A stretch of 64,000 nucleotides of DNA from Parazoarcus communis (GTDB taxonomy: Bacteria > Pseudomonadota > Gammaproteobacteria > Burkholderiales > Rhodocyclaceae), in the NCBI RefSeq assembly GCF_003111665.1, contig NZ_CP022188.1, forward strand, positions 682,001-746,000, in the 5' to 3' direction. Both the position numbers and the translations under genes were made by a program. Each line of letters opens with the position of its first letter. Position 1 is the stretch's first letter. Below are positions 1 through 64,000 of the stretch, piece by piece. The notes below the pieces were generated by a model. It did not search any database, was not told the DNA's origin, and saw nothing but the letters and a program-made list of their open reading frames with translations.

Positions 1-67
1 CTGGACGGCGCCAGTCGTCTGTGCGAGCAGCTCGACGAGGCGCGCCGGCGCCGCCCCCAGAACAGGC

Positions 68-1363
68 TCAAATAAAGCGCGTCGCCTCTTCGAGCTCGTC
101 GTGCGTTCGCGCGCGGCTCAAGGCGCTGACAAACTTGCGCCAGGCCAGGTCGGCATGGTCGATGCGAATCAGCGCAATGCGCTCGTCATGCGAACCAATA
201 CGAAGAATGGTGACCTTCATCCTGCTGCGGTCCGACGCACCCAGCTCGATCGAGACTTCGCCACTGACGCCGACCGGCAGCTTGCGCTCCGATCGCACCC
301 GAAAACCGGATACCGAGCACTCGAACACCTTCAGCGGATAACGGCGACGCAGGCCAGGCAGGCCGGCACTGAACTCACCCGGACACATGACCGGAAACCG
401 CCTGTGCGTGCGCCTGCGCATTTCCGAGCGCGGGGTGTCGTCGGGCACCAGCGGCAGACAGCGCTTGTACTCGGGCAAGTCGTAAATCGAGTGCAGCAGC
501 AGCAGTTCCCCCATGCGCAATCCGGCAAACACCCGCGTGCGGACGTTGAAGAAATGTTCGATCAACTCCGGTGTCATCACCGGGTCAGTCGTCGTATAGA
601 AACGCTTCTCGGGAAAATGAATATTGGGTACCGTCGTTTCGGTGAAATACCGGAACAGGTTTTTGGACGCCGGCATGCGCCCATAGCGACGTTGATACAC
701 CGCCGGGGCCGCAGCGAGATCCAGGTGCGCACCCACCGCCGGCGCGCCATTGACGAAGTCGTAATGCGCCACAGTGTGCTGAGCCAGGCGGCGAAAACAC
801 AGCACCGCCTCGTAGAAGCCGACATGCCGCGGGTTCACTGCAATGACGAGGTGACGGGTATCGAACTGTCGCGTCGCATACTCGTACATGAACTTCATCA
901 GCGGCAGCAGGATCTTGCCGCTTGCCGACCGAAAACGGCGGTCGATGGCGAGCGCCGACACCTCCGCAACATTCCCGCCCGCCTGCCTGACCGCGCCAAG
1001 ATCGAAGATGCGCTGCATCGGAAAACCCAATGCGCTCTCGCGAATCAGCGACAGCGTGCCCACCACGCGGTCGCCATAGCGACACAGAAGCGTCGAAGTC
1101 GTGGGCAAGGCGTGATACACCGTGACCCGCATGGCGGAGGGGTCAGGCGTCATGAAGCCGGCGTCGACATAGGCGTCGTGCAGCAGATGGAAACAGGCTT
1201 CAAGCTCCTCACGCGTTTCGGCAAGCTTGAACACCATCTTGTCGGAGAGTTCGGCGTCGCAGCGAATGAGCTTGCTGTATGCCGAGAAACGCCACTTCTC
1301 CGGCAGCAGGGGAGCGCACCGCCGAAACAGCCGTTTCCCCAGTTCGATCATGTGTTTTTTCAT
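68..1363 (-). CDS. FeeM-like N-acyl amino acid synthase fused to a PilZ domain
   Basis: The protein has 431 residues. The N-terminal ~300 residues look like the GNAT-fold N-acyl amino acid synthase (FeeM) family, which transfers acyl chains from acyl-ACP to amino acids. Typical stretches are the LAETREELEACFHLLHDAYV opening and the EVSALAIDRRFR strand. The C-terminal ~110 residues resemble a PilZ c-di-GMP receptor, with an Arg-rich RRRTHRRF segment near residue 318 and ECSVSG near 348-353. In PilZ the second motif is normally (D/N)xSxxG, so the acidic/amide position is Glu here and c-di-GMP binding is uncertain. It lies downstream of the M48 peptidase gene on the same strand, 225 bp away. The substrate is not predictable. 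FeeM-like acyltransferases also accompany exosortase systems, and a PEP-CTERM protein is encoded about 15 kb away. Confidence 0.72.
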   Translation of the reverse strand: MKKHMIELGKRLFRRCAPLLPEKWRFSAYSKLIRCDAELSDKMVFKLAETREELEACFHLLHDAYVDAGFMTPDPSAMRVTVYHALPTTSTLLCRYGDRVVGTLSLIRESALGFPMQRIFDLGAVRQAGGNVAEVSALAIDRRFRSASGKILLPLMKFMYEYATRQFDTRHLVIAVNPRHVGFYEAVLCFRRLAQHTVAHYDFVNGAPAVGAHLDLAAAPAVYQRRYGRMPASKNLFRYFTETTVPNIHFPEKRFYTTTDPVMTPELIEHFFNVRTRVFAGLRMGELLLLHSIYDLPEYKRCLPLVPDDTPRSEMRRRTHRRFPVMCPGEFSAGLPGLRRRYPLKVFECSVSGFRVRSERKLPVGVSGEVSIELGASDRSRMKVTILRIGSHDERIALIRIDHADLAWRKFVSALSRARTHDELEEATRFI

Positions 1364-1588
1364 CGACGCTGCACGCCTGTGGCGAAGGACTTGGCTTCGG
1401 CCTACTGTTATCTCCGGCTGAAAGCATAACGCGCCGGCGCGCGCCCAAAGACGACCCCGGTCAAAAAAACCGTTATTGGCAGAGCCTTGTGGATTCGGAG
1501 AACGATGAGGGAGAGCAACTACGGCGCAGATCGTCCCGCCTTAGCTGCCGCTTGGCGGTCTCAACAGCCTGAACAAGCACGCGAACGC

Positions 1589-2734
1589 CTAATCGCGGAT
1601 GCTCTGGCGGGCGCGCGCGTACTGGCTGCGCCAGCCCGAACGGACATCCTGCCACCATGCGTGATCGAACACCCATGCCAGCGTTGGCAGTAGGGGCGCA
1701 AAGTAGTGTCTCGCGGCCGACGGGCGGTCGACCTGGGCTGCACGCAGCGGAACTCGCAACGCGCTCAGCCGCTGATGCAGCGACGGATGAAATGGCAGGG
1801 AGATGTCTTCCTCGTCCTCGAGCAGCACCGCGGTGACTGCGCGCACCGACGCCGGCCGCAGGAACCCGGTCTCCACACCCAGCCCCATCTCGCGGTAGGG
1901 CCGGATGCTCGGTCGGGCACGGCTCTCGCTTTGTGCCATGACCTTGGGCCAGTAATCCTGACGCAGGAAGCGCTCCTTGAGCGTCACTTCGACCAGGGTC
2001 TCTCCGAGGAGCCCCGCCCCGACCAGCTTCGCCGCAATGGCGTCAGCCTCGAACTCTTCGATGCGCGAGAGCCGCAGCATGTCGCGGTAGAAGCGGCGCA
2101 AGACGCGATCAGCCAGGGTTTCTACGATGGGCATGCTCTCGCACATTGCGTCGAGCACACGAAACCACCATGCCCGCACGTGCGCGCCGAGCTTTCCGAG
2201 CCCTTTGCGCTGCAGGGCGAGGTGGGCGAACTCATGCGCCATGACCGCCGCAAGCTGCGAGCGTGAAACACTATGCACCAGCGGCAGCCCCAACAGCAGG
2301 TGGGACTCGATCCGGCCCACGCAGCCCCAGCGCGCACGCTGCAGCACTGTCGCGTTCGGGTCGCGGGTGATCCACACACGATCGATTGGATCAGCACCAA
2401 GATGGCTGCCGATGTCGTCCATCAGGCAGTAAAACTCGGGGGCCGCATCGGGCGGCAGGAGAATGCCCTCGGGCTCGGGGGCTGGCACGTAGAAGATCGT
2501 TGTCAGGCGGGCGCACAGGTACGCTGCACACACCGCCGCCAGGCTCGACGCCACCGTAGCCAGTGGCTCACCCTCGTTAAGGGTCTGCCAGCTGTGCATC
2601 AACGCAAGCACCACGGCGCAAAAGGCAAGCACCATCACGGCCCCCACTGCCGACAGCCCCGCAAACGCGATCAGCCCGAGCCGACGCGCAAGGCGTGGCC
2701 GTAAATCGAACAAGCGGGAACGAGGCACGTACAT
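1589..2734 (-). CDS. M48 family membrane metallopeptidase
   Basis: A 381-residue protein with two hydrophobic segments near the N-terminus (about residues 20-48 and 60-82), followed by a zinc-protease domain. The HEFAH sequence at residues 167-171 is the HExxH zinc motif. The EFEAD stretch near residues 227-231 supplies the expected downstream Glu ligand of M48 (HtpX/Ste24-like) peptidases. It is probably an inner-membrane protease of the quality-control type, but no substrate is evident. It is divergent from the rhlE-type helicase gene and upstream of the FeeM/PilZ gene on the same strand. The start ATG follows a stretch with a weak purine-rich site; no better start is seen. Confidence 0.8.
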   Translation of the reverse strand: MYVPRSRLFDLRPRLARRLGLIAFAGLSAVGAVMVLAFCAVVLALMHSWQTLNEGEPLATVASSLAAVCAAYLCARLTTIFYVPAPEPEGILLPPDAAPEFYCLMDDIGSHLGADPIDRVWITRDPNATVLQRARWGCVGRIESHLLLGLPLVHSVSRSQLAAVMAHEFAHLALQRKGLGKLGAHVRAWWFRVLDAMCESMPIVETLADRVLRRFYRDMLRLSRIEEFEADAIAAKLVGAGLLGETLVEVTLKERFLRQDYWPKVMAQSESRARPSIRPYREMGLGVETGFLRPASVRAVTAVLLEDEEDISLPFHPSLHQRLSALRVPLRAAQVDRPSAARHYFAPLLPTLAWVFDHAWWQDVRSGWRSQYARARQSIRD

Positions 2735-2863
2735 GGGAGCACACTCCGGCGAAAGCCGTTAGGCGGGCTCGAATATACACGTTGTCAGCAGGGGGAGATA
2801 TTCAACGAAAGGCTTAGGAAGCCCCATGCAAAGGGAGGAAACCCTCTGTTTTCAGTGATTTCT

Positions 2864-2891
2864 CGCTTTCCGCGCCTGAACAATCTATAGT
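2864..2891 (+). promoter_or_regulatory. Weak sigma-70-like promoter for the DEAD-box helicase gene
   Basis: A TATAGT hexamer at 2886-2891 matches the -10 consensus in five of six positions. No convincing -35 is present about 17 bp upstream. If used, it would give a 5' leader of roughly 125 nt before the ATG at 3024. Long leaders are common for cold-responsive RhlE/CsdA-type helicases, but this is inference. Confidence 0.3.
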
Positions 2892-3023
2892 GAGCGGCTG
2901 TTGCGTGCCCGACCAATCGGCCGCAGCACTTTCCAACGACCTTTTCCGGTCACGAATCCCGCCCGCCTCGATTGGTGTCGTACGCCCTGCGCACGACAGG
3001 CCGTCGCTGGAGCATTTTCTCGC

Positions 3024-4583
3024 ATGAACACAGAATCAAACTTCGCCAGTCTCGGACTGGCAGAACCCTTGCTGCGCGCCATTTCGGAAGCCGGCTACAC
3101 CACGCCGACGCCGATCCAGGCCCAGGCCATTCCGCAGGTACTCGCCGGTGGCGACCTGCTCGCCGCAGCGCAGACCGGCACTGGCAAGACTGCCGGCTTC
3201 ACGCTTCCGGTGCTGCACCTGCTGTCGCAGACGCATGTACATCCGCACCCCAACGGCCGTCCGCGCTGCCTCATCCTCACCCCCACCCGCGAACTGGCTG
3301 CCCAGGTCGAGGAATCGGTCAAGACTTACGGCAAGCACATGCCGCTGACCTCGATGGTGATGTTCGGCGGTGTCAACATCAATCCGCAGATCTCGGCCCT
3401 CAAGAAGCGGGTCGACATCCTGGTGGCCACACCCGGCCGCCTGCTCGATCACGTCAATCAGCGCACGCTGGATCTGTCCGGCGTCGAGATCCTGATCCTG
3501 GATGAAGCCGACCGCATGCTCGACATGGGCTTCATCCGCGACATCCGCAAGGTGCTCGCACTGCTGCCGAAGAAGCGCCAGAACCTGCTGTTCTCGGCCA
3601 CCTTCTCCGACGAGATTCGTGAGCTGGCCAACGGCCTGCTGCACAAGCCCGGCTGCGTCGAAGTTGCTGCGCGCAACACCACCGCCGAGCGCGTCGAGCA
3701 GGCTGCCTACATGATCGGGCAGAAGCAGAAGCGCGAACTGCTGGCGTGGCTGATCAAGGAGCGCCAGTGGTTCCAGGCGCTCGTGTTCACCCGCACCAAA
3801 CACGGCGCCAACAAGCTGGCCGAATACCTGACCAAGCACGGCATCGAGTCATCGGCGATTCACGGCAACAAGAGCCAGGCTGCACGTACCCGTGCGCTGG
3901 CACAGTTCAAGGACGGATCGCTGCCGGTATTGGTTGCCACCGATATCGCCGCACGCGGCCTCGACATCGACCAGCTGCCCCAGGTGGTGAACTTCGAACT
4001 GCCGAACGTGCCTGAAGACTACGTGCACCGCATCGGCCGCACCGGTCGTGCCGGCGCTGCCGGCCACGCAATTTCGCTGGTCGACCGCGAAGAGCTCAAG
4101 CTGTTGAGCGCCATTGAACGGCTGATGCACCGCAAGATCGAGCACGCAACAGCCGAAGGCTTCGTGCCCAGCGCCACCGCAGAGCAGTCGCATGACGAAG
4201 ATCAGCGCCGCGAACCGATGCAGCGCCGCGGAGGCGGTGGCGGTCGTAACAACAACGAACCGCGTAGAAGCGGCGCGCCCGCCGGACGCAGCGATCGTCC
4301 CGGCGGCCGTGGTCCCGCAAACGGTGGCCAGCCCGGTAACCGTGGTCCGCAGCGCGCCCGCCCCGAGGCGGACGGCAATCGTGCCCGTCCCGCGCCGCGC
4401 CAGGCCGGTGAAGTGGACGGCAATCGCGCCGCCCCCAGTCGCGCCGAACCCAACGGCAACCATGCGGGCAACCGTGGCCGCAGTGAAGTGAATGGCAATC
4501 GCGCGCCGCAGCCGTCCGACCGCCGCAATACCGCACCGCGCGCAGCGCTGTTCTCCGCCAGAACGGGGAACGGCAATCGCTGA
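3024..4583 (+). CDS. rhlE: RhlE-type ATP-dependent DEAD-box RNA helicase
   Basis: A DEAD-box helicase of 519 residues from the ATG at 3024 ([12 protein letters not shown]); an in-frame upstream extension lacks family similarity. Helicase motifs appear in order: the Q motif ([11 protein letters not shown]), motif I AQTGTGKT, motif Ia PTRELAAQ, motif II DEAD, motif III SAT, and the C-terminal RGLDI and [10 protein letters not shown]. It would unwind structured RNA in ribosome assembly or mRNA decay. The last ~110 residues are a disordered basic tail rich in Gly, Asn, Arg and Pro, with several imperfect (D/N)GNRA-like repeats, probably a non-specific RNA-binding tail. A strong terminator follows at 4611-4642. 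The symbol reflects the family; other RhlE paralogues probably exist in the genome. Confidence 0.88.
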
Positions 4584-4610
4584 TCACTGATCCGCGCTGC
4601 ACAACACGTG

Positions 4611-4642
4611 AAGAAGGCCACCGCAAGGTGGCCTTCTTTTTT
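4611..4642 (+). terminator. Rho-independent terminator after the helicase gene
   Basis: A perfect 12-bp stem (4611-4622 with 4627-4638) closes a GCAA tetraloop and is followed by further T residues, giving a run of six. It lies between the convergent helicase gene and bluB. The T tract makes it most effective on the plus strand. Confidence 0.9.
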
Positions 4643-4655
4643 GGCACAAGAGTAC

Positions 4656-5321
4656 TCAATCAGCCGAAGATGGCCACACGTTCTCGGACAATACGTCCTC
4701 GATCGGCATGCGCTCGGCCCATTTTTCGATCTCCAGCATCGGCTTCGGGTAAAAGGCCTCGACGTGGCCGATACACAGCACCGCAACCGGGCAGGCCCCT
4801 TCGGGCATGGACAGCAGCGTGGCCAACTTGTCCGGATCGAAGATCGACACCCAGCCCATGCCAAGCCCTTCTGCGCGCGCCGCCAGCCACATGTTCTGAA
4901 TCGCACAGGCCACCGAGGCCAGGTCCATTTCGGGCAAGGTCCGGCGCCCGAACACATGCTTCTCGCGCCCTTCGGCAAGTGCGACCACCAGTACCTCGCC
5001 GGCGTCGAGCACGCCTTCGACCTTGAGCTTCATGAAGTCTTCCGCACGCTCGCCAAGCGCCTCGGCAGTGGCAATCCGCTCTTCCTCCACCAGCGCGTGC
5101 ATGCGCTCGCGCAAGGCGGGGTCGGTGATGCGGATAAAGCGCCAGGGCTGCATGTAACCCACACTCGGTGCATGGTGGGCAGCCCACAGCAGTCGCCGCA
5201 GGACTTCGGGATCGACTGCATCCGGCAGGAAGTGGCGCATGTCACGACGTTCGGCGATCACGCGATAAACGGCAGCGATCTCCGCGCTGGAGAAGGCGAG
5301 CGAAGCAGTGTTTGAAGGCAT
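4656..5321 (-). CDS. bluB: 5,6-dimethylbenzimidazole synthase BluB
   Basis: A 221-residue nitroreductase-fold protein from the ATG at 5321 (MPSNTASLAF). BluB uses O2 and reduced FMN, cannibalising the flavin to make 5,6-dimethylbenzimidazole, the lower ligand of cobalamin. Family features include RRDMRHFLPD near the N-terminus, the SVGYMQPWRFI segment, and GLGMGWVSIFDP towards the C-terminus. The oxygen dependence of BluB contrasts with the anaerobic-type cbiX/cbiD/cbiG genes next door, a combination found in other proteobacteria. It is transcribed divergently from the riboswitch-controlled cob operon, so the riboswitch itself does not precede it. Confidence 0.9.
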   Translation of the reverse strand: MPSNTASLAFSSAEIAAVYRVIAERRDMRHFLPDAVDPEVLRRLLWAAHHAPSVGYMQPWRFIRITDPALRERMHALVEEERIATAEALGERAEDFMKLKVEGVLDAGEVLVVALAEGREKHVFGRRTLPEMDLASVACAIQNMWLAARAEGLGMGWVSIFDPDKLATLLSMPEGACPVAVLCIGHVEAFYPKPMLEIEKWAERMPIEDVLSENVWPSSAD

Positions 5322-5446
5322 GAAATCAGGACTCCGGCAAGCAGGGCTGCAGTGTAGCGCACCGGTGGCCACACATTCCTTCCACCCGCTTGCCGTAAGG
5401 ACAGCTTGCAAATACCCATGAACCTCGACTAAGCTCCGCCCCACAT

Positions 5447-5652
5447 TCGATCCGGGTGCCTTGTCATAAAGTCTTATGACGGGTGAAACGGGAAGTCCGG
5501 TGACGCTGATCGCACATGCGCTCAGCCACTCCGGCGCAGCCCCCGCTGCTGTAAGCCTGACGAATCCGCTGCAACACAGATGACCACTGGGTTTCTCCCC
5601 GGGAAGGTCGGCGGATGAGGAAGATGGTGAGCCAGAAGACCGGCCCGATCGA
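5447..5652 (+). promoter_or_regulatory. Cobalamin (B12) riboswitch
   Basis: The conserved cobalamin aptamer elements appear in order on the plus strand: the GGGTGCC start, GGGAAGTCCGGTG (5490-5502), the CGCAGCCCCCGCTGCTGTAA region (5534-5553), and the B12 box GCCAGAAGACCGGCC (5631-5645). A closing P1 helix can form between TCGATC (5447-5452) and GATCGA (5647-5652). It precedes the cbiM-like gene by 200 nt and should reduce expression of the whole cob operon when adenosylcobalamin is plentiful. Confidence 0.95.
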
Positions 5653-5852
5653 GATGAAAGAGATGTGAATCCCGGGGTGAGGGTTCGATCCGACTGCTTG
5701 GTCGCGGCCGTATTTTCTTCGTGCGCCTCCATGCCAGCCGCATTCGATATTCGTTTTGCGTAGCCGTTCGCACGTACATGGACTGCCCATGCGCGCTTTC
5801 GCCTGCCTCCCCGGCTTCAGGTCGCCAGCCAAGCACACGAGGGGAGTTCTTC

Positions 5853-6479
5853 ATGCATATCGAACCGGGTTACGTTTCCACCGCCAAAATCGCTGCCGCC
5901 AACATCGCAGCCACCGGACTGCTTGCCAGTCACGCCCTGCCGCTGCTGCGGCAACCGCAACTGATCCTGCGCTCGCTGCTCGCCGCGCTGTTCTTTTCGG
6001 TGTTCATGCAGAGCTTCCACCTTGCCGTCGGTCCGTCCGAACTGCATTTCCTCGGCGCGATGCCGATGTACCTGATCCTCGGATTCGTGCCCACGCTGCT
6101 TGGTTTCGGCATCGGTCTGGCCTTGCAGGGGCTGTTCTTCGAACCCGCCGATCTTGTCCATCTCGGCATCAACACCCTGTCGCTCGCGGTGCCACTGATG
6201 CTGGTGCACCACACCGTCGGCAAGCGCTTCGACAGCCTCAGGCTGCGCAACATCATGAAGCTCGACGCCGTGTTCTACGCCGGCGTGACGTCGATGGTCG
6301 GCTTCTGGCTCGCCATTGGCGAAGTGGCCACGCCGCTTGCCGACTGGGCTGCCTTCGCGATTGCCTATGCTCCGCTAGTCGTTCTCGAACCGCTGATCAC
6401 CTTCAGCCTGATCCGCCTGCTGCAGCCCTATGCCGCCAGCCCGGCGATGAAGCTGTGCACCACCCTGCGGGCAGGTTGA
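5853..6479 (+). CDS. cbiM: CbiM-like energy-coupling factor transporter S component (cobalt uptake)
   Basis: A 208-residue integral membrane protein beginning MHIEPG. The Met1-His2 start is a metal-coordination feature of CbiM/NikM substrate-binding subunits of ECF cobalt/nickel transporters. The ATG at 5853 is preceded by GAGGGGAG and preserves that motif, which decides the start over upstream in-frame codons. Several hydrophobic helices follow, including LILGFVPTLLGFGIGLALQG. It is first in the riboswitch-controlled operon, which supports cobalt supply to CbiX. No cbiN, cbiQ or cbiO lies nearby, so it either works with energising subunits encoded elsewhere or as a solitary transporter. Confidence 0.8.
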   Translation: MHIEPGYVSTAKIAAANIAATGLLASHALPLLRQPQLILRSLLAALFFSVFMQSFHLAVGPSELHFLGAMPMYLILGFVPTLLGFGIGLALQGLFFEPADLVHLGINTLSLAVPLMLVHHTVGKRFDSLRLRNIMKLDAVFYAGVTSMVGFWLAIGEVATPLADWAAFAIAYAPLVVLEPLITFSLIRLLQPYAASPAMKLCTTLRAG

Positions 6480-6483
6480 GCAC

Positions 6484-7305
6484 ATGGGCGTCATCTGGTT
6501 CGTCGGCGCCGGCCCTGGCGACCCCGACCTGATCACGGTCAAGGGTCGCGGGCTGCTCGAAGAGGCGGGCGCAATCCTTTTTGCCGGGTCGCTGGTCGAC
6601 CAGGCTGCCACGCGCTTTGCCCCACCGGGTTGCGAGATTCGCGACTCCAAGGACATGACGCTGGAGGAGATGAGCGCATGGCTGCTCAACGCCTGCGCCC
6701 GTCATGCAACGGTGGTGCGCCTGCAGACCGGCGACCCCGGGCTGTATGGGGCGCTGGTGGAGATGACCCGCCCGCTCGACGCCGCCGGCGTGCAGTGGAA
6801 GGTCGTGCCGGGCGTGTCTTCGGCGATGGCCGCCGCGGCTGCGGCAGGCGAAACCCTGACCCTGCCTGAAGTCACGCAAACCGTGATTCTCACCCGCGTT
6901 GCCGGGCGCACGCCGATGCCTGCAGGCGAAGAGCTCGAAGCGCTGGCTGCACATCGCAGCACCTTGTGCATCTTTCTGTCGATCACGCTGCTGCATGAAG
7001 TCCAGCGTGCGTTGCGCAGCGCCGGATGGTCCGAGGACGCACCCATCGTCGTGGTACAGAAGGCCAGCTGGCCCGGTGCGGAAAAGATCGTGCGCGGCAC
7101 GCTCGCCGACATCAAGCGTCGCTGCCAGGACGAGAAGATCGCCTCGCAGGCCATGATCATCGCCAGCCCCGCGCTGGGCGCGCGCGACTGGGCCGATATC
7201 GCCCGCTCCAAACTCTACGACCCCGGTTTTTCACACCGTTTCCGCAAGGCCACCCTGATGCAGGACGACGGCACGGAAAGCGCAACCACCGAGATTCCGT
7301 CATGA
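6484..7305 (+). CDS. cobM: Precorrin-4 C11-methyltransferase
   Basis: A 273-residue SAM-dependent tetrapyrrole methylase of the CobM/CbiF family. The N-terminal VGAGPGDPDLITVKG is the family's GPGD loop, and LQTGDPGLYG and VPGVSSAMAAAAA match the active-site region. It methylates C-11 of the contracting corrin ring. It begins four bases after the cbiM-like stop and overlaps cbiX by ATGA (7302-7305), implying translational coupling. With cbiX and cbiD present, the substrate is probably cobalt-precorrin-4. Confidence 0.93.
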   Translation: MGVIWFVGAGPGDPDLITVKGRGLLEEAGAILFAGSLVDQAATRFAPPGCEIRDSKDMTLEEMSAWLLNACARHATVVRLQTGDPGLYGALVEMTRPLDAAGVQWKVVPGVSSAMAAAAAAGETLTLPEVTQTVILTRVAGRTPMPAGEELEALAAHRSTLCIFLSITLLHEVQRALRSAGWSEDAPIVVVQKASWPGAEKIVRGTLADIKRRCQDEKIASQAMIIASPALGARDWADIARSKLYDPGFSHRFRKATLMQDDGTESATTEIPS

Positions 7306-8195
7306 ACGATCACACCATCCTCCTCATCGGCCATGGTTCGCGCAATCGCGAAGGCAACCGCGAGATCCTGCAGTTCGCCACCCAGTGGCAGGCGCGTCAC
7401 CCGGGCTGGCGCATCGAAGCCTGCTTCATCGAACATGCGGAAGTCCTGCTCGACGAGGGCCTGGACCGCGCCGCCCGGAACGCACGCCGGGTCACCGTCG
7501 TACCCTTCATTCTCAACGCAGCGGGCCATGTGAAGATGGAACTGCCGGCGGCGGTGTCGCGTGCCCGCGCCCGCCATCCTGCAGTGGACTTCGCGTGCAC
7601 CCGCCATCTGGGCATGGGCCGCGAGATGCTTGCCGTACTCAAGGGCCAGCTCGACCGCCTGCTGCACCAGCTCGCCACCCCGGACCCGCGCACCACCGGC
7701 GTCATCCTGCTCGGACGCGGCTCGTCCGATGCCGGTGCCAATGGCGAGCTCGCCCGCATGACGCGCTGGGTGTTCGAAGACTACGACCACGACCTGGTCG
7801 ACCTTGCCTTCACCAGCATCACCTGGCCGCGGCTCGAAACCGTTGTTCAGCGCCAGATCCGCCTTGGCATGATGCAGATCTGCATCGTGCCGGTGTATCT
7901 CTTCAGCGGCGTGCTGATGGACCGCATCAAGGCCCAGACCGAACGCCTGCAAGCCCAGTTTCCGCACATTGCCTTTGCCCTCGGCACCCATTTCGGCTTC
8001 GACAAGGGCATCTTCGACCTGCTCGACAGCCGCATCGGCGAGTCGGGCGCCGCAGAAGGCGGCCTGCTCGAATGCGACGGCTGCAAGTACCGCCTCGCCG
8101 CTGAAGCCGAACATCTGCACGACCACAGCCACACCCACGTGCATGCCGCGCATTCGCAGGGTGACGCGCACGAACACGAACATGCACCTGCATGA
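7302..8195 (+). CDS. cbiX: Sirohydrochlorin cobaltochelatase with His-rich tail
   Basis: A 297-residue long-form CbiX, which inserts Co2+ into sirohydrochlorin at the entry to the cobalt-early pathway. Two CbiX half-domains are visible. The first (residues 1-120) has LIGHGSR and NAAGHVKMELP with the metal-binding histidines. The second (about 130-250) starts LLGRGSSD, where the catalytic-position His is replaced by Arg, so it is probably structural. A CDGCKYR motif precedes a C-terminal tail with about a dozen histidines (HDHSHTHVHAAH and HEHEH), a likely cobalt store or delivery segment. The ATG at 7302 overlaps the cobM stop. Confidence 0.93.
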   Translation: MNDHTILLIGHGSRNREGNREILQFATQWQARHPGWRIEACFIEHAEVLLDEGLDRAARNARRVTVVPFILNAAGHVKMELPAAVSRARARHPAVDFACTRHLGMGREMLAVLKGQLDRLLHQLATPDPRTTGVILLGRGSSDAGANGELARMTRWVFEDYDHDLVDLAFTSITWPRLETVVQRQIRLGMMQICIVPVYLFSGVLMDRIKAQTERLQAQFPHIAFALGTHFGFDKGIFDLLDSRIGESGAAEGGLLECDGCKYRLAAEAEHLHDHSHTHVHAAHSQGDAHEHEHAPA

Positions 8196-8217
8196 GCTCA
8201 GCACACGGAACCCGGAC

Positions 8218-8898
8218 ATGACCGCAAACACTGTTACCGAGCAGCTTACCGCTGCCGGTCGTGCCATCGAGCATGACTCCTTTGCCGTCATCGACGCCGA
8301 AGTCGCCCGGCACGACTATCGCCCCGAGCAATGGCCCATCGTGCGCCGCATGATTCACGCCAATGCCGACTTCGACTTCAACGGCCTCACCGACTTTCAT
8401 CCCGCGGCGGTCGAGGCCGGGCTGGCCGCCATCCTGCGGGGCGGAGCGGCGTTCGTGGCCGATGTCGAGATGATCTGTGTCGGCCTGTCGGCGTCACGAC
8501 TGGCGCACTTCGGCATGCACGCCCACCAGTTCATCTCCGACGCCGATGTCATCGAGCTCGCCAAGGCGGAGAACACCACGCGTGCGGTGCAGGCCATGCG
8601 CAAGGCGCACCGGCAGGGCTTGCTCGACGGTGCGCTGGTCGGCATCGGCAACGCGCCCACCGCGTTGATCGAGATCGTGCGCCTGATCCGCGAGGAAGGC
8701 GCACGCCCGGCGCTGGTCGTCGGCATGCCGGTGGGGTTTGTCTCCGCCGCCGAATCGAAGGACCTGATGGCCGGGCTCACCGAGGTGCCGTGGATCGTGA
8801 TCCGCGGGCGCAAGGGGGGCTCGACGCTGGTTGTTGCCGCCCTGCACGCACTGCTCGGACTGGCCGAAGCACGCCAGCAGCAGCCCGCGCAAGCCTGA
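8218..8898 (+). CDS. cobH: Precorrin-8X methylmutase
   Basis: A 226-residue CobH/CbiC family protein that moves a methyl group from C-11 to C-12 to form hydrogenobyrinate or cobyrinate. Typical sequences are RRMIHANADFDF with the catalytic His, GLSASRLAHFG, and VGMPVGFVSAAESK. The ATG at 8218 gives a normal N-terminus. An upstream in-frame ATG at 8182 would overlap cbiX and add twelve atypical residues. It lies between cbiX and cbiD in the operon. Confidence 0.93.
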   Translation: MTANTVTEQLTAAGRAIEHDSFAVIDAEVARHDYRPEQWPIVRRMIHANADFDFNGLTDFHPAAVEAGLAAILRGGAAFVADVEMICVGLSASRLAHFGMHAHQFISDADVIELAKAENTTRAVQAMRKAHRQGLLDGALVGIGNAPTALIEIVRLIREEGARPALVVGMPVGFVSAAESKDLMAGLTEVPWIVIRGRKGGSTLVVAALHALLGLAEARQQQPAQA

Positions 8899-8905
8899 AC
8901 ACGCC

Positions 8906-10084
8906 ATGGCAGCCGGTCACACGCTCCCCGAGAAGGTCCGCAAGGGTGATCCCAAGCGCGACCGCGGCAATCGCACCGGCTTCTCGACCGGTGCCAATGC
9001 CGCGGCAGCGGCTACTGCGGCCACGCTCGGACTGGCGCAGGGCGTGGTGCCCGAGGCGGTCGAATGCGTGCTGCCGAACACCCTGCGCGTGCGCTTCAAC
9101 ATCTGCGACGGCCGCGTGACACATCGCCCGGACGGCGACTGCGCACATGCAGTCTCGATCAAGGACGCAGGCGACGACCCCGACGCCACGCATGGCGCCC
9201 ACCTCACCGCCGACGTGCGCCGCATCATTGGCGGGGGCGGTGCCGTCATCCTCAAGGGCGGGCCCGGTGTCGGCGTCGTCACCAAGCCCGGCCTCGGGCT
9301 CGATGTCGGCGGCCCCGCGATCAACCCTGCGCCACGACGCAGCATCACCGAAAACGTCGCCACCGCAGGCGCAGCCATTCTGTCCGCGGGCGACGGTCTT
9401 GAAGTCACCATCTCGGTGCCGGGTGGCGAAGAGATGGCGAAGAAAACGCTGAATGCCCGGCTCGGCATTCTGGGCGGCATCAGCATTCTCGGCACCACCG
9501 GCATCGTCCGTCCGTATTCCACCGCGGCCTTCCGCGCCAGCGTCATCCAGGCCGTGGATGTGGCGGCGAACCAGGGCCAGACCTCGGTGGTGTTCACGAC
9601 GGGCGGCCGCACCGAAAAGTGCGCGATGCGCGAGTTTCCGCAACTCGACGAAGCCTGTTTCGTGCAGATGGGCGACTTCGTCAAGGCCGCGTTCACCACC
9701 GCGCTCAAACACGACATGCAGCACATCATCATCGGCGCGATGGTGGGCAAGCTGACCAAGATTGCCCAAGGGCTGTCGGTCACCCACGCCTGGCGCGAGG
9801 AGGTCGACCGCGACCTGATCGCCGGCGCCGCCGCCGAAATCGGCGCGCCAGCCGACCTGATCGAGGCGATCCGCGCCGCCGAAACCGCCCGCTTCGCTGC
9901 CGAACGTCTGGCCGAACTCGGCCTTGCCGTGGCCTTTCACCGCGCACTCGCTGCCCGCGCCATCCGCAGCCTTCGCGAGCGCTACCCCGGCCCCCACCGC
10001 CTCACCGTGCTTGCCTGCAATTTCGAAGGCATACCGATCGTGACCCTGAATGAAGAAGAACTGATGGAATCCGCACATGCCTGA
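8906..10084 (+). CDS. cbiD: Cobalt-precorrin-5B C1-methyltransferase
   Basis: A 392-residue CbiD. It methylates C-1 during ring contraction in the anaerobic, cobalt-early pathway. Diagnostic segments are GNRTGFSTGANAAAAA near the N-terminus, KGGPGVGVVTKPGLGLDVG, PGGEEMAKKTLNARLGILGG, and GTTGIVRPYS. The ATG at 8906 lies seven bases after the cobH stop. Presence of CbiD rather than CobF/CobG argues that this organism makes its corrin ring by the oxygen-independent route. It overlaps cobL by eight bases. Confidence 0.95.
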   Translation: MAAGHTLPEKVRKGDPKRDRGNRTGFSTGANAAAAATAATLGLAQGVVPEAVECVLPNTLRVRFNICDGRVTHRPDGDCAHAVSIKDAGDDPDATHGAHLTADVRRIIGGGGAVILKGGPGVGVVTKPGLGLDVGGPAINPAPRRSITENVATAGAAILSAGDGLEVTISVPGGEEMAKKTLNARLGILGGISILGTTGIVRPYSTAAFRASVIQAVDVAANQGQTSVVFTTGGRTEKCAMREFPQLDEACFVQMGDFVKAAFTTALKHDMQHIIIGAMVGKLTKIAQGLSVTHAWREEVDRDLIAGAAAEIGAPADLIEAIRAAETARFAAERLAELGLAVAFHRALAARAIRSLRERYPGPHRLTVLACNFEGIPIVTLNEEELMESAHA

Positions 10085-11486
10085 AAACCACGTCCCGCTG
10101 TGTAGCGTGATCGGCATGATCGATGACGGCTGGCCCAGTCTGCCCGCTGCCGCACAGACCCGACTTCGCGCCGCAGCTCGGGTGATCGGGGCCAGACGCA
10201 CCCTCGACCTCGTCGCGCCTTTTCTGCCCGAAGGCACCGAATGTCTCGACATGGATGGCGCGCTGTCGCGCACACCGGACTGGATCGCAAGCGCGCTCGA
10301 TGCCGGCACGCCGGTGGCCGTTCTCGCCACTGGCGACCCCCTGTGTCACGGCATTGCCCGCTTTCTGACCGGCAAGCTCGGCACCGATGTGATCGAGGTC
10401 ATGCCCGCGCCCTCCACCATCCAGCTTGCCTTCGCCCGCCTCAAGAAACCGTGGCAGGACGTACGCATCAGCTCATGTCATGGGCCGGATGCCGGCGAGT
10501 GGCGCGCTGACGAATCGACTCCCGCCCCGACACCGGCGCATGGCCTGTACAAACTGGTGCGTGCGGTCGCCAGCCATCCACTGGTCGCCACCTTCACCAG
10601 CCCGCACAACAGCCCGGACCGCATCGCCCGCGCACTGCTCGCCGCCGGCTATGGCGACGATGCGCACGAAAGCGTCACACTGTCTGTCGTCGCATGCCTG
10701 TGCCACGCGGACGAAGCCGTCTTTGCCAACCTCACCCTTGCCGACGCAGCCAGCCGCCGCTTTCCTGACCCCAACGTGGTCATCATCGAACGTGTCGGGC
10801 GGACCGGCGATGAGCACGCACCCACACGCTACCCGCCAGACCTCGTCTCGAGCGTTCCACATACGGCACCGGTATTCGGCTTCGACGATCTCGATTACGT
10901 ACAACGCACGCCCGAGAAGGGGCTGATCACAAAGCTCGAAGCACGTGCGGTTTCGCTCGCCCGCCTTGGCCTGCGCGCCGACAGCATCGTGTGGGATATC
11001 GGCGCTGGCTCGGGCTCGGTCGGACTTGAGGCCAGCCGCATCGCTCACCTCGGCCACGTGTGGGCTATCGAGAAGAACAGCGGCGACGCCGCCAACGCCC
11101 GCGCCAATGCGCGACGCATGCGCGCGAGCAATTACAGCCTGTTCGAAGGCAAGGCGCCTGCCGGCCTCGATGCCTGGCCTGCTCCCGACGCGGCCTTCAT
11201 CGGCGGCTCCGGCGGCGAACTGGGCGAGCTGATTGGACTGGTGCTTGCCCGGCTCAAGCCCGGCGGGCGCCTGGTGATGAACTTCGTCACCCTGGAAAAC
11301 CTTGCCCTCGCCACCCAGACGCTTCAGCAGTTGGGCGCCACCTGGGACGTCACCATGCTCTCAGCCGCGCGCAGTCAGCCGATTCTCGACATGCACCGCC
11401 TCGCTGCCCAGAACCCGGTTTGGATCGTCAGCGCGCAGGCTGCAGACCGTCCATCAGACCCCGCAGGAGGCAACACCCATGAATGA
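10077..11486 (+). CDS. cobL: Precorrin-6B C5,15-methyltransferase (CbiE-CbiT fusion)
   Basis: A 469-residue fusion. Residues ~1-230 form the CbiE tetrapyrrole methylase, with VIGMIDDGWPSL, ATGDPLCHG and MPAPSTIQLAFARL. The C-terminal ~190 residues are the CbiT Rossmann methyltransferase with the SAM motif WDIGAGSGSVGLEASR and decarboxylase function. Together they methylate C-5 and C-15 and decarboxylate the C-12 acetate. The start overlaps cbiD by eight bases and the end overlaps cobI by eight bases. The fused arrangement is the classical CobL form even though neighbouring genes are of the Cbi type. Confidence 0.94.
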   Translation: MPENHVPLCSVIGMIDDGWPSLPAAAQTRLRAAARVIGARRTLDLVAPFLPEGTECLDMDGALSRTPDWIASALDAGTPVAVLATGDPLCHGIARFLTGKLGTDVIEVMPAPSTIQLAFARLKKPWQDVRISSCHGPDAGEWRADESTPAPTPAHGLYKLVRAVASHPLVATFTSPHNSPDRIARALLAAGYGDDAHESVTLSVVACLCHADEAVFANLTLADAASRRFPDPNVVIIERVGRTGDEHAPTRYPPDLVSSVPHTAPVFGFDDLDYVQRTPEKGLITKLEARAVSLARLGLRADSIVWDIGAGSGSVGLEASRIAHLGHVWAIEKNSGDAANARANARRMRASNYSLFEGKAPAGLDAWPAPDAAFIGGSGGELGELIGLVLARLKPGGRLVMNFVTLENLALATQTLQQLGATWDVTMLSAARSQPILDMHRLAAQNPVWIVSAQAADRPSDPAGGNTHE

Positions 11487-12318
11487 CATACGCACCACCG
11501 CCCTTCAAGCATCGCCCCCTTTTTGCAGCTTCGGCCGCCTGATCGGCGTCTCCCTCGGCCCCGGCGACCCCGATCTCATCACCCGCCGCGGGTGGGCGGC
11601 GCTGCAGTCAGGCGCGCGCTGGGCCTATCCGGTCAAACGCGCCGAGGAGACTTCATACGCACTGGGAATCGCCCGCCGCGGCGGACTGGCGATTCCGGAC
11701 GACGCTGCAGAGCTGGTCTTCCCGATGACGCGCGACGGCACCGCGCTGGCCAAGGCGTGGGCGCGTGCCGCGAGCCGCACGGTCGAGCTGCTGGCGAGCG
11801 GACGCGATGTCGCTTTTCTGGTCGAGGGCGATGCCTCCACTTACTCCACCTTCCGCCACCTAGCGCGCGCAGTGCGCGAACTGGCGCCCGCTGTCACCGT
11901 GGAGACCATCCCCGGCGTCAGTTCATTTGCCGCGGCCGCCGCCCGAGCGGATGTGGCGCTGGCCGAAGAGGACGAAACCCTGGCTGTCATCCCCGCCGCC
12001 TACGGCGTGCCGGTGATCGACCATCTGCTCGACGAGTTCGACACCCTGGTGCTGATGAAGGTCAAGCCGCTCCTCGACGAGGTACTGGACCTGCTCGAAC
12101 GACGCGGGCTGATCGCCACCAGTTGCTTCATCGAGAAGGTTGGCTCACCTGAGGAGCGGGTGGTGCGCGACGTCGCCAGCCTGCGCGGAGAGAAGGTGAA
12201 TTACCTGTCGCTGCTGCTCGTGCAGAACCCGAAGCGCGTGCGCGGAGAACTGCGCCGCGGCTGTCGCAAGAGATCAGAGGGATCGGATATCACTGCAGCA
12301 GCAGAGGCCGCCACGTGA
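11479..12318 (+). CDS. cobI: Precorrin-2 C20-methyltransferase
   Basis: A 279-residue CobI/CbiL family SAM methyltransferase with VSLGPGDPDLITRRG at the N-terminus, FLVEGDASTYSTF and ETIPGVSSFAAAAARA. It methylates C-20 of (cobalt-)precorrin-2. The ATG at 11479 is preceded by a strong CAGGAGG eight bases upstream. The last six codons and the stop lie inside the left arm of the palindrome at 12301-12530, so the native C-terminus may have been altered by that element. Confidence 0.94.
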   Translation: MNDIRTTALQASPPFCSFGRLIGVSLGPGDPDLITRRGWAALQSGARWAYPVKRAEETSYALGIARRGGLAIPDDAAELVFPMTRDGTALAKAWARAASRTVELLASGRDVAFLVEGDASTYSTFRHLARAVRELAPAVTVETIPGVSSFAAAAARADVALAEEDETLAVIPAAYGVPVIDHLLDEFDTLVLMKVKPLLDEVLDLLERRGLIATSCFIEKVGSPEERVVRDVASLRGEKVNYLSLLLVQNPKRVRGELRRGCRKRSEGSDITAAAEAAT

Positions 12319-12530
12319 AGCGCGCCGCTGTGGTTGGCGGTCGGGCTGTCGAGAGCGCCGGCTCGTCGGGCGTCCGCGGGGAAACAAGACGGTGCATGTC
12401 TGAGTGAGCGTAGCGAGCGAGTTTGCACCGTCGCCCCGCAGACGTTCGACGAGCCGGGAAGCCGAAGGCCGCGAACGTCTGCCCGACCGACGACCGCAGC
12501 GGTACGAGCGCTTCGCGTGGCGGCCTCTGC
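12301..12530. repeat. About 230-bp imperfect palindrome between cobI and cbiG
   Basis: Four successive arm pairs nest symmetrically. They are 12301-12323 with 12508-12530 (22 of 23 paired); 12325-12346 with 12481-12502 (19 of 22); 12359-12381 with 12434-12456 (20 of 23); and 12388-12396 with 12424-12432 (9 of 9). The central 27-nt loop contains GTGAGCGTAGCGAGCGAG. The right arm also holds its own 11-bp hairpin (12438-12448 with 12472-12482). No ORF is credible inside. It resembles a compact mobile or repetitive structured element, or a long RNA hairpin, and it breaks an otherwise overlapping operon. Confidence 0.85.
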
Positions 12531-12590
12531 GGGCCACCCCCACCTGGACGCAACGACTTAACAGAATCCATATAGAAGAAAGAATTCGCC

Positions 12591-13367
12591 ATGACCCAAC
12601 ACCTCCCCTTCCCCAATAACAAAGTCGCCGTCGTCTCGATCACCCGGCACGGCATTGCGCTCGCCAGCAAGGTGGTGGCCGCCCTGCCCGGTGCCACGCT
12701 GTTCGCGCCGGAGAAATTTCACCGCGAAGCCGAGGCGGCCGCACCGGGTGCCTTTGCCTGCTTCTCCGGCAAGACCGGTGACCAGTTCCCGGCACTGTTC
12801 GCGGCTTTCGACGGCATCATCTGCATCGTTTCGCTCGGTGCGGTCGTTCGACTCATCGCTCCGCATCTGAAGAACAAGGAAAGCGATCCCGGCATCGTGG
12901 TGCTCGACGAAGCCGGGCGTTACGCCGTCCCCGTACTCTCCGGGCACCTGGGCGGCGCCAACGCACTGGCCGGCGTGCTTGCCCACACCCTTGGCGCACA
13001 ACAGGTGCTCACGACGGCCTCCGACGCCCGCGAAACCCTCGCGGTCGATCTGCTCGGTCGCGAACTGGGCTGGACCTTCGAAGCCAGCCACGACGAAATC
13101 GTGCGAGCCAGCGCCGCCGTAGTGAACGACGAACCGGTTGCGCTGGTGCAGGAAACCGGCAGCACCGACTGGTGGTCGCGTCACGCCAACGGTCGCAGCG
13201 GTAGCCTGCCCGCCAACCTGCACCGCTTCGACCGCCTTGAAGACATCGACCCGGATGCCTTCGGCGCCGTGCTGTGGGTCAGCAACCGCAGCCTGCCTGA
13301 CACGCTTGCCGAGCGTTTAAGTGGAAAGAAAGTCATCTACCGCCCCACTGCCGCGAGCGTGCAGTGA
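12591..13367 (+). CDS. cbiG: CbiG N-terminal/central protein (cobalt-precorrin-5A hydrolase)
   Basis: A 258-residue protein matching the N-terminal and middle CbiG domains. It opens the delta-lactone of cobalt-precorrin-5A and releases acetaldehyde. Recognisable parts are VAVVSITRHGIALASKV at the N-terminus, GIICIVSLGAVVRLIAPHLK, and VPVLSGHLGGANALA. Full-length CbiG (about 350 residues) carries a CobE-like third domain; here that part is a separate overlapping gene (GTGA, 13364-13367). The AGAAGAAAGA stretch upstream of the ATG can serve as a ribosome-binding site. Confidence 0.9.
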   Translation: MTQHLPFPNNKVAVVSITRHGIALASKVVAALPGATLFAPEKFHREAEAAAPGAFACFSGKTGDQFPALFAAFDGIICIVSLGAVVRLIAPHLKNKESDPGIVVLDEAGRYAVPVLSGHLGGANALAGVLAHTLGAQQVLTTASDARETLAVDLLGRELGWTFEASHDEIVRASAAVVNDEPVALVQETGSTDWWSRHANGRSGSLPANLHRFDRLEDIDPDAFGAVLWVSNRSLPDTLAERLSGKKVIYRPTAASVQ

Positions 13368-13759
13368 GAGTCGCACTTGGACTCGGCTGCGACCGCGGCA
13401 CTCCGTTCGAAACCCTCGCCCGTGCGGTCAATGAAGCGCTGGCGGCCGCCGGCGTCGGCCTTGACGCAGTCAGCGCCGTAGCCAGCATCGACCTCAAGGC
13501 AGACGAACCCGGCCTGGCACTGCTCGCAGCCGTTCACGGCTGGCGTATCGACTATCACCCGGCCCCCCGCCTCGCCGCGATCGCAGTCCCCAACCCGTCC
13601 GAAACCGTGCGTCGCTACACCGGCACGCCCTCGGTCTCGGAAGCCGCCGCGCTGCTCGCGGCCAATTCAGGCCAGGACGCGCTGCTGGTCGAAAAGCACA
13701 AGGTGCGCGGCACTGACGGCAGGAACGCCACCATCTCCATCGCAAGGATTACCGAATGA
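13364..13759 (+). CDS. cobE: CobE / CbiG C-terminal domain protein
   Basis: A 131-residue protein starting at GTG 13364, which overlaps the cbiG stop. It matches the CobE/CbiG C-terminal domain: ALGLGCDRGTPFETL, DLKADEPGLALLAA, and VSEAAALLA followed by KHKVRGTDGRNATISIAR. CobE is thought to handle corrin intermediates or to complete CbiG activity. As cbiG here lacks this domain, the two products probably act together. It overlaps cobJ by four bases. Confidence 0.88.
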   Translation: MRVALGLGCDRGTPFETLARAVNEALAAAGVGLDAVSAVASIDLKADEPGLALLAAVHGWRIDYHPAPRLAAIAVPNPSETVRRYTGTPSVSEAAALLAANSGQDALLVEKHKVRGTDGRNATISIARITE

Positions 13760-14739
13760 ACACGACAACTGGCAAGGGCAAGATCATGCTCGTGGGCCTC
13801 GGCCCCGGCAGTCACGACCACCTCACCGCGCGTGCGCGCGCCGCCATCGCGGAGGCCGACACCATCATCGGCTACGTCACCTATATCAAGCTCGTCGCGG
13901 ACCTGCTCGAAGGCAAGGAAGTGATCAGGAAGTCGATGACAGAGGAGCTTGACCGCGCCATCGAATCGCTCGCCCGCGCCCGACAGGGCAAGAAGGTAGC
14001 GCTGATCTCGTCGGGCGACGCCGGTGTGTACGGCATGGCAGGCCCGACCTTCGAAGTGCTGTTCCAGGCGGGATGGACACCCGACTCAGAGATCGAGGTC
14101 GAGATCATCCCCGGCGCATCCGCGCTCAACACCTGCGCAGCGTTGGTCGGCGCCCCGCTCACGCACGACTTCTGCGCCATTTCGCTGTCCGATCTGCTCA
14201 CGCCCTGGCCCACCATTGCGCGCCGCCTCGACGCCGTCGCCTACGCCGATTTCGTGGTCGCGCTCTACAACCCCAAGAGCGGGCGCCGCACACGCCAGAT
14301 CGTCGAAGCCCAGCGCCTGTTCCTGCGCCACCGCCGGCCGGATACCCCGGTGGCGATCGTCAAGTCGGCCTATCGCCCAAAACAACGCATCGAGTTCACC
14401 ACACTGGAGAGAATGAGCGAGTGCGACATCGGCATGCTCACCACCGTCCTCATCGGCAACTCGAACACCTTCGTGCGCGACGGCCTGATGGTGACCCCAC
14501 GCGGGTACAGCAACAAGTACGACGTCGCCGATGGCGAGCGCGCCACCCGCAGTGGCGAACAGGCCGGGCGCTCGCTCAGCACCGGCCTCAATGGCTGGCT
14601 GGAATCCCTTCGTGCAAGCGATGACACGCCCGCACAACTGGCGGCACATTACAAACTTCCGCTCGATTACATCGTCGCCACACTTGCCGACCTGCCCCAC
14701 ACTGAGGCCGAGCCCGTCACCGAGGAAGACAGCGCATGA
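13756..14739 (+). CDS. cobJ: Precorrin-3B C17-methyltransferase
   Basis: A 327-residue CobJ/CbiH that methylates C-17 and drives ring contraction. The SAM methylase motifs VGLGPGSHDHLT, ISSGDAGVYGMAG, IIPGASALNTCAALVG and ALYNPKSGRR are clear. About 70 extra C-terminal residues follow the catalytic domain (after TPRGYSNKYDV), a region of unknown role that is poor in conserved motifs. It overlaps cobE upstream and the ferredoxin downstream by four bases each. Confidence 0.94.
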   Translation: MNTTTGKGKIMLVGLGPGSHDHLTARARAAIAEADTIIGYVTYIKLVADLLEGKEVIRKSMTEELDRAIESLARARQGKKVALISSGDAGVYGMAGPTFEVLFQAGWTPDSEIEVEIIPGASALNTCAALVGAPLTHDFCAISLSDLLTPWPTIARRLDAVAYADFVVALYNPKSGRRTRQIVEAQRLFLRHRRPDTPVAIVKSAYRPKQRIEFTTLERMSECDIGMLTTVLIGNSNTFVRDGLMVTPRGYSNKYDVADGERATRSGEQAGRSLSTGLNGWLESLRASDDTPAQLAAHYKLPLDYIVATLADLPHTEAEPVTEEDSA

Positions 14740-15116
14740 ACCATCACGATTCAACTGAAAAACCCGGTACAAGCGCCTTGGTCGAAAAGCCGAAACTCGG
14801 CAGCTACCGGCGCCATCTGCTGGTATGCACCGGTCCGCGCTGCAGCGCCAACAGCGAGGCGCAAGCCGTGTTCGACAGCCTGGGCGAGCGCTTCAAGCTC
14901 GCCGGGCTGGACCAGGGCGAGCTGCGCGTGAAACGCACCCGGGTGGCCTGCTTTGCCGCGTGCAAGGGTGGTCCCATCCTGTGCGTGCAGCCTGATGGCG
15001 TGTGGTACTACAACGTCACCCCGGAAAACATGCAGCGAATCGTCGACCAGCACCTGGTTGGCGGCAAGGTGGTTACCGATCTCGTCTTTCACCAGGGCCC
15101 CACCCTTACCGCCTGA
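14736..15116 (+). CDS. Thioredoxin-fold (2Fe-2S) ferredoxin of the cob operon
   Basis: A 126-residue protein with CTGPRCSAN near residue 31 and ACFAACKGGP near residue 73, the four-cysteine pattern of thioredoxin-like [2Fe-2S] ferredoxins. It overlaps cobJ by ATGA and is the last gene of the operon. Related ferredoxins recur in cobalamin clusters and may supply electrons to a redox step of corrin synthesis. The redox partner is unproven. No precorrin-6A reductase gene (cobK/cbiJ) is present in the operon, so a role beside that missing step can only be speculated. Confidence 0.8.
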   Translation: MNHHDSTEKPGTSALVEKPKLGSYRRHLLVCTGPRCSANSEAQAVFDSLGERFKLAGLDQGELRVKRTRVACFAACKGGPILCVQPDGVWYYNVTPENMQRIVDQHLVGGKVVTDLVFHQGPTLTA

Positions 15117-15147
15117 CGCCACTCAGTCCATACGCACGGGTATGGAA

Positions 15148-15159
15148 TATACGTATAAT
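15148..15159 (+). promoter_or_regulatory. Putative -10 / palindromic operator before the CoA-transferase gene
   Basis: An exact TATAAT (15154-15159) overlaps the 10-bp palindrome TATACGTATA (15148-15157) in an AT-rich pocket. No good -35 hexamer is seen at the right spacing, which suggests either activator dependence or a start at another site. Transcription would begin about 40 bases before the gene. Confidence 0.4.
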
Positions 15160-15203
15160 CCCCTATACAGACGCATATAAAAGCATTTGATAGGAGAGAG
15201 AGG

Positions 15204-16499
15204 GTGAGCATGCAGACGCTTTACGATCAGAAAAGGATGAGCCCGGCCGACGCCGTGGGCATGATCAGCAACGGCAACACCGTCGTGGTCCCGACCGGCG
15301 TTGGCGAACCGCCTGCGCTGCTGCAGGCGCTGTCCGACCGTCGCCACACGCTGCGCGATGTCGCCGTCAGCCAGATCTTGCCACTGCGCAAGTTCGCCTA
15401 CCTCGACCCTGAGACCCATGCCAACATCCGGCATGACGCCTATTTCTTCGGCGGCGCCACCCGCGCAGGTGGGCAGTCGGGCTGGGTCGATTTCGTCCCC
15501 GCCTACTTTTCCGAACTGCCCATGCTGATCGACCGCGGGCTGACCCCGGCCGACGTGGTCATGACCATGGCTTCGCCCATGGACGAGTACGGCTACTTCT
15601 CGCTCTCGCTTGCGCCTGACTACACCATGGCTGCCGTGCGCAAGGCGCGCGTCATCCTGCTCGAGGTCAATCCGAACGTGCCCTACGCCAATGGCGACTG
15701 CCATGTGCACATCTCGCAGGTGTCCGGCCTGGTCGAAAGCGACGATGAACTGTTTGAAGTCGGCCTGCCGACCATCGGCCCGATCCAGGAAGCCATCGGC
15801 AAGCACGTGGCCGAGCTGATCGACGATGGCGCCACATTGCAGATTGGCTATGGTGGCATTCCCGACGCGGTCGTGATGCAGTTGCAGCACAAGCGCGACC
15901 TCGGCATTCACACCGAAATGATCGGCGACGGCATCCTGTCGCTGATCGAAAGTGGTGCCGTGACCAACCGCCGCAAGACCTTCATGCCCGGCAAGATGGT
16001 GGCCACCTTCGCGCTCGGTTCGCGCAAGCTGTATCGCTTCCTGCATCGCAACCCGATGCTGGAGATGCATCCGGTCGACTTCACCAACGACCCCTACATC
16101 GCAGCCCGCAACGACAATCTGTGCTGCATCAACGCCACGCTGCAGATCGACCTGCTCGGACAGTGCGGTTCGGAAAGCCTCGGCCACACGCCCTACTCGG
16201 GCACCGGCGGGCAGGTGGACTTCGTGCGCGCAGCCAATCGCTCGAAAAACGGCAAGGCCTTCATCGTGCTGCCTTCGACCGCAAAGAACGACACCATCTC
16301 GCGCATCGCGCCGGTGCTGTGCCCGGGCACCCATGTGACCACCAGCAAGAACGACATCAACTACGTGGTGACCGAGTACGGTGTTGCACAACTGCGAGGC
16401 AAGACCGCCAGACAGCGCGCGGAAGCGCTCATCGGCATCGCGCATCCGAACTTTCGCGAAGAGCTGCGTGAGGCGGCGCGCAAGATGAATCTGGCTTGA
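15204..16499 (+). CDS. Acetyl-CoA hydrolase/transferase family protein (4-hydroxybutyrate CoA-transferase-like)
   Basis: A 431-residue family I CoA-transferase of the Cat1/Cat2/ACH1 type, which moves CoA between carboxylic acids or hydrolyses acyl-CoA. Recognisable parts are the N-terminal GNTVVVPTGVGEPPALLQAL, the IGYGGIPDAV loop, the GQCGSES segment with the likely catalytic Glu, and the C-terminal YVVTEYGVAQLRGKT. GTG at 15204 follows AGGAGAGAG closely; an ATG at 15210 is the alternative. It stands alone between the cob operon and the PEP-CTERM gene. The acid substrate cannot be told from sequence. Confidence 0.85.
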   Translation: MSMQTLYDQKRMSPADAVGMISNGNTVVVPTGVGEPPALLQALSDRRHTLRDVAVSQILPLRKFAYLDPETHANIRHDAYFFGGATRAGGQSGWVDFVPAYFSELPMLIDRGLTPADVVMTMASPMDEYGYFSLSLAPDYTMAAVRKARVILLEVNPNVPYANGDCHVHISQVSGLVESDDELFEVGLPTIGPIQEAIGKHVAELIDDGATLQIGYGGIPDAVVMQLQHKRDLGIHTEMIGDGILSLIESGAVTNRRKTFMPGKMVATFALGSRKLYRFLHRNPMLEMHPVDFTNDPYIAARNDNLCCINATLQIDLLGQCGSESLGHTPYSGTGGQVDFVRAANRSKNGKAFIVLPSTAKNDTISRIAPVLCPGTHVTTSKNDINYVVTEYGVAQLRGKTARQRAEALIGIAHPNFREELREAARKMNLA

Positions 16500-16542
16500 C
16501 GCTTGAACCGTGGGCAGTGACAGCTGCCCACTCGCAACATCT

Positions 16543-16584
16543 GATCGGAGACGCGAACGGAACACCCCGTTCCCGTCTCCGATC
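16543..16584 (+). terminator. Long hairpin, probable terminator of the CoA-transferase gene
   Basis: An 11-bp outer stem (16543-16553 with 16574-16584) continues through one mismatch into a 6-bp inner stem (16555-16560 with 16567-16572). A T-containing stretch without a clean T run follows. A second, 8-bp hairpin lies upstream at 16510-16531. The pair probably ends transcription. Confidence 0.65.
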
Positions 16585-16778
16585 TGCTTTCCGCCTCACC
16601 CAGGGGCACCAACACCTGAACAGACATCTGCATGGAACGGGAAGACGCCTTAAAGACGTCAGCGATGTGACGCAACGCACATAGAGCACTTTTATTCGAT
16701 TTCGGCGTTTTAACCAATAATGGATAATTTATCCATTGCCGGGGATATCCCCAACCCGATCGAACAGGAGCCCTCAAC

Positions 16779-17498
16779 ATGCGCATTCGCCCCCTCATTA
16801 CCGCACTCGCACTTGGCGCCGGTGCGCTCGGGGCCAATCTCGCGCATGCAGACCTTATCCTGAACTTCCAGAACGTCGTCGCCGGCTCATCGAACGGCTC
16901 CATCAGCGTCCTCTCCAACGGCACCGTCAAGACCTCGACGGTCAGCGCCGGCATGATCAGTTTCAAGCAGAAGGCGCCGGGCGCAAGCGCTTACGACAAC
17001 GATCTGCTCAACAGCTTCTGCATCGAACCCAAGACCAGCCTGCTGCGTGGCGACACCCTGTTCTCCACCAGCTCCCTCGCAGACCGCTTCGGTCAGCCGC
17101 AACAAAACCTCATCTCGCGCCTCTACGACCTGCACTACGACACCGTAAGCAGCGTCGCCGGCGCCGCACCGGCATTTCAGCTCGCGCTATGGGAGATTGT
17201 GACTGACGGTGCCAGCCTGAGCCTGAGCAGCGGCAACTTCCTCACGACATCGAGCTTCGGCGGCGCTTTGACCATGGCCACGACCTGGCTGACCGAGCTC
17301 GCAACATGGAACACCCAACTCGGGAGCCAGCCCTACAGCTCCACGATGTACGACTTCGTCGCGCTGAGCGCAGGAAACTCGCAGGATCAGCTCACGGTAA
17401 CGCGCCGTGCTCAGGACGTGCCGGAACCGGGAGTGCTGGCACTGCTGGGGATTGGTGCCGTTGCAGCGCTGGCGCGCCGACGCAGCGCCACCGTCTAG
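16779..17498 (+). CDS. PEP-CTERM sorting domain protein
   Basis: A 239-residue secreted protein. It has an N-terminal signal peptide with probable cleavage after AHA near residue 24. The C-terminal VPEPGVLALLGIGAVAALAR plus the basic tail RRRSATV form a PEP-CTERM tripartite signal: PEP motif, transmembrane helix and Arg cluster. Such proteins are processed by exosortase and exported to the surface or polysaccharide matrix. The middle is Ser/Thr/Gly-rich with no enzyme motif, and one visible Cys. The gene is monocistronic, with a terminator at 17521. It implies an exosortase elsewhere in the genome. Confidence 0.88.
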   Translation: MRIRPLITALALGAGALGANLAHADLILNFQNVVAGSSNGSISVLSNGTVKTSTVSAGMISFKQKAPGASAYDNDLLNSFCIEPKTSLLRGDTLFSTSSLADRFGQPQQNLISRLYDLHYDTVSSVAGAAPAFQLALWEIVTDGASLSLSSGNFLTTSSFGGALTMATTWLTELATWNTQLGSQPYSSTMYDFVALSAGNSQDQLTVTRRAQDVPEPGVLALLGIGAVAALARRRSATV

Positions 17499-17520
17499 GA
17501 TCCGAAACGCCATCACGCCG

Positions 17521-17542
17521 ACGCCCCGCGAGGGGCGTTTCT
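17521..17542 (+). terminator. Terminator after the PEP-CTERM gene
   Basis: A 7-bp perfect stem ACGCCCC (17521-17527) with GGGGCGT (17532-17538) and a GCGA loop is followed by TTCTC. Confidence 0.65.
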
Positions 17543-17614
17543 CATTGATAAGCGGGATCAGACGAGTTGTCGCAAGATCTGATTGGCAAATCTCTTGCAG
17601 CCCGCGTCAACATT

Positions 17615-17711
17615 TGACATTCATAATCGGAAAACGTCAGTGCTTGACAGCCGCGCGTGACAATTCCAACCCAGACATTGAAATCGATTGGCGACACGAT
17701 CGCCCCTGACA
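17615..17711 (+). promoter_or_regulatory. Cluster of TGACA motifs upstream of pilA (possible PilR sites)
   Basis: TGACA occurs at 17615-17619, 17645-17649, 17658-17662 and 17707-17711, with further GACA cores at about 17673 and 17692. Read on the other strand these are TGTC repeats, the element known for PilR binding upstream of pseudomonad pilA. They lie about 80-180 bp upstream of the sigma-54 promoter, a normal enhancer distance. The rest of 17543-17857 is AT-richer non-coding DNA. Confidence 0.45.
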
Positions 17712-17791
17712 TTCGCAGAAAACACTCAAACCACTGTTATTGAATAACAATCTTAAATATATCCTGAACTTCCCACTCCAGACCGAAGAAC

Positions 17792-17806
17792 TGGCACAGC
17801 GCTTGC
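17792..17806 (+). promoter_or_regulatory. Sigma-54 promoter of pilA
   Basis: TGGCAC at 17792-17797 and TTGC at 17803-17806 give the invariant GG and GC with the required 10-nt spacing. Transcription would start about 12 bases on, giving a short leader to the ATG at 17858, which has AAGGAGAG upstream. Confidence 0.9.
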
Positions 17807-17857
17807 GATAGCTAAGTCAAGCGGGTCTTCCGCGTTGATCCATCAAGGAGAGAAGTC

Positions 17858-18292
17858 ATGAAAAAAGTCCAACAAGGTTTCACCCTTATCGAACTGATGA
17901 TCGTTGTCGCGATTATCGGCATTCTGGCTGCTGTGGCAATTCCCCAGTACCAGGACTACGTCACCCGCGCCAAGCTTTCGAAGGTCAACGTCGCCGTCGA
18001 TCCGGTCAAGACCGCTGTCGCGATGTTCGCTCAGGAAAACGCCGGCCTCGGCACGCTCCCCGCTAACGCTTGGACGTCGCTTGGCCTCGCGGGCGCACCG
18101 ACGGCGACAACGGAAGTTTCCGCCATCGCCGTAAATGCAGGTGGCGCTATCGTGGCCACGCTTAGCAATATCGGTACCAACTACAATGGCACGACCGTGA
18201 CCTACACGCCGGCGGTTGGCAACTCTGCCGTGACCTGGACTGTGACCTGCGGCTACACCCATGCCAACATGAGCAAGACCTTCGGTTGCTAA
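17858..18292 (+). CDS. pilA: Type IV major pilin PilA
   Basis: A 144-residue type IVa pilin. The six-residue leader MKKVQQ ends in Gly7, where prepilin peptidase cuts before Phe (G|FTLIEL). Glu5 of the mature protein and the hydrophobic alpha-1 spine [16 protein letters not shown] are intact. Two cysteines near the C-terminus (VTCGYTH and the terminal FGC) would form the usual D-loop disulfide. It is driven by a sigma-54 promoter and ended by a strong bidirectional terminator. The globular part is Ala/Thr/Ser-rich, with many potential O-glycosylation sites, and a candidate glycosyltransferase faces it. Confidence 0.95.
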
Positions 18293-18311
18293 GCTTCACC
18301 AGCTAGGCGTC

Positions 18312-19955
18312 CTACCTCAAAGGGCAGGCTTCAGACTCTGAAGCCTGCCCTTTTTCCATTCGCTTTTCTGCCAATTCGTCCAGTTTCATTGCCGCGAACA
18401 AGACCCCCAGCGTCCGGGCCCGCTCATAATCGCGCTCAGCTTCACGAAGGCAGCCCATGCGCTCGAAAGAAAGACCTCTGCCGAAGAACGAAGCCCCCAC
18501 CTCGTGCAAGTCAATTGCGTGGCTGAAGTCGGCAACGGCTTCCGGATAGCGCCCCAGCCTCACGTACGCCTCTGCCCGCTGCTCGTAGGCCTGACGCACG
18601 CCCGGGCTCAGCGCGATGACCCGGTCCAGATCGGCAACCCCCTCCGCTATCCTCCCCGCCTTGATGCTCTGCAAGCCCCTGTTGAAAAAGATCCGGTCCG
18701 CACCCCGGACATCGGCAGCCGGCAGCTTTCTGGCTGCGTCGTCCCATGCAGACCATTCACTTTCCATGCTTTGCAGGCGATCCTCCGACAGGTAAAACAG
18801 CACGCCGCAGGCCAGCACTGTCAGCACCACAAGCCCCTTCACCGGCAACAGTCTCAGGAATGAGGCAAGCACCATGACAAAGCCAGGCGCCCAGAGATAG
18901 CTGCGATAGAGGACAAATGGCTCCTGAAATCGAACTGACGAGAACTCCACGAGAAACGAAATCCAGAAATACAGAATGCCGACGCCAGCGAGCTTCCAGC
19001 GTCTTGACACAAAGACGAGTGCAGCGCCGAGGAGCCCACAGGCCACGAACGCCACCAGCTTGAATACATCGGTCAGGCCCGGGGAGCCGCCAGATATATA
19101 CGCCCTCAGATCAATGGACATGGCTCCCGTATCGGGAACGATCCACAGATACCAGTAGCGGAAGAAGAACCCCGCCTGCGCCAGCGCACTGATCGACCAG
19201 CTTGATGCCGCCTTCCCGGCGCTGGCGTCAGCAAGCAGGTCGATTGCAACTTCTTGGGCGCCGGGCTCAGCAACCGCGCCAACCAGCCCTTTCAAGGACA
19301 GAAAAACACGAAGCGCAGGCAATGCGCACAAGGCCAGATAGAGCACGGTGCGGGGAAACGCCCCCGGTCTGCGGGCAGCGATGCCGAGCGCGCATGCAAC
19401 CGCAGGCAGCAGGATCGCATGCTCTTTTGAGAACACCGCCATCGCATAGAACAAGGCCGAAACGACAACATCCCGATAGCGCCCGTCTTCAATGGCGCGC
19501 CAGTAAAAGAGCAAGGACAGCAAGGAGAACAGCGAGGCAAACAAGACCGTTCGTTGGACAAGGTAGGCAACGCCGTAGACCGCGACCGGATGAACGGCGA
19601 ACACGGCACAGGCTGCAATCGCCCCCCACACGGCAGCGCTGGGTGGCGCTGAAAGATCAACTCTGGAGACCCTTGAGCACAGTGCAATCAGCACGAAGAC
19701 ATTCGCGAGATGCAGCATGAGGTTGAAAGCGCGCTGAACCTCTATGCTGTCGAAGATCAGCTGTATGAACCCGATGGTGAAGTACGGAAATGTCCTGGCA
19801 TAGAAATCGAAGACATTCTGGGCGTGATCAAACACCCGCCCCCCCGCGAACAGGTTATGGTCATCAAACACGAGTGGGTTGGAAAAGAACGGGGCATAGA
19901 GCACGACCGTGAAGACTGCGACGAGTCCAAGCACCAGTGAGCGGGTCTTGTTCAT
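18312..19955 (-). CDS. Membrane GT-C glycosyltransferase-like protein with TPR repeats
   Basis: A 547-residue protein with about ten hydrophobic helices in its first ~400 residues and a soluble C-terminal domain of about three tetratricopeptide repeats (for example FFNRGLQSIKAGRIAEGVAD and FSHAIDLHEVGASFFGRGLS). An acidic VFDDHNLF motif in the first periplasmic loop, after TM1, is where GT-C enzymes place their catalytic Asp. The layout resembles TMTC-type and other bacterial GT-C/TPR proteins that transfer sugar from a lipid carrier. It is convergent with pilA and shares its terminator, so pilin glycosylation is a plausible job, though this is inference. An alternative is a polysaccharide enzyme unrelated to pili. 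Confidence 0.65.
   Translation of the reverse strand: MNKTRSLVLGLVAVFTVVLYAPFFSNPLVFDDHNLFAGGRVFDHAQNVFDFYARTFPYFTIGFIQLIFDSIEVQRAFNLMLHLANVFVLIALCSRVSRVDLSAPPSAAVWGAIAACAVFAVHPVAVYGVAYLVQRTVLFASLFSLLSLLFYWRAIEDGRYRDVVVSALFYAMAVFSKEHAILLPAVACALGIAARRPGAFPRTVLYLALCALPALRVFLSLKGLVGAVAEPGAQEVAIDLLADASAGKAASSWSISALAQAGFFFRYWYLWIVPDTGAMSIDLRAYISGGSPGLTDVFKLVAFVACGLLGAALVFVSRRWKLAGVGILYFWISFLVEFSSVRFQEPFVLYRSYLWAPGFVMVLASFLRLLPVKGLVVLTVLACGVLFYLSEDRLQSMESEWSAWDDAARKLPAADVRGADRIFFNRGLQSIKAGRIAEGVADLDRVIALSPGVRQAYEQRAEAYVRLGRYPEAVADFSHAIDLHEVGASFFGRGLSFERMGCLREAERDYERARTLGVLFAAMKLDELAEKRMEKGQASESEACPLR
18319..18353. terminator. Bidirectional terminator between pilA and the GT-C/TPR gene
   Basis: A perfect 16-bp stem (18319-18334 with 18338-18353) with a three-base loop is followed by further T residues on the plus strand and preceded by AA for the minus strand. 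It overlaps the last codons of the minus-strand gene. Confidence 0.93.
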
Positions 19956-20180
19956 TGTTTCATCATCCGATTACCTGACATCCCTGCGGCAAAAGTCTTC
20001 AAGACATGGAGCACAGCACCAGGCAGGCACTGCGGACGCAAGACGCACTCACGTGGGCAAGCAGCCCAAACAGGGGAGAATACGACTTCGAGTTCCCGGC
20101 TTCCTTACCGGAGAAAAGCGCTGACAGTCTAAAGATATTCGGCGCGCTGCCGAAACTGTCTACAGCGCAAAGGAATTTCG

Positions 20181-21887
20181 ATGACCACCCCTTTTCCACC
20201 CCACTCCTCTCTACGGTATCTCTTGCTCGCGGCGGCTCTGCTCGTCAGCGCGCCGGTTGATGCCGCCGACTGGCAGAAGGTCCTCAGCGACAAGGGGCGG
20301 ACCATCGAGATCGACCGCGCGAGCATCTTCGACTCCGACCGTGGCACCAAGGTGTCATGGGGGCGCGTGGTGCTCGGGAACGAGGAAGCCGCGCAAGCGG
20401 GTTATCGCACGGTGAAGGCGCTCAATCGCTACGACTGTCGCAACAACAGCTTCTTCACCATCAAGCGGGTGTATCTGGATGCCGCAGAGCGGGTGCTGCG
20501 GGAAGAGTCGGTCGCCGATCAGACGCCCGTCGTGGTGGCAAGGAACTCCGTGGATGAGCGGATGTGGCGGGAGGTGTGCAAACCGCCCGGACTCGCAGAC
20601 CTGGAAAAGATCGCTGACGCCGCGAGCCAGTCGGCTGCCGCTGCCAGTGCTGAAACCCGGCCCGTCGCTGCCGTGCCACCGCTGGTCCAGCCGCCGGCCA
20701 AACCGCCCGTCGCCGCAACTGCGAAGGCCGAGCCCCGGCCGCAGCCGCCGGTGGCAAAGCCATCCGAGAAGCTACCTGCAAAGGCGGCAGCGCCTGCAGT
20801 TGCGGCCCCGCCGGTCAAGGACACACCCGCAGAGGCCTTGATCAAGGAGAGGGCGGCCGCGGAGGTCGCCCCTGAGCCGACGCCTGCGGCAATGCCGATC
20901 CCGTCCATTCGTCCGAATCTCGCCCCCCTGCTTGCAAAGGACGCGGTCAAGGATGCGCCGGCAAAGCCCGAGGCCGTCGAGCCGAAGCCGGCGATGCGGA
21001 TCTCTGCGCCCGCGCCAGCCAAGGTAGAACCGCCTCCGCCGCGCGACAAGGTCGCAGAAACCGTGAAGAAGGAAGCTGCACCACCCACCCGCCCGCCGAG
21101 GCCGGCCGCAAAGCCGAAGGCACCTGTGGTGAAGAAAGAACCGAAGGCAGCGCCGGAAGGTAAGACGCAAGTGAAGCCAAGCCCATCGCTCACCATCGAG
21201 CAGGTAAAAGGCGAAGGCTGGAGCTACGGTGGCGACACCGGCCCGGAGCGCTGGGGCAGCCTGCGGCCGGACTGGAAGATCTGCAGCGAAGGCAAGCGCC
21301 AGTCACCGATCAACCTGCAGAACGGGGTTGCGGTGGATCTCGACCCGGTGAAGTTCGACTACCGTGCGACACGCTTTCGTACCACCGACACCGGCAACCT
21401 GCTGCGAGTGTCGGTCGGCGAAGGCATGAGCATCGAGGTGCGTGGCAGGCGTTACGAACTTGAACACCTGACCCTGCACCGTCCGTCCGAAGAGCGGGTG
21501 GGCGGTGGTGCCTCCGACATGGCGGTGCACTTCCATCACCGCAGCGCGGAAGGCAGGCAGGCCATCGTGGCCGTGTTGCTTGAGCGCGGCGAGCAGCCGA
21601 ACGCGATGCTGCAGGCCGTGCTCAACAATCTGCCGCTGGAGAAAGGCAACACCTACATGCCCGATGTCACCATAGACCTTGCGGCCTTTCTGCCAACGCA
21701 GCCAGCGCATTTCCTCTACATGGGATCGCAGACCACGCCGCCCTGCACCGAAGAGGTCCTGTGGGTGGTAATGAAGCAGACGGTTTCACTGTCGGACGAT
21801 CAGCTCGCAATTTTCAACCGGCTCTACCCGCGCAACTCGCGACCGATTCAGCCTACCAACGGCAGGCTGGTGCTGGAGTCGCGCTAA
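20181..21887 (+). CDS. Surface-adhesin E domain fused to a degenerate alpha-carbonic anhydrase domain
   Basis: A 568-residue exported protein with a signal peptide ending near APVDAA. Residues ~30-135 match the surface-adhesin protein E domain (NRYDCRNNSFFTIKRVYLD). About 200 residues of Pro/Ala/Lys-rich linker follow. The C-terminal ~225 residues are an alpha-carbonic anhydrase fold: QSPINLQ, the LTLHRPSEE strand, MAVHFHH, and TTPPCTEEVLW. Aligned by eye to Neisseria-type enzymes, the first of three zinc histidines is Thr (LTLH for FHFH), and the Glu before the third His is Ala. CO2 hydration is therefore doubtful, and the domain may be a binding module. AAGGA precedes the ATG. Confidence 0.82.
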   Translation: MTTPFPPHSSLRYLLLAAALLVSAPVDAADWQKVLSDKGRTIEIDRASIFDSDRGTKVSWGRVVLGNEEAAQAGYRTVKALNRYDCRNNSFFTIKRVYLDAAERVLREESVADQTPVVVARNSVDERMWREVCKPPGLADLEKIADAASQSAAAASAETRPVAAVPPLVQPPAKPPVAATAKAEPRPQPPVAKPSEKLPAKAAAPAVAAPPVKDTPAEALIKERAAAEVAPEPTPAAMPIPSIRPNLAPLLAKDAVKDAPAKPEAVEPKPAMRISAPAPAKVEPPPPRDKVAETVKKEAAPPTRPPRPAAKPKAPVVKKEPKAAPEGKTQVKPSPSLTIEQVKGEGWSYGGDTGPERWGSLRPDWKICSEGKRQSPINLQNGVAVDLDPVKFDYRATRFRTTDTGNLLRVSVGEGMSIEVRGRRYELEHLTLHRPSEERVGGGASDMAVHFHHRSAEGRQAIVAVLLERGEQPNAMLQAVLNNLPLEKGNTYMPDVTIDLAAFLPTQPAHFLYMGSQTTPPCTEEVLWVVMKQTVSLSDDQLAIFNRLYPRNSRPIQPTNGRLVLESR

Positions 21888-21891
21888 GCGC

Positions 21892-23295
21892 TCACGCTGT
21901 ATCGAGCGCGTCGCTCAGGAAGCGCTCAACCCGGGGCTGGGTTGCAAACGCCACATTGAAACGCATCCACGGGCTGGGCTGCATCTGGGGACGAAAGACC
22001 TTGCCGGGCGCGAGCATGATGTCCTGCTCCGCAGCCCGCGAGGCAATTTCCGCCACATCCTCGAACCCCGGTGGCCTCGCCCAGATGAACAAGCCGCCTT
22101 TGGGCTCCAGATACACTTCCAGCCCGACGCGTTCGAGCATGCGCAGACACGCATCGCTCGCCTGTGCGAGCCGCCCCTGCAGCCGGTCGAGATACTTCCG
22201 GTAGTGTCCATCGGTCAGCATCTGGTACACCAGCTGCTCATTGAACTCGCTCGAACACAAGGCGGTAAGCGTCTTCACGTCATTCAGCTCGGCCGCGAGA
22301 TCGGGGCGCGCGGCCAGATAGCCCACCCTCAGACTCCCCGACAGGGTCTTGGAGAAGCTGCCGACGAAGATCACCCGGTTGAGCTGATCGAGGTTTGCCA
22401 GCCGGGTGGTCGAGTGGGGATGAAAGTCGGCGTAGGTATCGTCCTCAATCACCAGAAAGTCGTGTTTCTCGGCCAGTTGCAGGATGCGGAACGCGACCCC
22501 AGGCGACAGGTTCGCCCCGGTCGGGTTGTGCAGCACCGAGTGGGTGAAGAACACCTTGGGCTTGTGATGGGCGAGCAGCGCCTCCAGTTGCGCCACATCC
22601 GGACCATCGATGTTTCGCGGCACCCCCACCAGCGTCGCGCCCTGCAGACGCAGATTGCCGAAGAAGTTGAAGTAGCCGGGATCGTCCACGAGCACGGTGT
22701 CCCCCGGTTTGACCAGGTGCCGGGCAAGGATGTCGAGCGCACGGGTGGCGCCCTCGGTCAGCACGATCTGATGTGGTGCAGCCCCGATTCCGAATTCGGC
22801 GAGCTTGACCTGCAACTGCTGGCGCAGCGGCAGATAGCCCTGCGCCGTTCCATAACTCGTCAGGCGAACGTCGGGGCGCCGTGAGAGCGTCCTCAGATGT
22901 CGTCGCAAGCCTTCTCCGTCCAGCCAGTCCGAGGGCAACCAGCCCGCACTGGCCTTGATCAGACCGGGGCGGTCATCCAGCCCCTGCCGCATCATCCACG
23001 CCACATCGACGGCGCGATCGGTGCTTGCCTGCTGTCGCCCCTCTCCACGCTCGCGACGCGGCGCGACATAGAAGCCCGAACCGCGGCGCGAGCGCAGGTA
23101 GCCGAGCGCAACCAGCCGGTCGTAGGCCTCCACCACGGTAAACCGGCTGACCAGCTGACTCTCCGCGAGCTTGCGGATTGGCGGCAGCTTCATGCCGGGG
23201 CGCAGGATGCGGTCGTCGATCTGGGTGCGAACGGCATCGACGATCTGCTCCACCAGCGGCGTGGCTTGAGAACTATCGAGACTGACCATCAGCAT
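21892..23295 (-). CDS. MocR/PdxR-type GntR regulator with aminotransferase domain
   Basis: A 467-residue fusion. Residues ~10-80 form a GntR winged helix (PLVEQIVDAVRTQI, LPPIRKLAESQLVSRFTVVE). The rest is a class I aminotransferase-like effector domain, with VIEDDTYADF and VGSFSKTLSGSLRVGYLA containing the PLP-binding Lys. MocR proteins use PLP or PLP-bound amines to control vitamin B6, GABA, taurine or amino acid genes. The gene is divergent from a small lipoprotein gene, with 153 bp between them, but no typical MocR target (pdxST, gabT) is adjacent. Its regulon is not evident. Confidence 0.88.
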   Translation of the reverse strand: MLMVSLDSSQATPLVEQIVDAVRTQIDDRILRPGMKLPPIRKLAESQLVSRFTVVEAYDRLVALGYLRSRRGSGFYVAPRRERGEGRQQASTDRAVDVAWMMRQGLDDRPGLIKASAGWLPSDWLDGEGLRRHLRTLSRRPDVRLTSYGTAQGYLPLRQQLQVKLAEFGIGAAPHQIVLTEGATRALDILARHLVKPGDTVLVDDPGYFNFFGNLRLQGATLVGVPRNIDGPDVAQLEALLAHHKPKVFFTHSVLHNPTGANLSPGVAFRILQLAEKHDFLVIEDDTYADFHPHSTTRLANLDQLNRVIFVGSFSKTLSGSLRVGYLAARPDLAAELNDVKTLTALCSSEFNEQLVYQMLTDGHYRKYLDRLQGRLAQASDACLRMLERVGLEVYLEPKGGLFIWARPPGFEDVAEIASRAAEQDIMLAPGKVFRPQMQPSPWMRFNVAFATQPRVERFLSDALDTA

Positions 23296-23448
23296 TGCAG
23301 TACTCCAGGGTGCAAAGGGTGTCGAACAAGCCTGTACCGCTCATTCGACCGGTACGATTCCAGCATTGATCGGGCAAGGTGTCCGTTTCAGACGTCAAAG
23401 TGTCAGGTAGTGTCTGGTCCACGAAGCACGACTGTCAAGGAGCCAGCC

Positions 23449-23904
23449 ATGAACCAGAGATCATTCACTTCCCTCGCACTGTTTGCAGCCTGCACCATGC
23501 TTGCCGCCTGCGGTCAGCCACAGACAGCCGCAGCAGTGGATATTGCCTGGCCGGAACGGCAGTCGGTCTATCGCCTGAATCCCGAGCGAACGCAGGTCGA
23601 TGTGTATTCATTCCGCAACGGCGTCACCCCTTTGGGCAGCATCCGTTTGCCTTCAGGTCTGTGCCCGGTCGCCATGACTCTGGATGAACAGGGCAACCGC
23701 CTGTGGCTGTGGAGCGATCGGGGAGGCGCAGCCTTCGACGCGCGCTCGCTCAGGCAGATCCAAAGGTGGAATACCAGCGTTGACACCCCCTCGCCTGTTC
23801 CACCCGGGGTCGCCTTGCGCAGCATGATCTTTCGCACCGGCACCGCGTGCAGAACGCTGCCTGCAAGCCTTCAGGCCATGGCAGGAAAAGACCTCGAGAA
23901 TTGA
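23449..23904 (+). CDS. Hypothetical lipoprotein
   Basis: A 151-residue protein from ATG 23449, which follows AAGGAG. A type II signal peptide ends in the lipobox LAAC, so it should be lipid-anchored. The remainder contains WPERQSVYRLNPERTQVDVY and LDEQGNRLWLWSDRGGAAF, short beta-type segments reminiscent of a propeller blade, but I recognise no family. Two further cysteines (near SGLC and GTAC) may form a disulfide. It is divergent from the MocR gene and upstream of the TetR gene. Confidence 0.65.
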   Translation: MNQRSFTSLALFAACTMLAACGQPQTAAAVDIAWPERQSVYRLNPERTQVDVYSFRNGVTPLGSIRLPSGLCPVAMTLDEQGNRLWLWSDRGGAAFDARSLRQIQRWNTSVDTPSPVPPGVALRSMIFRTGTACRTLPASLQAMAGKDLEN

Positions 23905-23923
23905 CTTGCCGCCTGCCTGAAAA

Positions 23924-23961
23924 CCGCGTTTAATGACTAACCAGTCAGTTATTAAACGCGG
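23924..23961. promoter_or_regulatory. Nested inverted repeat, likely TetR operator
   Basis: The outer arms CCGCGTTTAA (23924-23933) and TTAAACGCGG (23952-23961) enclose TGACT (23934-23938) and AGTCA (23943-23947). It lies ahead of the tetR-RND operon. TetR-type regulators of efflux pumps usually repress themselves through such a palindrome, so this is the prime autoregulatory site. Confidence 0.6.
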
Positions 23962-24069
23962 AGTACCGCATGTCGTCGCAGCCCACCCCAGCCCGGGATC
24001 GAAGCACTCCTCCAGCGCAGGGACGCCCCCTTACCGGCAGTTCGGCCCACCGTCTCGGGGCGCCGACAA

Positions 24070-24723
24070 ATGCCTGCTAAGAAGCCTGCGCCGCGCCGCC
24101 GGCGCAAGGAAGCGCGCCCACAGGAGTTGACCGCTGCCGCGCTGGCCCTGTTCGTCGAAAAGGGCTTCTCGGCCACCCGACTTGACGAGATTGCAGCGCG
24201 AGCGGGCGTATCGAAAGGCACGCTTTACCTGTATTTCGACAGCAAGGAAGCCTTGTTCAAGGCCGTGATCACCGAAGGCGTCGTCCCGACGATCGAGGCC
24301 GGCGAAGCGATGCTCACGGAGTCTCCCGACGACCCTGTCGCCTTGTTGCGCACCTTCCTTCTGTCATGGTGGGAGCTGATCGGCAGCACACCGCTGGGCG
24401 GCATTCCCAAGCTCATGATGTCCGAAGCCGGCAACTTTCCCGAACTCGCCCGCTATTATGACGAGGTCGTGATCCAGCGTGGTCTTGCACTGCTGCGTAC
24501 CGCAGTTCAGCGCGGAATCGACCAGGGCCTTTTCCGCCCCGTCGATCCCGTACTGACCAGCACCCTGCTGGTTGCGCCCCTGATCCATCTCGCGAACTGG
24601 AAGCACTCCTTTGCCAGTTGCTGCGGCGGCAAGGTCGACGCCCTCGCCTATGTGGACGCCCATATCGACCTCGTCCTCCACGGGCTCACCGTCCGCAACG
24701 ACGAACAGGAAAAACACTCATGA
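24070..24723 (+). CDS. TetR/AcrR family regulator of the RND efflux operon
   Basis: A 217-residue one-domain-pair regulator. The N-terminus is basic (KKPAPRRRRKEARPQ), followed by the TetR helix-turn-helix with LDEIAARAGVSKGTLYLYF. The C-terminal helical ligand domain resembles AcrR/TetR_C regulators of drug pumps. Its stop overlaps the adaptor gene start (ATGA, 24720-24723), so it is co-translated with the pump it probably represses. The inverted repeat at 23924-23961 is the likely operator. Confidence 0.87.
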   Translation: MPAKKPAPRRRRKEARPQELTAAALALFVEKGFSATRLDEIAARAGVSKGTLYLYFDSKEALFKAVITEGVVPTIEAGEAMLTESPDDPVALLRTFLLSWWELIGSTPLGGIPKLMMSEAGNFPELARYYDEVVIQRGLALLRTAVQRGIDQGLFRPVDPVLTSTLLVAPLIHLANWKHSFASCCGGKVDALAYVDAHIDLVLHGLTVRNDEQEKHS

Positions 24724-25814
24724 AACCGTTACGCCTGATGTCGGCTCTCCCACTGCTTGGTGCGCTCGCTGCCTGCTCACCGCCTGCACCGGAAACCCCC
24801 GTCACCCCGGCCGTACTGGTGCGCAGCTTCGACGGCGCCGCCAACGCAGCGTCGGTCCAGACCTATACGGGCGAAATCCGCGCGCGCTTTGAAAGCGAAC
24901 TCGCGTTTCGGGTCGGCGGCAAAATGACCGAACGCAGTGTCGATGTCGGCGCCCTCGTCACCCGCGGGCAACTGCTTGCGAGACTTGACCCGCAGGACGC
25001 CCAACTCGCCGCCACTGCGGCCCGAAGCCAGATTACCGCGGCCGAAGCGGACGCCGCACTGGCGCGCGCCGAGCTCAAGCGCACCGAGGCCTTGCTCGCA
25101 AAAGGCTTTGTCAGTGCATCCGCGCTCGACACACAGCGTGCAACACTCGACGCCGCAGAGGCCAGGTTGAAGCAGGCGCGCACGCAGGCGGCGACAGCCA
25201 GCAACCAGACCGCCTACACCGAGCTTCATGCCGACAGCGCGGGCGTCATCACTCAGGTGCTCGCCGAAGCGGGCCAGGTGGTCTCGGCCGGACAGGCCGT
25301 TTTTCGCATTGCCCGACCCGGCGAGCGCGAACTCCTGATCTACGTTCCCGAGAGCAGGATCGGCTCGATTGAAACGGGCGAAGCGGTCGAAGTACGCCCG
25401 TGGATCGCGCAGGATCAGCCATCTCCCGGCATCGTGCGTGAAGTGTCGCCCGTGGCGGACAGTGCCACACGGACCTATGGCGTACGCATCAGCCTGCCCG
25501 ATGGCGACGCCCTGCCGCTCGGGGCGACGGCAACCGCGTCCTTTTCCCGCGCTCAGGCAAGCCGGCTTGTCCTGCCGCTGAGCGCGGTAACCCGCAACGG
25601 CGAGCAGGCTTCGATCTGGCTGGTCGACGGCGAAAGCCGGCTCACCCCGGTTGCAGTCGACGTCCTCGCCTTTCGCGAAGACGGTGCGGTTCTGCGCGAC
25701 CGACTGCCTGAGGGCAGCCGGGTAGTCGTTGCCGGCGTACATAAACTCGTCGCCGGCGCAGCGGTACGCCCCGTTGAAGAGGGCAGCACACCCGCACTGG
25801 ACGTAAAGCGATGA
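24720..25814 (+). CDS. RND efflux periplasmic adaptor (membrane fusion lipoprotein)
   Basis: A 364-residue MFP/HlyD-like adaptor that bridges an RND pump to an outer-membrane channel. The signal ends in a lipobox LAAC. Next come the barrel-sandwich lipoyl halves (FRVGGKMTERSVDVGALVTRGQ), a short alpha hairpin of about 70 residues, and the beta-barrel part (GVRISLPDGDALPLGATATA). It overlaps both tetR and the pump gene by four bases. No outer-membrane partner follows, so the pump probably borrows a TolC; a tolC lies at 30153. Confidence 0.9.
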   Translation: MKPLRLMSALPLLGALAACSPPAPETPVTPAVLVRSFDGAANAASVQTYTGEIRARFESELAFRVGGKMTERSVDVGALVTRGQLLARLDPQDAQLAATAARSQITAAEADAALARAELKRTEALLAKGFVSASALDTQRATLDAAEARLKQARTQAATASNQTAYTELHADSAGVITQVLAEAGQVVSAGQAVFRIARPGERELLIYVPESRIGSIETGEAVEVRPWIAQDQPSPGIVREVSPVADSATRTYGVRISLPDGDALPLGATATASFSRAQASRLVLPLSAVTRNGEQASIWLVDGESRLTPVAVDVLAFREDGAVLRDRLPEGSRVVVAGVHKLVAGAAVRPVEEGSTPALDVKR

Positions 25815-28800
25815 AGGCCGCGCGCTCGCGTTTCAACGTCTCCGAATGGGGACTGGCGCACCCCTCGCTGGTGCTCTACTTCCTCGTGGCACTGACCCTG
25901 ATCGGGATGCTGTCCTATACCCGGCTGGGGCAGTCGGAAGATCCGCCCTTCACCTTCAAGGTCATGGTGGTCAAGGCCGAATGGCCCGGCGCCAGTGCGC
26001 GCGAGATGGAAGCACAGGTGACCGACAAGATCGAGAAGAAGCTCCAGGAAGTCGATCAGATCGATGTCGTGCGCAGCTATTCCAAGCCGGGTGAAACCCT
26101 GGTGTTCTTCCTCGCCAAGGACTCCACCCATTCGCGCGACATTCCGGACGTGTGGTACCAGGTTCGCAAGAAGATCGGCGACATGCAGAACACCTTGCCG
26201 ACCGGTGTCAAAGGCCCCTATTTCAACGACGAGTTCGGCGACACCTACGGCAACGTCTTCGCCGTCGTCGGCGAGGGTGTCCCCCATGCAGAACTCAAGC
26301 GCCATGCGGAGGCGATCCGCAACGAGATCCTGCGCGTCAAGGACGTGGCCAAGGTCAGCTTCTTCGGCGAGCAGTCGCAGCGCATCTACATCGAACTGTC
26401 CAACACCAAGCTCGCGACTTTCGGCCTGAACATCGCCGATATCGCCAGCGCCCTGTCCACCCAGAACGCGGTGACAGGTGCCGGCTACTTTGAAACCGCC
26501 GACGAACGCATCTGGTTGCGCCCAAGTGGCAGCTTCGACGACCTCGACGCAATCCGCGACACCCTGCTTCGGGCCAAGGGTCGCGCCTTCCGTCTCGGTG
26601 ACGTGGCAGAAGTGAAGCGCGGACTGATCGACCCGCCGGGCGAGCGCATGCGTTTCATGGGCGAGGACGCCTTCGGCATAGGGGTCTCCATGCGCGACGG
26701 CGGCGACATTGTCGCGCTCGGTCACCACCTTGACGATGCAGTGACCCGCATCGAGTCGCAATTGCCGCTGGGCATCCGGCTCGAGCGCGTCGCCGACCAG
26801 CCGCGCGCGGTACGCAATTCGGTCGGCGAGTTCGTCAAGGTCCTGGCCGAAGCGGTCGTGATCGTGATGGCGGTCAGCCTGCTGTCGCTCGGTTTCCGCA
26901 CTGGCGTGGTGGTGCTGATCATCATCCCGGTGGTGCTGGCGATCACCTTTCTGTTCATGTCCATGTTCGATATCGGACTGCACAAGATTTCGCTCGGTGC
27001 GCTGATCATTGCCCTTGGCCTGCTGGTAGACGACGCCATCATTGCGGTCGAGATGATGGCAACCAAGATGGAACAGGGCTGGGAGCGTGCAAAAGCCGCC
27101 AGTTTTGCCTACACCTCGACCGCGATGCCGATGCTCTCGGGCACCCTGATCACGGCAGCAGGCTTTCTGCCGATTGCCACCGCCGCCTCGGCTACCGGCG
27201 AATATACGCGCTCGATCTTTCAGGTCACGGTGATCGCGCTGCTGGTGTCCTGGGTCGCAGCGGTCCTGTTCGTGCCCTACCTCGGCTTTCACCTGCTGCC
27301 GGATTTCCGCAAGAAGAATGGCAAGCCCTCGCTGCTGGCAAGCATGATCGCGCGGGTCTCACCACAGCTCGGGGCGCGCATGGCCGCGCGCGCGCACCAA
27401 CCCCATGAACAGCACGACGAATTTGCGATCTATCACACCCCGTTCTACAACCGCTTTCGCGCGCTGGTCAGCGCCTGTGTGCGTCACCGCTGGATCGTGA
27501 TCGCTGCCACCCTGCTTATCTTCGTGCTGTCGCTGGTGGTATTCGTACGGGCGGTTCCGCAGCAGTTCTTCCCGGACTCAACCCGCCCTGAACTGCTGGT
27601 TGACCTGCGCCTGACCGAAGGCGCCTCGCACCAGGCGACCGAAGCTGCGGTGAAACGCGTCGAGCATTTCCTTGAGCAACAGGACGGAATCGACAACTAC
27701 GTCGCCTGGCTCGGCGGCGGCAGCCCGCGCTTCTACCTTCCGCTCGATCAGCAACTGGCACAGACCAACTTTGCGCAGTTCGTGGTGCTCACCAAGGGCA
27801 GCGCCGAGCGCGAAGCCCTGCGCACCCGGCTGATCGAACTCTTCGAGTCCGAGCCATGGCCACTGCGGGCCACCGTCAACCGCCTGGAGAACGGCCCGCC
27901 GGTGGGATTTCCGGTGCAGTACCGGGTCAGCGGGCAGGATGCCGACGAGATGCGACGCTTCGCCCATCAGGTCGCGGACGCGATGCGATCCAACCCCCAC
28001 CTGTCCAACGTGCATCTCGACTGGGAGGAGCCGTCCAAGGCCATCCGGCTGAAGATCGACCAGGACAAGGCACGCCTGCTGGGCGTATCGAGCGCGGACA
28101 TCTCCACCCTGCTCGCCACCTCATTGCAGGGCACGACCGTCACCCAGTTCCGCGAAGGCACGGAAACCATCGCGGTCGTCCTCCGCGGCTCGGCCTCCGA
28201 ACGCCTGCATCTTGGCCTGCTGCCAGACCTCGCACTGCCTGTCAGTGGCGGGCGCAGTGTGCCGCTGGCGCAGGTCGCCACGGCGGAGTACGGCTTCGAG
28301 GAGGGCGTGATCTGGCGCCGCAACAGGGTTCCGACGGTGACCGTACGTGCCAGTCTGTACGGGACGGTCCAGCCTGCCGTCGTGGTCGGACAGCTCGCAG
28401 GGCAAATCGCCAGCATCGAAAAGACGCTGCCGCTGGGCTATCGCCTCGAGGTCGGCGGTTCGGTCGAAGAGAGCAGCAAGGGGGGCAGCTCGGTTGCAGC
28501 CGGCGTCCCCCTCTTCATTCTGGTCGTACTCACCGTGCTGATGCTGCAACTGCAGAGCTTTTCGCGCACCCTTATCGTGGTGCTGACGGCGCCGCTGGGC
28601 ATGATCGGCGTCACCGCCTTCCTCCTCGCCTTCAACAAACCCTTCGGCTTCGTCGCCATGCTGGGCACCATCGCACTGTCGGGCATGATCATGCGCAACT
28701 CGGTGATCCTCGTCGACCAGATCGAACAGGACACGCACGCCGGTCATCCGCCATGGGAGGCCATCGTGGAGTCCACCGTGCGCCGTTTCCGCCCCATCAT

Positions 28801-28984
28801 GCTCACTGCCGCGGCGGCCATTCTGGCCATGATCCCCTTGTCGCGCTCGGCCTTCTTCGGGCCGATGGCGGTGGCCATCATGGGCGGGCTGACCGTCGCA
28901 ACCCTGCTCACCATGCTCTTTCTCCCCGCGCTCTACGCTGCGTGGTATCGGGTAAAGCCCGCCGCGAAGGCCCAGGCCACGTGA
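25811..28984 (+). CDS. RND multidrug-type efflux permease
   Basis: A 1057-residue AcrB/HAE-1-like inner-membrane proton antiporter, normal length for the family. It has twelve predicted helices with two large periplasmic loops after TM1 and TM7. TM4 carries the proton-relay pair in LLVDDAIIAVEMM, and TM10 has GMIMRNSVILVDQIEQD. The periplasmic sequence ARIEMEAQV-like opening (SAREMEAQVTDKIEKKLQEV) is typical. The substrate range cannot be predicted. It overlaps the adaptor gene by ATGA and forms one operon with the TetR regulator. Confidence 0.92.
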   Translation: MKAARSRFNVSEWGLAHPSLVLYFLVALTLIGMLSYTRLGQSEDPPFTFKVMVVKAEWPGASAREMEAQVTDKIEKKLQEVDQIDVVRSYSKPGETLVFFLAKDSTHSRDIPDVWYQVRKKIGDMQNTLPTGVKGPYFNDEFGDTYGNVFAVVGEGVPHAELKRHAEAIRNEILRVKDVAKVSFFGEQSQRIYIELSNTKLATFGLNIADIASALSTQNAVTGAGYFETADERIWLRPSGSFDDLDAIRDTLLRAKGRAFRLGDVAEVKRGLIDPPGERMRFMGEDAFGIGVSMRDGGDIVALGHHLDDAVTRIESQLPLGIRLERVADQPRAVRNSVGEFVKVLAEAVVIVMAVSLLSLGFRTGVVVLIIIPVVLAITFLFMSMFDIGLHKISLGALIIALGLLVDDAIIAVEMMATKMEQGWERAKAASFAYTSTAMPMLSGTLITAAGFLPIATAASATGEYTRSIFQVTVIALLVSWVAAVLFVPYLGFHLLPDFRKKNGKPSLLASMIARVSPQLGARMAARAHQPHEQHDEFAIYHTPFYNRFRALVSACVRHRWIVIAATLLIFVLSLVVFVRAVPQQFFPDSTRPELLVDLRLTEGASHQATEAAVKRVEHFLEQQDGIDNYVAWLGGGSPRFYLPLDQQLAQTNFAQFVVLTKGSAEREALRTRLIELFESEPWPLRATVNRLENGPPVGFPVQYRVSGQDADEMRRFAHQVADAMRSNPHLSNVHLDWEEPSKAIRLKIDQDKARLLGVSSADISTLLATSLQGTTVTQFREGTETIAVVLRGSASERLHLGLLPDLALPVSGGRSVPLAQVATAEYGFEEGVIWRRNRVPTVTVRASLYGTVQPAVVVGQLAGQIASIEKTLPLGYRLEVGGSVEESSKGGSSVAAGVPLFILVVLTVLMLQLQSFSRTLIVVLTAPLGMIGVTAFLLAFNKPFGFVAMLGTIALSGMIMRNSVILVDQIEQDTHAGHPPWEAIVESTVRRFRPIMLTAAAAILAMIPLSRSAFFGPMAVAIMGGLTVATLLTMLFLPALYAAWYRVKPAAKAQAT

Positions 28985-29113
28985 TATGCCGGCGCGACTC
29001 GCACCGCCGCCCCCCACATCGGCCAACACGGTGGCTTTGCCGTTCAGGGGGCGCAGCGTGCGGTGCACCAACTGCGTTAGAATATGAAGGTTTCTCATTC
29101 GGTCACGCTACAC

Positions 29114-29129
29114 ATTAGCGTGTGCTAAT
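29114..29129. promoter_or_regulatory. ATTAGC-N4-GCTAAT palindrome upstream of the methyltransferase gene
   Basis: A perfect 6-bp inverted repeat with a 4-bp spacer, 20 bases before the start codon. An overlapping repeat CACGCT/AGCGTG (29104-29109 with 29117-29122) can also form. It resembles a MarR/SlyA-type half-site arrangement but with wider spacing. It may be an operator or simply part of the leader. Confidence 0.4.
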
Positions 29130-29148
29130 ATTTAGCCAGGAGTACCTG

Positions 29149-29802
29149 ATGAACTTCGAACAAGCGCGCTTCAACATGGTCGAGCAGCAGATCCGTCCCT
29201 GGGAGGTCCTGGATCAGGGTGTGCTCGACCTCCTGATGACCGTGAAGCGCGAAGAATTCGTGCCTGCGGCCTCCCGCTCGCTGGCCTTTGCCGACGTGGA
29301 AATTCCGATCGGCGCGGGTCAGGTGATGCTCAAGCCAGTGATCGAAGGCAAGATTCTGCAATCGCTCCAGCTGCACCGCTCTGACTCGGTACTCGAAATC
29401 GGCGCCGGTTCGGGCTTTTTCGCCGCCCTGCTTGCAGCCAAGACCGAATGGGTGCGCACCGTCGACATCGACCCCGAACTGGTCAAGCTCGCACATGCCA
29501 ACCTCGCACGTAATGGCGTGGAGAACGTCATCGTAGAAGAAGGCGACGCAGCGCAGGGCTGGGCCGAGCGCGCACCCTACGATGTGATCGTGGTGTCCGG
29601 CGGCCTGCCCTTCCTGCCGCAATCGCTGCTCGCGCAGCTCAAGGTTGGTGGCCGGCTGTTTGCCTTCGTTGGCGAGGCACCGGTCATGAAGGCTCGCCTT
29701 GTCACCTGCGAAGCCGAAGGCCGCTTCCGTACCGAAGACGTTTTTGAAACCATGGTGCCGATGCTGCGTAACACGCAGCGTCATGACACCTTCCGCTTCT
29801 GA
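29149..29802 (+). CDS. Protein-L-isoaspartate O-methyltransferase-like protein
   Basis: A 217-residue SAM-dependent methyltransferase of the PCMT family, from ATG 29149 preceded by CAGGAGT. It opens NFEQARFNMVEQQIRPWEVL, a hallmark of the divergent Pcm-like group found beside tolC in betaproteobacteria. The SAM loop is VLEIGAGSGFFAALLA and the acidic end of beta-2 is VDIDPE. True Pcm repairs isoaspartyl residues; whether this subgroup does is not established. It is followed after nine bases by the rhodanese gene. Confidence 0.85.
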   Translation: MNFEQARFNMVEQQIRPWEVLDQGVLDLLMTVKREEFVPAASRSLAFADVEIPIGAGQVMLKPVIEGKILQSLQLHRSDSVLEIGAGSGFFAALLAAKTEWVRTVDIDPELVKLAHANLARNGVENVIVEEGDAAQGWAERAPYDVIVVSGGLPFLPQSLLAQLKVGGRLFAFVGEAPVMKARLVTCEAEGRFRTEDVFETMVPMLRNTQRHDTFRF

Positions 29803-29811
29803 TCGACTGCC

Positions 29812-30135
29812 ATGCGTCACATTTCACCCCTTGAACTGGCCGAATGGCTCAATGATCCGCAGCAGCCATCGCCGCTGCTCCTCGATGTGCGCGAGCCGTG
29901 GGAGTTCGAGCTCTGTCATATCGAAGGCTCACAGGCGATGCCGATGAACTCGGTGCCCGCCCGCAGCCAGGAGCTCGACCGCGAGCGCGAAATCGTCGTG
30001 ATCTGCCATCATGGCGGGCGCAGCGCGCAGGTTGCGATGTTCCTTGAGCGCCAAGGCTTCGGCAAGGTCATCAACCTTGCCGGCGGGGTGTCCGAGTGGG
30101 CAGGCCGGGTCGATCCGAAGATGCCGCAGTACTGA
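29812..30135 (+). CDS. Single-domain rhodanese-like sulfurtransferase
   Basis: A 107-residue rhodanese domain with the CH2A-like DVREPWEFELCHIEGS and the active-site loop CHHGGRS containing the catalytic Cys. It probably carries persulfide sulfur. It is cytoplasmic, with no signal peptide. The position between the Pcm-like gene and tolC is a conserved betaproteobacterial arrangement; the functional link to TolC is unknown. Confidence 0.88.
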   Translation: MRHISPLELAEWLNDPQQPSPLLLDVREPWEFELCHIEGSQAMPMNSVPARSQELDREREIVVICHHGGRSAQVAMFLERQGFGKVINLAGGVSEWAGRVDPKMPQY

Positions 30136-30152
30136 GAACCACGGAGAATCAA

Positions 30153-31457
30153 ATGAAGCGCGCCCTGGCGATTTGCCTTTCGAGTCTGTTTGCAAGCACA
30201 GCCTTTGCCGCCGACCTGACACAGGTCTACCGCGATGCGCTGGCAAACGACGCCAAGTTTTCCGCGGCCAGAGCCCAGTTCGAGGCCGGCCAGGAAAAGG
30301 TGGTCCAGGGTCGCGCGGGGCTGCTCCCCGTCGTTGCTGCGTCTGCGACCACAACCTGGAACGATGTCAGCTACCGGGTTTCGAGTGCCAGCAGCGATTA
30401 CACCTACAACAGCAATGGCTACGCCGTTCAGCTGACCCAGCCGCTGTTCCGCTGGCAGAACTGGGTGCAATACAAGCAGGGCGAACTGCAGACGGCGCTC
30501 GCCGGCAGCCAGTACGGACAGGCGCGTCAGGATCTGATCCTGCGTACTGCCGAGGCCTATTTCAACGTTCTCAATGCCGAGGACGCCCTCGCGGCCGTGA
30601 GCCAGTTGCGCACCGCCGCAGCCGAGCAGCTGGAGATTGCCAAGACCAGCTTCGAGGTCGGCACCGTCACGATCACCGATGTGCACGAAGCACAGTCGCG
30701 CTTCGACCTCGCCTCGGCACAGGAGATCGCTGCGCGCAACGACCTCGACGTCCGTCGTGAATCGCTTGCACAGATCATCGGCAAAGAGCCGGAACCGCTC
30801 GCGGGCCTGCGCACAGGCGTTGAACTCCAGCGCCCCCAGCCCGACAACATCGGTGAATGGGTCTCCGCCGCCGAGCAAGGCAGCTTTGGCGTACAGGCGC
30901 AGCAACTGGCACGCGAGATTGCGACCCGCGAAATATCACGAGCCAATGCGGGACACATGCCGACGCTCGATCTCGTCGCCACGCACAGCCTGAACAATCG
31001 TCCGTCGGTTTCCTATGACCGCAGCGAGAGCACAACCGTCGGCCTGCAGCTCAATGTCCCCCTGTATCAGGGCGGCGGCGTGTCCTCACGCGAGCGTGAA
31101 GCTGCCGCACTCAAGCTCAAGGCGGACGCCGATCTCGAGGACGCACGCCGCAGCGCTGCGCTCGCCGCACGGCAATCCTACCTCGGCGTGACCAGCGGCA
31201 TGGCCCAGGTTCGTGCGCTCGAAGCAGCCAGACTGTCCTCCACCTCGGCGCTGGAAGCCAACAAGCTGGGATACGAAGTCGGCGTGCGAATCAACATCGA
31301 CGTGCTCAACGCCCAGAGCCAGCTCGCGGACACGCTGCAGAAGCTGTCTCGTGCCCGCTACGACACCCTCCTGGCCCAGCTGCGCCTGAAAGCCGCCGCC
31401 GGCACGCTTGGCGAAGAAGACGTCCGCGCCATCAACGCGCTGCTCGCCGAGCGCTGA
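30153..31457 (+). CDS. tolC: TolC family outer-membrane channel protein
   Basis: A 434-residue exported protein with a signal peptide cut after AFA. It shows TolC duplications: ADLTQVYRDALANDAKFSAA at the start of repeat one, and matching alpha-barrel segments near residues 250-290. FEVGTVTITDVHEAQSRFDL and YEVGVRINIDVLNAQSQL are the equivalent equatorial-domain motifs of the two halves. It would form the trimeric exit duct for type I secretion and RND pumps, including perhaps the pump at 24.7-29 kb. ATG 30153 follows CGGAGAA. Confidence 0.92.
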   Translation: MKRALAICLSSLFASTAFAADLTQVYRDALANDAKFSAARAQFEAGQEKVVQGRAGLLPVVAASATTTWNDVSYRVSSASSDYTYNSNGYAVQLTQPLFRWQNWVQYKQGELQTALAGSQYGQARQDLILRTAEAYFNVLNAEDALAAVSQLRTAAAEQLEIAKTSFEVGTVTITDVHEAQSRFDLASAQEIAARNDLDVRRESLAQIIGKEPEPLAGLRTGVELQRPQPDNIGEWVSAAEQGSFGVQAQQLAREIATREISRANAGHMPTLDLVATHSLNNRPSVSYDRSESTTVGLQLNVPLYQGGGVSSREREAAALKLKADADLEDARRSAALAARQSYLGVTSGMAQVRALEAARLSSTSALEANKLGYEVGVRINIDVLNAQSQLADTLQKLSRARYDTLLAQLRLKAAAGTLGEEDVRAINALLAER

Positions 31458-31467
31458 TACCCCGATC

Positions 31468-31498
31468 ACATCACGCCGATATCCCGTCAGCGTGATGT
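31468..31498. promoter_or_regulatory. Inverted repeat after tolC
   Basis: ACATCACGC (31468-31476) and GCGTGATGT (31490-31498) form a perfect 9-bp inverted repeat with 13 bases between. There is no T tract, so it is either a factor-dependent end of tolC or an operator for the downstream two-component genes. Confidence 0.4.
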
Positions 31499-31604
31499 AT
31501 CTGCTTCGCTACAAATCCGATAAGCACAGCCCGCCCGACTCCGGGAAAATGTTGGCTTGCCGCAGTCACTGACGCGGCTCTTTGGCCACCCGGAGTCACC
31601 CGCA

Positions 31605-32321
31605 ATGCAAGCCCGAATACTGATCGTCGACGACGATCCGCAGATCCGAAGACTGCTGTCCGAATTCCTGGATGGCTACGGCTTCAGCTGCAAACTGGCC
31701 GCAGACGGCGAAGAGATGCGCCGTGTCCTCGCACACAGCGAAATCGACGTCATCATCCTCGATCTGATGCTACCCGGAGAGAACGGACTCACCCTGTGCC
31801 GGCAATTGCGGGCCAACAGCGAGATCCCCATCATCATGGTGACCGCGCGCGGCGAACTGTCGGACCGCATTGTCGGCCTTGAGCTCGGCGCCGACGACTA
31901 TGTCGTGAAGCCTTTTGAGCCACGCGAACTGGTGGCTCGCATCAATACCATTCTGCGTCGCACGCGCCCTGCGACACCAGCCAGCAACGTCTCGCCGCAG
32001 AAGAAGGCCGAGGTCCGCTTTGACGGCTGGCACCTCAACCCGCTCACACGCCTGCTCACCTCTCCGGCCCAGCTCGCAATTCCGCTGTCGAATGCGGAAT
32101 TCAGACTGCTGTGGGCATTCATCGAGCGGCCGCGCTGCGTACTCAATCGCGACCAGTTGCTCGACGCGGCCCGGGGTCGCGCTGCTGAAGCCTTTGACCG
32201 CAGCATAGACCTGCTCGTGTCCCGTCTGCGGCAGAAGCTGCAGGAAGATCCGCGGCTGCCACGTCTGCTGAAGACCGTTCGCGGCGAAGGCTACCTGTTC
32301 GACGCCGAGGTCTCCCAGTGA
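31605..32321 (+). CDS. OmpR-family response regulator
   Basis: A 238-residue protein from ATG 31605. The receiver domain has the acidic pocket VDDD, phospho-acceptor Asp in LDLMLPGENG, Thr in MVTARGE, and the switch Lys in VVKPFEP. The C-terminal OmpR/PhoB winged helix ends VSRLRQKL...VRGEGYLF. It overlaps the kinase gene by ATGA (32318-32321), so the two form a pair. An EF-hand protein gene follows the kinase, making calcium or envelope sensing a possible theme. Confidence 0.93.
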   Translation: MQARILIVDDDPQIRRLLSEFLDGYGFSCKLAADGEEMRRVLAHSEIDVIILDLMLPGENGLTLCRQLRANSEIPIIMVTARGELSDRIVGLELGADDYVVKPFEPRELVARINTILRRTRPATPASNVSPQKKAEVRFDGWHLNPLTRLLTSPAQLAIPLSNAEFRLLWAFIERPRCVLNRDQLLDAARGRAAEAFDRSIDLLVSRLRQKLQEDPRLPRLLKTVRGEGYLFDAEVSQ

Positions 32322-33376
32322 AACGCTTCATGCCGGATACGGTGTTCGGGCGATTGTTCGGGCTGGTGGTGCTGGCGGTCCTTGCAAGCCACATCCTGGT
32401 CTTCGCAGTATTCATCAACCTCGCACCTGGCGGCCCGTCTGCGGAGCGCCCCGCGCCCCAGTCCAGCGCACTGCGTCCGGACCGAGCTCAGCCCCCTGAC
32501 GCGCCCCGCCGTCCGCCGCCACCCTCACCCCTGAACGGCATGCTGATTGGCCTGCTCATCCAGTTCATCGCCGTCACCGTGGCGGCATGGTACGGAGCGC
32601 GCATGCTTGCCCGACCGATCCAGCAGCTTGCGACTGCCGCGGAGAGACTGGGCGACAACCTGAGCAGCCCGCCAATCGAAGAACAGGGCCCGCGGGAAGC
32701 TCGCCGCGCAAGTCGCGTATTCAACCGCATGCAGGACAATATCCGCGCGCAGATTGAAACGCGCGAACGCTTTCTTGCCGCCGTGTCGCATGATCTGCGC
32801 ACCCCGCTCACGCGCATGAAACTGAGCATCGAGTCCCTTGCCGACACTGGCGTCGGCGAAAGGCTGCGCAACGATATCGGCGAGATGACCTCGATGCTGG
32901 ACGCCACCCTCAGCTACCTGCGCGGAGAAGCGCTGGACGAGGCCTGGCAACGCATCGACATCCAGTCCCTGGTCGACTCTGTCGCCGAGGACGCGCAGGA
33001 GAATGGCTATCAGGTCAGCGTCAGCGGACAGGCAGAACCGATTGAGGGCCTGCCGCACGCGCTGCGCCGTTGCCTCGACAACCTCGTCGACAACGCGGTC
33101 CGCTACGGCGAAGCGGCGACCTTGAGCCTCACCGACGGACCTTCAAGCCTGGTCATCGAAGTCAGGGACAAGGGACCGGGCATTCCGGAGAACCGCATCG
33201 CTCAGGTCATGGAACCCTTCGTCCGCATCGAGGACTCGCGCAACCGGAACTCAGGCGGGGTCGGGCTGGGGCTGTCGATTGCGCGCGATGCGGCACATCG
33301 TAACCGGGGCGAACTGAGCCTGCGCAATGCCCCCGGTGGCGGCCTCATTGCCCGCGTTACCCTGCCCCGGGACTGA
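32318..33376 (+). CDS. Sensor histidine kinase (EnvZ/RstB-like)
   Basis: A 352-residue inner-membrane kinase. TM1 spans about residues 10-34, a short Pro-rich periplasmic loop of about 40 residues follows, and TM2 is at about 72-92. A HAMP domain (ARPIQQLATAAERLGDNL), the H-box SHDLRTPLTRMKLS, the N-box NLVDNAVRYG, and GPGIP and GVGLGLSIA complete the kinase core. The small sensor loop suggests detection of a membrane or physical signal, or interaction with a partner protein. The partner regulator is encoded immediately upstream. Confidence 0.92.
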   Translation: MKRFMPDTVFGRLFGLVVLAVLASHILVFAVFINLAPGGPSAERPAPQSSALRPDRAQPPDAPRRPPPPSPLNGMLIGLLIQFIAVTVAAWYGARMLARPIQQLATAAERLGDNLSSPPIEEQGPREARRASRVFNRMQDNIRAQIETRERFLAAVSHDLRTPLTRMKLSIESLADTGVGERLRNDIGEMTSMLDATLSYLRGEALDEAWQRIDIQSLVDSVAEDAQENGYQVSVSGQAEPIEGLPHALRRCLDNLVDNAVRYGEAATLSLTDGPSSLVIEVRDKGPGIPENRIAQVMEPFVRIEDSRNRNSGGVGLGLSIARDAAHRNRGELSLRNAPGGGLIARVTLPRD

Positions 33377-33503
33377 CGCTGCCCCACGCTTCGTATCAGA
33401 ACGGATACCAGGCAGACAAACTGCAGCCACGTCCGGCGCATAGATTATGGAAGTGTGCGGCCCCATCGGCAGCCGCAACCTCGATCAGACAAGGAGTCAC
33501 ATC

Positions 33504-34211
33504 ATGACCAGCGCAATCAGCAGCAGCGGCATGTCGTACGCAAACTGGGCAAGCGCCCAGGGTAGTCAGGCGATGCCCCGTCGCCCCGACGCGTCCCGGA
33601 TGTCGGAAGACCTGTTCTCGAAACTCGACACGAAAAGCCAGGGCTACCTTGAGCAAAGTGATTTTGAAACCGCGCTGAGCGGCCTGTCGGACACCAGCGC
33701 CAGCGCAGAAGAGCTGTTCACTGCGCTCGACAGCAACGAAGACGGAAAGGTCACGCAAGACGAACTGTCTTCGCGTCTGCAGCAGCTCGGCGACCAGCTC
33801 GACAGCCAGTTTCAGCAGATGCGCATGGCAGAAAGTGGCATGGGTGCGATGGGGGGCATGCCGCCTCCTCCGCCGCCGCCACAAGGAGGCGAGGACAGTG
33901 GCCTCAGTCAGGACGAGCTCACGACCATGGCCAGCGAAGCAAGCAACAGCAATCTCGCTTCGATGTTCTCCGCACTCGCGACGAACTTCGATACGGCAGA
34001 TGCGGACGGTGACGGGCTGGTGAGCGCAAGCGAAGCGCGCGCCTACGGACAGTCCCAGCAGACCAGCAGTACTTCGGCCTCAGCCGGGAGTGGCGGGCAA
34101 TCGGTGTCGAGCGAAGCACGCCTGCTCAAGCAGATCATGGACCTGGCCGCATCCTACGGGAGCAACGCCTCGGCATCGATCAGCGGTTCGCTGCTCAGCG
34201 CCAGCGCCTGA
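33504..34211 (+). CDS. EF-hand calcium-binding protein
   Basis: A 235-residue Ser/Gln-rich protein from ATG 33504, with AAGGAG upstream. Loops resembling EF hands are LDTKSQGYLEQSDF (degenerate), LDSNEDGKVTQDEL (canonical, near residue 75) and ADADGDGLVSASEA (canonical, near residue 165), separated by a GGMPPPPPPPQGG linker. No classical signal peptide is visible. It resembles the XopAW-type EF-hand proteins of proteobacteria. It lies 127 bp downstream of the two-component pair on the same strand, so it may be a regulatory target or output. Confidence 0.8.
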   Translation: MTSAISSSGMSYANWASAQGSQAMPRRPDASRMSEDLFSKLDTKSQGYLEQSDFETALSGLSDTSASAEELFTALDSNEDGKVTQDELSSRLQQLGDQLDSQFQQMRMAESGMGAMGGMPPPPPPPQGGEDSGLSQDELTTMASEASNSNLASMFSALATNFDTADADGDGLVSASEARAYGQSQQTSSTSASAGSGGQSVSSEARLLKQIMDLAASYGSNASASISGSLLSASA

Positions 34212-34243
34212 CCGAAACACCCTGACGCCAACCCTGCGACCTT

Positions 34244-35170
34244 TCAGACCTCGTCAATGACCTGAAAGCTCAGGGTTGGTGCAGTAAAGTCGTCGGGCGC
34301 GGCCCCAAGCCCGATCTCTCCCCGCCCATGCAGCATGCAGCCGTCGCGCTTGAGCATCACCGGCGAAACCGCGCCGGCAAAGCTCACCCACGTGCCATTG
34401 CTGCTGAAGTCGGTCAACACGCATTGACCGTTGACCCATTCGATTCGCGCATGGCGACGTGACACCCTCGGGTCGTTGATGTTCATGCCGACTTCGTCAC
34501 CGCGTCCAATCACCAGCGGACCGTCCGAGGGCAGCAGCTTCAGGTGCTGATCGAGCAGATCCAGATCGAGCCGCTGCAGCACTTGTGCACGCGATCCACC
34601 AGCAATGGTATCGATTGAGACCGTAATCGTGGATTCGGCTGTGCGGGCCCAGTCGATACGCCACACCCTGATCGGCTCCGACTTTCCCTTGACCGTGATC
34701 CGGTCGAGGCTGCTGCACGACAGGCGCAAATGCTCGGGCAGGCGACGAAACACCGGCTCGCCGATCAGGATCTCGTTAGCTTCGGCCCGGTCGCTCAGAC
34801 GCGACGCGACATTGACCGCATCGCCGTAGCAATCGCCATCCTGCTCAATGATCGGGCCGTGTTCGATCCCGATCTTGAAGCCAAGCGGCGCATGACGGAA
34901 CTGGTCGGCATTGATGTCGTGAAGGATGTCCTTGGTGCGGATACAGGCTTCGACCGCTGCCACGGTGTCATCGAAGGTCACCAGCACGCCGTCGCCGAGG
35001 TACTTCACCATGTGTCCGCCCGCGCGCGCAAAGTGCGCGCCAAGCGTTTGCGTGCAACGCGTCACGACATGCGTCGCGACGACGTTGCCAGCCGACTCGA
35101 ACAGGCCGGTGCTACCGGTCAGGTCGGCAAACACAACAGTTTTTCCCGCTTGCTCCACACGCCCCCTCAC
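34244..35170 (-). CDS. Class III adenylate/guanylate cyclase with C-terminal FHA domain
   Basis: About 308 residues if the GTG at 35170 is used. An in-frame ATG at 35272 would add 34 residues that lack family similarity. The N-terminal cyclase domain has VVFADLTGSTGLFE and KYLGDGVLV with the two metal-binding Asp, and GDAVNVASRLSDRA. The C-terminal ~100 residues are an FHA phosphothreonine-binding domain: VIGRGDE, SRRHARIE and SSNGTWV. Cyclase-FHA fusions imply second-messenger output gated by Ser/Thr phosphorylation. Substrate preference (ATP or GTP) is not resolvable by eye. It is convergent with the EF-hand gene. Confidence 0.85.
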   Translation of the reverse strand: MRGRVEQAGKTVVFADLTGSTGLFESAGNVVATHVVTRCTQTLGAHFARAGGHMVKYLGDGVLVTFDDTVAAVEACIRTKDILHDINADQFRHAPLGFKIGIEHGPIIEQDGDCYGDAVNVASRLSDRAEANEILIGEPVFRRLPEHLRLSCSSLDRITVKGKSEPIRVWRIDWARTAESTITVSIDTIAGGSRAQVLQRLDLDLLDQHLKLLPSDGPLVIGRGDEVGMNINDPRVSRRHARIEWVNGQCVLTDFSSNGTWVSFAGAVSPVMLKRDGCMLHGRGEIGLGAAPDDFTAPTLSFQVIDEV

Positions 35171-35305
35171 TTGCCAAGAAATGATTGTGCAAGCCCGCCG
35201 TGTGACAAATTCACTTGACGGGCCAGTGATCCTAGCATTACCGGCCGTACTCGTCATCGATAATGGAAGCATCCGGCAAATCTGAAGCGCAAGCTCCGCT
35301 CCGGA

Positions 35306-35872
35306 TCAACGCCGTGCGGCAGGATAGCGAAAACAATCGGTGGTGTGATCGTTCACCATGCCCACCGCCTGCATGAACGCATAGCAGATGGTCGGTCCGA
35401 CGAACTTGAACCCTCTTTTGCGCAAGGCCTTGCTCATTGCTGCGCTCGCTGCCGTGCTGGCCGGCACCTCCGCCAGCGACGCAAAGGCGTTGACCTGCGG
35501 CTTCCCGTCGACAAACTGCCACAGCCACAAAGCCGGATCGAGCCCCTCGTCCTGCATGGCCAGCCAGGCCCGTGCATTGATCGCAGCCGCCTCGATCTTG
35601 GCACGATTGCGGATGATGCCGGCGTCGGCCATCAGCGCAGCCTTCTTGTCATCGTCCCAGCGCGCAATCCGTACCGGATCAAAAGCATCGAACACGTCCC
35701 GGTAATGCGCCCGCTTTTTCAGGACCGTAATCCAGGACAACCCGGCCTGCGCGCCCTCCAGCAACAGGAACTCGAACAGCCCGGCTGCATCGTGGCGCGG
35801 CACGCCCCATTCATTATCGTGATAATCGATATACAGCGGGTCGTCGGACACCCAGGCGCAGCGGCAGTTCAT
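35306..35872 (-). CDS. tag: DNA-3-methyladenine glycosylase I
   Basis: A 188-residue Tag family base-excision enzyme from ATG 35872. It begins NCRCAWVSDDPLYIDYHDNEWG, with the Cys and acidic residues of the family's N-terminus. LLLEGAQAGLSWITVLKKR, KFVGPTICYAFMQA and VNDH complete the fold and zinc site. It removes 3-methyladenine from alkylated DNA. The start overlaps the PRPP-synthase-like gene stop by ATGA, so it sits third in an operon with two nucleotide-metabolism genes. Confidence 0.92.
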   Translation of the reverse strand: MNCRCAWVSDDPLYIDYHDNEWGVPRHDAAGLFEFLLLEGAQAGLSWITVLKKRAHYRDVFDAFDPVRIARWDDDKKAALMADAGIIRNRAKIEAAAINARAWLAMQDEGLDPALWLWQFVDGKPQVNAFASLAEVPASTAASAAMSKALRKRGFKFVGPTICYAFMQAVGMVNDHTTDCFRYPAARR

Positions 35873-36750
35873 TTCAGACTCCGCAGAGCCTGCGCCAGCA
35901 TGGGCGCTACACCGACCGCATTGCTGGGGTGCGCGATACAGTCGGTACTCCATACCGCCCCCACCCCGGCGGCATGCACCGTCTGCAGTGCGTTGTCCGC
36001 AAACAGGGCATGGGTCACGGCGACGTCGACCGATGCAGCACCGGCCGCCAGCAACTGAGCGGCCGCCACTGCCAGGGTGTGTCCGCTACTGGCCACATCG
36101 TCGATCAGAACCACCTGTCGCCCGGCAAACGCCATGTCCGGCAGGGTGACATGCACCTCGCGATCACCGTGCCGCTGCTTGCTGCACACGCCATGATCGA
36201 AGGCATGAGACTGTGCCGCAGCAGCCACCCACTGAGCGGCCTCTGCATCGGGACCAAGCAACAGAGCCCCGGGGCGCCTGGCTGCGATCAACTCCGCCAG
36301 CAAGGGTGCGGCAGACAAGGCCAGCGCCTGTGCGACCGGCACCGCCTCGGACAAGCGACTGACGCGGTGCAGATGCGGGTCGACGGTGAGCACGGCATCG
36401 AACAGCGAAGCCAGAAACTCGCCGACCACGCGCTGGCTGACCACTTCACCGGGCGCAAACGCGATGTCCTGCCGCATGTAGCCGAGATAGGGCGCAATGA
36501 GCACCAGTTGGCCAGCACCAAGCGTGCGCGCCGCACGCGCGCACAGCAGCAGTTCGACCAGTTTCTCGTTCGGATGGTCGAGACCGCGCAGTACCCCCAC
36601 GCGCGGGGGCAGTGCCGGCGGCAGGCGCAGCTTCAGCTCGCCGTCCGGGAAGCGGTGGCGCGCCACCTGCTCGCAGGGCACGCCCGCAGCCTCTGCAAGC
36701 CTTGCGGCCAGAGGCTGCTCGTCTTCGAAGCACAGCAACAGATCAATCAT
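35869..36750 (-). CDS. Ribose-phosphate diphosphokinase-like protein (PRPP synthase homologue)
   Basis: A 293-residue Prs-family protein, shorter than housekeeping Prs (about 315). RHRFPDGELKLRLP, LIAPYLGYMRQDIAF with APGEVVSQRVVG, VDPHLHR, and the PRPP loop VVLIDDVASSGHTLA are present. The loop deviates from the usual DDM.DTGGT, resembling archaeal or class III-like forms. Two bases separate it from the phosphorylase gene upstream. It may make PRPP from ribose 5-phosphate or act on the ribose 1,5-bisphosphate formed by its neighbour. It is unlikely to be the cell's only Prs. Confidence 0.8.
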   Translation of the reverse strand: MIDLLLCFEDEQPLAARLAEAAGVPCEQVARHRFPDGELKLRLPPALPPRVGVLRGLDHPNEKLVELLLCARAARTLGAGQLVLIAPYLGYMRQDIAFAPGEVVSQRVVGEFLASLFDAVLTVDPHLHRVSRLSEAVPVAQALALSAAPLLAELIAARRPGALLLGPDAEAAQWVAAAAQSHAFDHGVCSKQRHGDREVHVTLPDMAFAGRQVVLIDDVASSGHTLAVAAAQLLAAGAASVDVAVTHALFADNALQTVHAAGVGAVWSTDCIAHPSNAVGVAPMLAQALRSLK

Positions 36751-36752
36751 GC

Positions 36753-38390
36753 TCAGAACTCCACGAAGCGATGCGGCACGTCGTCGGCCGAACCCAGCGT
36801 GTAACCCGAACTGCGCGCGCAGGCCTGGCGCGCAAACTCCAGATCGGACGGAAAGTCCGCATACACGCGGAACAATGGCTGGCCCCGGGTGACGCGCTCG
36901 CCGAGCTTGTGGAACAGATCCACGCCCGCGCCCTGCACCTTCGGCGCGCCGGCCACACGCGCAATACGTGCGATCTGCAGGTTATCGATGCCGGTAATCA
37001 CACCATCCGTCTCGGCAAGCACGTCGAAACTCAGGCTGCCACAGTCAGGATCCTCCTGACGGAAAGGCTTGGCACCCTGGGCATCGATGATGGCCTGCAT
37101 CTTCGCCAGCGCCCGGCCCGAATCCAGGATGTCGCGCGCGATCGAGAAACCCTCACCACCACGCACGTCAGGGCCGAACTCCAGCATCCTGCCGGCAAGC
37201 CGCAAGGCCTTCTGTCGCAAGTCATTGGGGGCAGCGGGGTCGTTCTCGAGCACCTGCATTACATCGCGCGCCTCAAGCACTGGCCCGATGCCGTTGCCGA
37301 TCGGCTGGCGGCCATCGGTAATCACCACGTCAAGCGTCAGATTGATGCGCCCGGCGACGAACTCGAACAGCTTGCGCAGCCGCTGAGCCTCGGGCATGGA
37401 CCTGACTTTTGCAGTCGGGCCGACCGGAATGTCGAGTACCAGGTGGGAAGAGCCGGCGGCAATCTTCTTCGACAGGATGGAAGCCACCATCTGCCCCGGC
37501 GAATCGATGGACAGCGGGCGTTCGACCGAAATCAGCACATCGTCGGCCGGCGACAGGTGTGCGGTGCCGCCCCAGGCCACGCAACCGCGGTGTTCGCGCA
37601 CGATCTCGGCCAGCGCTTCCATTGGCAACTCGACATTGGCAAGCACCTCCATGGTGTCGGCGGTGCCGGCGGGCGAGGTAATCGCCCGCGACGAGGTCTT
37701 CGGACAGAGCATGCCGTGCGCGGCGACAATCGGCACCACCAGCATCGAGGTGCGGTTTCCCGGAATGCCCCCGATGCAGTGCTTGTCCACCACCGGACGC
37801 TCGCGCCAGTCGAGCCGCCGCCCCGAGGCCACCATGGCGTCGGTGAGGTAATAGACCTCCTCGCGGTCGAGCTCGCCCTGATTGCAGGCCACCACGAATG
37901 CCGTGAGCTCGATCTTCGAATACCGGTGCTCGGCGATATCGCGCACGATGGCGCGAAAATCATCCCGGTCGAGGCGCTCGCCTGCGATCTTGCGATGCAG
38001 CGCCGGGATCGATGAGGCCGGCTCGGCCTGCGAGATCGACGCCGGATGCCCATCCGCCACGCCGAGCAGATCGAAGGCATCCTCGGACACGCCCAGCTCG
38101 GCGCAACCGACGATGCGCTCGTCGTCGACCACATTCAGGGTGGCCAGAATGCGCTTGCCGTTGGCCCTCACCTCGACCTTGGACAAGGCCTGGAAGCCCT
38201 CGGCCCGATACACCGCACAATCGCGGTGGAGATAGGCCACATTCTCGCGATAGGTATCGATCGCCACCCGGCGCAGAACGAGCTTCAATGCGGCCCCGGC
38301 GCCAGGCTCAGCATCGGCACATGGCGTTATGGCAGGCGCGGATTGCGGGCTGGCTGCCCGCCTGGACTTTTTGAGTTGCGTCATGATCAT
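36753..38390 (-). CDS. Thymidine phosphorylase family protein, AMP/NMP phosphorylase-like
   Basis: About 545 residues from ATG 38390; ATG 38384 is equally possible. It has an extra ~85-residue N-terminal beta domain before the pyrimidine phosphorylase core, as in archaeal AMP phosphorylase (DeoA-like), rather than E. coli DeoA. Core motifs include [20 protein letters not shown], the phosphate loop [20 protein letters not shown], and [17 protein letters not shown] phosphorylases split NMPs into base and ribose 1,5-bisphosphate. Bacterial homologues are often called thymidine phosphorylase without proof. It is in one operon with the PRPP-synthase-like gene and tag. Confidence 0.82.
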
Positions 38391-38542
38391 CAAGCCTACA
38401 CCCGCGCGCATCCGGGGTACACGCCCCGCCCGCCCCTGTTGCCGCCACACCGCCACGGTCTGCCGCGAGGGGAAATAATCTCGCTCTTCCCCGCCTCATC
38501 GAGTAGCATCGCAGCCCTCTTTCGTTGGTCTGCATCTACATC

Positions 38543-39805
38543 ATGAGCCTTGCGCCTGCCCGAGCCTGCGGCGTCGACTTCGGCACCTCAAACTCCACCA
38601 TCGGCTGGCTGCGCCCGGGCGCACCGACCTTGCTCCCCCTCGAAGACGACAAGCCAACCCTGCCCTCGGCCGTGTTCTTCAACGCCGACGAAGACACCAC
38701 CTGCTTCGGTCGCGCCGCGCTTGGCGAGTACCTGGAGGGTTACGAGGGGCGCCTGATGCGTGCGCTCAAGAGTCTGCTCGGCAGCAGCCTGATCGACGGC
38801 CACACCGAAGTACTGGGCCGCGCGCTGCCCTTTCGCCAACTGCTCGCAAGCTTCATCGGCGAGCTGAAGCAACGTGCAGAAGCACAGGCGGGACGCCCCT
38901 TCGAGCAGGCGGTGTTCGGCCGCCCGGTGCATTTCGTGGACGACAATGCGGAAGCCGACCGCAAGGCACAGGACACCCTCGAGGAGGTCGCCCGCCAGGT
39001 CGGCTTCCGGGACGTCAGCTTCGAGTTCGAACCGATCGGCGCGGCGCTGCACTACGAGGCCTCGCTCGATCATGAGGAACTGGTCCTTGTCGCCGACATC
39101 GGTGGCGGCACCGCGGACTTTTCCCTGATTCGCCTCTCGCCCGAGCGCGCGCGCGCCGAAGACCGCCGCGAGGACCTGCTCGGCAACGCCGGCGTACATA
39201 TCGGCGGCACCGATTTCGACCGTGCGCTGAGCCTCGAATGCGTGATGCCCCTGCTCGGCTACCGCGGAAAAATGAAGAACGGCGCAGAGATCCCGTCGAG
39301 CATCTTTTTTCAGCTCGCGACCTGGCACACGATCAATTTTGCCTACGCCCGCCAGGTCACCTCCGACCTCCAGCACATCTACCGTGACGCCACCGCCCGT
39401 ACCGAACTGGACCGGCTTTCCCGGCTGATCGCACGTCGGGAAGGCCACTGGCTGGCACTGCAGGTGGAACAGGCCAAGATCGACCTGTCGGCGGCGCCCG
39501 AGGCGATGCTGGAGCTCGACCGGCTGGAGCACGGCCTCACCCACACCATCACCCGCGACGCCTTCACGCTCGCCACACGAACGCTGGTGGGGCGCGTGGC
39601 AGAAACCGTCAGCACCCTGCTCAATCAGGCAGGCGTGGCGCGGGATCAGGTGGATACGGTGTATTTCACCGGCGGCGCCAGCGGGGTTCCGCAACTGCGC
39701 AAGCAGATCGCGGCAGAGTTGCCGCAGGCGCGCAGCGTCGAGGGCGATCTGTACGGCAGCATCGGCGCCGGCCTCGCCGTGCAGGCCATGCGCCGTTACG
39801 GCTGA
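38543..39805 (+). CDS. yegD: Hsp70 family protein, YegD-type chaperone
   Basis: A 420-residue Hsp70/actin-fold protein from ATG 38543. It has the nucleotide-binding phosphate loops GVDFGTSNSTIGW and ADIGGGTADFSLI and the adenosine motif VYFTGGASGVPQLR. It lacks the DnaK substrate-binding and lid domains, as YegD proteins do. The function is unproven; it is presumably a specialised ATP-dependent chaperone. It is divergent from the phosphorylase operon, with about 150 bp between them. Confidence 0.87.
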   Translation: MSLAPARACGVDFGTSNSTIGWLRPGAPTLLPLEDDKPTLPSAVFFNADEDTTCFGRAALGEYLEGYEGRLMRALKSLLGSSLIDGHTEVLGRALPFRQLLASFIGELKQRAEAQAGRPFEQAVFGRPVHFVDDNAEADRKAQDTLEEVARQVGFRDVSFEFEPIGAALHYEASLDHEELVLVADIGGGTADFSLIRLSPERARAEDRREDLLGNAGVHIGGTDFDRALSLECVMPLLGYRGKMKNGAEIPSSIFFQLATWHTINFAYARQVTSDLQHIYRDATARTELDRLSRLIARREGHWLALQVEQAKIDLSAAPEAMLELDRLEHGLTHTITRDAFTLATRTLVGRVAETVSTLLNQAGVARDQVDTVYFTGGASGVPQLRKQIAAELPQARSVEGDLYGSIGAGLAVQAMRRYG

Positions 39806-39890
39806 TCAGGAGTCCCGCAGCAACGAAGGCAGCCTGCCGCAGCACTGGCGGCCACAGGACGGCAGGATCAACCGAAGCGATCACACAAAC

Positions 39891-39926
39891 AAAAACGCCG
39901 GCGTCCCCTGTGAAGGGACGCCGGCG
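39891..39926 (-). terminator. Terminator of the nitronate monooxygenase-like gene
   Basis: A 12-bp perfect stem (39896-39907 with 39915-39926) has a 7-nt loop. On the minus strand it is followed by TTTTTG, so it terminates the gene at 39941. It may also stop transcription coming from yegD. Confidence 0.88.
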
Positions 39927-39940
39927 CGCTCAGAACGGTT

Positions 39941-41197
39941 TCAGGCGGTGACTTCCGGCGGCAGGGCGATCGTATTGCCGGTACTGTAGCGGTAGTCGTT
40001 GAACACATGCTCGGCCGAGAGGATCTGGTAGTTGCCATCCTCATTCTTGCGCGTGGTGTCCTTGAGCCGGTAGGTGTAGTGGCCACAGGTCCAGCAGTCG
40101 AAGTTGCGCATGTGGGTGCACAGGCAGGTCTTGTCCATCACCTTGACCTTGGCGGCCTCGGGATGTGCGGCGACTTCGCGGTTGTAGGCGTCGATGTACT
40201 GACAGTTGCCCTTGGCGTCGAGCAGATAGCCGAAGGCCTCGCAGTTGGGGCGAATGCCGCTGCCGATCGCGGGGCTGTTCTTGAGCATGCGCATCGGATA
40301 GCCGGTCGGCGAAATGCCGTTGACCTCGATGTCGTCCTCGCTGGCCTTGAAATACTCCTGCTGCACGTCTTCGGGCAGCCCGCACTCGTCGGTGACGGTG
40401 AAGCGCGTGGCGACCTGAACCGCCGCAGCGCCCATTTCGAGGAAATTCACCGCATCGCTGCCGGTAAAGATGCCGCCGGCCGGAATCAGCGGAATATCGA
40501 GCTGCTCTGCCTGCAGCCAGTCGCGGATCTCGACCATGATCGAGGCCAGGTCGAATGCCGCCCAGTCCATGCCGAACCCGAGGTGACCGCCGGCGAGCGG
40601 ACCTTCAACCACGACGTAGTCGGGCATGCGGCCAGTGCGTGCGTTCTTCTTGAGGAAGAGTTGCAGCGCGCGCAGCGAGGACACGATGATGCCCAGCTTG
40701 ACGTCGTTGAAACGCGGATGATCCTGGATCAGCGCAAACGAGCCCAGGTGCAGACCCGCCGCCAGCGTGATGCCGTCGATGCCATGATCCAAGGCCGCCT
40801 GCAGACGCACCCGCAAGGTTTCCTTGGGGCCGTTCATGGTCAGCTTTTCCATGCAGTTGATGAAGACCAGACCCGGGCCGCGCTTGGCCTCCATGGTCTT
40901 GCCCACATGCATGGCCGTCGCTTCGGCGAGCAGTCCGAGGTCGAACTGCACCACCGACTTGTCGGAATTTGCGACGTTGAACTTGTACTGCTTGAGCTTG
41001 TTCTTGACGAACTTGGTGTTGAAGCGCCGGTCGGAAACGGTCGGCACCATCGCGTCGGAAATGTGCCCGATACCACCGAGGCGCGCAGCCTCCAGTGAAA
41101 GCTCGGCCGTCGAGATATCGACGCCCATGCCTCCCACCATGATCGGTACCAATTCATGCGAGCCGAGCCGCAGGCGAAAATCATCAACACGCTTCAT
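39941..41197 (-). CDS. Nitronate monooxygenase / NPD family flavoprotein with C-terminal Cys motif
   Basis: A 418-residue FMN TIM-barrel protein of the 2-nitropropane dioxygenase group. PIMVGGMGVDIST, the VEGPLAGGHLGFG stretch with the candidate catalytic His, IPAGGIFTGSDAV for FMN phosphate, and GAAAVQVATRF are conserved. The C-terminal ~70 residues are unusual and hold CLCTHMRNFDCWTCGHYTYR, four cysteines in a CxC-x7-CxxC pattern that could bind zinc or an iron-sulfur cluster. Members of this family may be enoyl reductases or nitronate oxidases. The substrate is unknown. Confidence 0.78.
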   Translation of the reverse strand: MKRVDDFRLRLGSHELVPIMVGGMGVDISTAELSLEAARLGGIGHISDAMVPTVSDRRFNTKFVKNKLKQYKFNVANSDKSVVQFDLGLLAEATAMHVGKTMEAKRGPGLVFINCMEKLTMNGPKETLRVRLQAALDHGIDGITLAAGLHLGSFALIQDHPRFNDVKLGIIVSSLRALQLFLKKNARTGRMPDYVVVEGPLAGGHLGFGMDWAAFDLASIMVEIRDWLQAEQLDIPLIPAGGIFTGSDAVNFLEMGAAAVQVATRFTVTDECGLPEDVQQEYFKASEDDIEVNGISPTGYPMRMLKNSPAIGSGIRPNCEAFGYLLDAKGNCQYIDAYNREVAAHPEAAKVKVMDKTCLCTHMRNFDCWTCGHYTYRLKDTTRKNEDGNYQILSAEHVFNDYRYSTGNTIALPPEVTA

Positions 41198-41366
41198 TGC
41201 TTCAGTGTCCGTTTTTTGACGCAGTCCGTCATTATCCCTCAGCTGAGAGATTGATGGCAGCGCTGCGTGCGCTCATACGGCAAAAGATGCACAGAAATGA
41301 GGCGCGAATACCACGAAGGTTGCAACCAGGCCGCGCTTTCGCCCCTGGCGCGCAGGCCGCCCCGCC

Positions 41367-44264
41367 TCACGCCCGACGATTGAAGAGGGCCTCGACCGGC
41401 CCCGGCCGCCCGAAATAATAGCCTTGGTAGGACAGGCACCCCTGCCTGGCCAGCGCGTCGCGCTGCTCGACCGTTTCCACCCCTTCGGCAATCACGCTCA
41501 GGCCAAGACTTTCTGCGAGGGTGATGATGGCGCGCGCAATCGCCGCGTCGTTGGGATCTGCGAGCAGGTCGCGAACGAAGGATCGGTCGATCTTGAGCTG
41601 GTCGAGGGGGAGACGCTTTAGATAGGCCAGGGATGAATAACCTGTCCCGAAATCGTCCAGCGAGAAGCCGACACCGTGCACCTTGAGCGCGGCCATGCGG
41701 GAAATGGTTTCCTCGACGTCGGCGAGCAGCAGGCTTTCGGTCAGCTCAAGCTTCAGGCATTGCGCATTGGCGCCACTGCGATCGAGCGCCGACAGCACCA
41801 GATCGACGAAATCGGCCTGGCGGAACTGACGCGCACTGACGTTCACCGACAGGGTCAGGGCTGCGGTTTCCAGTGTTTCGCTCCATGCCCGCAACTGGGC
41901 ACAGGCGCTGTTGAGCACCCAGGCACCGAGCGGCACAATCAGACCGGTATCTTCCGCAACCGGAATGAACGCATTCGGCTGCACCAGCCCCCGGGTCGGG
42001 TGATTCCAGCGAATCAGCGCCTCGGCGCCAATCAGCGCGCCGGTGTAGTCCACCTGGGGCTGATAATGCAGCTCGAACTGCCCGAGCTGCAGGCCACGCC
42101 TCAGATCGGCCTCGAGTGCGGCGCGTGCGTTGAGCGCCGCCTGCATCTCCGGGTCGAAGAAGCTCATGGTGTTGCGCCCGTCGGCCTTGGCCTGATACAT
42201 CGCGAGATCGGCTTGCCTGAGCAGGTCATCGACCTTGTGGTCCTTGCCCGAAAACAGTGCGACCCCGATGCTAGGCGTACTCACATGCGACTGTCCGTCG
42301 ATGTCGTACGGTTCGCCAAGGCTCTCGATGATCTTCTCGCCGACCGCCTTTGAGTGCGCGGCAGCTTCTGCCCGGTCGCAGCTCAGATTGCCCAGCATTA
42401 CCACGAACTCGTCCCCGCCAAGACGGGCAACCGTATCCCCTTCCCGCACACAGTGCACCAGACGACCGGCAACGCGCTTCAGCAGGAGGTCGCCCTTGTC
42501 GTGTCCGAGGGTGTCGTTGAGCGTCTTGAAATTATCGAGATCGATGAACAGCAAGGCACCGCTGCGTTTGCTGCGCCCGCTGGCCGCGAGTTGCTGCTGC
42601 AGGCGATCGACCAGCAGACGCCGGTTGGGCAATCCGGTGAGGGCGTCGTAGAAGGCCAGCACCCGGATCTCGTCTTCCATCACCTTGCGCTGGGTGATGT
42701 CCGTCGAGATGCCGCACAGCGCATAGATGCTGCCATCTTCCCGCCGCAAGGGAATCTTCACCGACAGGAAGGTCCGCTGGCCGTCCTCGCCACGGCGGCT
42801 ATTCACCTCCTCCGTCGCGACCCGCTCTCCCGCCTCGATCACCCGTGCGTCGTTGTCGCGCAAGCGGTTTGCCGTCTCGACGTCGAAGAAAGCGCCATCG
42901 TCCCTGCCCACGACATTCTTCAGGTCGCAGCCAAACAGCTCGCAAACCTGTCTGTTGGCATACTGGTAGCGATAGTCCGCATCCTTGATATAGATGAAGG
43001 CCTCCACGCTGTCGAGAATCACCCCCAGCTTGTCCTCACTCTCGCGCAACTCGATGGCCTGACGTCGCAAGGCTTCGCGCTGCGCCAGGTTCTCGGCGTG
43101 ATAGGCGCGAAAGAGCTTGCGCGACCAGCGCGAAAAAAGCAGCGAAGCCGCTAGCGCAAGCAGCAGCGCCAGCGCGACGTTGAGCAGCATGCGCGAAGTC
43201 GCCTGCTTGCCCCCGCTTTCGTGCACCCGGCGCTCGGCATCGAGCGCGACCTGCAACTCATCCTCGAACACCGTCGCCGCCAGCGTCCAGCCCCACGGTT
43301 GATAGCTTCGCACCAGCGCCACCTTGTTGGCCGTTCGCCCGGTTCGGGCATCGAACCACGGATAGCGCAGCAGCCCGCCACCTTCCTTTGCCTTGCGGTG
43401 GATGCGCTCCAGCGCATCACGCTCGATGACAGGAATGGAGTTCAAGTGGCGCCCCTCAAGCTCGGGGTCGGAGGGCGACAAGAGCAGGCGCCCTTCATTG
43501 TCGAGCACGCCGATGTAACCACTCTGCCCGAACCGGAGCGCACGAAAGCGTGCCATCGCCTTGCGCTGCTGCAGGGACTCCCATTCGTAGGTGTAGTCGC
43601 CGGCGCCGATCAGCCAGTCGTAGGGCGCAAAGTAGCGGACATAGGCAAGCTTGTCCGCCATCTGCCCGGAATCGTCCGGCCGGTACCAGCGATAGTCCAG
43701 AAATCCCTCGCCCTGAGGTTTGCGTGCCGCATCGACCAGGCCGCGCATGATGTAGCGCCCGCGATCGTCCTTGTTGTCGGGTAGCAGACGCCCTTCAAGC
43801 TGCGGCGATGTCGGCAGCAGAATGAAGCGCCCGCTCATGTCGTCGATGAAGTAGTAGCCCCGCCCCTCGAAAAAGCGGACTGGCCGCAGGGCTTCGACGA
43901 TCAGCCTCCTGACCTCTTCGGCCGGTCGCCGCCCGGCTTCCTGCGCATGGATTGCCTCTGCAATCTGCAGCGCCGCATCGACCTGCTCGACAACCGTCCG
44001 CCGCAATGCTTCCTCGGAACGCGAGCGGGTGAACTCAAGGTAGCTGAGCGCCGAGCTCATCTCCGCAGTGAGCCGTTCTTCGAGCTGCCGGGTGACGACC
44101 TCCTCCAGCCGGCTCAGCGACGCACGGTGATCGCTTGCATGCCGCCATGAATAGAAGCTCGCCAGCGCGAGCGTCAGAAAGAAAACAATGGCCAGCGTGC
44201 CGATAAGGTAAAGGCGCGGAACCGTGTTCTCGTTGTCGGAGAGCTTTGAAGGAGAAAACAGCAA
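41367..44264 (-). CDS. Cache-PAS-GGDEF-EAL signalling protein
   Basis: A 965-residue c-di-GMP enzyme. TM1 (about residues 15-38) and TM2 (about 355-380) flank a ~315-residue periplasmic region with two tandem Cache-type repeats (RGYYFIDDMSGRFILLPTSP and SGYIGVLDNEGRLLLSPSDP). A PAS domain follows (VEAFIYIKDADYRYQYANRQ). The GGDEF domain has LGGDEFVVML with an intact inhibitory RxxD (REGD) five residues ahead. The EAL domain has GAEALIRW and LDDFGTGYSSL. Both catalytic cores look complete, so it may be bifunctional. Cache domains usually bind small carboxylates or amino acids. The gene is monocistronic. Confidence 0.93.
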   Translation of the reverse strand: MLFSPSKLSDNENTVPRLYLIGTLAIVFFLTLALASFYSWRHASDHRASLSRLEEVVTRQLEERLTAEMSSALSYLEFTRSRSEEALRRTVVEQVDAALQIAEAIHAQEAGRRPAEEVRRLIVEALRPVRFFEGRGYYFIDDMSGRFILLPTSPQLEGRLLPDNKDDRGRYIMRGLVDAARKPQGEGFLDYRWYRPDDSGQMADKLAYVRYFAPYDWLIGAGDYTYEWESLQQRKAMARFRALRFGQSGYIGVLDNEGRLLLSPSDPELEGRHLNSIPVIERDALERIHRKAKEGGGLLRYPWFDARTGRTANKVALVRSYQPWGWTLAATVFEDELQVALDAERRVHESGGKQATSRMLLNVALALLLALAASLLFSRWSRKLFRAYHAENLAQREALRRQAIELRESEDKLGVILDSVEAFIYIKDADYRYQYANRQVCELFGCDLKNVVGRDDGAFFDVETANRLRDNDARVIEAGERVATEEVNSRRGEDGQRTFLSVKIPLRREDGSIYALCGISTDITQRKVMEDEIRVLAFYDALTGLPNRRLLVDRLQQQLAASGRSKRSGALLFIDLDNFKTLNDTLGHDKGDLLLKRVAGRLVHCVREGDTVARLGGDEFVVMLGNLSCDRAEAAAHSKAVGEKIIESLGEPYDIDGQSHVSTPSIGVALFSGKDHKVDDLLRQADLAMYQAKADGRNTMSFFDPEMQAALNARAALEADLRRGLQLGQFELHYQPQVDYTGALIGAEALIRWNHPTRGLVQPNAFIPVAEDTGLIVPLGAWVLNSACAQLRAWSETLETAALTLSVNVSARQFRQADFVDLVLSALDRSGANAQCLKLELTESLLLADVEETISRMAALKVHGVGFSLDDFGTGYSSLAYLKRLPLDQLKIDRSFVRDLLADPNDAAIARAIITLAESLGLSVIAEGVETVEQRDALARQGCLSYQGYYFGRPGPVEALFNRRA

Positions 44265-44485
44265 GTCGAATCCGCGTCGGAAATATCACTAATTACGTAT
44301 CGTGACATTGTATCCGGAGGCGCCGTTTCGGCTTTGCCTAATGCCGGAGAATGCGGAATTTATCACTAAAGTAGACAGGACTCGCCGCCGCCCACGGCAG
44401 CCTTTTCCGAATGCTGTGGCTGCACCACGACCGCGGAGACCACCCTTCGAATACCTGCAGCAAGCAGGGCGCCGGGGGGTGCGTC

Positions 44486-44614
44486 TCAACCGCGCGACTG
44501 ATCGCCTCTGCGCCGCGAACGCTGCAGCGCGACGAACTCAAGCACACCCCACAGCAGGGCACTGGCGACGGAGAGTGCCGGGTAGCGCACACACCTGCGT
44601 ATCAGTCCGCTCAT
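44486..44614 (-). CDS. Possible 42-residue membrane protein
   Basis: A short reading frame opens with MSGLIRRCVRYPALSVASAL and continues LLWGVLEFVALQRSRRRG to a stop at 44486. It has one hydrophobic helix flanked by Arg clusters, a layout seen in real small membrane proteins. A GGGGGGAT stretch precedes the ATG at workable spacing. No homologue is recognised. It is the only coding candidate in the ~420-bp gap 44265-44683; the rest shows nothing clear. Confidence 0.4.
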   Translation of the reverse strand: MSGLIRRCVRYPALSVASALLWGVLEFVALQRSRRRGDQSRG

Positions 44615-44683
44615 GACATCCCCCCGCAAAGAGACGATTGAAGGCCTTCCACCCTAGCAAGGAAACATGACAGTTTCGCTTCA

Positions 44684-45817
44684 ATGCGGCTCCATGGCGG
44701 CACTCTGCGTGTTCCCGCAACTTCCGGCGCTGCGGCTGCAGCAGCTGCGGTATGCTCGGCAACCCGGTCCTTCGAACGGCTGAACGTGACGCATCCCGAG
44801 CTTCCCGAATTGAGCGCACTTGAACAGGTCATCGAGACAGGTGCGAGCCTCCTCGAGACCCGGATCATACAGACCGTTGAGACCGCGTCCGGCACCCCGC
44901 TTCCGCTGTACGCCATCGCGCTCGGCAATCCCGCGCCCGACGTACCCGCCATCGGCATATTCGGCGGCGTGCATGGACTGGAGCGCATTGGCACCACGGT
45001 CGCAATCGCCTATCTGCAGTATCTGGTGACACGCCTGCAATGGGACGTCACCCTGCATCAGCAACTCGAGACCATGCGCTTCGTGTTCATGCCACTGATC
45101 AATCCAGGTGGCATGCTGCTCGGAACGCGCGCGAACCCCAATGGCGTAGACCTGATGCGCAACGCCCCGCTCGACTCGAACGAACGCGTGCCGATGCTGG
45201 TGGGCGGACAGCGGATCAGCCCACGCCTGCCGTGGTATCGCGGCGCGAGCAACGGCAACATGGAGACCGAGAGCCGGGCCGTATGCGATCTGGTTGCAAC
45301 CGACCTGCTCACACGCAAGTTCGCCCTCGCGGTGGACTGCCACTCCGGCTTCGGCGTCAGCGACCGCCTCTGGTTTCCGTATGCACACACGCGCACCCCG
45401 TTCAGCCATCTGGCAGAGATTCACGCGCTCAAGGATGTCTTCTACCGCACGCATCTTCACCATCCCTACATCTTTGAGCCCCAGAGCAGCCAGTATCTGA
45501 CCCATGGCGACCTGTGGGACTTCCTGCATCTGCGCGCCCTCGAAACGCCCGAGCGCATCTTCCTGCCGCTGACACTGGAAATGGGCTCATGGCGATGGAT
45601 CAAGAAGAATCCCCGCCAGCTGCTGAGCCGCCACGGCATGTTCAACCCCTTGATCGCGCACCGGCAGCAGCGTGTGCTGCGGCGCCATCTGTCGCTGCTC
45701 GACTTCCTGTCGCGTGCGAGCTGCAGCTACCTCAAATGGCTGCCGCAGGGCGAGGCACGCTCCGATCACCATGCGCGGGCGATGGCGCACTGGTATCCCT
45801 CGGCCCCCACGGCCTGA
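44684..45817 (+). CDS. M14 family zinc carboxypeptidase-like protein
   Basis: Up to 377 residues. The GTG at 44786 (VTHPELPEL) is an alternative start that would drop a 34-residue Ala-rich segment of atypical look. M14 zinc residues are present: HGLE (HxxE) in GVHGLERIG and the third His in VDCHSGFG. The catalytic Glu is probably in LTLEMGS. The family covers carboxypeptidases and aspartoacylase-like amidases. No signal peptide is evident, suggesting a cytoplasmic peptidase of unknown substrate. A hydrolase gene follows after 38 bp on the same strand. Confidence 0.78.
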   Translation: MRLHGGTLRVPATSGAAAAAAAVCSATRSFERLNVTHPELPELSALEQVIETGASLLETRIIQTVETASGTPLPLYAIALGNPAPDVPAIGIFGGVHGLERIGTTVAIAYLQYLVTRLQWDVTLHQQLETMRFVFMPLINPGGMLLGTRANPNGVDLMRNAPLDSNERVPMLVGGQRISPRLPWYRGASNGNMETESRAVCDLVATDLLTRKFALAVDCHSGFGVSDRLWFPYAHTRTPFSHLAEIHALKDVFYRTHLHHPYIFEPQSSQYLTHGDLWDFLHLRALETPERIFLPLTLEMGSWRWIKKNPRQLLSRHGMFNPLIAHRQQRVLRRHLSLLDFLSRASCSYLKWLPQGEARSDHHARAMAHWYPSAPTA

Positions 45818-45855
45818 GTCCGATCACACCACCCGGCCCACTGAACACCGAAGCC

Positions 45856-46650
45856 ATGACGACCTGGATCTTTCTGCGCGGACTGACACGGGAAAGTCGC
45901 CACTGGGGCAGCTTCACCGACACCTTTGAGCACACGGTGCCGGACGCCCGGGTGATCACACTCGACCTGCCCGGTAACGGCGACCTGAACCAGCTCGCCA
46001 GCCCCGTGCGGGTCGAGGAGATGGCGGAACACTGTCACGCGGCGCTTCAAGCGCTGGACGTCGCGAGGCCGTGCAAGGTGCTGGCGATGTCGCTCGGAGC
46101 GATGGTAGCCGTCGCATGGGCCGGCGCCCATCCGCAAGACATCGACAGCTGCGTGCTCATCAATACCAGCATGCGCCCGTTCAGCCCCGTCCATCACCGC
46201 CTGCGTCCGCGCAACTATCTGCCCCTGCTGCGGCTGGCGGTCGCGGGCGGCAAGGCGCGCGAGCATGAACGTGCCATTCTCGGGCTCACCAGCCAGCTCC
46301 GCGCCGACAGCGACACGGTGACGGCGGCCTGGACCCGCATTCACGAAGCACATCCGGTTACCGGCGCCAATGCCCTGCGCCAGCTACTCGCTGCTGCACG
46401 CTATCGCGCGCCAGCGCAGAAGCCTGCCGCCGCCATGCTGCTGCTCGCCAGCACCCGCGACACCCTGGTCAACGCTGCGTGCTCTCGCGCACTCGCAGCC
46501 GCCTGGCATTGCGAACGGAGGCTCCACCCCAGCGCCGGACATGACCTGCCGCTGGACGACGGCGAGTGGGTGGCGGAGCAAGTGCGACAATGGGTCGAAC
46601 GCAGCCCGGGCCACTGCACGAGCGCTCCGGCAGGCGACGCCCGCCGCTGA
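45856..46650 (+). CDS. Alpha/beta hydrolase
   Basis: A 264-residue alpha/beta hydrolase fold protein from ATG 45856. The nucleophile elbow is LAMSLGAM, with Ser in an AxSxG variant. The oxyanion region is LRGLTRESRHWG. The acid is probably Asp in LASTRDTLV and the catalytic His in SAGHDLPLDD. The family includes esterases, BioH-like carboxylesterases and haloperoxidase-like enzymes; the substrate is unknown. It is probably cotranscribed with the M14 gene. Confidence 0.82.
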   Translation: MTTWIFLRGLTRESRHWGSFTDTFEHTVPDARVITLDLPGNGDLNQLASPVRVEEMAEHCHAALQALDVARPCKVLAMSLGAMVAVAWAGAHPQDIDSCVLINTSMRPFSPVHHRLRPRNYLPLLRLAVAGGKAREHERAILGLTSQLRADSDTVTAAWTRIHEAHPVTGANALRQLLAAARYRAPAQKPAAAMLLLASTRDTLVNAACSRALAAAWHCERRLHPSAGHDLPLDDGEWVAEQVRQWVERSPGHCTSAPAGDARR

Positions 46651-46839
46651 CCCGGCACGGCATGACAGCCGACCTGCGCCGGCGCGGGATCCGGCGCAAG
46701 GGCGTGCAAGGACCGTCGTTATCAGCAAGCGCCCCGACGCGCACTACCGTTGGGACGGACACCCGGGCAGCAGGCCCGATCGGGTATCCTGTGGCCATCC
46801 TCATGCAAACACAGGCTCCGGCCTGCGCCCTCGCCCATC

Positions 46840-47262
46840 ATGCTGCCCGATGCCGCCCCCGCCCTCAGCCTCGAATGGTCCACCCTGCAGGACAACCATG
46901 AACGTTATGAGCGCGGCCTGATGTGGCTCAAGCTGCTGTCGGTGACGCTTTCGGCCATCGCCCTGATCAGTGGCAACGCAGCACACTGGATGGCCTTCCT
47001 GGTCGCCGTGCTATGGGGTCAGGAAGCGATCCTGCGGACATTTCAGGCGCGCCTGTCGGTGCGTATCCTGCGCATCGAAGCGCTGGTGCGCGAGGGGGCC
47101 GACACATCGGCCGCCTGCCAGCTGCACAGCGAATGGGAGGCGGCACGAGGCAGCACGGCCGGGCTCATCGTCGAATACGCGCGCAATGCGCTGCGCCCCA
47201 CCGTGGCCTTTCCGCACGCGGTGCTGGTGCTTGCACTCGGCGGGATGTCACTGCTGGACTGA
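46840..47262 (+). CDS. Small two- to three-helix membrane protein of unknown function
   Basis: A 140-residue protein from ATG 46840. Hydrophobic helices lie at about residues 28-62 (WLKLLSVTLSAIALISG and AHWMAFLVAVLWG) and at the C-terminus (VAFPHAVLVLALGGMSLL). A charged amphipathic segment sits between them. I recognise no family. It is 122 bp ahead of the TRAP permease on the same strand and could be an accessory subunit, but the spacing does not prove cotranscription. Confidence 0.6.
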   Translation: MLPDAAPALSLEWSTLQDNHERYERGLMWLKLLSVTLSAIALISGNAAHWMAFLVAVLWGQEAILRTFQARLSVRILRIEALVREGADTSAACQLHSEWEAARGSTAGLIVEYARNALRPTVAFPHAVLVLALGGMSLLD

Positions 47263-47384
47263 ACACGGCCTTGACCAGGCAATGGCTGCGACAAGATACT
47301 GAAACCCGAGCCGGCACCGGGCTGCCTGACGCAGACGGGGCCACTGCCACCCGGCCATCGCCACACGGAACCTGGGGAGTGCGC

Positions 47385-49988
47385 ATGAGCGATGCCAGCA
47401 ATACGGATTCCGGTCCCGATGCCGCGCGCAAGCGCAGCCTGAATACCGCCAACATGGCGATGGGGCTGCGCCATCCGCAAGGGCCGGTCGCTACGCTGCT
47501 GGTCGCAGCCGGGCTGACATGGTCAGCGTTTCAGCTATGGGTCGCCTCTCCGCTGCCGGAACTGCTCGGCGTACTGGTGTTCAACGAGGCCCGTATCCGC
47601 TCGCTGCACCTCGCCTTTGCGGTGCTGCTTGCCTTTCTCGCCTACCCGGCACGGCGCAGTGCGGATTACGGCACGGTGCCGGTCCACGACGTCGTCCTTG
47701 CCGTGCTCGCTGCGCTGGGCGCGGGCTACCTCGCGCTGTTCTATGCGTCGGTGAGCGCGCATACGGGTGACCCCACGGATTTCGAAGTGGCGGCTGCTGC
47801 CGTCGGCCTGGGCCTGTTGCTCGAGGCCGCGCGGCGCGTGCTTGGCCTGCCGATGGTGATGATGGCCCTGGCCCTGCTCGGCTACATCTTCCTCGGCCAA
47901 TGGATGCCCGACCTGATTGCGCACAAGGGCGCCTCCTTTGGCAGAACCATGAGTCACATGTGGCTGACCACCGAAGGGGTATTCGGCGTCGCGCTCGGGG
48001 TGTCGGCCGGGCTCATCTTTCTGTTCGTGCTCTTCGGCGCCCTGCTCGAAACCGCGGGGGCGGGCAGCTACTTCATCCGCAGTGCGGTGGCGCTGCTGGG
48101 ACACATGCGCGGCGGCCCGGCCAAGGCAGCAGTCGTCGCTTCAGCCGCGACCGGCCTGATTTCGGGCTCGTCGATCACCAACGTGGTCACGACCGGCCCG
48201 CTCACCATTCCGCTGATCAAGCGCGTCGGCTATCCGGGGGAAAAAGCCGCTGCGATCGAGGTCGCAGCCTCGGTCAATGGTCAGGTGATGCCACCGGTCA
48301 TGGGGGCAGCGGCCTTCCTGATGGTCGAATATGTCGGCGTGCCTTATGTGCAGGTGCTCAAGCACGCACTGATCTCGGCCATGGTGTCCTACCTCGGCCT
48401 GCTCTACATCGTGCACCTCGAAGCGGTGAAGGCGGATCTGCGTGGTCTGCCGCGCCGCCACTCGCCGCACTGGCAACGCTCGCTGAAGAACTTCGCGCTC
48501 GGCTTCCTCGGCATCGCGCTGGTGCTGGCGGTTGTTTCCGTCATCGGTGCCGTCGTCCACGCCGTGCTGCCGAATCTGTCGTTCATGGTCATGGCTGGCC
48601 TGCTGCTGGTGGCCTACGTGGTGCTGCTGCGCATGAGCCTGCCACACGCGGGCGAAGCGCTGCCGGCCGACGCCCCGATCACCAGCCTGCCGGAGTTCGC
48701 CCCGACCCTGCGTTCAGGCATGCACTTCCTGCTGCCGGTCGGCGCACTGGTCTGGAATCTGGTCATCGAGCAGCTTTCACCCACCCGCGCCGCCTTCTGG
48801 GCGACGCTTTTCCTGGCGTTCATCGTGCTGACGCAACGTCCGCTGATGGCCTGGTTCCGCGGTGACCGCAAGGTCACCGATGCCGCCTGGGAAGGCATGC
48901 AGGACCTGGTCGACGGCCTGGCCGCCGGTGCCCGCAACATGATCACGGTGGCGATCGCAACGGCGACGGCCGGCATCATCGTCGGCACCGTGACCCTCAC
49001 CGGCATCGGTCTGGTCATGACCGAACTCGTCACCGCGCTGTCGGGGGGCAACATCATCGTCATGCTCGCCCTCGTGGCAATGATCTGTCTGGTGCTCGGC
49101 ATGGGGCTGCCGACGACAGCGAACTACATCGTGGTGTCTTCGCTGATGGCACCGGTCATCGTCAACATCGGCGCCCAGAACGGACTCTTCGTTCCCCTCA
49201 TCGCCGCCCACCTGTTCGTCTTCTACTTCGGGCTGATGGCCGACATCACGCCACCGGTGGGGCTGGCCTCCTATGCCGCTGCCAGCATTGCGCTGGCAAA
49301 CCCCATGCGTACCGGCATCATCGCCTTCCGCTACTCGATGCGCATGGCGCTGCTGCCCTTCATGTTCGTGCTTAACCCCAAGCTGCTGCTGATCGGTGTC
49401 GACGGGATCGGCCACACCCTGATCACCCTCGCCAGCGCGACGCTGGCCGGCTTCGCCTTCATCTCGGTCAATCAGGGCTGGCTGCTGATTCGCAGCACCA
49501 CCACCGAACGCCTGCTGATGCTGCTTGTAGTCTTCATGCTCTTCCACCCCGGCCTGTTCATGGACCCGCTGAACACGCCCTACCACCAGCTCAACGGCAC
49601 TGCGGCAGAAGCGGCCATCCTCGACGCGCCGGACCGCACCCAGATGCGCGTGCTGCTGAGCGGCACGACGCTCGAGGGCGACCAGGTCGAACGCGGCGTT
49701 CTGCTGCCGCTTGGCACCCCTGCAGCCACGGCCACCAGGCGCCTCGCCAACAGTGGCATCGACGCCACAATCGTCGATGACGGCTTCGACATCCGTCGCG
49801 TGGACTTCGGCAGTCAGGCGGGCAAGCTTGGCATCGAAGCCGGCTTTCGCATCATTGCGGTGGAAGTGCCCGGAGACCGCATCGCACGGGAGTGGATGTT
49901 CGTACCTGCACTGCTCCTGCTCGCATGGGTCGCGCGTCGCCAGCGCCAGCGACGCGAGGCTGCACCCACCACAGCGGACGCCAATTGA
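47385..49988 (+). CDS. TRAP transporter fused permease (DctQM type) with C-terminal extension
   Basis: An 867-residue polytopic protein from ATG 47385, preceded by GGGGAG. The N-terminal helices replace a separate DctQ. The core is the DctM family, with GSSITNVVTTGPLTIPLIKR, VNGQVMPPVMGAAAFLMVEY and MGLPTTANYIVVSSLMAPV. The C-terminal ~150 residues, after a last set of helices, resemble the DUF3394 domain typical of TAXI-type TRAP permeases. It imports an organic acid or amino acid with Na+ or H+. No TAXI binding protein gene is adjacent, so the receptor must be encoded elsewhere. Confidence 0.9.
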   Translation: MSDASNTDSGPDAARKRSLNTANMAMGLRHPQGPVATLLVAAGLTWSAFQLWVASPLPELLGVLVFNEARIRSLHLAFAVLLAFLAYPARRSADYGTVPVHDVVLAVLAALGAGYLALFYASVSAHTGDPTDFEVAAAAVGLGLLLEAARRVLGLPMVMMALALLGYIFLGQWMPDLIAHKGASFGRTMSHMWLTTEGVFGVALGVSAGLIFLFVLFGALLETAGAGSYFIRSAVALLGHMRGGPAKAAVVASAATGLISGSSITNVVTTGPLTIPLIKRVGYPGEKAAAIEVAASVNGQVMPPVMGAAAFLMVEYVGVPYVQVLKHALISAMVSYLGLLYIVHLEAVKADLRGLPRRHSPHWQRSLKNFALGFLGIALVLAVVSVIGAVVHAVLPNLSFMVMAGLLLVAYVVLLRMSLPHAGEALPADAPITSLPEFAPTLRSGMHFLLPVGALVWNLVIEQLSPTRAAFWATLFLAFIVLTQRPLMAWFRGDRKVTDAAWEGMQDLVDGLAAGARNMITVAIATATAGIIVGTVTLTGIGLVMTELVTALSGGNIIVMLALVAMICLVLGMGLPTTANYIVVSSLMAPVIVNIGAQNGLFVPLIAAHLFVFYFGLMADITPPVGLASYAAASIALANPMRTGIIAFRYSMRMALLPFMFVLNPKLLLIGVDGIGHTLITLASATLAGFAFISVNQGWLLIRSTTTERLLMLLVVFMLFHPGLFMDPLNTPYHQLNGTAAEAAILDAPDRTQMRVLLSGTTLEGDQVERGVLLPLGTPAATATRRLANSGIDATIVDDGFDIRRVDFGSQAGKLGIEAGFRIIAVEVPGDRIAREWMFVPALLLLAWVARRQRQRREAAPTTADAN

Positions 49989-50366
49989 CCGCCAAGAGCC
50001 CGTTCGCAAACAGTCTCCGACCGCTCGCCTGCGGACGCAGCGTGAGGTCTGTCTCAGTTTTGCCACTTCCGCGAAAAATATGCTTTCGGGCATAGAGCAC
50101 CGGCCGTGATCCAGCGCACAATCAAGCCGTTCAGCATGCTTCAGAATTGACCCGCCCATGTATCATGCATGGGCGCGAAATCGTGAATAATCAATAACGT
50201 GTTACGCCGATTCAGGTGTCACAACCCGGCAGGCCCGCATGCATTGAGGGACGGAGCACGTGAGTCGGGTCGAGCGCTGACGAAAGTGATTGCATAAGGT
50301 GATCTCGCGGATGGATGGCACGCTCGCCAGTCCGCGCGGCGAAAGCACGAACGGGAATTGATCCAA
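49989..50366. other. Intergenic region before the HD-GYP gene
   Basis: About 380 bp without a credible gene. A perfect 8-bp inverted repeat CGCCCATG (50153-50160) with CATGGGCG (50168-50175) lies midway and may end TRAP transcription, though it lacks a T tract. AT-rich sequence from 50180 to 50210 is the likeliest promoter zone for the HD-GYP gene, but no clear -35/-10 pair is seen. Confidence 0.4.
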
Positions 50367-52163
50367 ATGGACATGAAGGCGCTGGATGTTCTTAAGTCGG
50401 TAACACTCCTCTACGTGGAGGATGACAAGGAGACACGCGAAGAGCTGGCGATGATTCTCGAGCCCTGGGTGGGCGAGCTGCATGTCGCCTGTGACGGTGA
50501 GGAAGGCTTGAGACTGTTCGAGGAGAAAAGCCCGGACATCGTCGTCACCGACATCCAGATGCCGCGCGTCAGCGGACTCGCCATGAGCAGCGAGATACGG
50601 CGCCTTGTGCCGGAACAGCCCATCATCGTCGTCAGTGCCTACAACGATGTCGAATACCTGTTCCGCGCAATCGAACTGGGTATCGACCAGTACATTACCA
50701 AGCCGCTCAACGTAGATCGCCTGCTCGACAAACTGGTGCACATCACCACCGCCAATCTGGCGATGAAGGAGCGCCGGCTCAACCTCGTACTGCTCGAGCA
50801 GTACAAGCATCTGGTCGATGAAAGCGCGATCGTGTGCAAGCTCGACCTCACCGGAAAGATCACCTACGTCAACGCCAAGATGTGCGAGATCAGCGGCTTT
50901 TCCGCAGATGAGCTGATCGGGCGCGAAATGAGCGTGCTCCAGCACGACAGTGAACTGCCGCAGCGGGCTCACGCCACCTTCGTGGATGCCCGTTCGGGCC
51001 GGAAGTGGGCCGGGATCGTAAAGAACAGGCGCAACAATGGCGAGATGTATGTCGTCGAAAGAAGCCTGGTACCCATCGTGAACGACCATGGCATGGTGAC
51101 CGAGATCGTTGCGCTCGATGTCGACGTAACGCCGTTCTACGAGACCTACAAGAATCTTGTCGATGTCCTGAGCCGCACCCACCTCACGCTGGAAGAGCAG
51201 CGTCACTTCGTTGGCGAATACAAACGCGCGCTTGAGCTTGGCACCTGTGTCTGCGTCACCGACCAGGCTCACCGCATCGTCAGCATCAACCGCCAGTTCG
51301 AAACCCTGCTCGGCCTGCCCAGTGCAGACCTCGAAGGCGAGCCGGTGAGCCGGATCATGCCCGACCTCAAGGACGAACGCTGTCTGGACGAGGTTCAGCA
51401 AGCCAACCAGGAGCACTTCACCAGCCGCGTCGTCACCATCGTCGGACACGAAGGCAAGGCGATGCAGTTCAGCGTCGGCTTCGTCGGCGTGCACGATCTC
51501 TCGGGCGCAGTGAAATCGATCATCATGATCTGCCAGGACATCACCGAATCGATGCGACTGAGCCGCGACATCGTGGACACCCAGCGCGAGCTGCTCTACA
51601 TGCTGGGCGAAGTGGTCGAAAGCAGGAGTCAGGAAACTGGCGAGCACATCCGGCGCGTTGCCCAGGTTTCGAAGTTCCTCGCACTCAAGGCGGGCCTCGA
51701 CCCCGACATCGCCGAGATGATCGAAACCACTGCACCGATGCACGATGTGGGCAAGGTCGGCATCCGCGACGCCATTCTGCAGAAGCCCGGCAAGCTCACC
51801 GAGGACGAATACGAGGAGATGAAAGCCCATGCCAGCATCGGCTTCAGCATCCTCGGCAAGGTCGACCGCCCGCTGATCGGCGTGGCCGCGAACATCGCCC
51901 ACCAGCATCACGAGCGTCACGACGGCATGGGTTACCCACGCGGGCTCAAGGGCGACGAGATCAGCATGGAAGCGCGCATCGTCGGCATCGCTGACGTACT
52001 CGACGCCCTGCTGAGTTCGCGCATCTACAAACCGGCCTGGGACGAACAGCGCGCATATGATTACTTCCGCGAGCAACGCGGCAAGCAGTTCTCGCCCGAA
52101 CTGACCGATCTGCTGCTAACGCACTGGGACGCGATCATGGCCCTGCGCAACGGCAACAACTGA
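50367..52163 (+). CDS. Response regulator with PAS region and HD-GYP c-di-GMP phosphodiesterase
   Basis: About 598 residues from ATG 50367 (MDMKALDVLK); a TTG nine bases upstream is less likely. The receiver domain comes first, with VEDDKE, phospho-Asp in VTDIQMP and Lys in ITKPLN. Two PAS-like segments follow (about 145-270 and 280-390). The HD-GYP domain then has HDVGKVGI, the second metal site HAS, and HHERHDGMGYPRGL, all catalytic residues intact. It should hydrolyse c-di-GMP in response to phosphorylation. It heads a same-strand cluster with a TolC-like protein, a PhnD-like receptor and a histidine kinase. Confidence 0.92.
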   Translation: MDMKALDVLKSVTLLYVEDDKETREELAMILEPWVGELHVACDGEEGLRLFEEKSPDIVVTDIQMPRVSGLAMSSEIRRLVPEQPIIVVSAYNDVEYLFRAIELGIDQYITKPLNVDRLLDKLVHITTANLAMKERRLNLVLLEQYKHLVDESAIVCKLDLTGKITYVNAKMCEISGFSADELIGREMSVLQHDSELPQRAHATFVDARSGRKWAGIVKNRRNNGEMYVVERSLVPIVNDHGMVTEIVALDVDVTPFYETYKNLVDVLSRTHLTLEEQRHFVGEYKRALELGTCVCVTDQAHRIVSINRQFETLLGLPSADLEGEPVSRIMPDLKDERCLDEVQQANQEHFTSRVVTIVGHEGKAMQFSVGFVGVHDLSGAVKSIIMICQDITESMRLSRDIVDTQRELLYMLGEVVESRSQETGEHIRRVAQVSKFLALKAGLDPDIAEMIETTAPMHDVGKVGIRDAILQKPGKLTEDEYEEMKAHASIGFSILGKVDRPLIGVAANIAHQHHERHDGMGYPRGLKGDEISMEARIVGIADVLDALLSSRIYKPAWDEQRAYDYFREQRGKQFSPELTDLLLTHWDAIMALRNGNN

Positions 52164-52208
52164 GCCGCACTGCGCCGCCAAGGGCGCATCGACAACCGGA
52201 GTGTCCTC

Positions 52209-53606
52209 TTGAAGCCATTCGCCCTACTCGCTGCCGTGCTCGTCAGCATGTCTGCAAGCGCAGCCGACCCACTCGATCAGCTTACGCTTGAGCGGGCAAT
52301 CGAGATCGCACGCGAGAACCACCGTTCGCTGCGAGCCTCGCAGGCGGCGCTGGACATGGCAGAAGCACAGTACCAGCAGGCCATGGCGGCCTTCGGGCCG
52401 AAGCTCGGCTTCGAGGCCGGCATCCAGCGGGCAGACCAAGATCGCACTTTCTCCTTCAGTGGCACGGTACAGACTCCAGACCTGTCCATCTCCACTCCGT
52501 TTGGGCCGGTTCCTGTGCAGGGCCAACCACTGCCAATGAACCTTGACGTCAAGCTCTTCGACCGCGACGTCTCCAAGGCTGCCCTGAACTTCACCTATCC
52601 GCTCTACACCGGCGGCAAGGAAGAGGCCCTGCAGGGCATGGCGCGCAAGGGTGCAGAGATTGCCCGCGAGGAGAAGCGCAGAACCGAGCTGGAGGTCGTG
52701 CGCGACGTACGCAAGTATTACAACGGCGTCCACTTCACCCAGCACATGGAAGCGCTCGCCAGCGACACGCTCGCGCGCTTTGAGGCACTGGAGGACCTCA
52801 CCGACCGGCTGTACCAGAATGCCTCCTTGCGCGTGAAGCGCACCGACTATCTGCGCACCAAGACGACCACCGCGGTGACGCGCTCCATGCTGCACGAGGC
52901 GCGCTACGCCAGCCGCCTGAGCAAGGAGGCCCTGGTCAATGCGATGGGCCTCCCGCTGAACACCCCGCTCACCCTGGCAGCAGAGACCCCGCTACCGCCC
53001 TTCGATGCCCGGCTGGAGGATCTGATCGCCGATGCGATGCAGTTCAACCCGGACAAACAGCGCCTTGAACTGGCCGTGCAGGCTGCCTCCTTCAAGATCG
53101 ACGAAGCCAGAAGCGGTTACCTGCCCACGATCGGGCTGGAGGCCAGTACGTACAAGGTGTGGAATGACTACCAGCGTGGCCTTTTCAACGACGACAACCG
53201 CGACGGATGGACCATCGGCATCGGCATCAAATGGGATCTGTTCGACAGCGGTCTGACCCGTGCAGAGGTCAACGCAGCCCAGGCGGGCAAGCTCAAGCTC
53301 GAAGCACAACGGGTGCTGCTCGACAACGGCCTGGCGCTGCAGATCAAGGACGATTTCCTGCGCATCCAGCGCTCCCGCGTTCAGGTGGACGACAACCTCA
53401 AGGCACAGGCCTATGCGGAAGAGAACCGCAAACTGCATGTGCGCGCCTATCAGGAGGAAATGGTCGAAACCAAGGACGTGATCGAAGCCCAGATCGTCGA
53501 GAGCTTCACCCAGGCCAGTCTGTACCGTGCCGGCCACGAACTGCGCACAGCATTGGCCGACCTCGACTACAAGCTCGGGCGGGCGCTGCAGAGAGACAGC
53601 CCATGA
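52209..53606 (+). CDS. TolC-like outer-membrane efflux protein
   Basis: A 465-residue TolC/OEP family protein starting at TTG 52209, with CCGGAG seven bases upstream; the codon begins exactly at the signal peptide (LLAAVLVSMSASAA). Two OEP repeats are seen, with NHRSLRASQAALDMAEAQYQ in the first and NPDKQRLELAVQAASFKIDE in the second. It has no adjacent pump or adaptor. Instead it overlaps the PhnD-like gene by ATGA, an arrangement that suggests a signalling or uptake role, or a link to a distant exporter. Confidence 0.85.
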   Translation: MKPFALLAAVLVSMSASAADPLDQLTLERAIEIARENHRSLRASQAALDMAEAQYQQAMAAFGPKLGFEAGIQRADQDRTFSFSGTVQTPDLSISTPFGPVPVQGQPLPMNLDVKLFDRDVSKAALNFTYPLYTGGKEEALQGMARKGAEIAREEKRRTELEVVRDVRKYYNGVHFTQHMEALASDTLARFEALEDLTDRLYQNASLRVKRTDYLRTKTTTAVTRSMLHEARYASRLSKEALVNAMGLPLNTPLTLAAETPLPPFDARLEDLIADAMQFNPDKQRLELAVQAASFKIDEARSGYLPTIGLEASTYKVWNDYQRGLFNDDNRDGWTIGIGIKWDLFDSGLTRAEVNAAQAGKLKLEAQRVLLDNGLALQIKDDFLRIQRSRVQVDDNLKAQAYAEENRKLHVRAYQEEMVETKDVIEAQIVESFTQASLYRAGHELRTALADLDYKLGRALQRDSP

Positions 53607-54502
53607 GGGCCATGCGCTACCTGCGGCAAGGGCTGCTCATGTTGCTGTTCGCCCTCGCCACGAGTGCTGCCCACGCCGATGAGCCACCACCCATCGCGAT
53701 CGGCTTCTACATGCCGCTGATCCGCGATGTACCGCGCAAGGACGTGGAGGTCACGCTGCGATACTGGGTCGAAGAGCTGACAAAGCCGTTCAACCTGACC
53801 TATCGGCCGGTACGCCTCTATGACAGCATGGACGAACTCAAGCGCGACATGCAGGCCGACAAGATCAACTTCATGGTGGCCAGCGCCATGGCCGTCGCAC
53901 AGCATTTTTCCAACGAGGAACTGGCGGGCGGCTTCTCTGGCGTGAAGTCCACGCCGGAAAATCTGCTCCTGGTCGTGCGTCGCGCAGCAGGCATCCGCAC
54001 CCTGCCCGATCTCACCGGAAAACGTGTCCTGGTGCTGGACCAGGACGAGCTCAGCGAGGTCTACCTCAAAACCCTGTTGATGAAAGCTTCGCTGTCGCCC
54101 AACCGCCTCGCGGCCATCAAGAAGGAGAAGCGCTCGAACAGCCTGGTGCTGCAGCTGTTCTTCAATCAGGGCGATGCAGCGCTGATAAACCGCAATGCGT
54201 TCGAAATCGCACGGACCATGAACCCGCAGATCGGCGAACGCCTGGAGGTGCTCGAAGCCTACACCTTCGAGGCGCGCGCGTCCGGCACCGGCCTGTTCTC
54301 CGCGCGTATCAGCCCCGAACATCGCGACTTCATCACCCAGGCCGCACTGAAAATCGGCACAACAGCACGCGGACGGCAATTGCTCGATATCTATCAGGCC
54401 GACGCCATGGTCAAGACCGATGTTTCGGACCTGAACCCCTACCGCGAACTGCTGGACGCGTATGCCAAGCTCGCAGACAAAGCGGGAGGTTCACGCCAAT
54501 GA
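53603..54502 (+). CDS. PhnD-like periplasmic substrate-binding protein
   Basis: A 299-residue periplasmic protein with signal peptide LLMLLFALATSAAHA. It belongs to the PhnD/phosphate-phosphonate type II binding-protein group: IAIGFYMPLIRDVPRKDVEV, NFMVASAMAVAQHF, KRVLVLDQDELSEVYLKTLL, and RNAFEIARTMNP. No ABC permease or ATPase is nearby. It is placed between a TolC-like gene and a histidine kinase, so it more likely senses a ligand and presents it to the kinase than feeds a transporter. The ligand is unknown. Confidence 0.82.
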   Translation: MRAMRYLRQGLLMLLFALATSAAHADEPPPIAIGFYMPLIRDVPRKDVEVTLRYWVEELTKPFNLTYRPVRLYDSMDELKRDMQADKINFMVASAMAVAQHFSNEELAGGFSGVKSTPENLLLVVRRAAGIRTLPDLTGKRVLVLDQDELSEVYLKTLLMKASLSPNRLAAIKKEKRSNSLVLQLFFNQGDAALINRNAFEIARTMNPQIGERLEVLEAYTFEARASGTGLFSARISPEHRDFITQAALKIGTTARGRQLLDIYQADAMVKTDVSDLNPYRELLDAYAKLADKAGGSRQ

Positions 54503-54581
54503 TGCCGCAATCCGGAATCATGCGCGCCAGGCCACATGCTTCGCCACCTTACCGGGTCGTCAGCCGGGGCAGGTACGCGAC

Positions 54582-56228
54582 GTGGCGCTGACAGCCGATA
54601 CCAGTCAGCAGCCGGAGCGGCGCCGAAGCCTGTTGCGCTGGCTGCCGGCGCACCGGATGTTCATGCGCGTGTTCCTGGTCTTCGGCAGCCTGCTGCTGGC
54701 CATGACTGCACTGTACGGCATGCTGATTGTCCCGCTGCAACAGGACTCGCTGCTCAAGGTCATGTACTCGCAGGCTGACATCGTCTCGCGCTCGATTATT
54801 CAGGCATGCTCCGAGGCGATGATCACCGATGACTTCGGCTTCATCGTCGAACACAATCTGCAGGTCCTGCAGAACAACCGCAACATTCGCTCGGTCCTGA
54901 TCACACCCAAGCGCGGCACGATCATTCGGATCGCACCAGAAGGCTGGGCCATGCAGGACAGCGCCCCGCAGGCGGAGCCAGACAAGACACTGGAGAACAC
55001 TACGTACGGCATTGTCAGCAATGCCGATGGCACCACGCACTACCGCTACAGCACGCCGATCCGCTTCAGCGGACTGAGCTGGGGGTCGATCGAAATCAAC
55101 TTCACCACCAGCGAATACGACGCCAACACGCGCGAGATGTACAAGCAACTCCTGTTCATCTCCATCCTGGTCGTCCTGGCCATCCTGCCCGTAGGCTACT
55201 TTTTCGCCCTGTGGCTGATCCGACCGATTGCGGACATCAGCCAGGCCGCATCGCGTGTTGCGCAGGGCGACCTAGACGCGCATGTCGACATCGCGCGACA
55301 GGATGAAATCGGCCAGCTCTCACGCAGCTTCAACCAGATGGTGGACGCATTGCAAGAGAGCAGGACCAGAGTCAGGTTCTACAACCAGGAGCTTGAACAG
55401 AAAGTGGCCGAGCGCACCCACGAACTCGACGAACTGAACCGCACCCTCGACCAGCGCGTGCGCGACGAGATCAGCAAGCGCAAGGAGCAGGAGACCCTGC
55501 TCATCCACCAATCGCGCCTGGCGGCAATGGGCGAGATGATCGGCGCCATCGCCCACCAGTGGCGCCAGCCGCTGAACGCGCTCAGCCTGGTGATGCAGAA
55601 CATCCGCATGCAGCACCGCAGCGGCCGGCTAACCGAGCAATCGATGGCGCGCATGCAGGAAAAGTCGGAGCAACTGGTCCAGCGCATGTCATCGACCATC
55701 GACGATTTTCGCGACTTCTTCAAGCCCGACAAACACGCCGTAACCTTCAACCTGGCACAGGTCATCCGCTCGTCGGCGGGCATCATGGACGGCGTGTTCA
55801 ACAATCACTGCATCGCGCTGAGCATCGATTGCGATGACGACATCGAAGTGTTCGGTATCCCGGGGGAATTCTCCCAAGTCATTCTCAACCTGCTGAGCAA
55901 TGCCAAGGATGCGGTACAGGACACCCATCAGCGCTCGCCGCGCATCCAGGTCCACGCCAGCCGCGACAGCGACCGCGTCCGCATCTGCGTGGACGACAAC
56001 GGCGGGGGCATTGCGCCAGAGGTCATGGACCGGATCTACGAGCCCTACTTCACCACCAAGAACGACGGCAAGGGCAGTGGCATCGGCCTCTACATGTCGA
56101 AGATGATCGTTGAAAACAACATGCACGGGCGACTCGAGGCGAGCAACACCGACGAGGGCACCCGCTTCACGATCGAGCTCGACACCCCGGGCCGGAACTC
56201 CGAAACGGCGTCGGAACAGGTCGCGTGA
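54582..56228 (+). CDS. Membrane sensor histidine kinase of the PhnD/HD-GYP cluster
   Basis: About 548 residues if the GTG at 54582 is used. An ATG at 54462 would overlap the PhnD-like gene by 41 bases and add a charged, unconserved leader. TM1 (MFMRVFLVFGSLLLAMTALY) and TM2 (LLFISILVVLAILPVGYFFA) flank a ~135-residue periplasmic domain. HAMP, a coiled coil (YNQELEQKVAERTHELDELN), an H-box variant AHQWRQPLNALSL, the N-box LLSNAKDAV, and GSGIGLYMSK follow. It is the likely partner of the HD-GYP response regulator. Confidence 0.88.
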   Translation: MALTADTSQQPERRRSLLRWLPAHRMFMRVFLVFGSLLLAMTALYGMLIVPLQQDSLLKVMYSQADIVSRSIIQACSEAMITDDFGFIVEHNLQVLQNNRNIRSVLITPKRGTIIRIAPEGWAMQDSAPQAEPDKTLENTTYGIVSNADGTTHYRYSTPIRFSGLSWGSIEINFTTSEYDANTREMYKQLLFISILVVLAILPVGYFFALWLIRPIADISQAASRVAQGDLDAHVDIARQDEIGQLSRSFNQMVDALQESRTRVRFYNQELEQKVAERTHELDELNRTLDQRVRDEISKRKEQETLLIHQSRLAAMGEMIGAIAHQWRQPLNALSLVMQNIRMQHRSGRLTEQSMARMQEKSEQLVQRMSSTIDDFRDFFKPDKHAVTFNLAQVIRSSAGIMDGVFNNHCIALSIDCDDDIEVFGIPGEFSQVILNLLSNAKDAVQDTHQRSPRIQVHASRDSDRVRICVDDNGGGIAPEVMDRIYEPYFTTKNDGKGSGIGLYMSKMIVENNMHGRLEASNTDEGTRFTIELDTPGRNSETASEQVA

Positions 56229-56417
56229 GCGCCGGAGCCGGCGCTGCCGGGCGACCTCACCATCGAGGGCATCGTCGGCATCGAGGTGGAACTGCGCATC
56301 ACCGCCGCAGGCATGGACAAGGAAACGCTCAAGGACATCGTTGACCGTGCCCACATCGTCTGCCCCTGCTCCAACGCCACCCGTGGCAACATCAAGGTCA
56401 CCCTGACACTGGTCTGA
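56229..56417 (+). pseudogene. C-terminal remnant of an organic hydroperoxide resistance (ohr) gene
   Basis: Directly after, and in frame with, the kinase stop, 62 codons read PGDLTIEGIVGIEVELRI and end AHIVCPCSNATRGNIKVTL plus TLV and a stop. The CP(Y)SNATRGNI motif is the C-terminal signature of Ohr/OsmC thiol peroxidases, including the resolving Cys. The N-terminal two thirds, with the peroxidatic Cys, and a short internal segment are absent, and there is no proper start. It is therefore a decayed fragment. Confidence 0.78.
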
Positions 56418-56429
56418 GCTGCGCCCGAC

Positions 56430-58070
56430 TCAGATTGGCGCGGGACCCACGGACGGCTCGACATGTTGCGTCGCCATCGGCTCACCCACATAGCGCTGAA
56501 CGCGAGGCTCGTCCGGCCCCATGTGAAAAGACAGACGCTGCTCGCGAAGCCCCGCATCGGCTGCAGTAAATCGCTCCAGCCTGCGCTGATGCTCGATCCA
56601 GTTCTCGTCGAGGAAGTATTCGATATAGCGCCCCGGCAAGGTCGTATCCCTGAACAGGCCCCATGACAGCGCCCCCTGGCGCAATCGCGCGCGACGCGTC
56701 TTCTGCATCACCGCATTGAAGCCGGCAGCGGTGGACGGGTCAATCAGATACTCGATCGTTACCATGACCGGCCCCTCGTTGGGCGCGATCTCGATGATCG
56801 GCTCCGGCGCCCGCCCTGCAGGTGATACCGGCGTATGGTCGGCATCCGGCCCGCCACCTACGCTCAAGTGCCGCGTCAGCACCAGGAGCAGCGGCCCCAG
56901 CACGGCCGCAATCGCGATACTCAAGCTTACGGTGGTCAGGCTCGCCACATAGCCCCACAGTGCAGCCCCCACCGCACTGCCGCCCATCAGCGCCATCTGG
57001 TAGATCGACATGCCGCGCGCGCGCACCCAGTTGGGCAAGGCGAGTTGGGCGGCCAGGGTGAGCGAGTTCGCCGTCGCAATCCAGGCCATGCCGGCCAGGG
57101 CACTTGCCGGCATCGCAAGCCAGATATTGGGCGCGAGCACCACCAGCAGCGCCGCGACCGCATGCACGCCGGTGCCCCATGCCACGAATTCGTCCCGACT
57201 GATTCCGCGACGCAGGCGGGGCAGGAACAGCGCGGTGAGAATCGCGCCCGCTCCCATCGCAGCCAGCAATGCGGTGAAGGTTGTCGCGCCGCCCTCGAGC
57301 TTGCGCGCAATCAGTGGCAGCAGTGCAAGCAGTGCGCTCGATTGCAGGAAGAAGCCGAAGATTCTCAGCAGTACCACGCGCATTCGCGGCGATTGCACGA
57401 CGTGCTGCAGTCCCACCCGCATCGCGCCAAAGAAGCGTTCGCCGGGCAAGGCGCTCACTTTCGGCTGCGAGCGCCAGCGCAGGATGATCACGAAGGCGAT
57501 GATCGACAGTAAGGCATTAAGCAGGAATACATACTGACTGCCGACGCTGGCGAGCAGCATGCCGGCCACCACCGGCCCGACGATGCGAGACATGTTCATG
57601 GCAATGCCGTTCAGCGCGAGCGCGGCAGAAAGGTCATGCCGCGGCACGACCTCGGGCACGATTGCCGCGAACACCGGCCAGCGCATTGCCATCCCGATAC
57701 CGTTGGCAAAGGTGAGCGCCAGCAGCAGGGGCGCACTGAGACCGTCGGCAAACGCGAGCGCGCTGAGCACCAGCGCCGTCGCCGCGACCCATAGCTGGGT
57801 GACCGCAAAGTAACGCCGCCGGTCGACGATGTCCGCCAATGCACCGCTCGGAAGCCCAAGCACGAAAACCGGCAGGGTCGAAGCCGCCTGCACCATCGCC
57901 ACCATGAGCACGCTGTCGGTCAGCGTCGTCATCACCCACGCCGAAGCGACGTCATTCATCCACATGGTGACGTTGGCCGCCAGCCAGGCCATCCACAGCA
58001 TCCGGAACACCGGGTCGCGCAGCGGAGCCATCGTGGAAGGCGCTTGCTTCGGATCGGCCTGCGTCGTCAT
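56430..58070 (-). CDS. MFS transporter (EntS/MFS_3 type) with C-terminal dimeric-barrel-like domain
   Basis: About 546 residues from ATG 58070; ATG 58085 is possible. Ten to twelve helices of the MFS_3 group occupy the first ~400 residues, with the loop motif GALADIVDRRRYF and MRWPVFAAIVPEVVPR. The last ~120 residues are soluble (MVTIEYLIDPSTAAGFNAVM through EYFLDENWIEHQRR), reminiscent of an antibiotic-biosynthesis-monooxygenase ferredoxin-like barrel. The group includes enterobactin exporter EntS, but no siderophore genes are nearby. It converges on the ohr remnant. Confidence 0.85.
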   Translation of the reverse strand: MTTQADPKQAPSTMAPLRDPVFRMLWMAWLAANVTMWMNDVASAWVMTTLTDSVLMVAMVQAASTLPVFVLGLPSGALADIVDRRRYFAVTQLWVAATALVLSALAFADGLSAPLLLALTFANGIGMAMRWPVFAAIVPEVVPRHDLSAALALNGIAMNMSRIVGPVVAGMLLASVGSQYVFLLNALLSIIAFVIILRWRSQPKVSALPGERFFGAMRVGLQHVVQSPRMRVVLLRIFGFFLQSSALLALLPLIARKLEGGATTFTALLAAMGAGAILTALFLPRLRRGISRDEFVAWGTGVHAVAALLVVLAPNIWLAMPASALAGMAWIATANSLTLAAQLALPNWVRARGMSIYQMALMGGSAVGAALWGYVASLTTVSLSIAIAAVLGPLLLVLTRHLSVGGGPDADHTPVSPAGRAPEPIIEIAPNEGPVMVTIEYLIDPSTAAGFNAVMQKTRRARLRQGALSWGLFRDTTLPGRYIEYFLDENWIEHQRRLERFTAADAGLREQRLSFHMGPDEPRVQRYVGEPMATQHVEPSVGPAPI

Positions 58071-58285
58071 CGGTTCGGGCCTCATTAGGGTGAGAGCTTC
58101 AACGGCTCCCGCCGAAGTATCACTGGCGGCGGCGCGCGCAGTCAATCGAGACGCTGGGTCTCAAAACCCTGCCTCTACCAGGGGAAAGCGGGGCCGCAAC
58201 GCCAGCCCGAGGCGACACGCCAGACACTTGGCGCCGCGACTTCCCCCCTGACACAGCCTTGAAGCCAAAGACCGAATTGCAGGCT

Positions 58286-58337
58286 CACTTGTAATACCTT
58301 TAAAACCGTTTGACACCACTTGTAAAACAACTACACT
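58286..58337 (+). promoter_or_regulatory. Promoter with direct repeats upstream of the RraA/Bug/Tct operon
   Basis: An exact TTGACA (58310-58315) is followed after 16 bases by TACACT (58332-58337), a good sigma-70 promoter. CACTTGTAA occurs at 58286-58294 and again at 58317-58325, 31 bp or three helical turns apart, the second copy inside the promoter spacer. This fits a regulator binding as a dimer of dimers. The rest of 58071-58502 (about 430 bp) shows no gene. Confidence 0.7.
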
Positions 58338-58502
58338 ACCGATCAACGGATTGAGAACGGCTACTCAGCGCCATGCGCCCGACACGCCAGATGTCTCGCA
58401 ATTCAACGCTCACACAAGACAGATCGCTTGCCGCACCAATGTGGAAAACCGGAAACCCGCACGCCCCGGCTTCCGCATCCAACAAGTAAGAAGGAGAATT
58501 TG

Positions 58503-59225
58503 ATGAACACCGCTTGCGAATACGACAAGCTCAAGGACTCAACAAAAGAGCTTCTCGAGCACGTCTCCACTGCAACGCTGCACACGGCCTTGTTCAAGAG
58601 GGGCTTGCGCAACACCTACATACAAGGCGTAAGCCGGATCAACACGGCGAAGCTGAAGATGGTCGGCCAGGCATTTACGCTGCGCTACATCCCGGCCCGT
58701 GAAGATGTAGACACGGTTGCGGCATTCAAGGACCCGCGCCATCCCCAGCGCCTCGCCGTCGAAACCGTCCCTGCGGGAATGATTCTGGTCTCCGACTGCC
58801 GGCAGGACGCCAGTGCAGCATCGGCGGGCAGCATCCTGCTGACACGCCTGCAGGTTCGCGAGTGCGGCGGGTTCGTTTCCGACGCCGGGATCCGGGACTC
58901 CGACGATGCCGCCGCGATGGCGCTGCCGATTTTCTGCGCCAAGCCGAGCGCGCCGACAAACCTGACCAAACACCATGGCGTCGATATTCAGGTGCCGATC
59001 GGCTGCGGCGGTGTTGCGGTCAACCCGGGCGACGTTCTGGTAGGCGACGGCGATGGCGTCATTGTCATTCCGCTCGAGATCGCGGACGAGATCGCTGCAG
59101 AAGCCATAAAGATGGAGCAGTTCGAAAGCTACGTGCTGACCAAGGTTCGTGCCGGCAGCCGCGTGATCGGACTCTACCCGCCCAACGACGAGGCGCTCGA
59201 GGAATACAACAGGCTCAGTCAGTAA
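58503..59225 (+). CDS. RraA-like protein (possible 4-hydroxy-4-methyl-2-oxoglutarate-type aldolase)
   Basis: A 240-residue RraA/HMG-aldolase family protein from ATG 58503, preceded by AAGGAGAA. Key segments are STATLHTALFKRGLRN, VSDCRQDASAASAGSILLTR and CGGFVSDAGIRDSDDAAAM, where the Arg-Asp of the divalent-metal active site is retained. VGDGDGVIVIPLEIADEI closes the fold. In a catabolic operon with a tricarboxylate-type transporter and an aldehyde dehydrogenase, an aldolase or decarboxylase role is more likely than RNase E inhibition. Confidence 0.85.
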   Translation: MNTACEYDKLKDSTKELLEHVSTATLHTALFKRGLRNTYIQGVSRINTAKLKMVGQAFTLRYIPAREDVDTVAAFKDPRHPQRLAVETVPAGMILVSDCRQDASAASAGSILLTRLQVRECGGFVSDAGIRDSDDAAAMALPIFCAKPSAPTNLTKHHGVDIQVPIGCGGVAVNPGDVLVGDGDGVIVIPLEIADEIAAEAIKMEQFESYVLTKVRAGSRVIGLYPPNDEALEEYNRLSQ

Positions 59226-59347
59226 ACAAACGCGAGCGCCACGCTCATATTTTTCAGATGGAGGCTGTGCCAGCGAAAACACACCCGGCAATCTTGAGCA
59301 TCAAAGAAAAACACATCGAATCAAATTCTCAGAACTGAGGAGACACC

Positions 59348-60313
59348 ATGTTCATCAAGTCAATCAAGTCCAGCATCATCATGGCCGCAGGCCTTTGCGC
59401 ACTCGCCGCTTCGGTTTCGGCTGCCGACTTTCCGGCGCGCGACATCCGCCTCATCGTGCCATGGCCGGCCGGCGGCGGCGCCGATGGCATTTCGCGCAAG
59501 ATCAGTCAGATTGCCGAGAAGAATCTGGATAAATCCATTTACGTTGAGAACATTGGCGGCGCCGTAACGGCAACCGGCCTGATGCAGATGACGAAGGCAC
59601 GGCCCGACGGACACACGATCGGCGTGCTCACCTACGACAGCATCATCACGCTTCCGCGCGGCAAGATGGTCCCGGGCTACTCGCTCGACAAGATGACCCC
59701 GATCGCGCGAATCACGAAGGAAGCGGATGCGATCGTCGTCTCGAAGCAGTCCGGATTCAAGAGCTTCGAGGAACTGATCAGCGCGGCGAAGGCGAAACCC
59801 AATACGGTTCGCGTGGGCGTGGCCCCCAAGGGTTCCGGCCCCTATCTCGCAGTCCGCCGTCTGGAGAAGATGGCGGGCGTGAAGTTCAACGTGATCAGCT
59901 ACGCCGGCTCTTCAAGCGCTGAAGCCGAGGCCCTGCTTTCCGGAGAACTCGACGCGGCGATTTCAAGCCTGGGCGACTTCAATGGAATCATCAGCTCCGG
60001 CGATGCGCTGGGCATTGTCGAGCTGTCATCCGAGCAGAATCCGTCCTTCCCCAACGTCCCCCCTATCAGCACGCTGGGATATGAGCTCGAAACCGGCAGC
60101 TTCATCCTGCTGGCAGCGCCAAAGAACACGCCGCCAGCCGCGCTTTCCAAGCTCGAGGCTGCGTTCAAGCAGGCATACGACAGCAAGGACTTCCAGGCCT
60201 GGCTGGTCACGATCGGCGTAACCCCGAGCTGGCTGGGCTCGGACGGCGTGCAAAAGTGGATTGACCAACTGCAGTCGACGACATTCAAAGTCATGGATGA
60301 GTTGAGTCTCTAA
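59348..60313 (+). CDS. Bug-family periplasmic receptor of a tripartite tricarboxylate transporter
   Basis: A 321-residue TctC/Bug protein with a signal peptide ending SVSAA. DIRLIVPWPAGGGADGISR is the characteristic N-terminal ligand loop, with an Asp where selectivity for the carboxylate or amine is decided. VGVAPKGSGPYLAVRRL and FNVISYAGSSSAEAEALLSG follow. It captures an organic acid for TctAB encoded next. A stable hairpin sits directly after the gene, probably giving the receptor more mRNA than the membrane subunits. Confidence 0.92.
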   Translation: MFIKSIKSSIIMAAGLCALAASVSAADFPARDIRLIVPWPAGGGADGISRKISQIAEKNLDKSIYVENIGGAVTATGLMQMTKARPDGHTIGVLTYDSIITLPRGKMVPGYSLDKMTPIARITKEADAIVVSKQSGFKSFEELISAAKAKPNTVRVGVAPKGSGPYLAVRRLEKMAGVKFNVISYAGSSSAEAEALLSGELDAAISSLGDFNGIISSGDALGIVELSSEQNPSFPNVPPISTLGYELETGSFILLAAPKNTPPAALSKLEAAFKQAYDSKDFQAWLVTIGVTPSWLGSDGVQKWIDQLQSTTFKVMDELSL

Positions 60314-60324
60314 CACCACAATCT

Positions 60325-60353
60325 CCATGCCTTTGGGCGCACCAAAGGCATGG
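60325..60353 (+). promoter_or_regulatory. Intra-operon hairpin between the receptor and tctB genes
   Basis: A perfect 12-bp stem (60325-60336 with 60342-60353) with a GCGCA loop. There is no T tract, so it looks like an mRNA 3'-end stabiliser or partial attenuator rather than a full terminator. The tctB ribosome-binding site GGAGG begins inside its 3' edge. Confidence 0.6.
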
Positions 60354-60368
60354 CGGAGGCCACGCCAG

Positions 60369-60854
60369 ATGATTCTGAACAGAAAAGCGCTATTCCCGCT
60401 TCTTATTCTGATTCTTTCAATTTTCTATTTGATTGAAGCCATCAAGCTCGGACACCCCGTTACCGAAGAGGGCATTCGTCCATCATTCGTCCCACTGGTC
60501 CTGGGAACGCTGTCGTCGATTTTCAGCCTTGTCCTGACCCTCAAAGCCACAGTGTTGGCGAAGCGCGCAGGCGATGACGTGACGTCCGCATCCGACGGAA
60601 GCGAACCCGAAGCAGAGCGCGCCTCCGTCGTACCGGCTGTTCTGACCATCGTTGCCATATCGCTGTACATCGCACTGTTCTCGATCATTGGCTACGCCCT
60701 GTCATCGCTGCTTTTCGTCTTCGCAATCACGACGATTTTCTCCGACCCAGGCAAGTGGCTGCTGAAGCTCGCAAGCTCGGCCGCGATCGTCACCTTCGGA
60801 TACATCGTTTTCGAGCAACTCTTTGGCGTTCGGTTGCCGACACTGTGGGGATAA
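60369..60854 (+). CDS. tctB: TctB-family small permease subunit
   Basis: A 161-residue membrane protein from ATG 60369 with four helices: FPLLILILSIFYLIEAI, FVPLVLGTLSSIFSLVLTL, TIVAISLYIALFSIIGYALS, and a C-terminal one. The size and the GIRPSFVPL stretch fit TctB, the variable small subunit of tripartite tricarboxylate transporters. A ~20-residue acidic cytoplasmic loop separates helices 2 and 3. It is followed three bases later by tctA. Confidence 0.87.
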   Translation: MILNRKALFPLLILILSIFYLIEAIKLGHPVTEEGIRPSFVPLVLGTLSSIFSLVLTLKATVLAKRAGDDVTSASDGSEPEAERASVVPAVLTIVAISLYIALFSIIGYALSSLLFVFAITTIFSDPGKWLLKLASSAAIVTFGYIVFEQLFGVRLPTLWG

Positions 60855-60857
60855 ATC

Positions 60858-62390
60858 GTGGAATTCATTAGTCTTGTCGGCAGCGGCTTCGGCATGCTCC
60901 TCGACCCGCTGACCCTGACCTACGTGGTCGCGGGCTTCCTGATCGGCACCGTGTTTGCGGCGATCCCCGGGCTCACCGCCACGCTGGCCCTGGCGCTGCT
61001 GCTGCCACTCACTTACAGCCTCGACGTCACCACCGCCCTGATGGCATGCGCCAGCATCTACATGGCCGGCATGTGCGGCGGCAGCATTACGGCAATCACG
61101 GTCAATATCCCGGGGGCGCCTTCATCGATGATGACCGCGCTCGACGGCTATCCCATGCAGCAGCAGGGCAAGGGCGCCCTGGCCCTGGGGCACGCCAGTT
61201 TCGCGTCGATGTTCGGCGGCGCTTTTGGCTGCATTCTTCTGATCCTGATGGCCCCCCTGGTCGCCGAGCTGTCGCTGCTGGTCAAGACCAGCGGGAAGTT
61301 CTCCCTTCTGGCTTTCGCGATCATCGTGATCGTCATCTCCGAACGCGGCAAGGTCCTGAAGGCCGCGCTCGCTGCCTGCATCGGCATGATGCTGGCGACA
61401 ATGGGACTGGACGGCGTGGAGCCCCTGGCTCGCTTCACCTTCGGGCTCAGTGATCTGACAAGCGGCATCGACCTGATGCCCGTCATCATCGGGGCCTTTG
61501 CGATCAGCGAGATTCTGATGCAGGCCGGCGATCAGCAGGTCGCGAACAAGATCGTCAGCGCGCTCAACAAGATCACCATCCGGCGCCGTGACTTCTTCCC
61601 GCCCCTGTCGCAGATCAAGGCCGTCGGCATCGGCTGCTACATCAAGTCCAGCGTGATCGGCTACGCGGTCGGCGTGCTGCCGGGCGCAGGCGGCTCCATG
61701 GGGAGCTTCCTCGCGTACGTGGAGACCGTTCGCACCTCCAGGAACCCCGAGAGCTTCGGCAAGGGCAACCCGGCGGGCATCGCTGCCGCAGAGTCCGCCA
61801 ACAATGCGGTATGTGGTGGCGCACTGGTCCCGACGCTCACGTTCGGCATTCCCGGCGATCCGGTCATGGCGATCATGCTTGGCGTTCTCGTCATCAACGG
61901 CATTCAGCCCGGCCCGCAGTTGATGAGCAATCAGGCCGACCTCATCGCACCGATGCTGGCCTCGCTGCTGTTCAGCGCGCTCGTTCTCATCCCATTGACG
62001 CTTTATCTGCTGGGGCCGTATTTCGTCAAGGTCGTCTCCATACCGCGGGATGTGCTCTATGGCGCCATTGCCCTGCTTGCGGTCCTGGGCAGCTATGTGT
62101 CGACGTACTCGGTGTTCCAGATGATCGTGGCACTGGCCATGGGCGTGCTTGCGTACAGCATGAGAAAGAACGGTTTTCCGGTCATCACGATGGTCCTCGG
62201 CTTCATCCTCGGGCCCAATCTTGAAGAGTTCTTCCGTCGCTCACTGGCGATCTCGAACGGGAATCCGATGACCTTCCTGACGAGCCCGGACAGTCTGTTC
62301 TTCGTCGGCCTGACCCTGGTGTTCATCTATTTCCTCTGCATCAGAAAGCCGCCCAAGACACCGGTGTGCGCTGCCGAAACCAGCGCCTGA
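60858..62390 (+). CDS. tctA: TctA-family large permease subunit
   Basis: A 510-residue TctA from GTG 60858 with eleven to twelve helices. Signature segments are [22 protein letters not shown] near the N-terminus, [17 protein letters not shown], and the second half's [19 protein letters not shown] with [13 protein letters not shown]. The repeated PG/GxP loops form the conserved transport motifs. It works with TctB and the Bug receptor for secondary uptake of a carboxylate. Confidence 0.94.
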
Positions 62391-62436
62391 TGCCGACCCG
62401 CTCAGCCCACCTTCACCATATCCGGGATACATCCAC

Positions 62437-64000
62437 ATGCAAGTAACAGGACAATCATTGATCGGCAGCCAGGCCGTGCTTTCGACCGGCAAGCCGATTC
62501 AGGCACTCAACCCCGCAACGGGGGCGTTCATCGAACCTGCATTCAGAGGCTGCGGCGCCGAAGAGCTTGACCGCGCCTGCGCGCTCGCGGCAGCGGCGGC
62601 TACGGCCTTTCGCAATACGCCGCTTCAAGTCCGTGCGAACTTCCTTGAGACCGTCGCGACCGAGATCGAAGCCCTCGGTCACGCACTGATCGAGCGCTGC
62701 ATGCTGGAATCCGGTTTGCCGCGCGCACGCCTGGAAGGCGAACGCGCCCGGACCTGCGGCCAGCTGCGCCTGTTTGCGTCGGTGGTACGCACCGGCGAGT
62801 GGCTCGATGTACGCATCGAACCGGCCTTGCCCGAGCGCCAGCCCCTGCCCCGCTCCGATCTGCGCCTGCAGAACATTGCCATCGGCCCGGTGGCAGTATT
62901 CGGCGCCAGCAACTTTCCGCTGGCATTCAGCGTCGCCGGTGGCGACACGGCCTCGGCCTTCGCTGCAGGATGTCCTGTGGTCGTGAAAGCGCACGCGGCA
63001 CATCCGGGCACCTCGGAACTCGTCGGCCGTGCGATTCAGACCGCGGTCTCCAAGTGCGGCCTTCCCGAGGGGGTGTTCTCCCTGCTGTTCGGCACGGGCA
63101 ACGAGCTTGGCCTCGCGCTGGTATCGGATTCACGCATCAAGGCCGTGGGCTTCACCGGTTCGCGCAGCGGCGGCATGGCACTGATGAAGGCCGCTCAGGC
63201 ACGGCCCCAGCCCATCCCGGTGTACGCGGAGATGAGCAGCATCAACCCGGTATTTCTGCTCCCCGATGCACTCCAGCAACGTGGCGCTGCACTCGCCGAA
63301 GGCTTTGTGGCGTCGCTTGCGATGGGCGCTGGGCAGTTCTGCACCAATCCCGGCCTGGTGGTCGGCGTGCGCGGCACGGCGCTCGACACCTTTCTGCATG
63401 CGGTCGCGCAGGCGGTCTCCGGCGTTGGCGCCCAGACCATGCTTTCGCCAGGCATTCATGCTGCGTATAACGACGGTTCGGGGGCGCTCGCGGGCCACGC
63501 CAGGGTCAGGCCGGTGGGCCAGGGCGCAGCTGCCGAAGGCCCCTGCCAATGCCAGGCCAGGGTGTTCGTTACGGCGGCATCCGACTTCCTCGAGGATGAA
63601 GTGCTGCAGCGCGAGGTGTTCGGGGCGACCTCGCTGGTCGTCGAATGCGAGGACTGGGCCGAGGTCGAACGCGTTGCGCAATCTCTTGAAGGTCAGTTGA
63701 CGGCCACGCTGCTCATGGATGAAAGCGACCTCGAAAAGGCGGCTCAGTTGCTGCCGGTGCTTGAGGAGAAGGCAGGGCGCCTGCTGGTCAACAACTGGCC
63801 GACGGGCGTGGAGGTGTGCCACGCGATGGTGCACGGCGGCCCCTTCCCCGCAACCTCCGACGCCCGCACGACGTCAGTCGGCACGGCGGCGATTCAGCGC
63901 TTTCTGCGCCCGGTCTGCTATCAGAACCTGCCCCAGGCGCTGTTGCCCGAAGCCCTCCGCGACGGCAATCCGTCAGGCGTGTCCAGACTGGTGGGCGGGA
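62437..64000 (+). CDS. Aldehyde dehydrogenase, alpha-ketoglutaric semialdehyde dehydrogenase-like (partial)
   Basis: At least 521 residues, running past the window end; the normal family length is about 525. The reading frame starts at ATG 62437, 46 bases after tctA. It has [10 protein letters not shown] near the N-terminus, [19 protein letters not shown] for the cofactor, [10 protein letters not shown], the catalytic Glu in [13 protein letters not shown], and the active-site Cys in [10 protein letters not shown]. This NADP-type KGSADH family oxidises 2,5-dioxopentanoate to 2-oxoglutarate in sugar-acid and hydroxyproline breakdown. Together with the aldolase and TctABC it points to catabolism of an imported sugar acid or hydroxy acid. 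Confidence 0.9.

Follow-up and report, generated by a model that had tools for sequence, protein, structure and literature searches.

The window, a 64,000-nucleotide stretch of Parazoarcus communis contig NZ_CP022188.1, was found to contain at positions 12301-12530 a near-perfect palindrome of 230 bases, with three long arm pairs and a fourth of 9/9 bases, located between a cobI/cbiL gene and a cbiG-like gene (Table 1). The spacer running from the cobI stop at 12318 to the cbiG-like start at 12591 is 272 bp long and is mostly occupied by this element, in contrast to the three frames downstream of the cbiG-like frame, which follow one another with consecutive 4-base overlaps. A preliminary description of the locus had pointed out the gap at this junction and had placed the final codons of cobI within the left arm; both points were borne out, the stop codon at 12318 lying inside 12301-12322.

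The palindrome itself is real, as the arm pairs were located and the plus strand of 12301-12530 was predicted to fold as RNA at -173.9 kcal/mol (z -13.88), compared with a mean of -110.05 (sd 4.6) for 200 dinucleotide shuffles, none of which folded as low (0/200). The opposite strand gave -151.8 kcal/mol (z -10.4). The loop letters GTGAGCGTAGCGAGCGAG noted earlier are present in the element. The "independent 11-bp hairpin" ascribed to the right arm is a genuine feature with conserved letters, but it is smaller than claimed, with just three pairs and a GAA loop in the fold (GCCGAAGGC, 12461-12469). Base 12424 has a double role, being the last base of the apical motif and the first of the 3' side of stem P3. 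Within the window, covariance model R2 scores above 20 bits at the family core alone.

Table 1. Coordinates of the features at the cobI-cbiG junction (window positions) and of the element copies close to Y1 transposase genes in genome G329 (locus positions).
Feature	Position	Strand	Basis or remark
cobI/cbiL, precorrin-2 C(20)-methyltransferase	11523..12318	+	start uncertain; stop codon at element boundary; NCBIfam match above curated cut-off
Whole palindromic element in present form	12301..12530	+ (the element's own, better-folding strand)	arm search, fold
Outermost arm pair	12301-12323/12508-12530		23 nt, 96%
Outer left arm, equal to the cobI 3' end (last codons, stop and 4 nt)	12301..12322	+	sequence, junction comparison
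Outer stem P1, 5' side	12325..12351	+	letters differ among copies, pairing retained
Conserved 144-nt family core	12342..12485	+	covariance model R2, 147.3 bits
Stem P2, 5' side	12358..12381	+	arm search, alignment
Stem P3, 5' side	12388..12396	+	sequence, fold, alignment
Apical motif, TGTCTGAG - P4 hairpin - CGAGTTT	12397..12424	+	the part conserved most widely across the superfamily
Stem P3, 3' side	12424..12432	+	pairs with 12388-12396, 9/9
Stem P2, 3' side	12434..12457	+	pairs with 12358-12381, 24 nt, 88%
Small conserved hairpin GCC-GAA-GGC at three-way junction	12461..12469	+	fold, alignment
Outer stem P1, 3' side	12476..12502	+	pairs with 12325-12351, 27 nt, 81%
Outer right arm, repeating the cobI end in inverted form (21/22)	12509..12530	-	junction comparison; not found in G002
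cbiG-like gene 3' of element	12591..13367	+	NCBIfam family models match below their cut-offs
Y1 gene in G329	L310:1633-2403
Element in G329	L310:2684-2817
Element in G329	L311:1499-1627

A DNA search of the genome to which the window belongs (G000, 4.89 Mb) returned five further copies with E values of about 1e-13 or better. Covariance model R1 was built from 24 copies (alignment A1) out of the 28 with coordinates, the omitted ones being L006 and L057 (variant junction), L038 (a 98% copy of L001) and L062 (whose ends could not be located). With this model 6, 7, 4, 7, and 6 places above 50 bits were found in the five genomes that represent the genus (G000, G001, G002, G003, and G004, respectively), and R2 adds one further place in G000 at 60 bits. 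Carriers identified by a pattern scan were Azoarcus sp. L1K30, Parazoarcus communis SWub3, an Azoarcus MAG, Azoarcus sp. Aa7, four Aromatoleum species, three Thauera MAGs, and one gammaproteobacterial MAG. Within the bacterial family, R1 at an E value of 0.001 detects the element in 34 of 249 genomes, representing 11 of 68 genera, the window's own genome counted. The palindrome had been proposed to be a small transposable or repetitive element at the end of cobI, a proposal that has held up: the element is repetitive and probably mobile, with other copies in the host genome and in relatives, compensatory changes among copies and some orthologous spacers of relatives without the element. On searching Rfam release 15, window positions 12000-12900 matched only microRNA models, below their curated scores, and ten other element loci gave no match.

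A variant subfamily (L006, L057, and L083, at G000:C1:1678132, G002:C1:2970377, and G001:C1:3517732, respectively) keeps the apical motif and has flanking frames in common with L108 of another genus; in L006 and L057 the junction loop is swapped for the pairing letters CTGTCGT/ACGACAG. Locus L008 (G000:C1:2694607-2694633) is another palindrome, which has mainly TCTGAGTGAGCGCAGCGAGCGAGTT-like loop letters in common with the element.

Among the 24 aligned copies, 47 of the 65 predicted pairs show two-sided compensatory change and 96.9% of the cells pair, compared with 72.7% for shuffled and 37-48% for slid partners. Cells with two-sided change number 355, against 103 with shuffled and 58-93 with slid partners. 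Many letters of the loops, by comparison with the changing stems, are nearly fixed in these copies (CTGTC..GAGCGCC, GGAAACAAGGCG, TGTYTGAG...CGAGTTT, and AGCCGAAGGCCGCGA). The cells that depart from Watson-Crick pairing are one-sided, with 73 G-U/U-G against 11 A-C/C-A over the 24 rows, 70 against 8 when only variable helices with a fixed register are considered, and 52 against 10 (p 6e-8) in the 17 rows left after removal of seven sister copies (the orthologues L039 and L058 being retained). Because G-U exceeds A-C in this way, the folded strand appears to be under selection. The element's own strand also folds better in 35/35 near cores and 33/35 distant cores, compared with 26/70 and 26/61 control segments; this comparison is partly circular, the models having been built on that strand, which applies much less to the wobble count in fixed helices. 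These observations point to a folded single strand, RNA or ssDNA alike, as the selected form, and the covariation and wobble bias make a search for a binding protein and for transcripts worthwhile.

Six orthologous sites (A-F) are common within the genus, and at four of them one genome has the element in inverted orientation (35 of 38 copies were folded for this comparison, L062, L078, and L083 being omitted). Inversions were identified at the cobI-cbiG junction in G002, at site C in G001 and at site D in G004, while site E carries the element in two genomes in differing orientations. Site A is flanked by alaS and a phosphomutase-like gene; the element occupies it in six genomes, drawn from two genera, and in a single orientation throughout. 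Site F holds it in one orientation in three genomes, with flanks common to four loci, one of another genus. According to frame calls, the element lies between convergent genes at site A, between divergent genes at sites C and E and between tandem genes at site F; as frame directions differ among sites, it is not tied to one direction of transcription. No R1 match was obtained in the site E spacers of G002, G003, and G004 or in the site D spacers of G002 and G003. Neither a target-site duplication nor a clean empty site was seen at these sites, the element-free spacers holding other DNA. Stems were also found to change in place, the 45 kept pairs showing two-sided changes at 12 (site A), 2 (B), 8 (C), 15 (D), 5 (E), and 1 (F), with unpaired columns more alike than paired ones at 6/6 sites. 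A 3' remnant of a second, opposite copy could be read from the sequence at site E in G000, and differential loss from an ancestral divergent pair may be the source of some flips.

At the cobI-cbiG junction the element is held by three Parazoarcus-type genomes. Of 22 cbiG-anchored loci that were scanned (a set without G003 and G004, the G002 element having been located separately via locus L039), a match above 20 bits precedes cbiG only in those of G000 and G001. The 22 nt of the outer left arm are identical in G000, G001, and G002. An inverted copy of them forms the outer right arm in G000 and G001 (21/22), whereas the agreement in G002 is 12/22, with shuffled junctions giving a mean of 12.9/22 and reaching 21 in 0 of 300 cases. 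The copy of the cobI end in two genomes, and its absence from a third with the same cobI end, suggests that the arm grew via template switching, and is most simply read as a lengthening of the right arm through copying of cobI in such a manner. Template switching is reported to make arms alike and to turn spacers around (PMC8604942), and RNA hairpins are reported to arise and be maintained through it (PMC8794818). The arm copy of cobI together with the flips at fixed sites provides a natural system for testing the part of template switching in stem pairing.

The family was found to belong to a larger group. R2, built from 53 sequences, detects members in 29 of 369 genomes and 25 of 272 genera of the class, and at an E value of 1e-4 in 8 of 398 genomes drawn from the phylum, all eight of the window's class (the share of the draw from outside the class is not given). 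R1, although built without the distant members, reaches distant loci at the same places with up to 65 bits. Copies of the distant type have the apical motif and a GGGAACCCGAAGGGC-like hairpin in common with the element, have a GCCGAGCANCGCAG / CGAGNAGCGCAGG loop, and often carry a tail, CTTTCTTTTGGTTACTTTTCTTTG...CAAAGAAAAGTAAC. A third model, R3, covers a 91-position core of the distant type, with a structure lacking stem P3, and was made from 21 of 38 distant copies and one Variovorax copy; it finds matches in 102 of 399 genomes and 52 of 159 genera of the order (with at most 10 candidates scored per genome). As R3 gives no match in the window's own genome, the link of the window to the superfamily runs via R1 and R2. 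The superfamily core as clipped is 90-112 nt in 22 rows, being 91 in several members. A hairpin-forming repeat family thus looks to be widespread in related bacteria, and it is large (as the R3 count in the order indicates), yet the tested loci match no Rfam release 15 family at its curated score.

Copies are also found close together. Among 21 pairs of neighbors less than 700 bp apart, 14 are divergent, 5 tandem, and 2 convergent, a count that includes weak partners (the weakest at 23.9 bits in L131 and 24.0 bits in L103) and leaves the tandem pairs of G827 uncounted. At locus L099:670-1989 five alternating copies form an array, the period being ~591 bp. No plasmid record matched the window element or the L104 type; for the distant type including its tail, 13 and 21 records were matched, in most cases across the tail alone, and 4/5 of the plasmid loci had no R2 match. 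No phage match was obtained. The apical pattern was present in 26 stretches of viral contigs, and R2, run on 10 of these, gave hits in L231 only (19.9 and 15.2 bits).

With regard to a mobilizing enzyme, 39 Y1_Tnp genes were found in 16 of 26 genomes, and for two of them, both in G329 (contigs C5 and C11), an element lies within 0.6 kb, at distances of ~0.57 and 0.37 kb. R2 on 30 Y1 loci gave 2 matches, one of them partial at 26 bits, and the other 25 genomes showed no Y1-element neighbor among the matches listed, bar one partial match. By rough arithmetic ~0.04 such neighbors would be expected, against the two in G329, a number too small for a verdict yet too large to be set aside. An all-against-all comparison of 88 loci with elements masked revealed no recurrent neighbor gene beyond the orthologous sites, one weak group of four loci (L102, L107, L146, and L151; 25-36% identity) and some pairs.

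Several known repeat systems resemble the element. Integron attC sites and the ends of IS200/IS605 elements are folded single-strand substrates with variable stems and conserved extrahelical bases, a likeness which is one of resemblance only. ERIC, RUP, and NEMIS/Correia sequences are non-coding, intergenic, structured and dispersed, as is the element; for the latter no target duplication could be read from the element-free spacers. All three have been named among MITE-like small repeats (PMC3110155). REP sequences, described as 20-40 bp long with a terminal GTAG or CGTC tag (PMC3733652), share with the element the features reported there for REP, BIME, and REPIN with RAYT, namely dispersed intergenic palindromes, compensatory stem variants, inverted pairs and clusters. 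Membership is contradicted by length (144 nt for the core and 230 nt for the whole) and by the tag, as neither GTAG nor CGTC occurs at either end of 12301-12530 or of 12342-12485. As for the RAYT transposase, a full-length element match lies near a Y1 transposase in one genome of 26, among the matches listed.

The closest published counterpart, perhaps overlapping with the superfamily, may be the Beta-proteobacterial repeat element, BRE (Hot et al., 2011; PMC3110155). BRE are described there as intergenic and multi-copy, ~90 bp long (75-91 in Bordetella), with a G+C content of ~69% and features of mobile elements, occurring in Bordetella, Comamonadaceae, and as one copy in Azoarcus sp. EbN1. 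Size (core 90-112 nt in the superfamily), habitat and taxon range appear similar, as compared by description and not by letters. The window type differs in its long P1 and three-way junction, and no tandem array of the window type was seen in the genus. The BRE position beside lexA, scanned at 21 loci from genomes among which Bordetella was possibly not represented, gave no match, and two five-letter strings that were sought are absent from the main text of PMC3110155. In the published literature that was searched the element was recognized nowhere except possibly as BRE.

The same observations can be read in other ways, of which the main rival is that the copies are resident multi-copy small RNA genes with promoters of their own, the structure being kept for protein binding or target pairing. 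The strand-specific wobble bias, the near-invariant loop letters and the retention of site A in two genera in one orientation would all fit, as do the flanks at site F, and, if BRE are the same thing, so would their overlap with the Northern-detected bprJ1/bprJ2 in Bordetella (PMC3110155). This reading is nevertheless unlikely, as copy number and sites vary among congeneric genomes, the copy is inverted at 4/6 sites and no sigma-70-like site precedes the window copy, the sole hit in 12150-12700 lying downstream at 12558. Pairing could alternatively result from template switching or gene conversion between the arms of a selfish palindrome with no selection on the folded strand. The arm copy of the cobI end, stem letters changing in place and inversions at orthologous sites are what such a palindrome would show; however, symmetric correction of arms should, by our reasoning, leave G-U about as frequent as A-C, which is not the ratio observed, and similarity is higher in unpaired than in paired columns at each of the six sites. 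Of the explanations considered, it is the one to which we attach the least credence.

A cis-acting role in the operon is only slightly less improbable than the selfish palindrome just discussed. In such a role the element would act as an attenuator, RNase III site or mRNA stabilizer parting cobI from cbiG and the later genes, as in the earlier suggestion that it attenuates or processes the second half of the operon. An mRNA hairpin of this length would plausibly be cut by RNase III, the sense strand of the operon in the window is also the one that folds better, and the element interrupts an otherwise tight run of genes. That suggestion fared poorly: the element is inverted at the same junction in G002, it precedes cbiG (match above 20 bits) in just 2 of the 22 anchored loci, those of G000 and G001, and at sites C and E the frames on either side of the copy were called divergent. 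No U-tract terminator was found in 12150-12700 and no cobalamin riboswitch (Rfam) in 12000-12900. An attenuator or riboswitch of the cobalamin genes was judged unlikely on these grounds, and an effect of the element on the operon is, as far as can be predicted from sequence, unlikely.

The explanation we prefer, and hold to be reasonably probable, is that of a dispersed repeat without genes of its own whose folded strand is selected and which is spread by a trans-acting protein, with template switching acting on the arms and the cobalamin operon carrying it as a passenger. The family is probably non-autonomous, moved or maintained by a factor which reads the folded strand. A protein acting in trans would probably bind the conserved internal-loop and apical motifs and so spread the family, while the long stems would need only to pair, their letters being free to change. 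In the window a copy sits at the stop codon of cobI. Template switching between the arms would keep them alike, would flip the interior in one lineage and would place on the far side a copy of the final 22 nt on the left, which are cobI sequence. With respect to the operon, the element is most likely a passenger. The family, its structure, the strand bias, the inversions, the element-free spacers and the arm copy are direct observations, from which mobility, the trans-acting factor, template switching as mechanism and passenger status are inferred. Against this explanation are the lack of a target duplication, the other DNA in spacers without the element and the outcome of the Y1 and neighbor-gene comparisons, which singled out no enzyme, and the constancy of site A (six genomes, two genera, one orientation) and the flanks of site F would also suit a resident functional RNA. 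More tentatively, and with rather less confidence than for the passenger repeat itself, the superfamily could represent class-wide strand-specific structured repeats whose near-fixed internal-loop motifs are acted on, as substrate, by a mobility system processing RNA or ssDNA and whose stems enlarge by copying neighboring host sequence.

Some further sequences were observed around the junction and in relatives. The cobI-cbiG spacers L161, L162, and L168 hold other palindromic sequences in other genera (at least 3 of 18 junctions inspected), as though repeats were tolerated when they land at the end of cobI. Distant relatives of the element in two other genomes of the bacterial family, at L168:1260-1403 (G090, 48.9 bits) and L169:2351-2494 (G016, 32.7 bits), sit just 3' of the cbiG match, in or at the edge of a cobalamin cluster. 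The tail CTTTCTTTTGGTTACTTTTCTTTG with its hairpin was found without an R2-detectable core at L254, L256, L257, and L258 (Paraburkholderia, Pseudoalteromonas, Aeromonas, and Burkholderia), and the tail occurs at no fewer than 40 places in three Paraburkholderia megaplasmids; it is perhaps a separate module common to several types of repeat.
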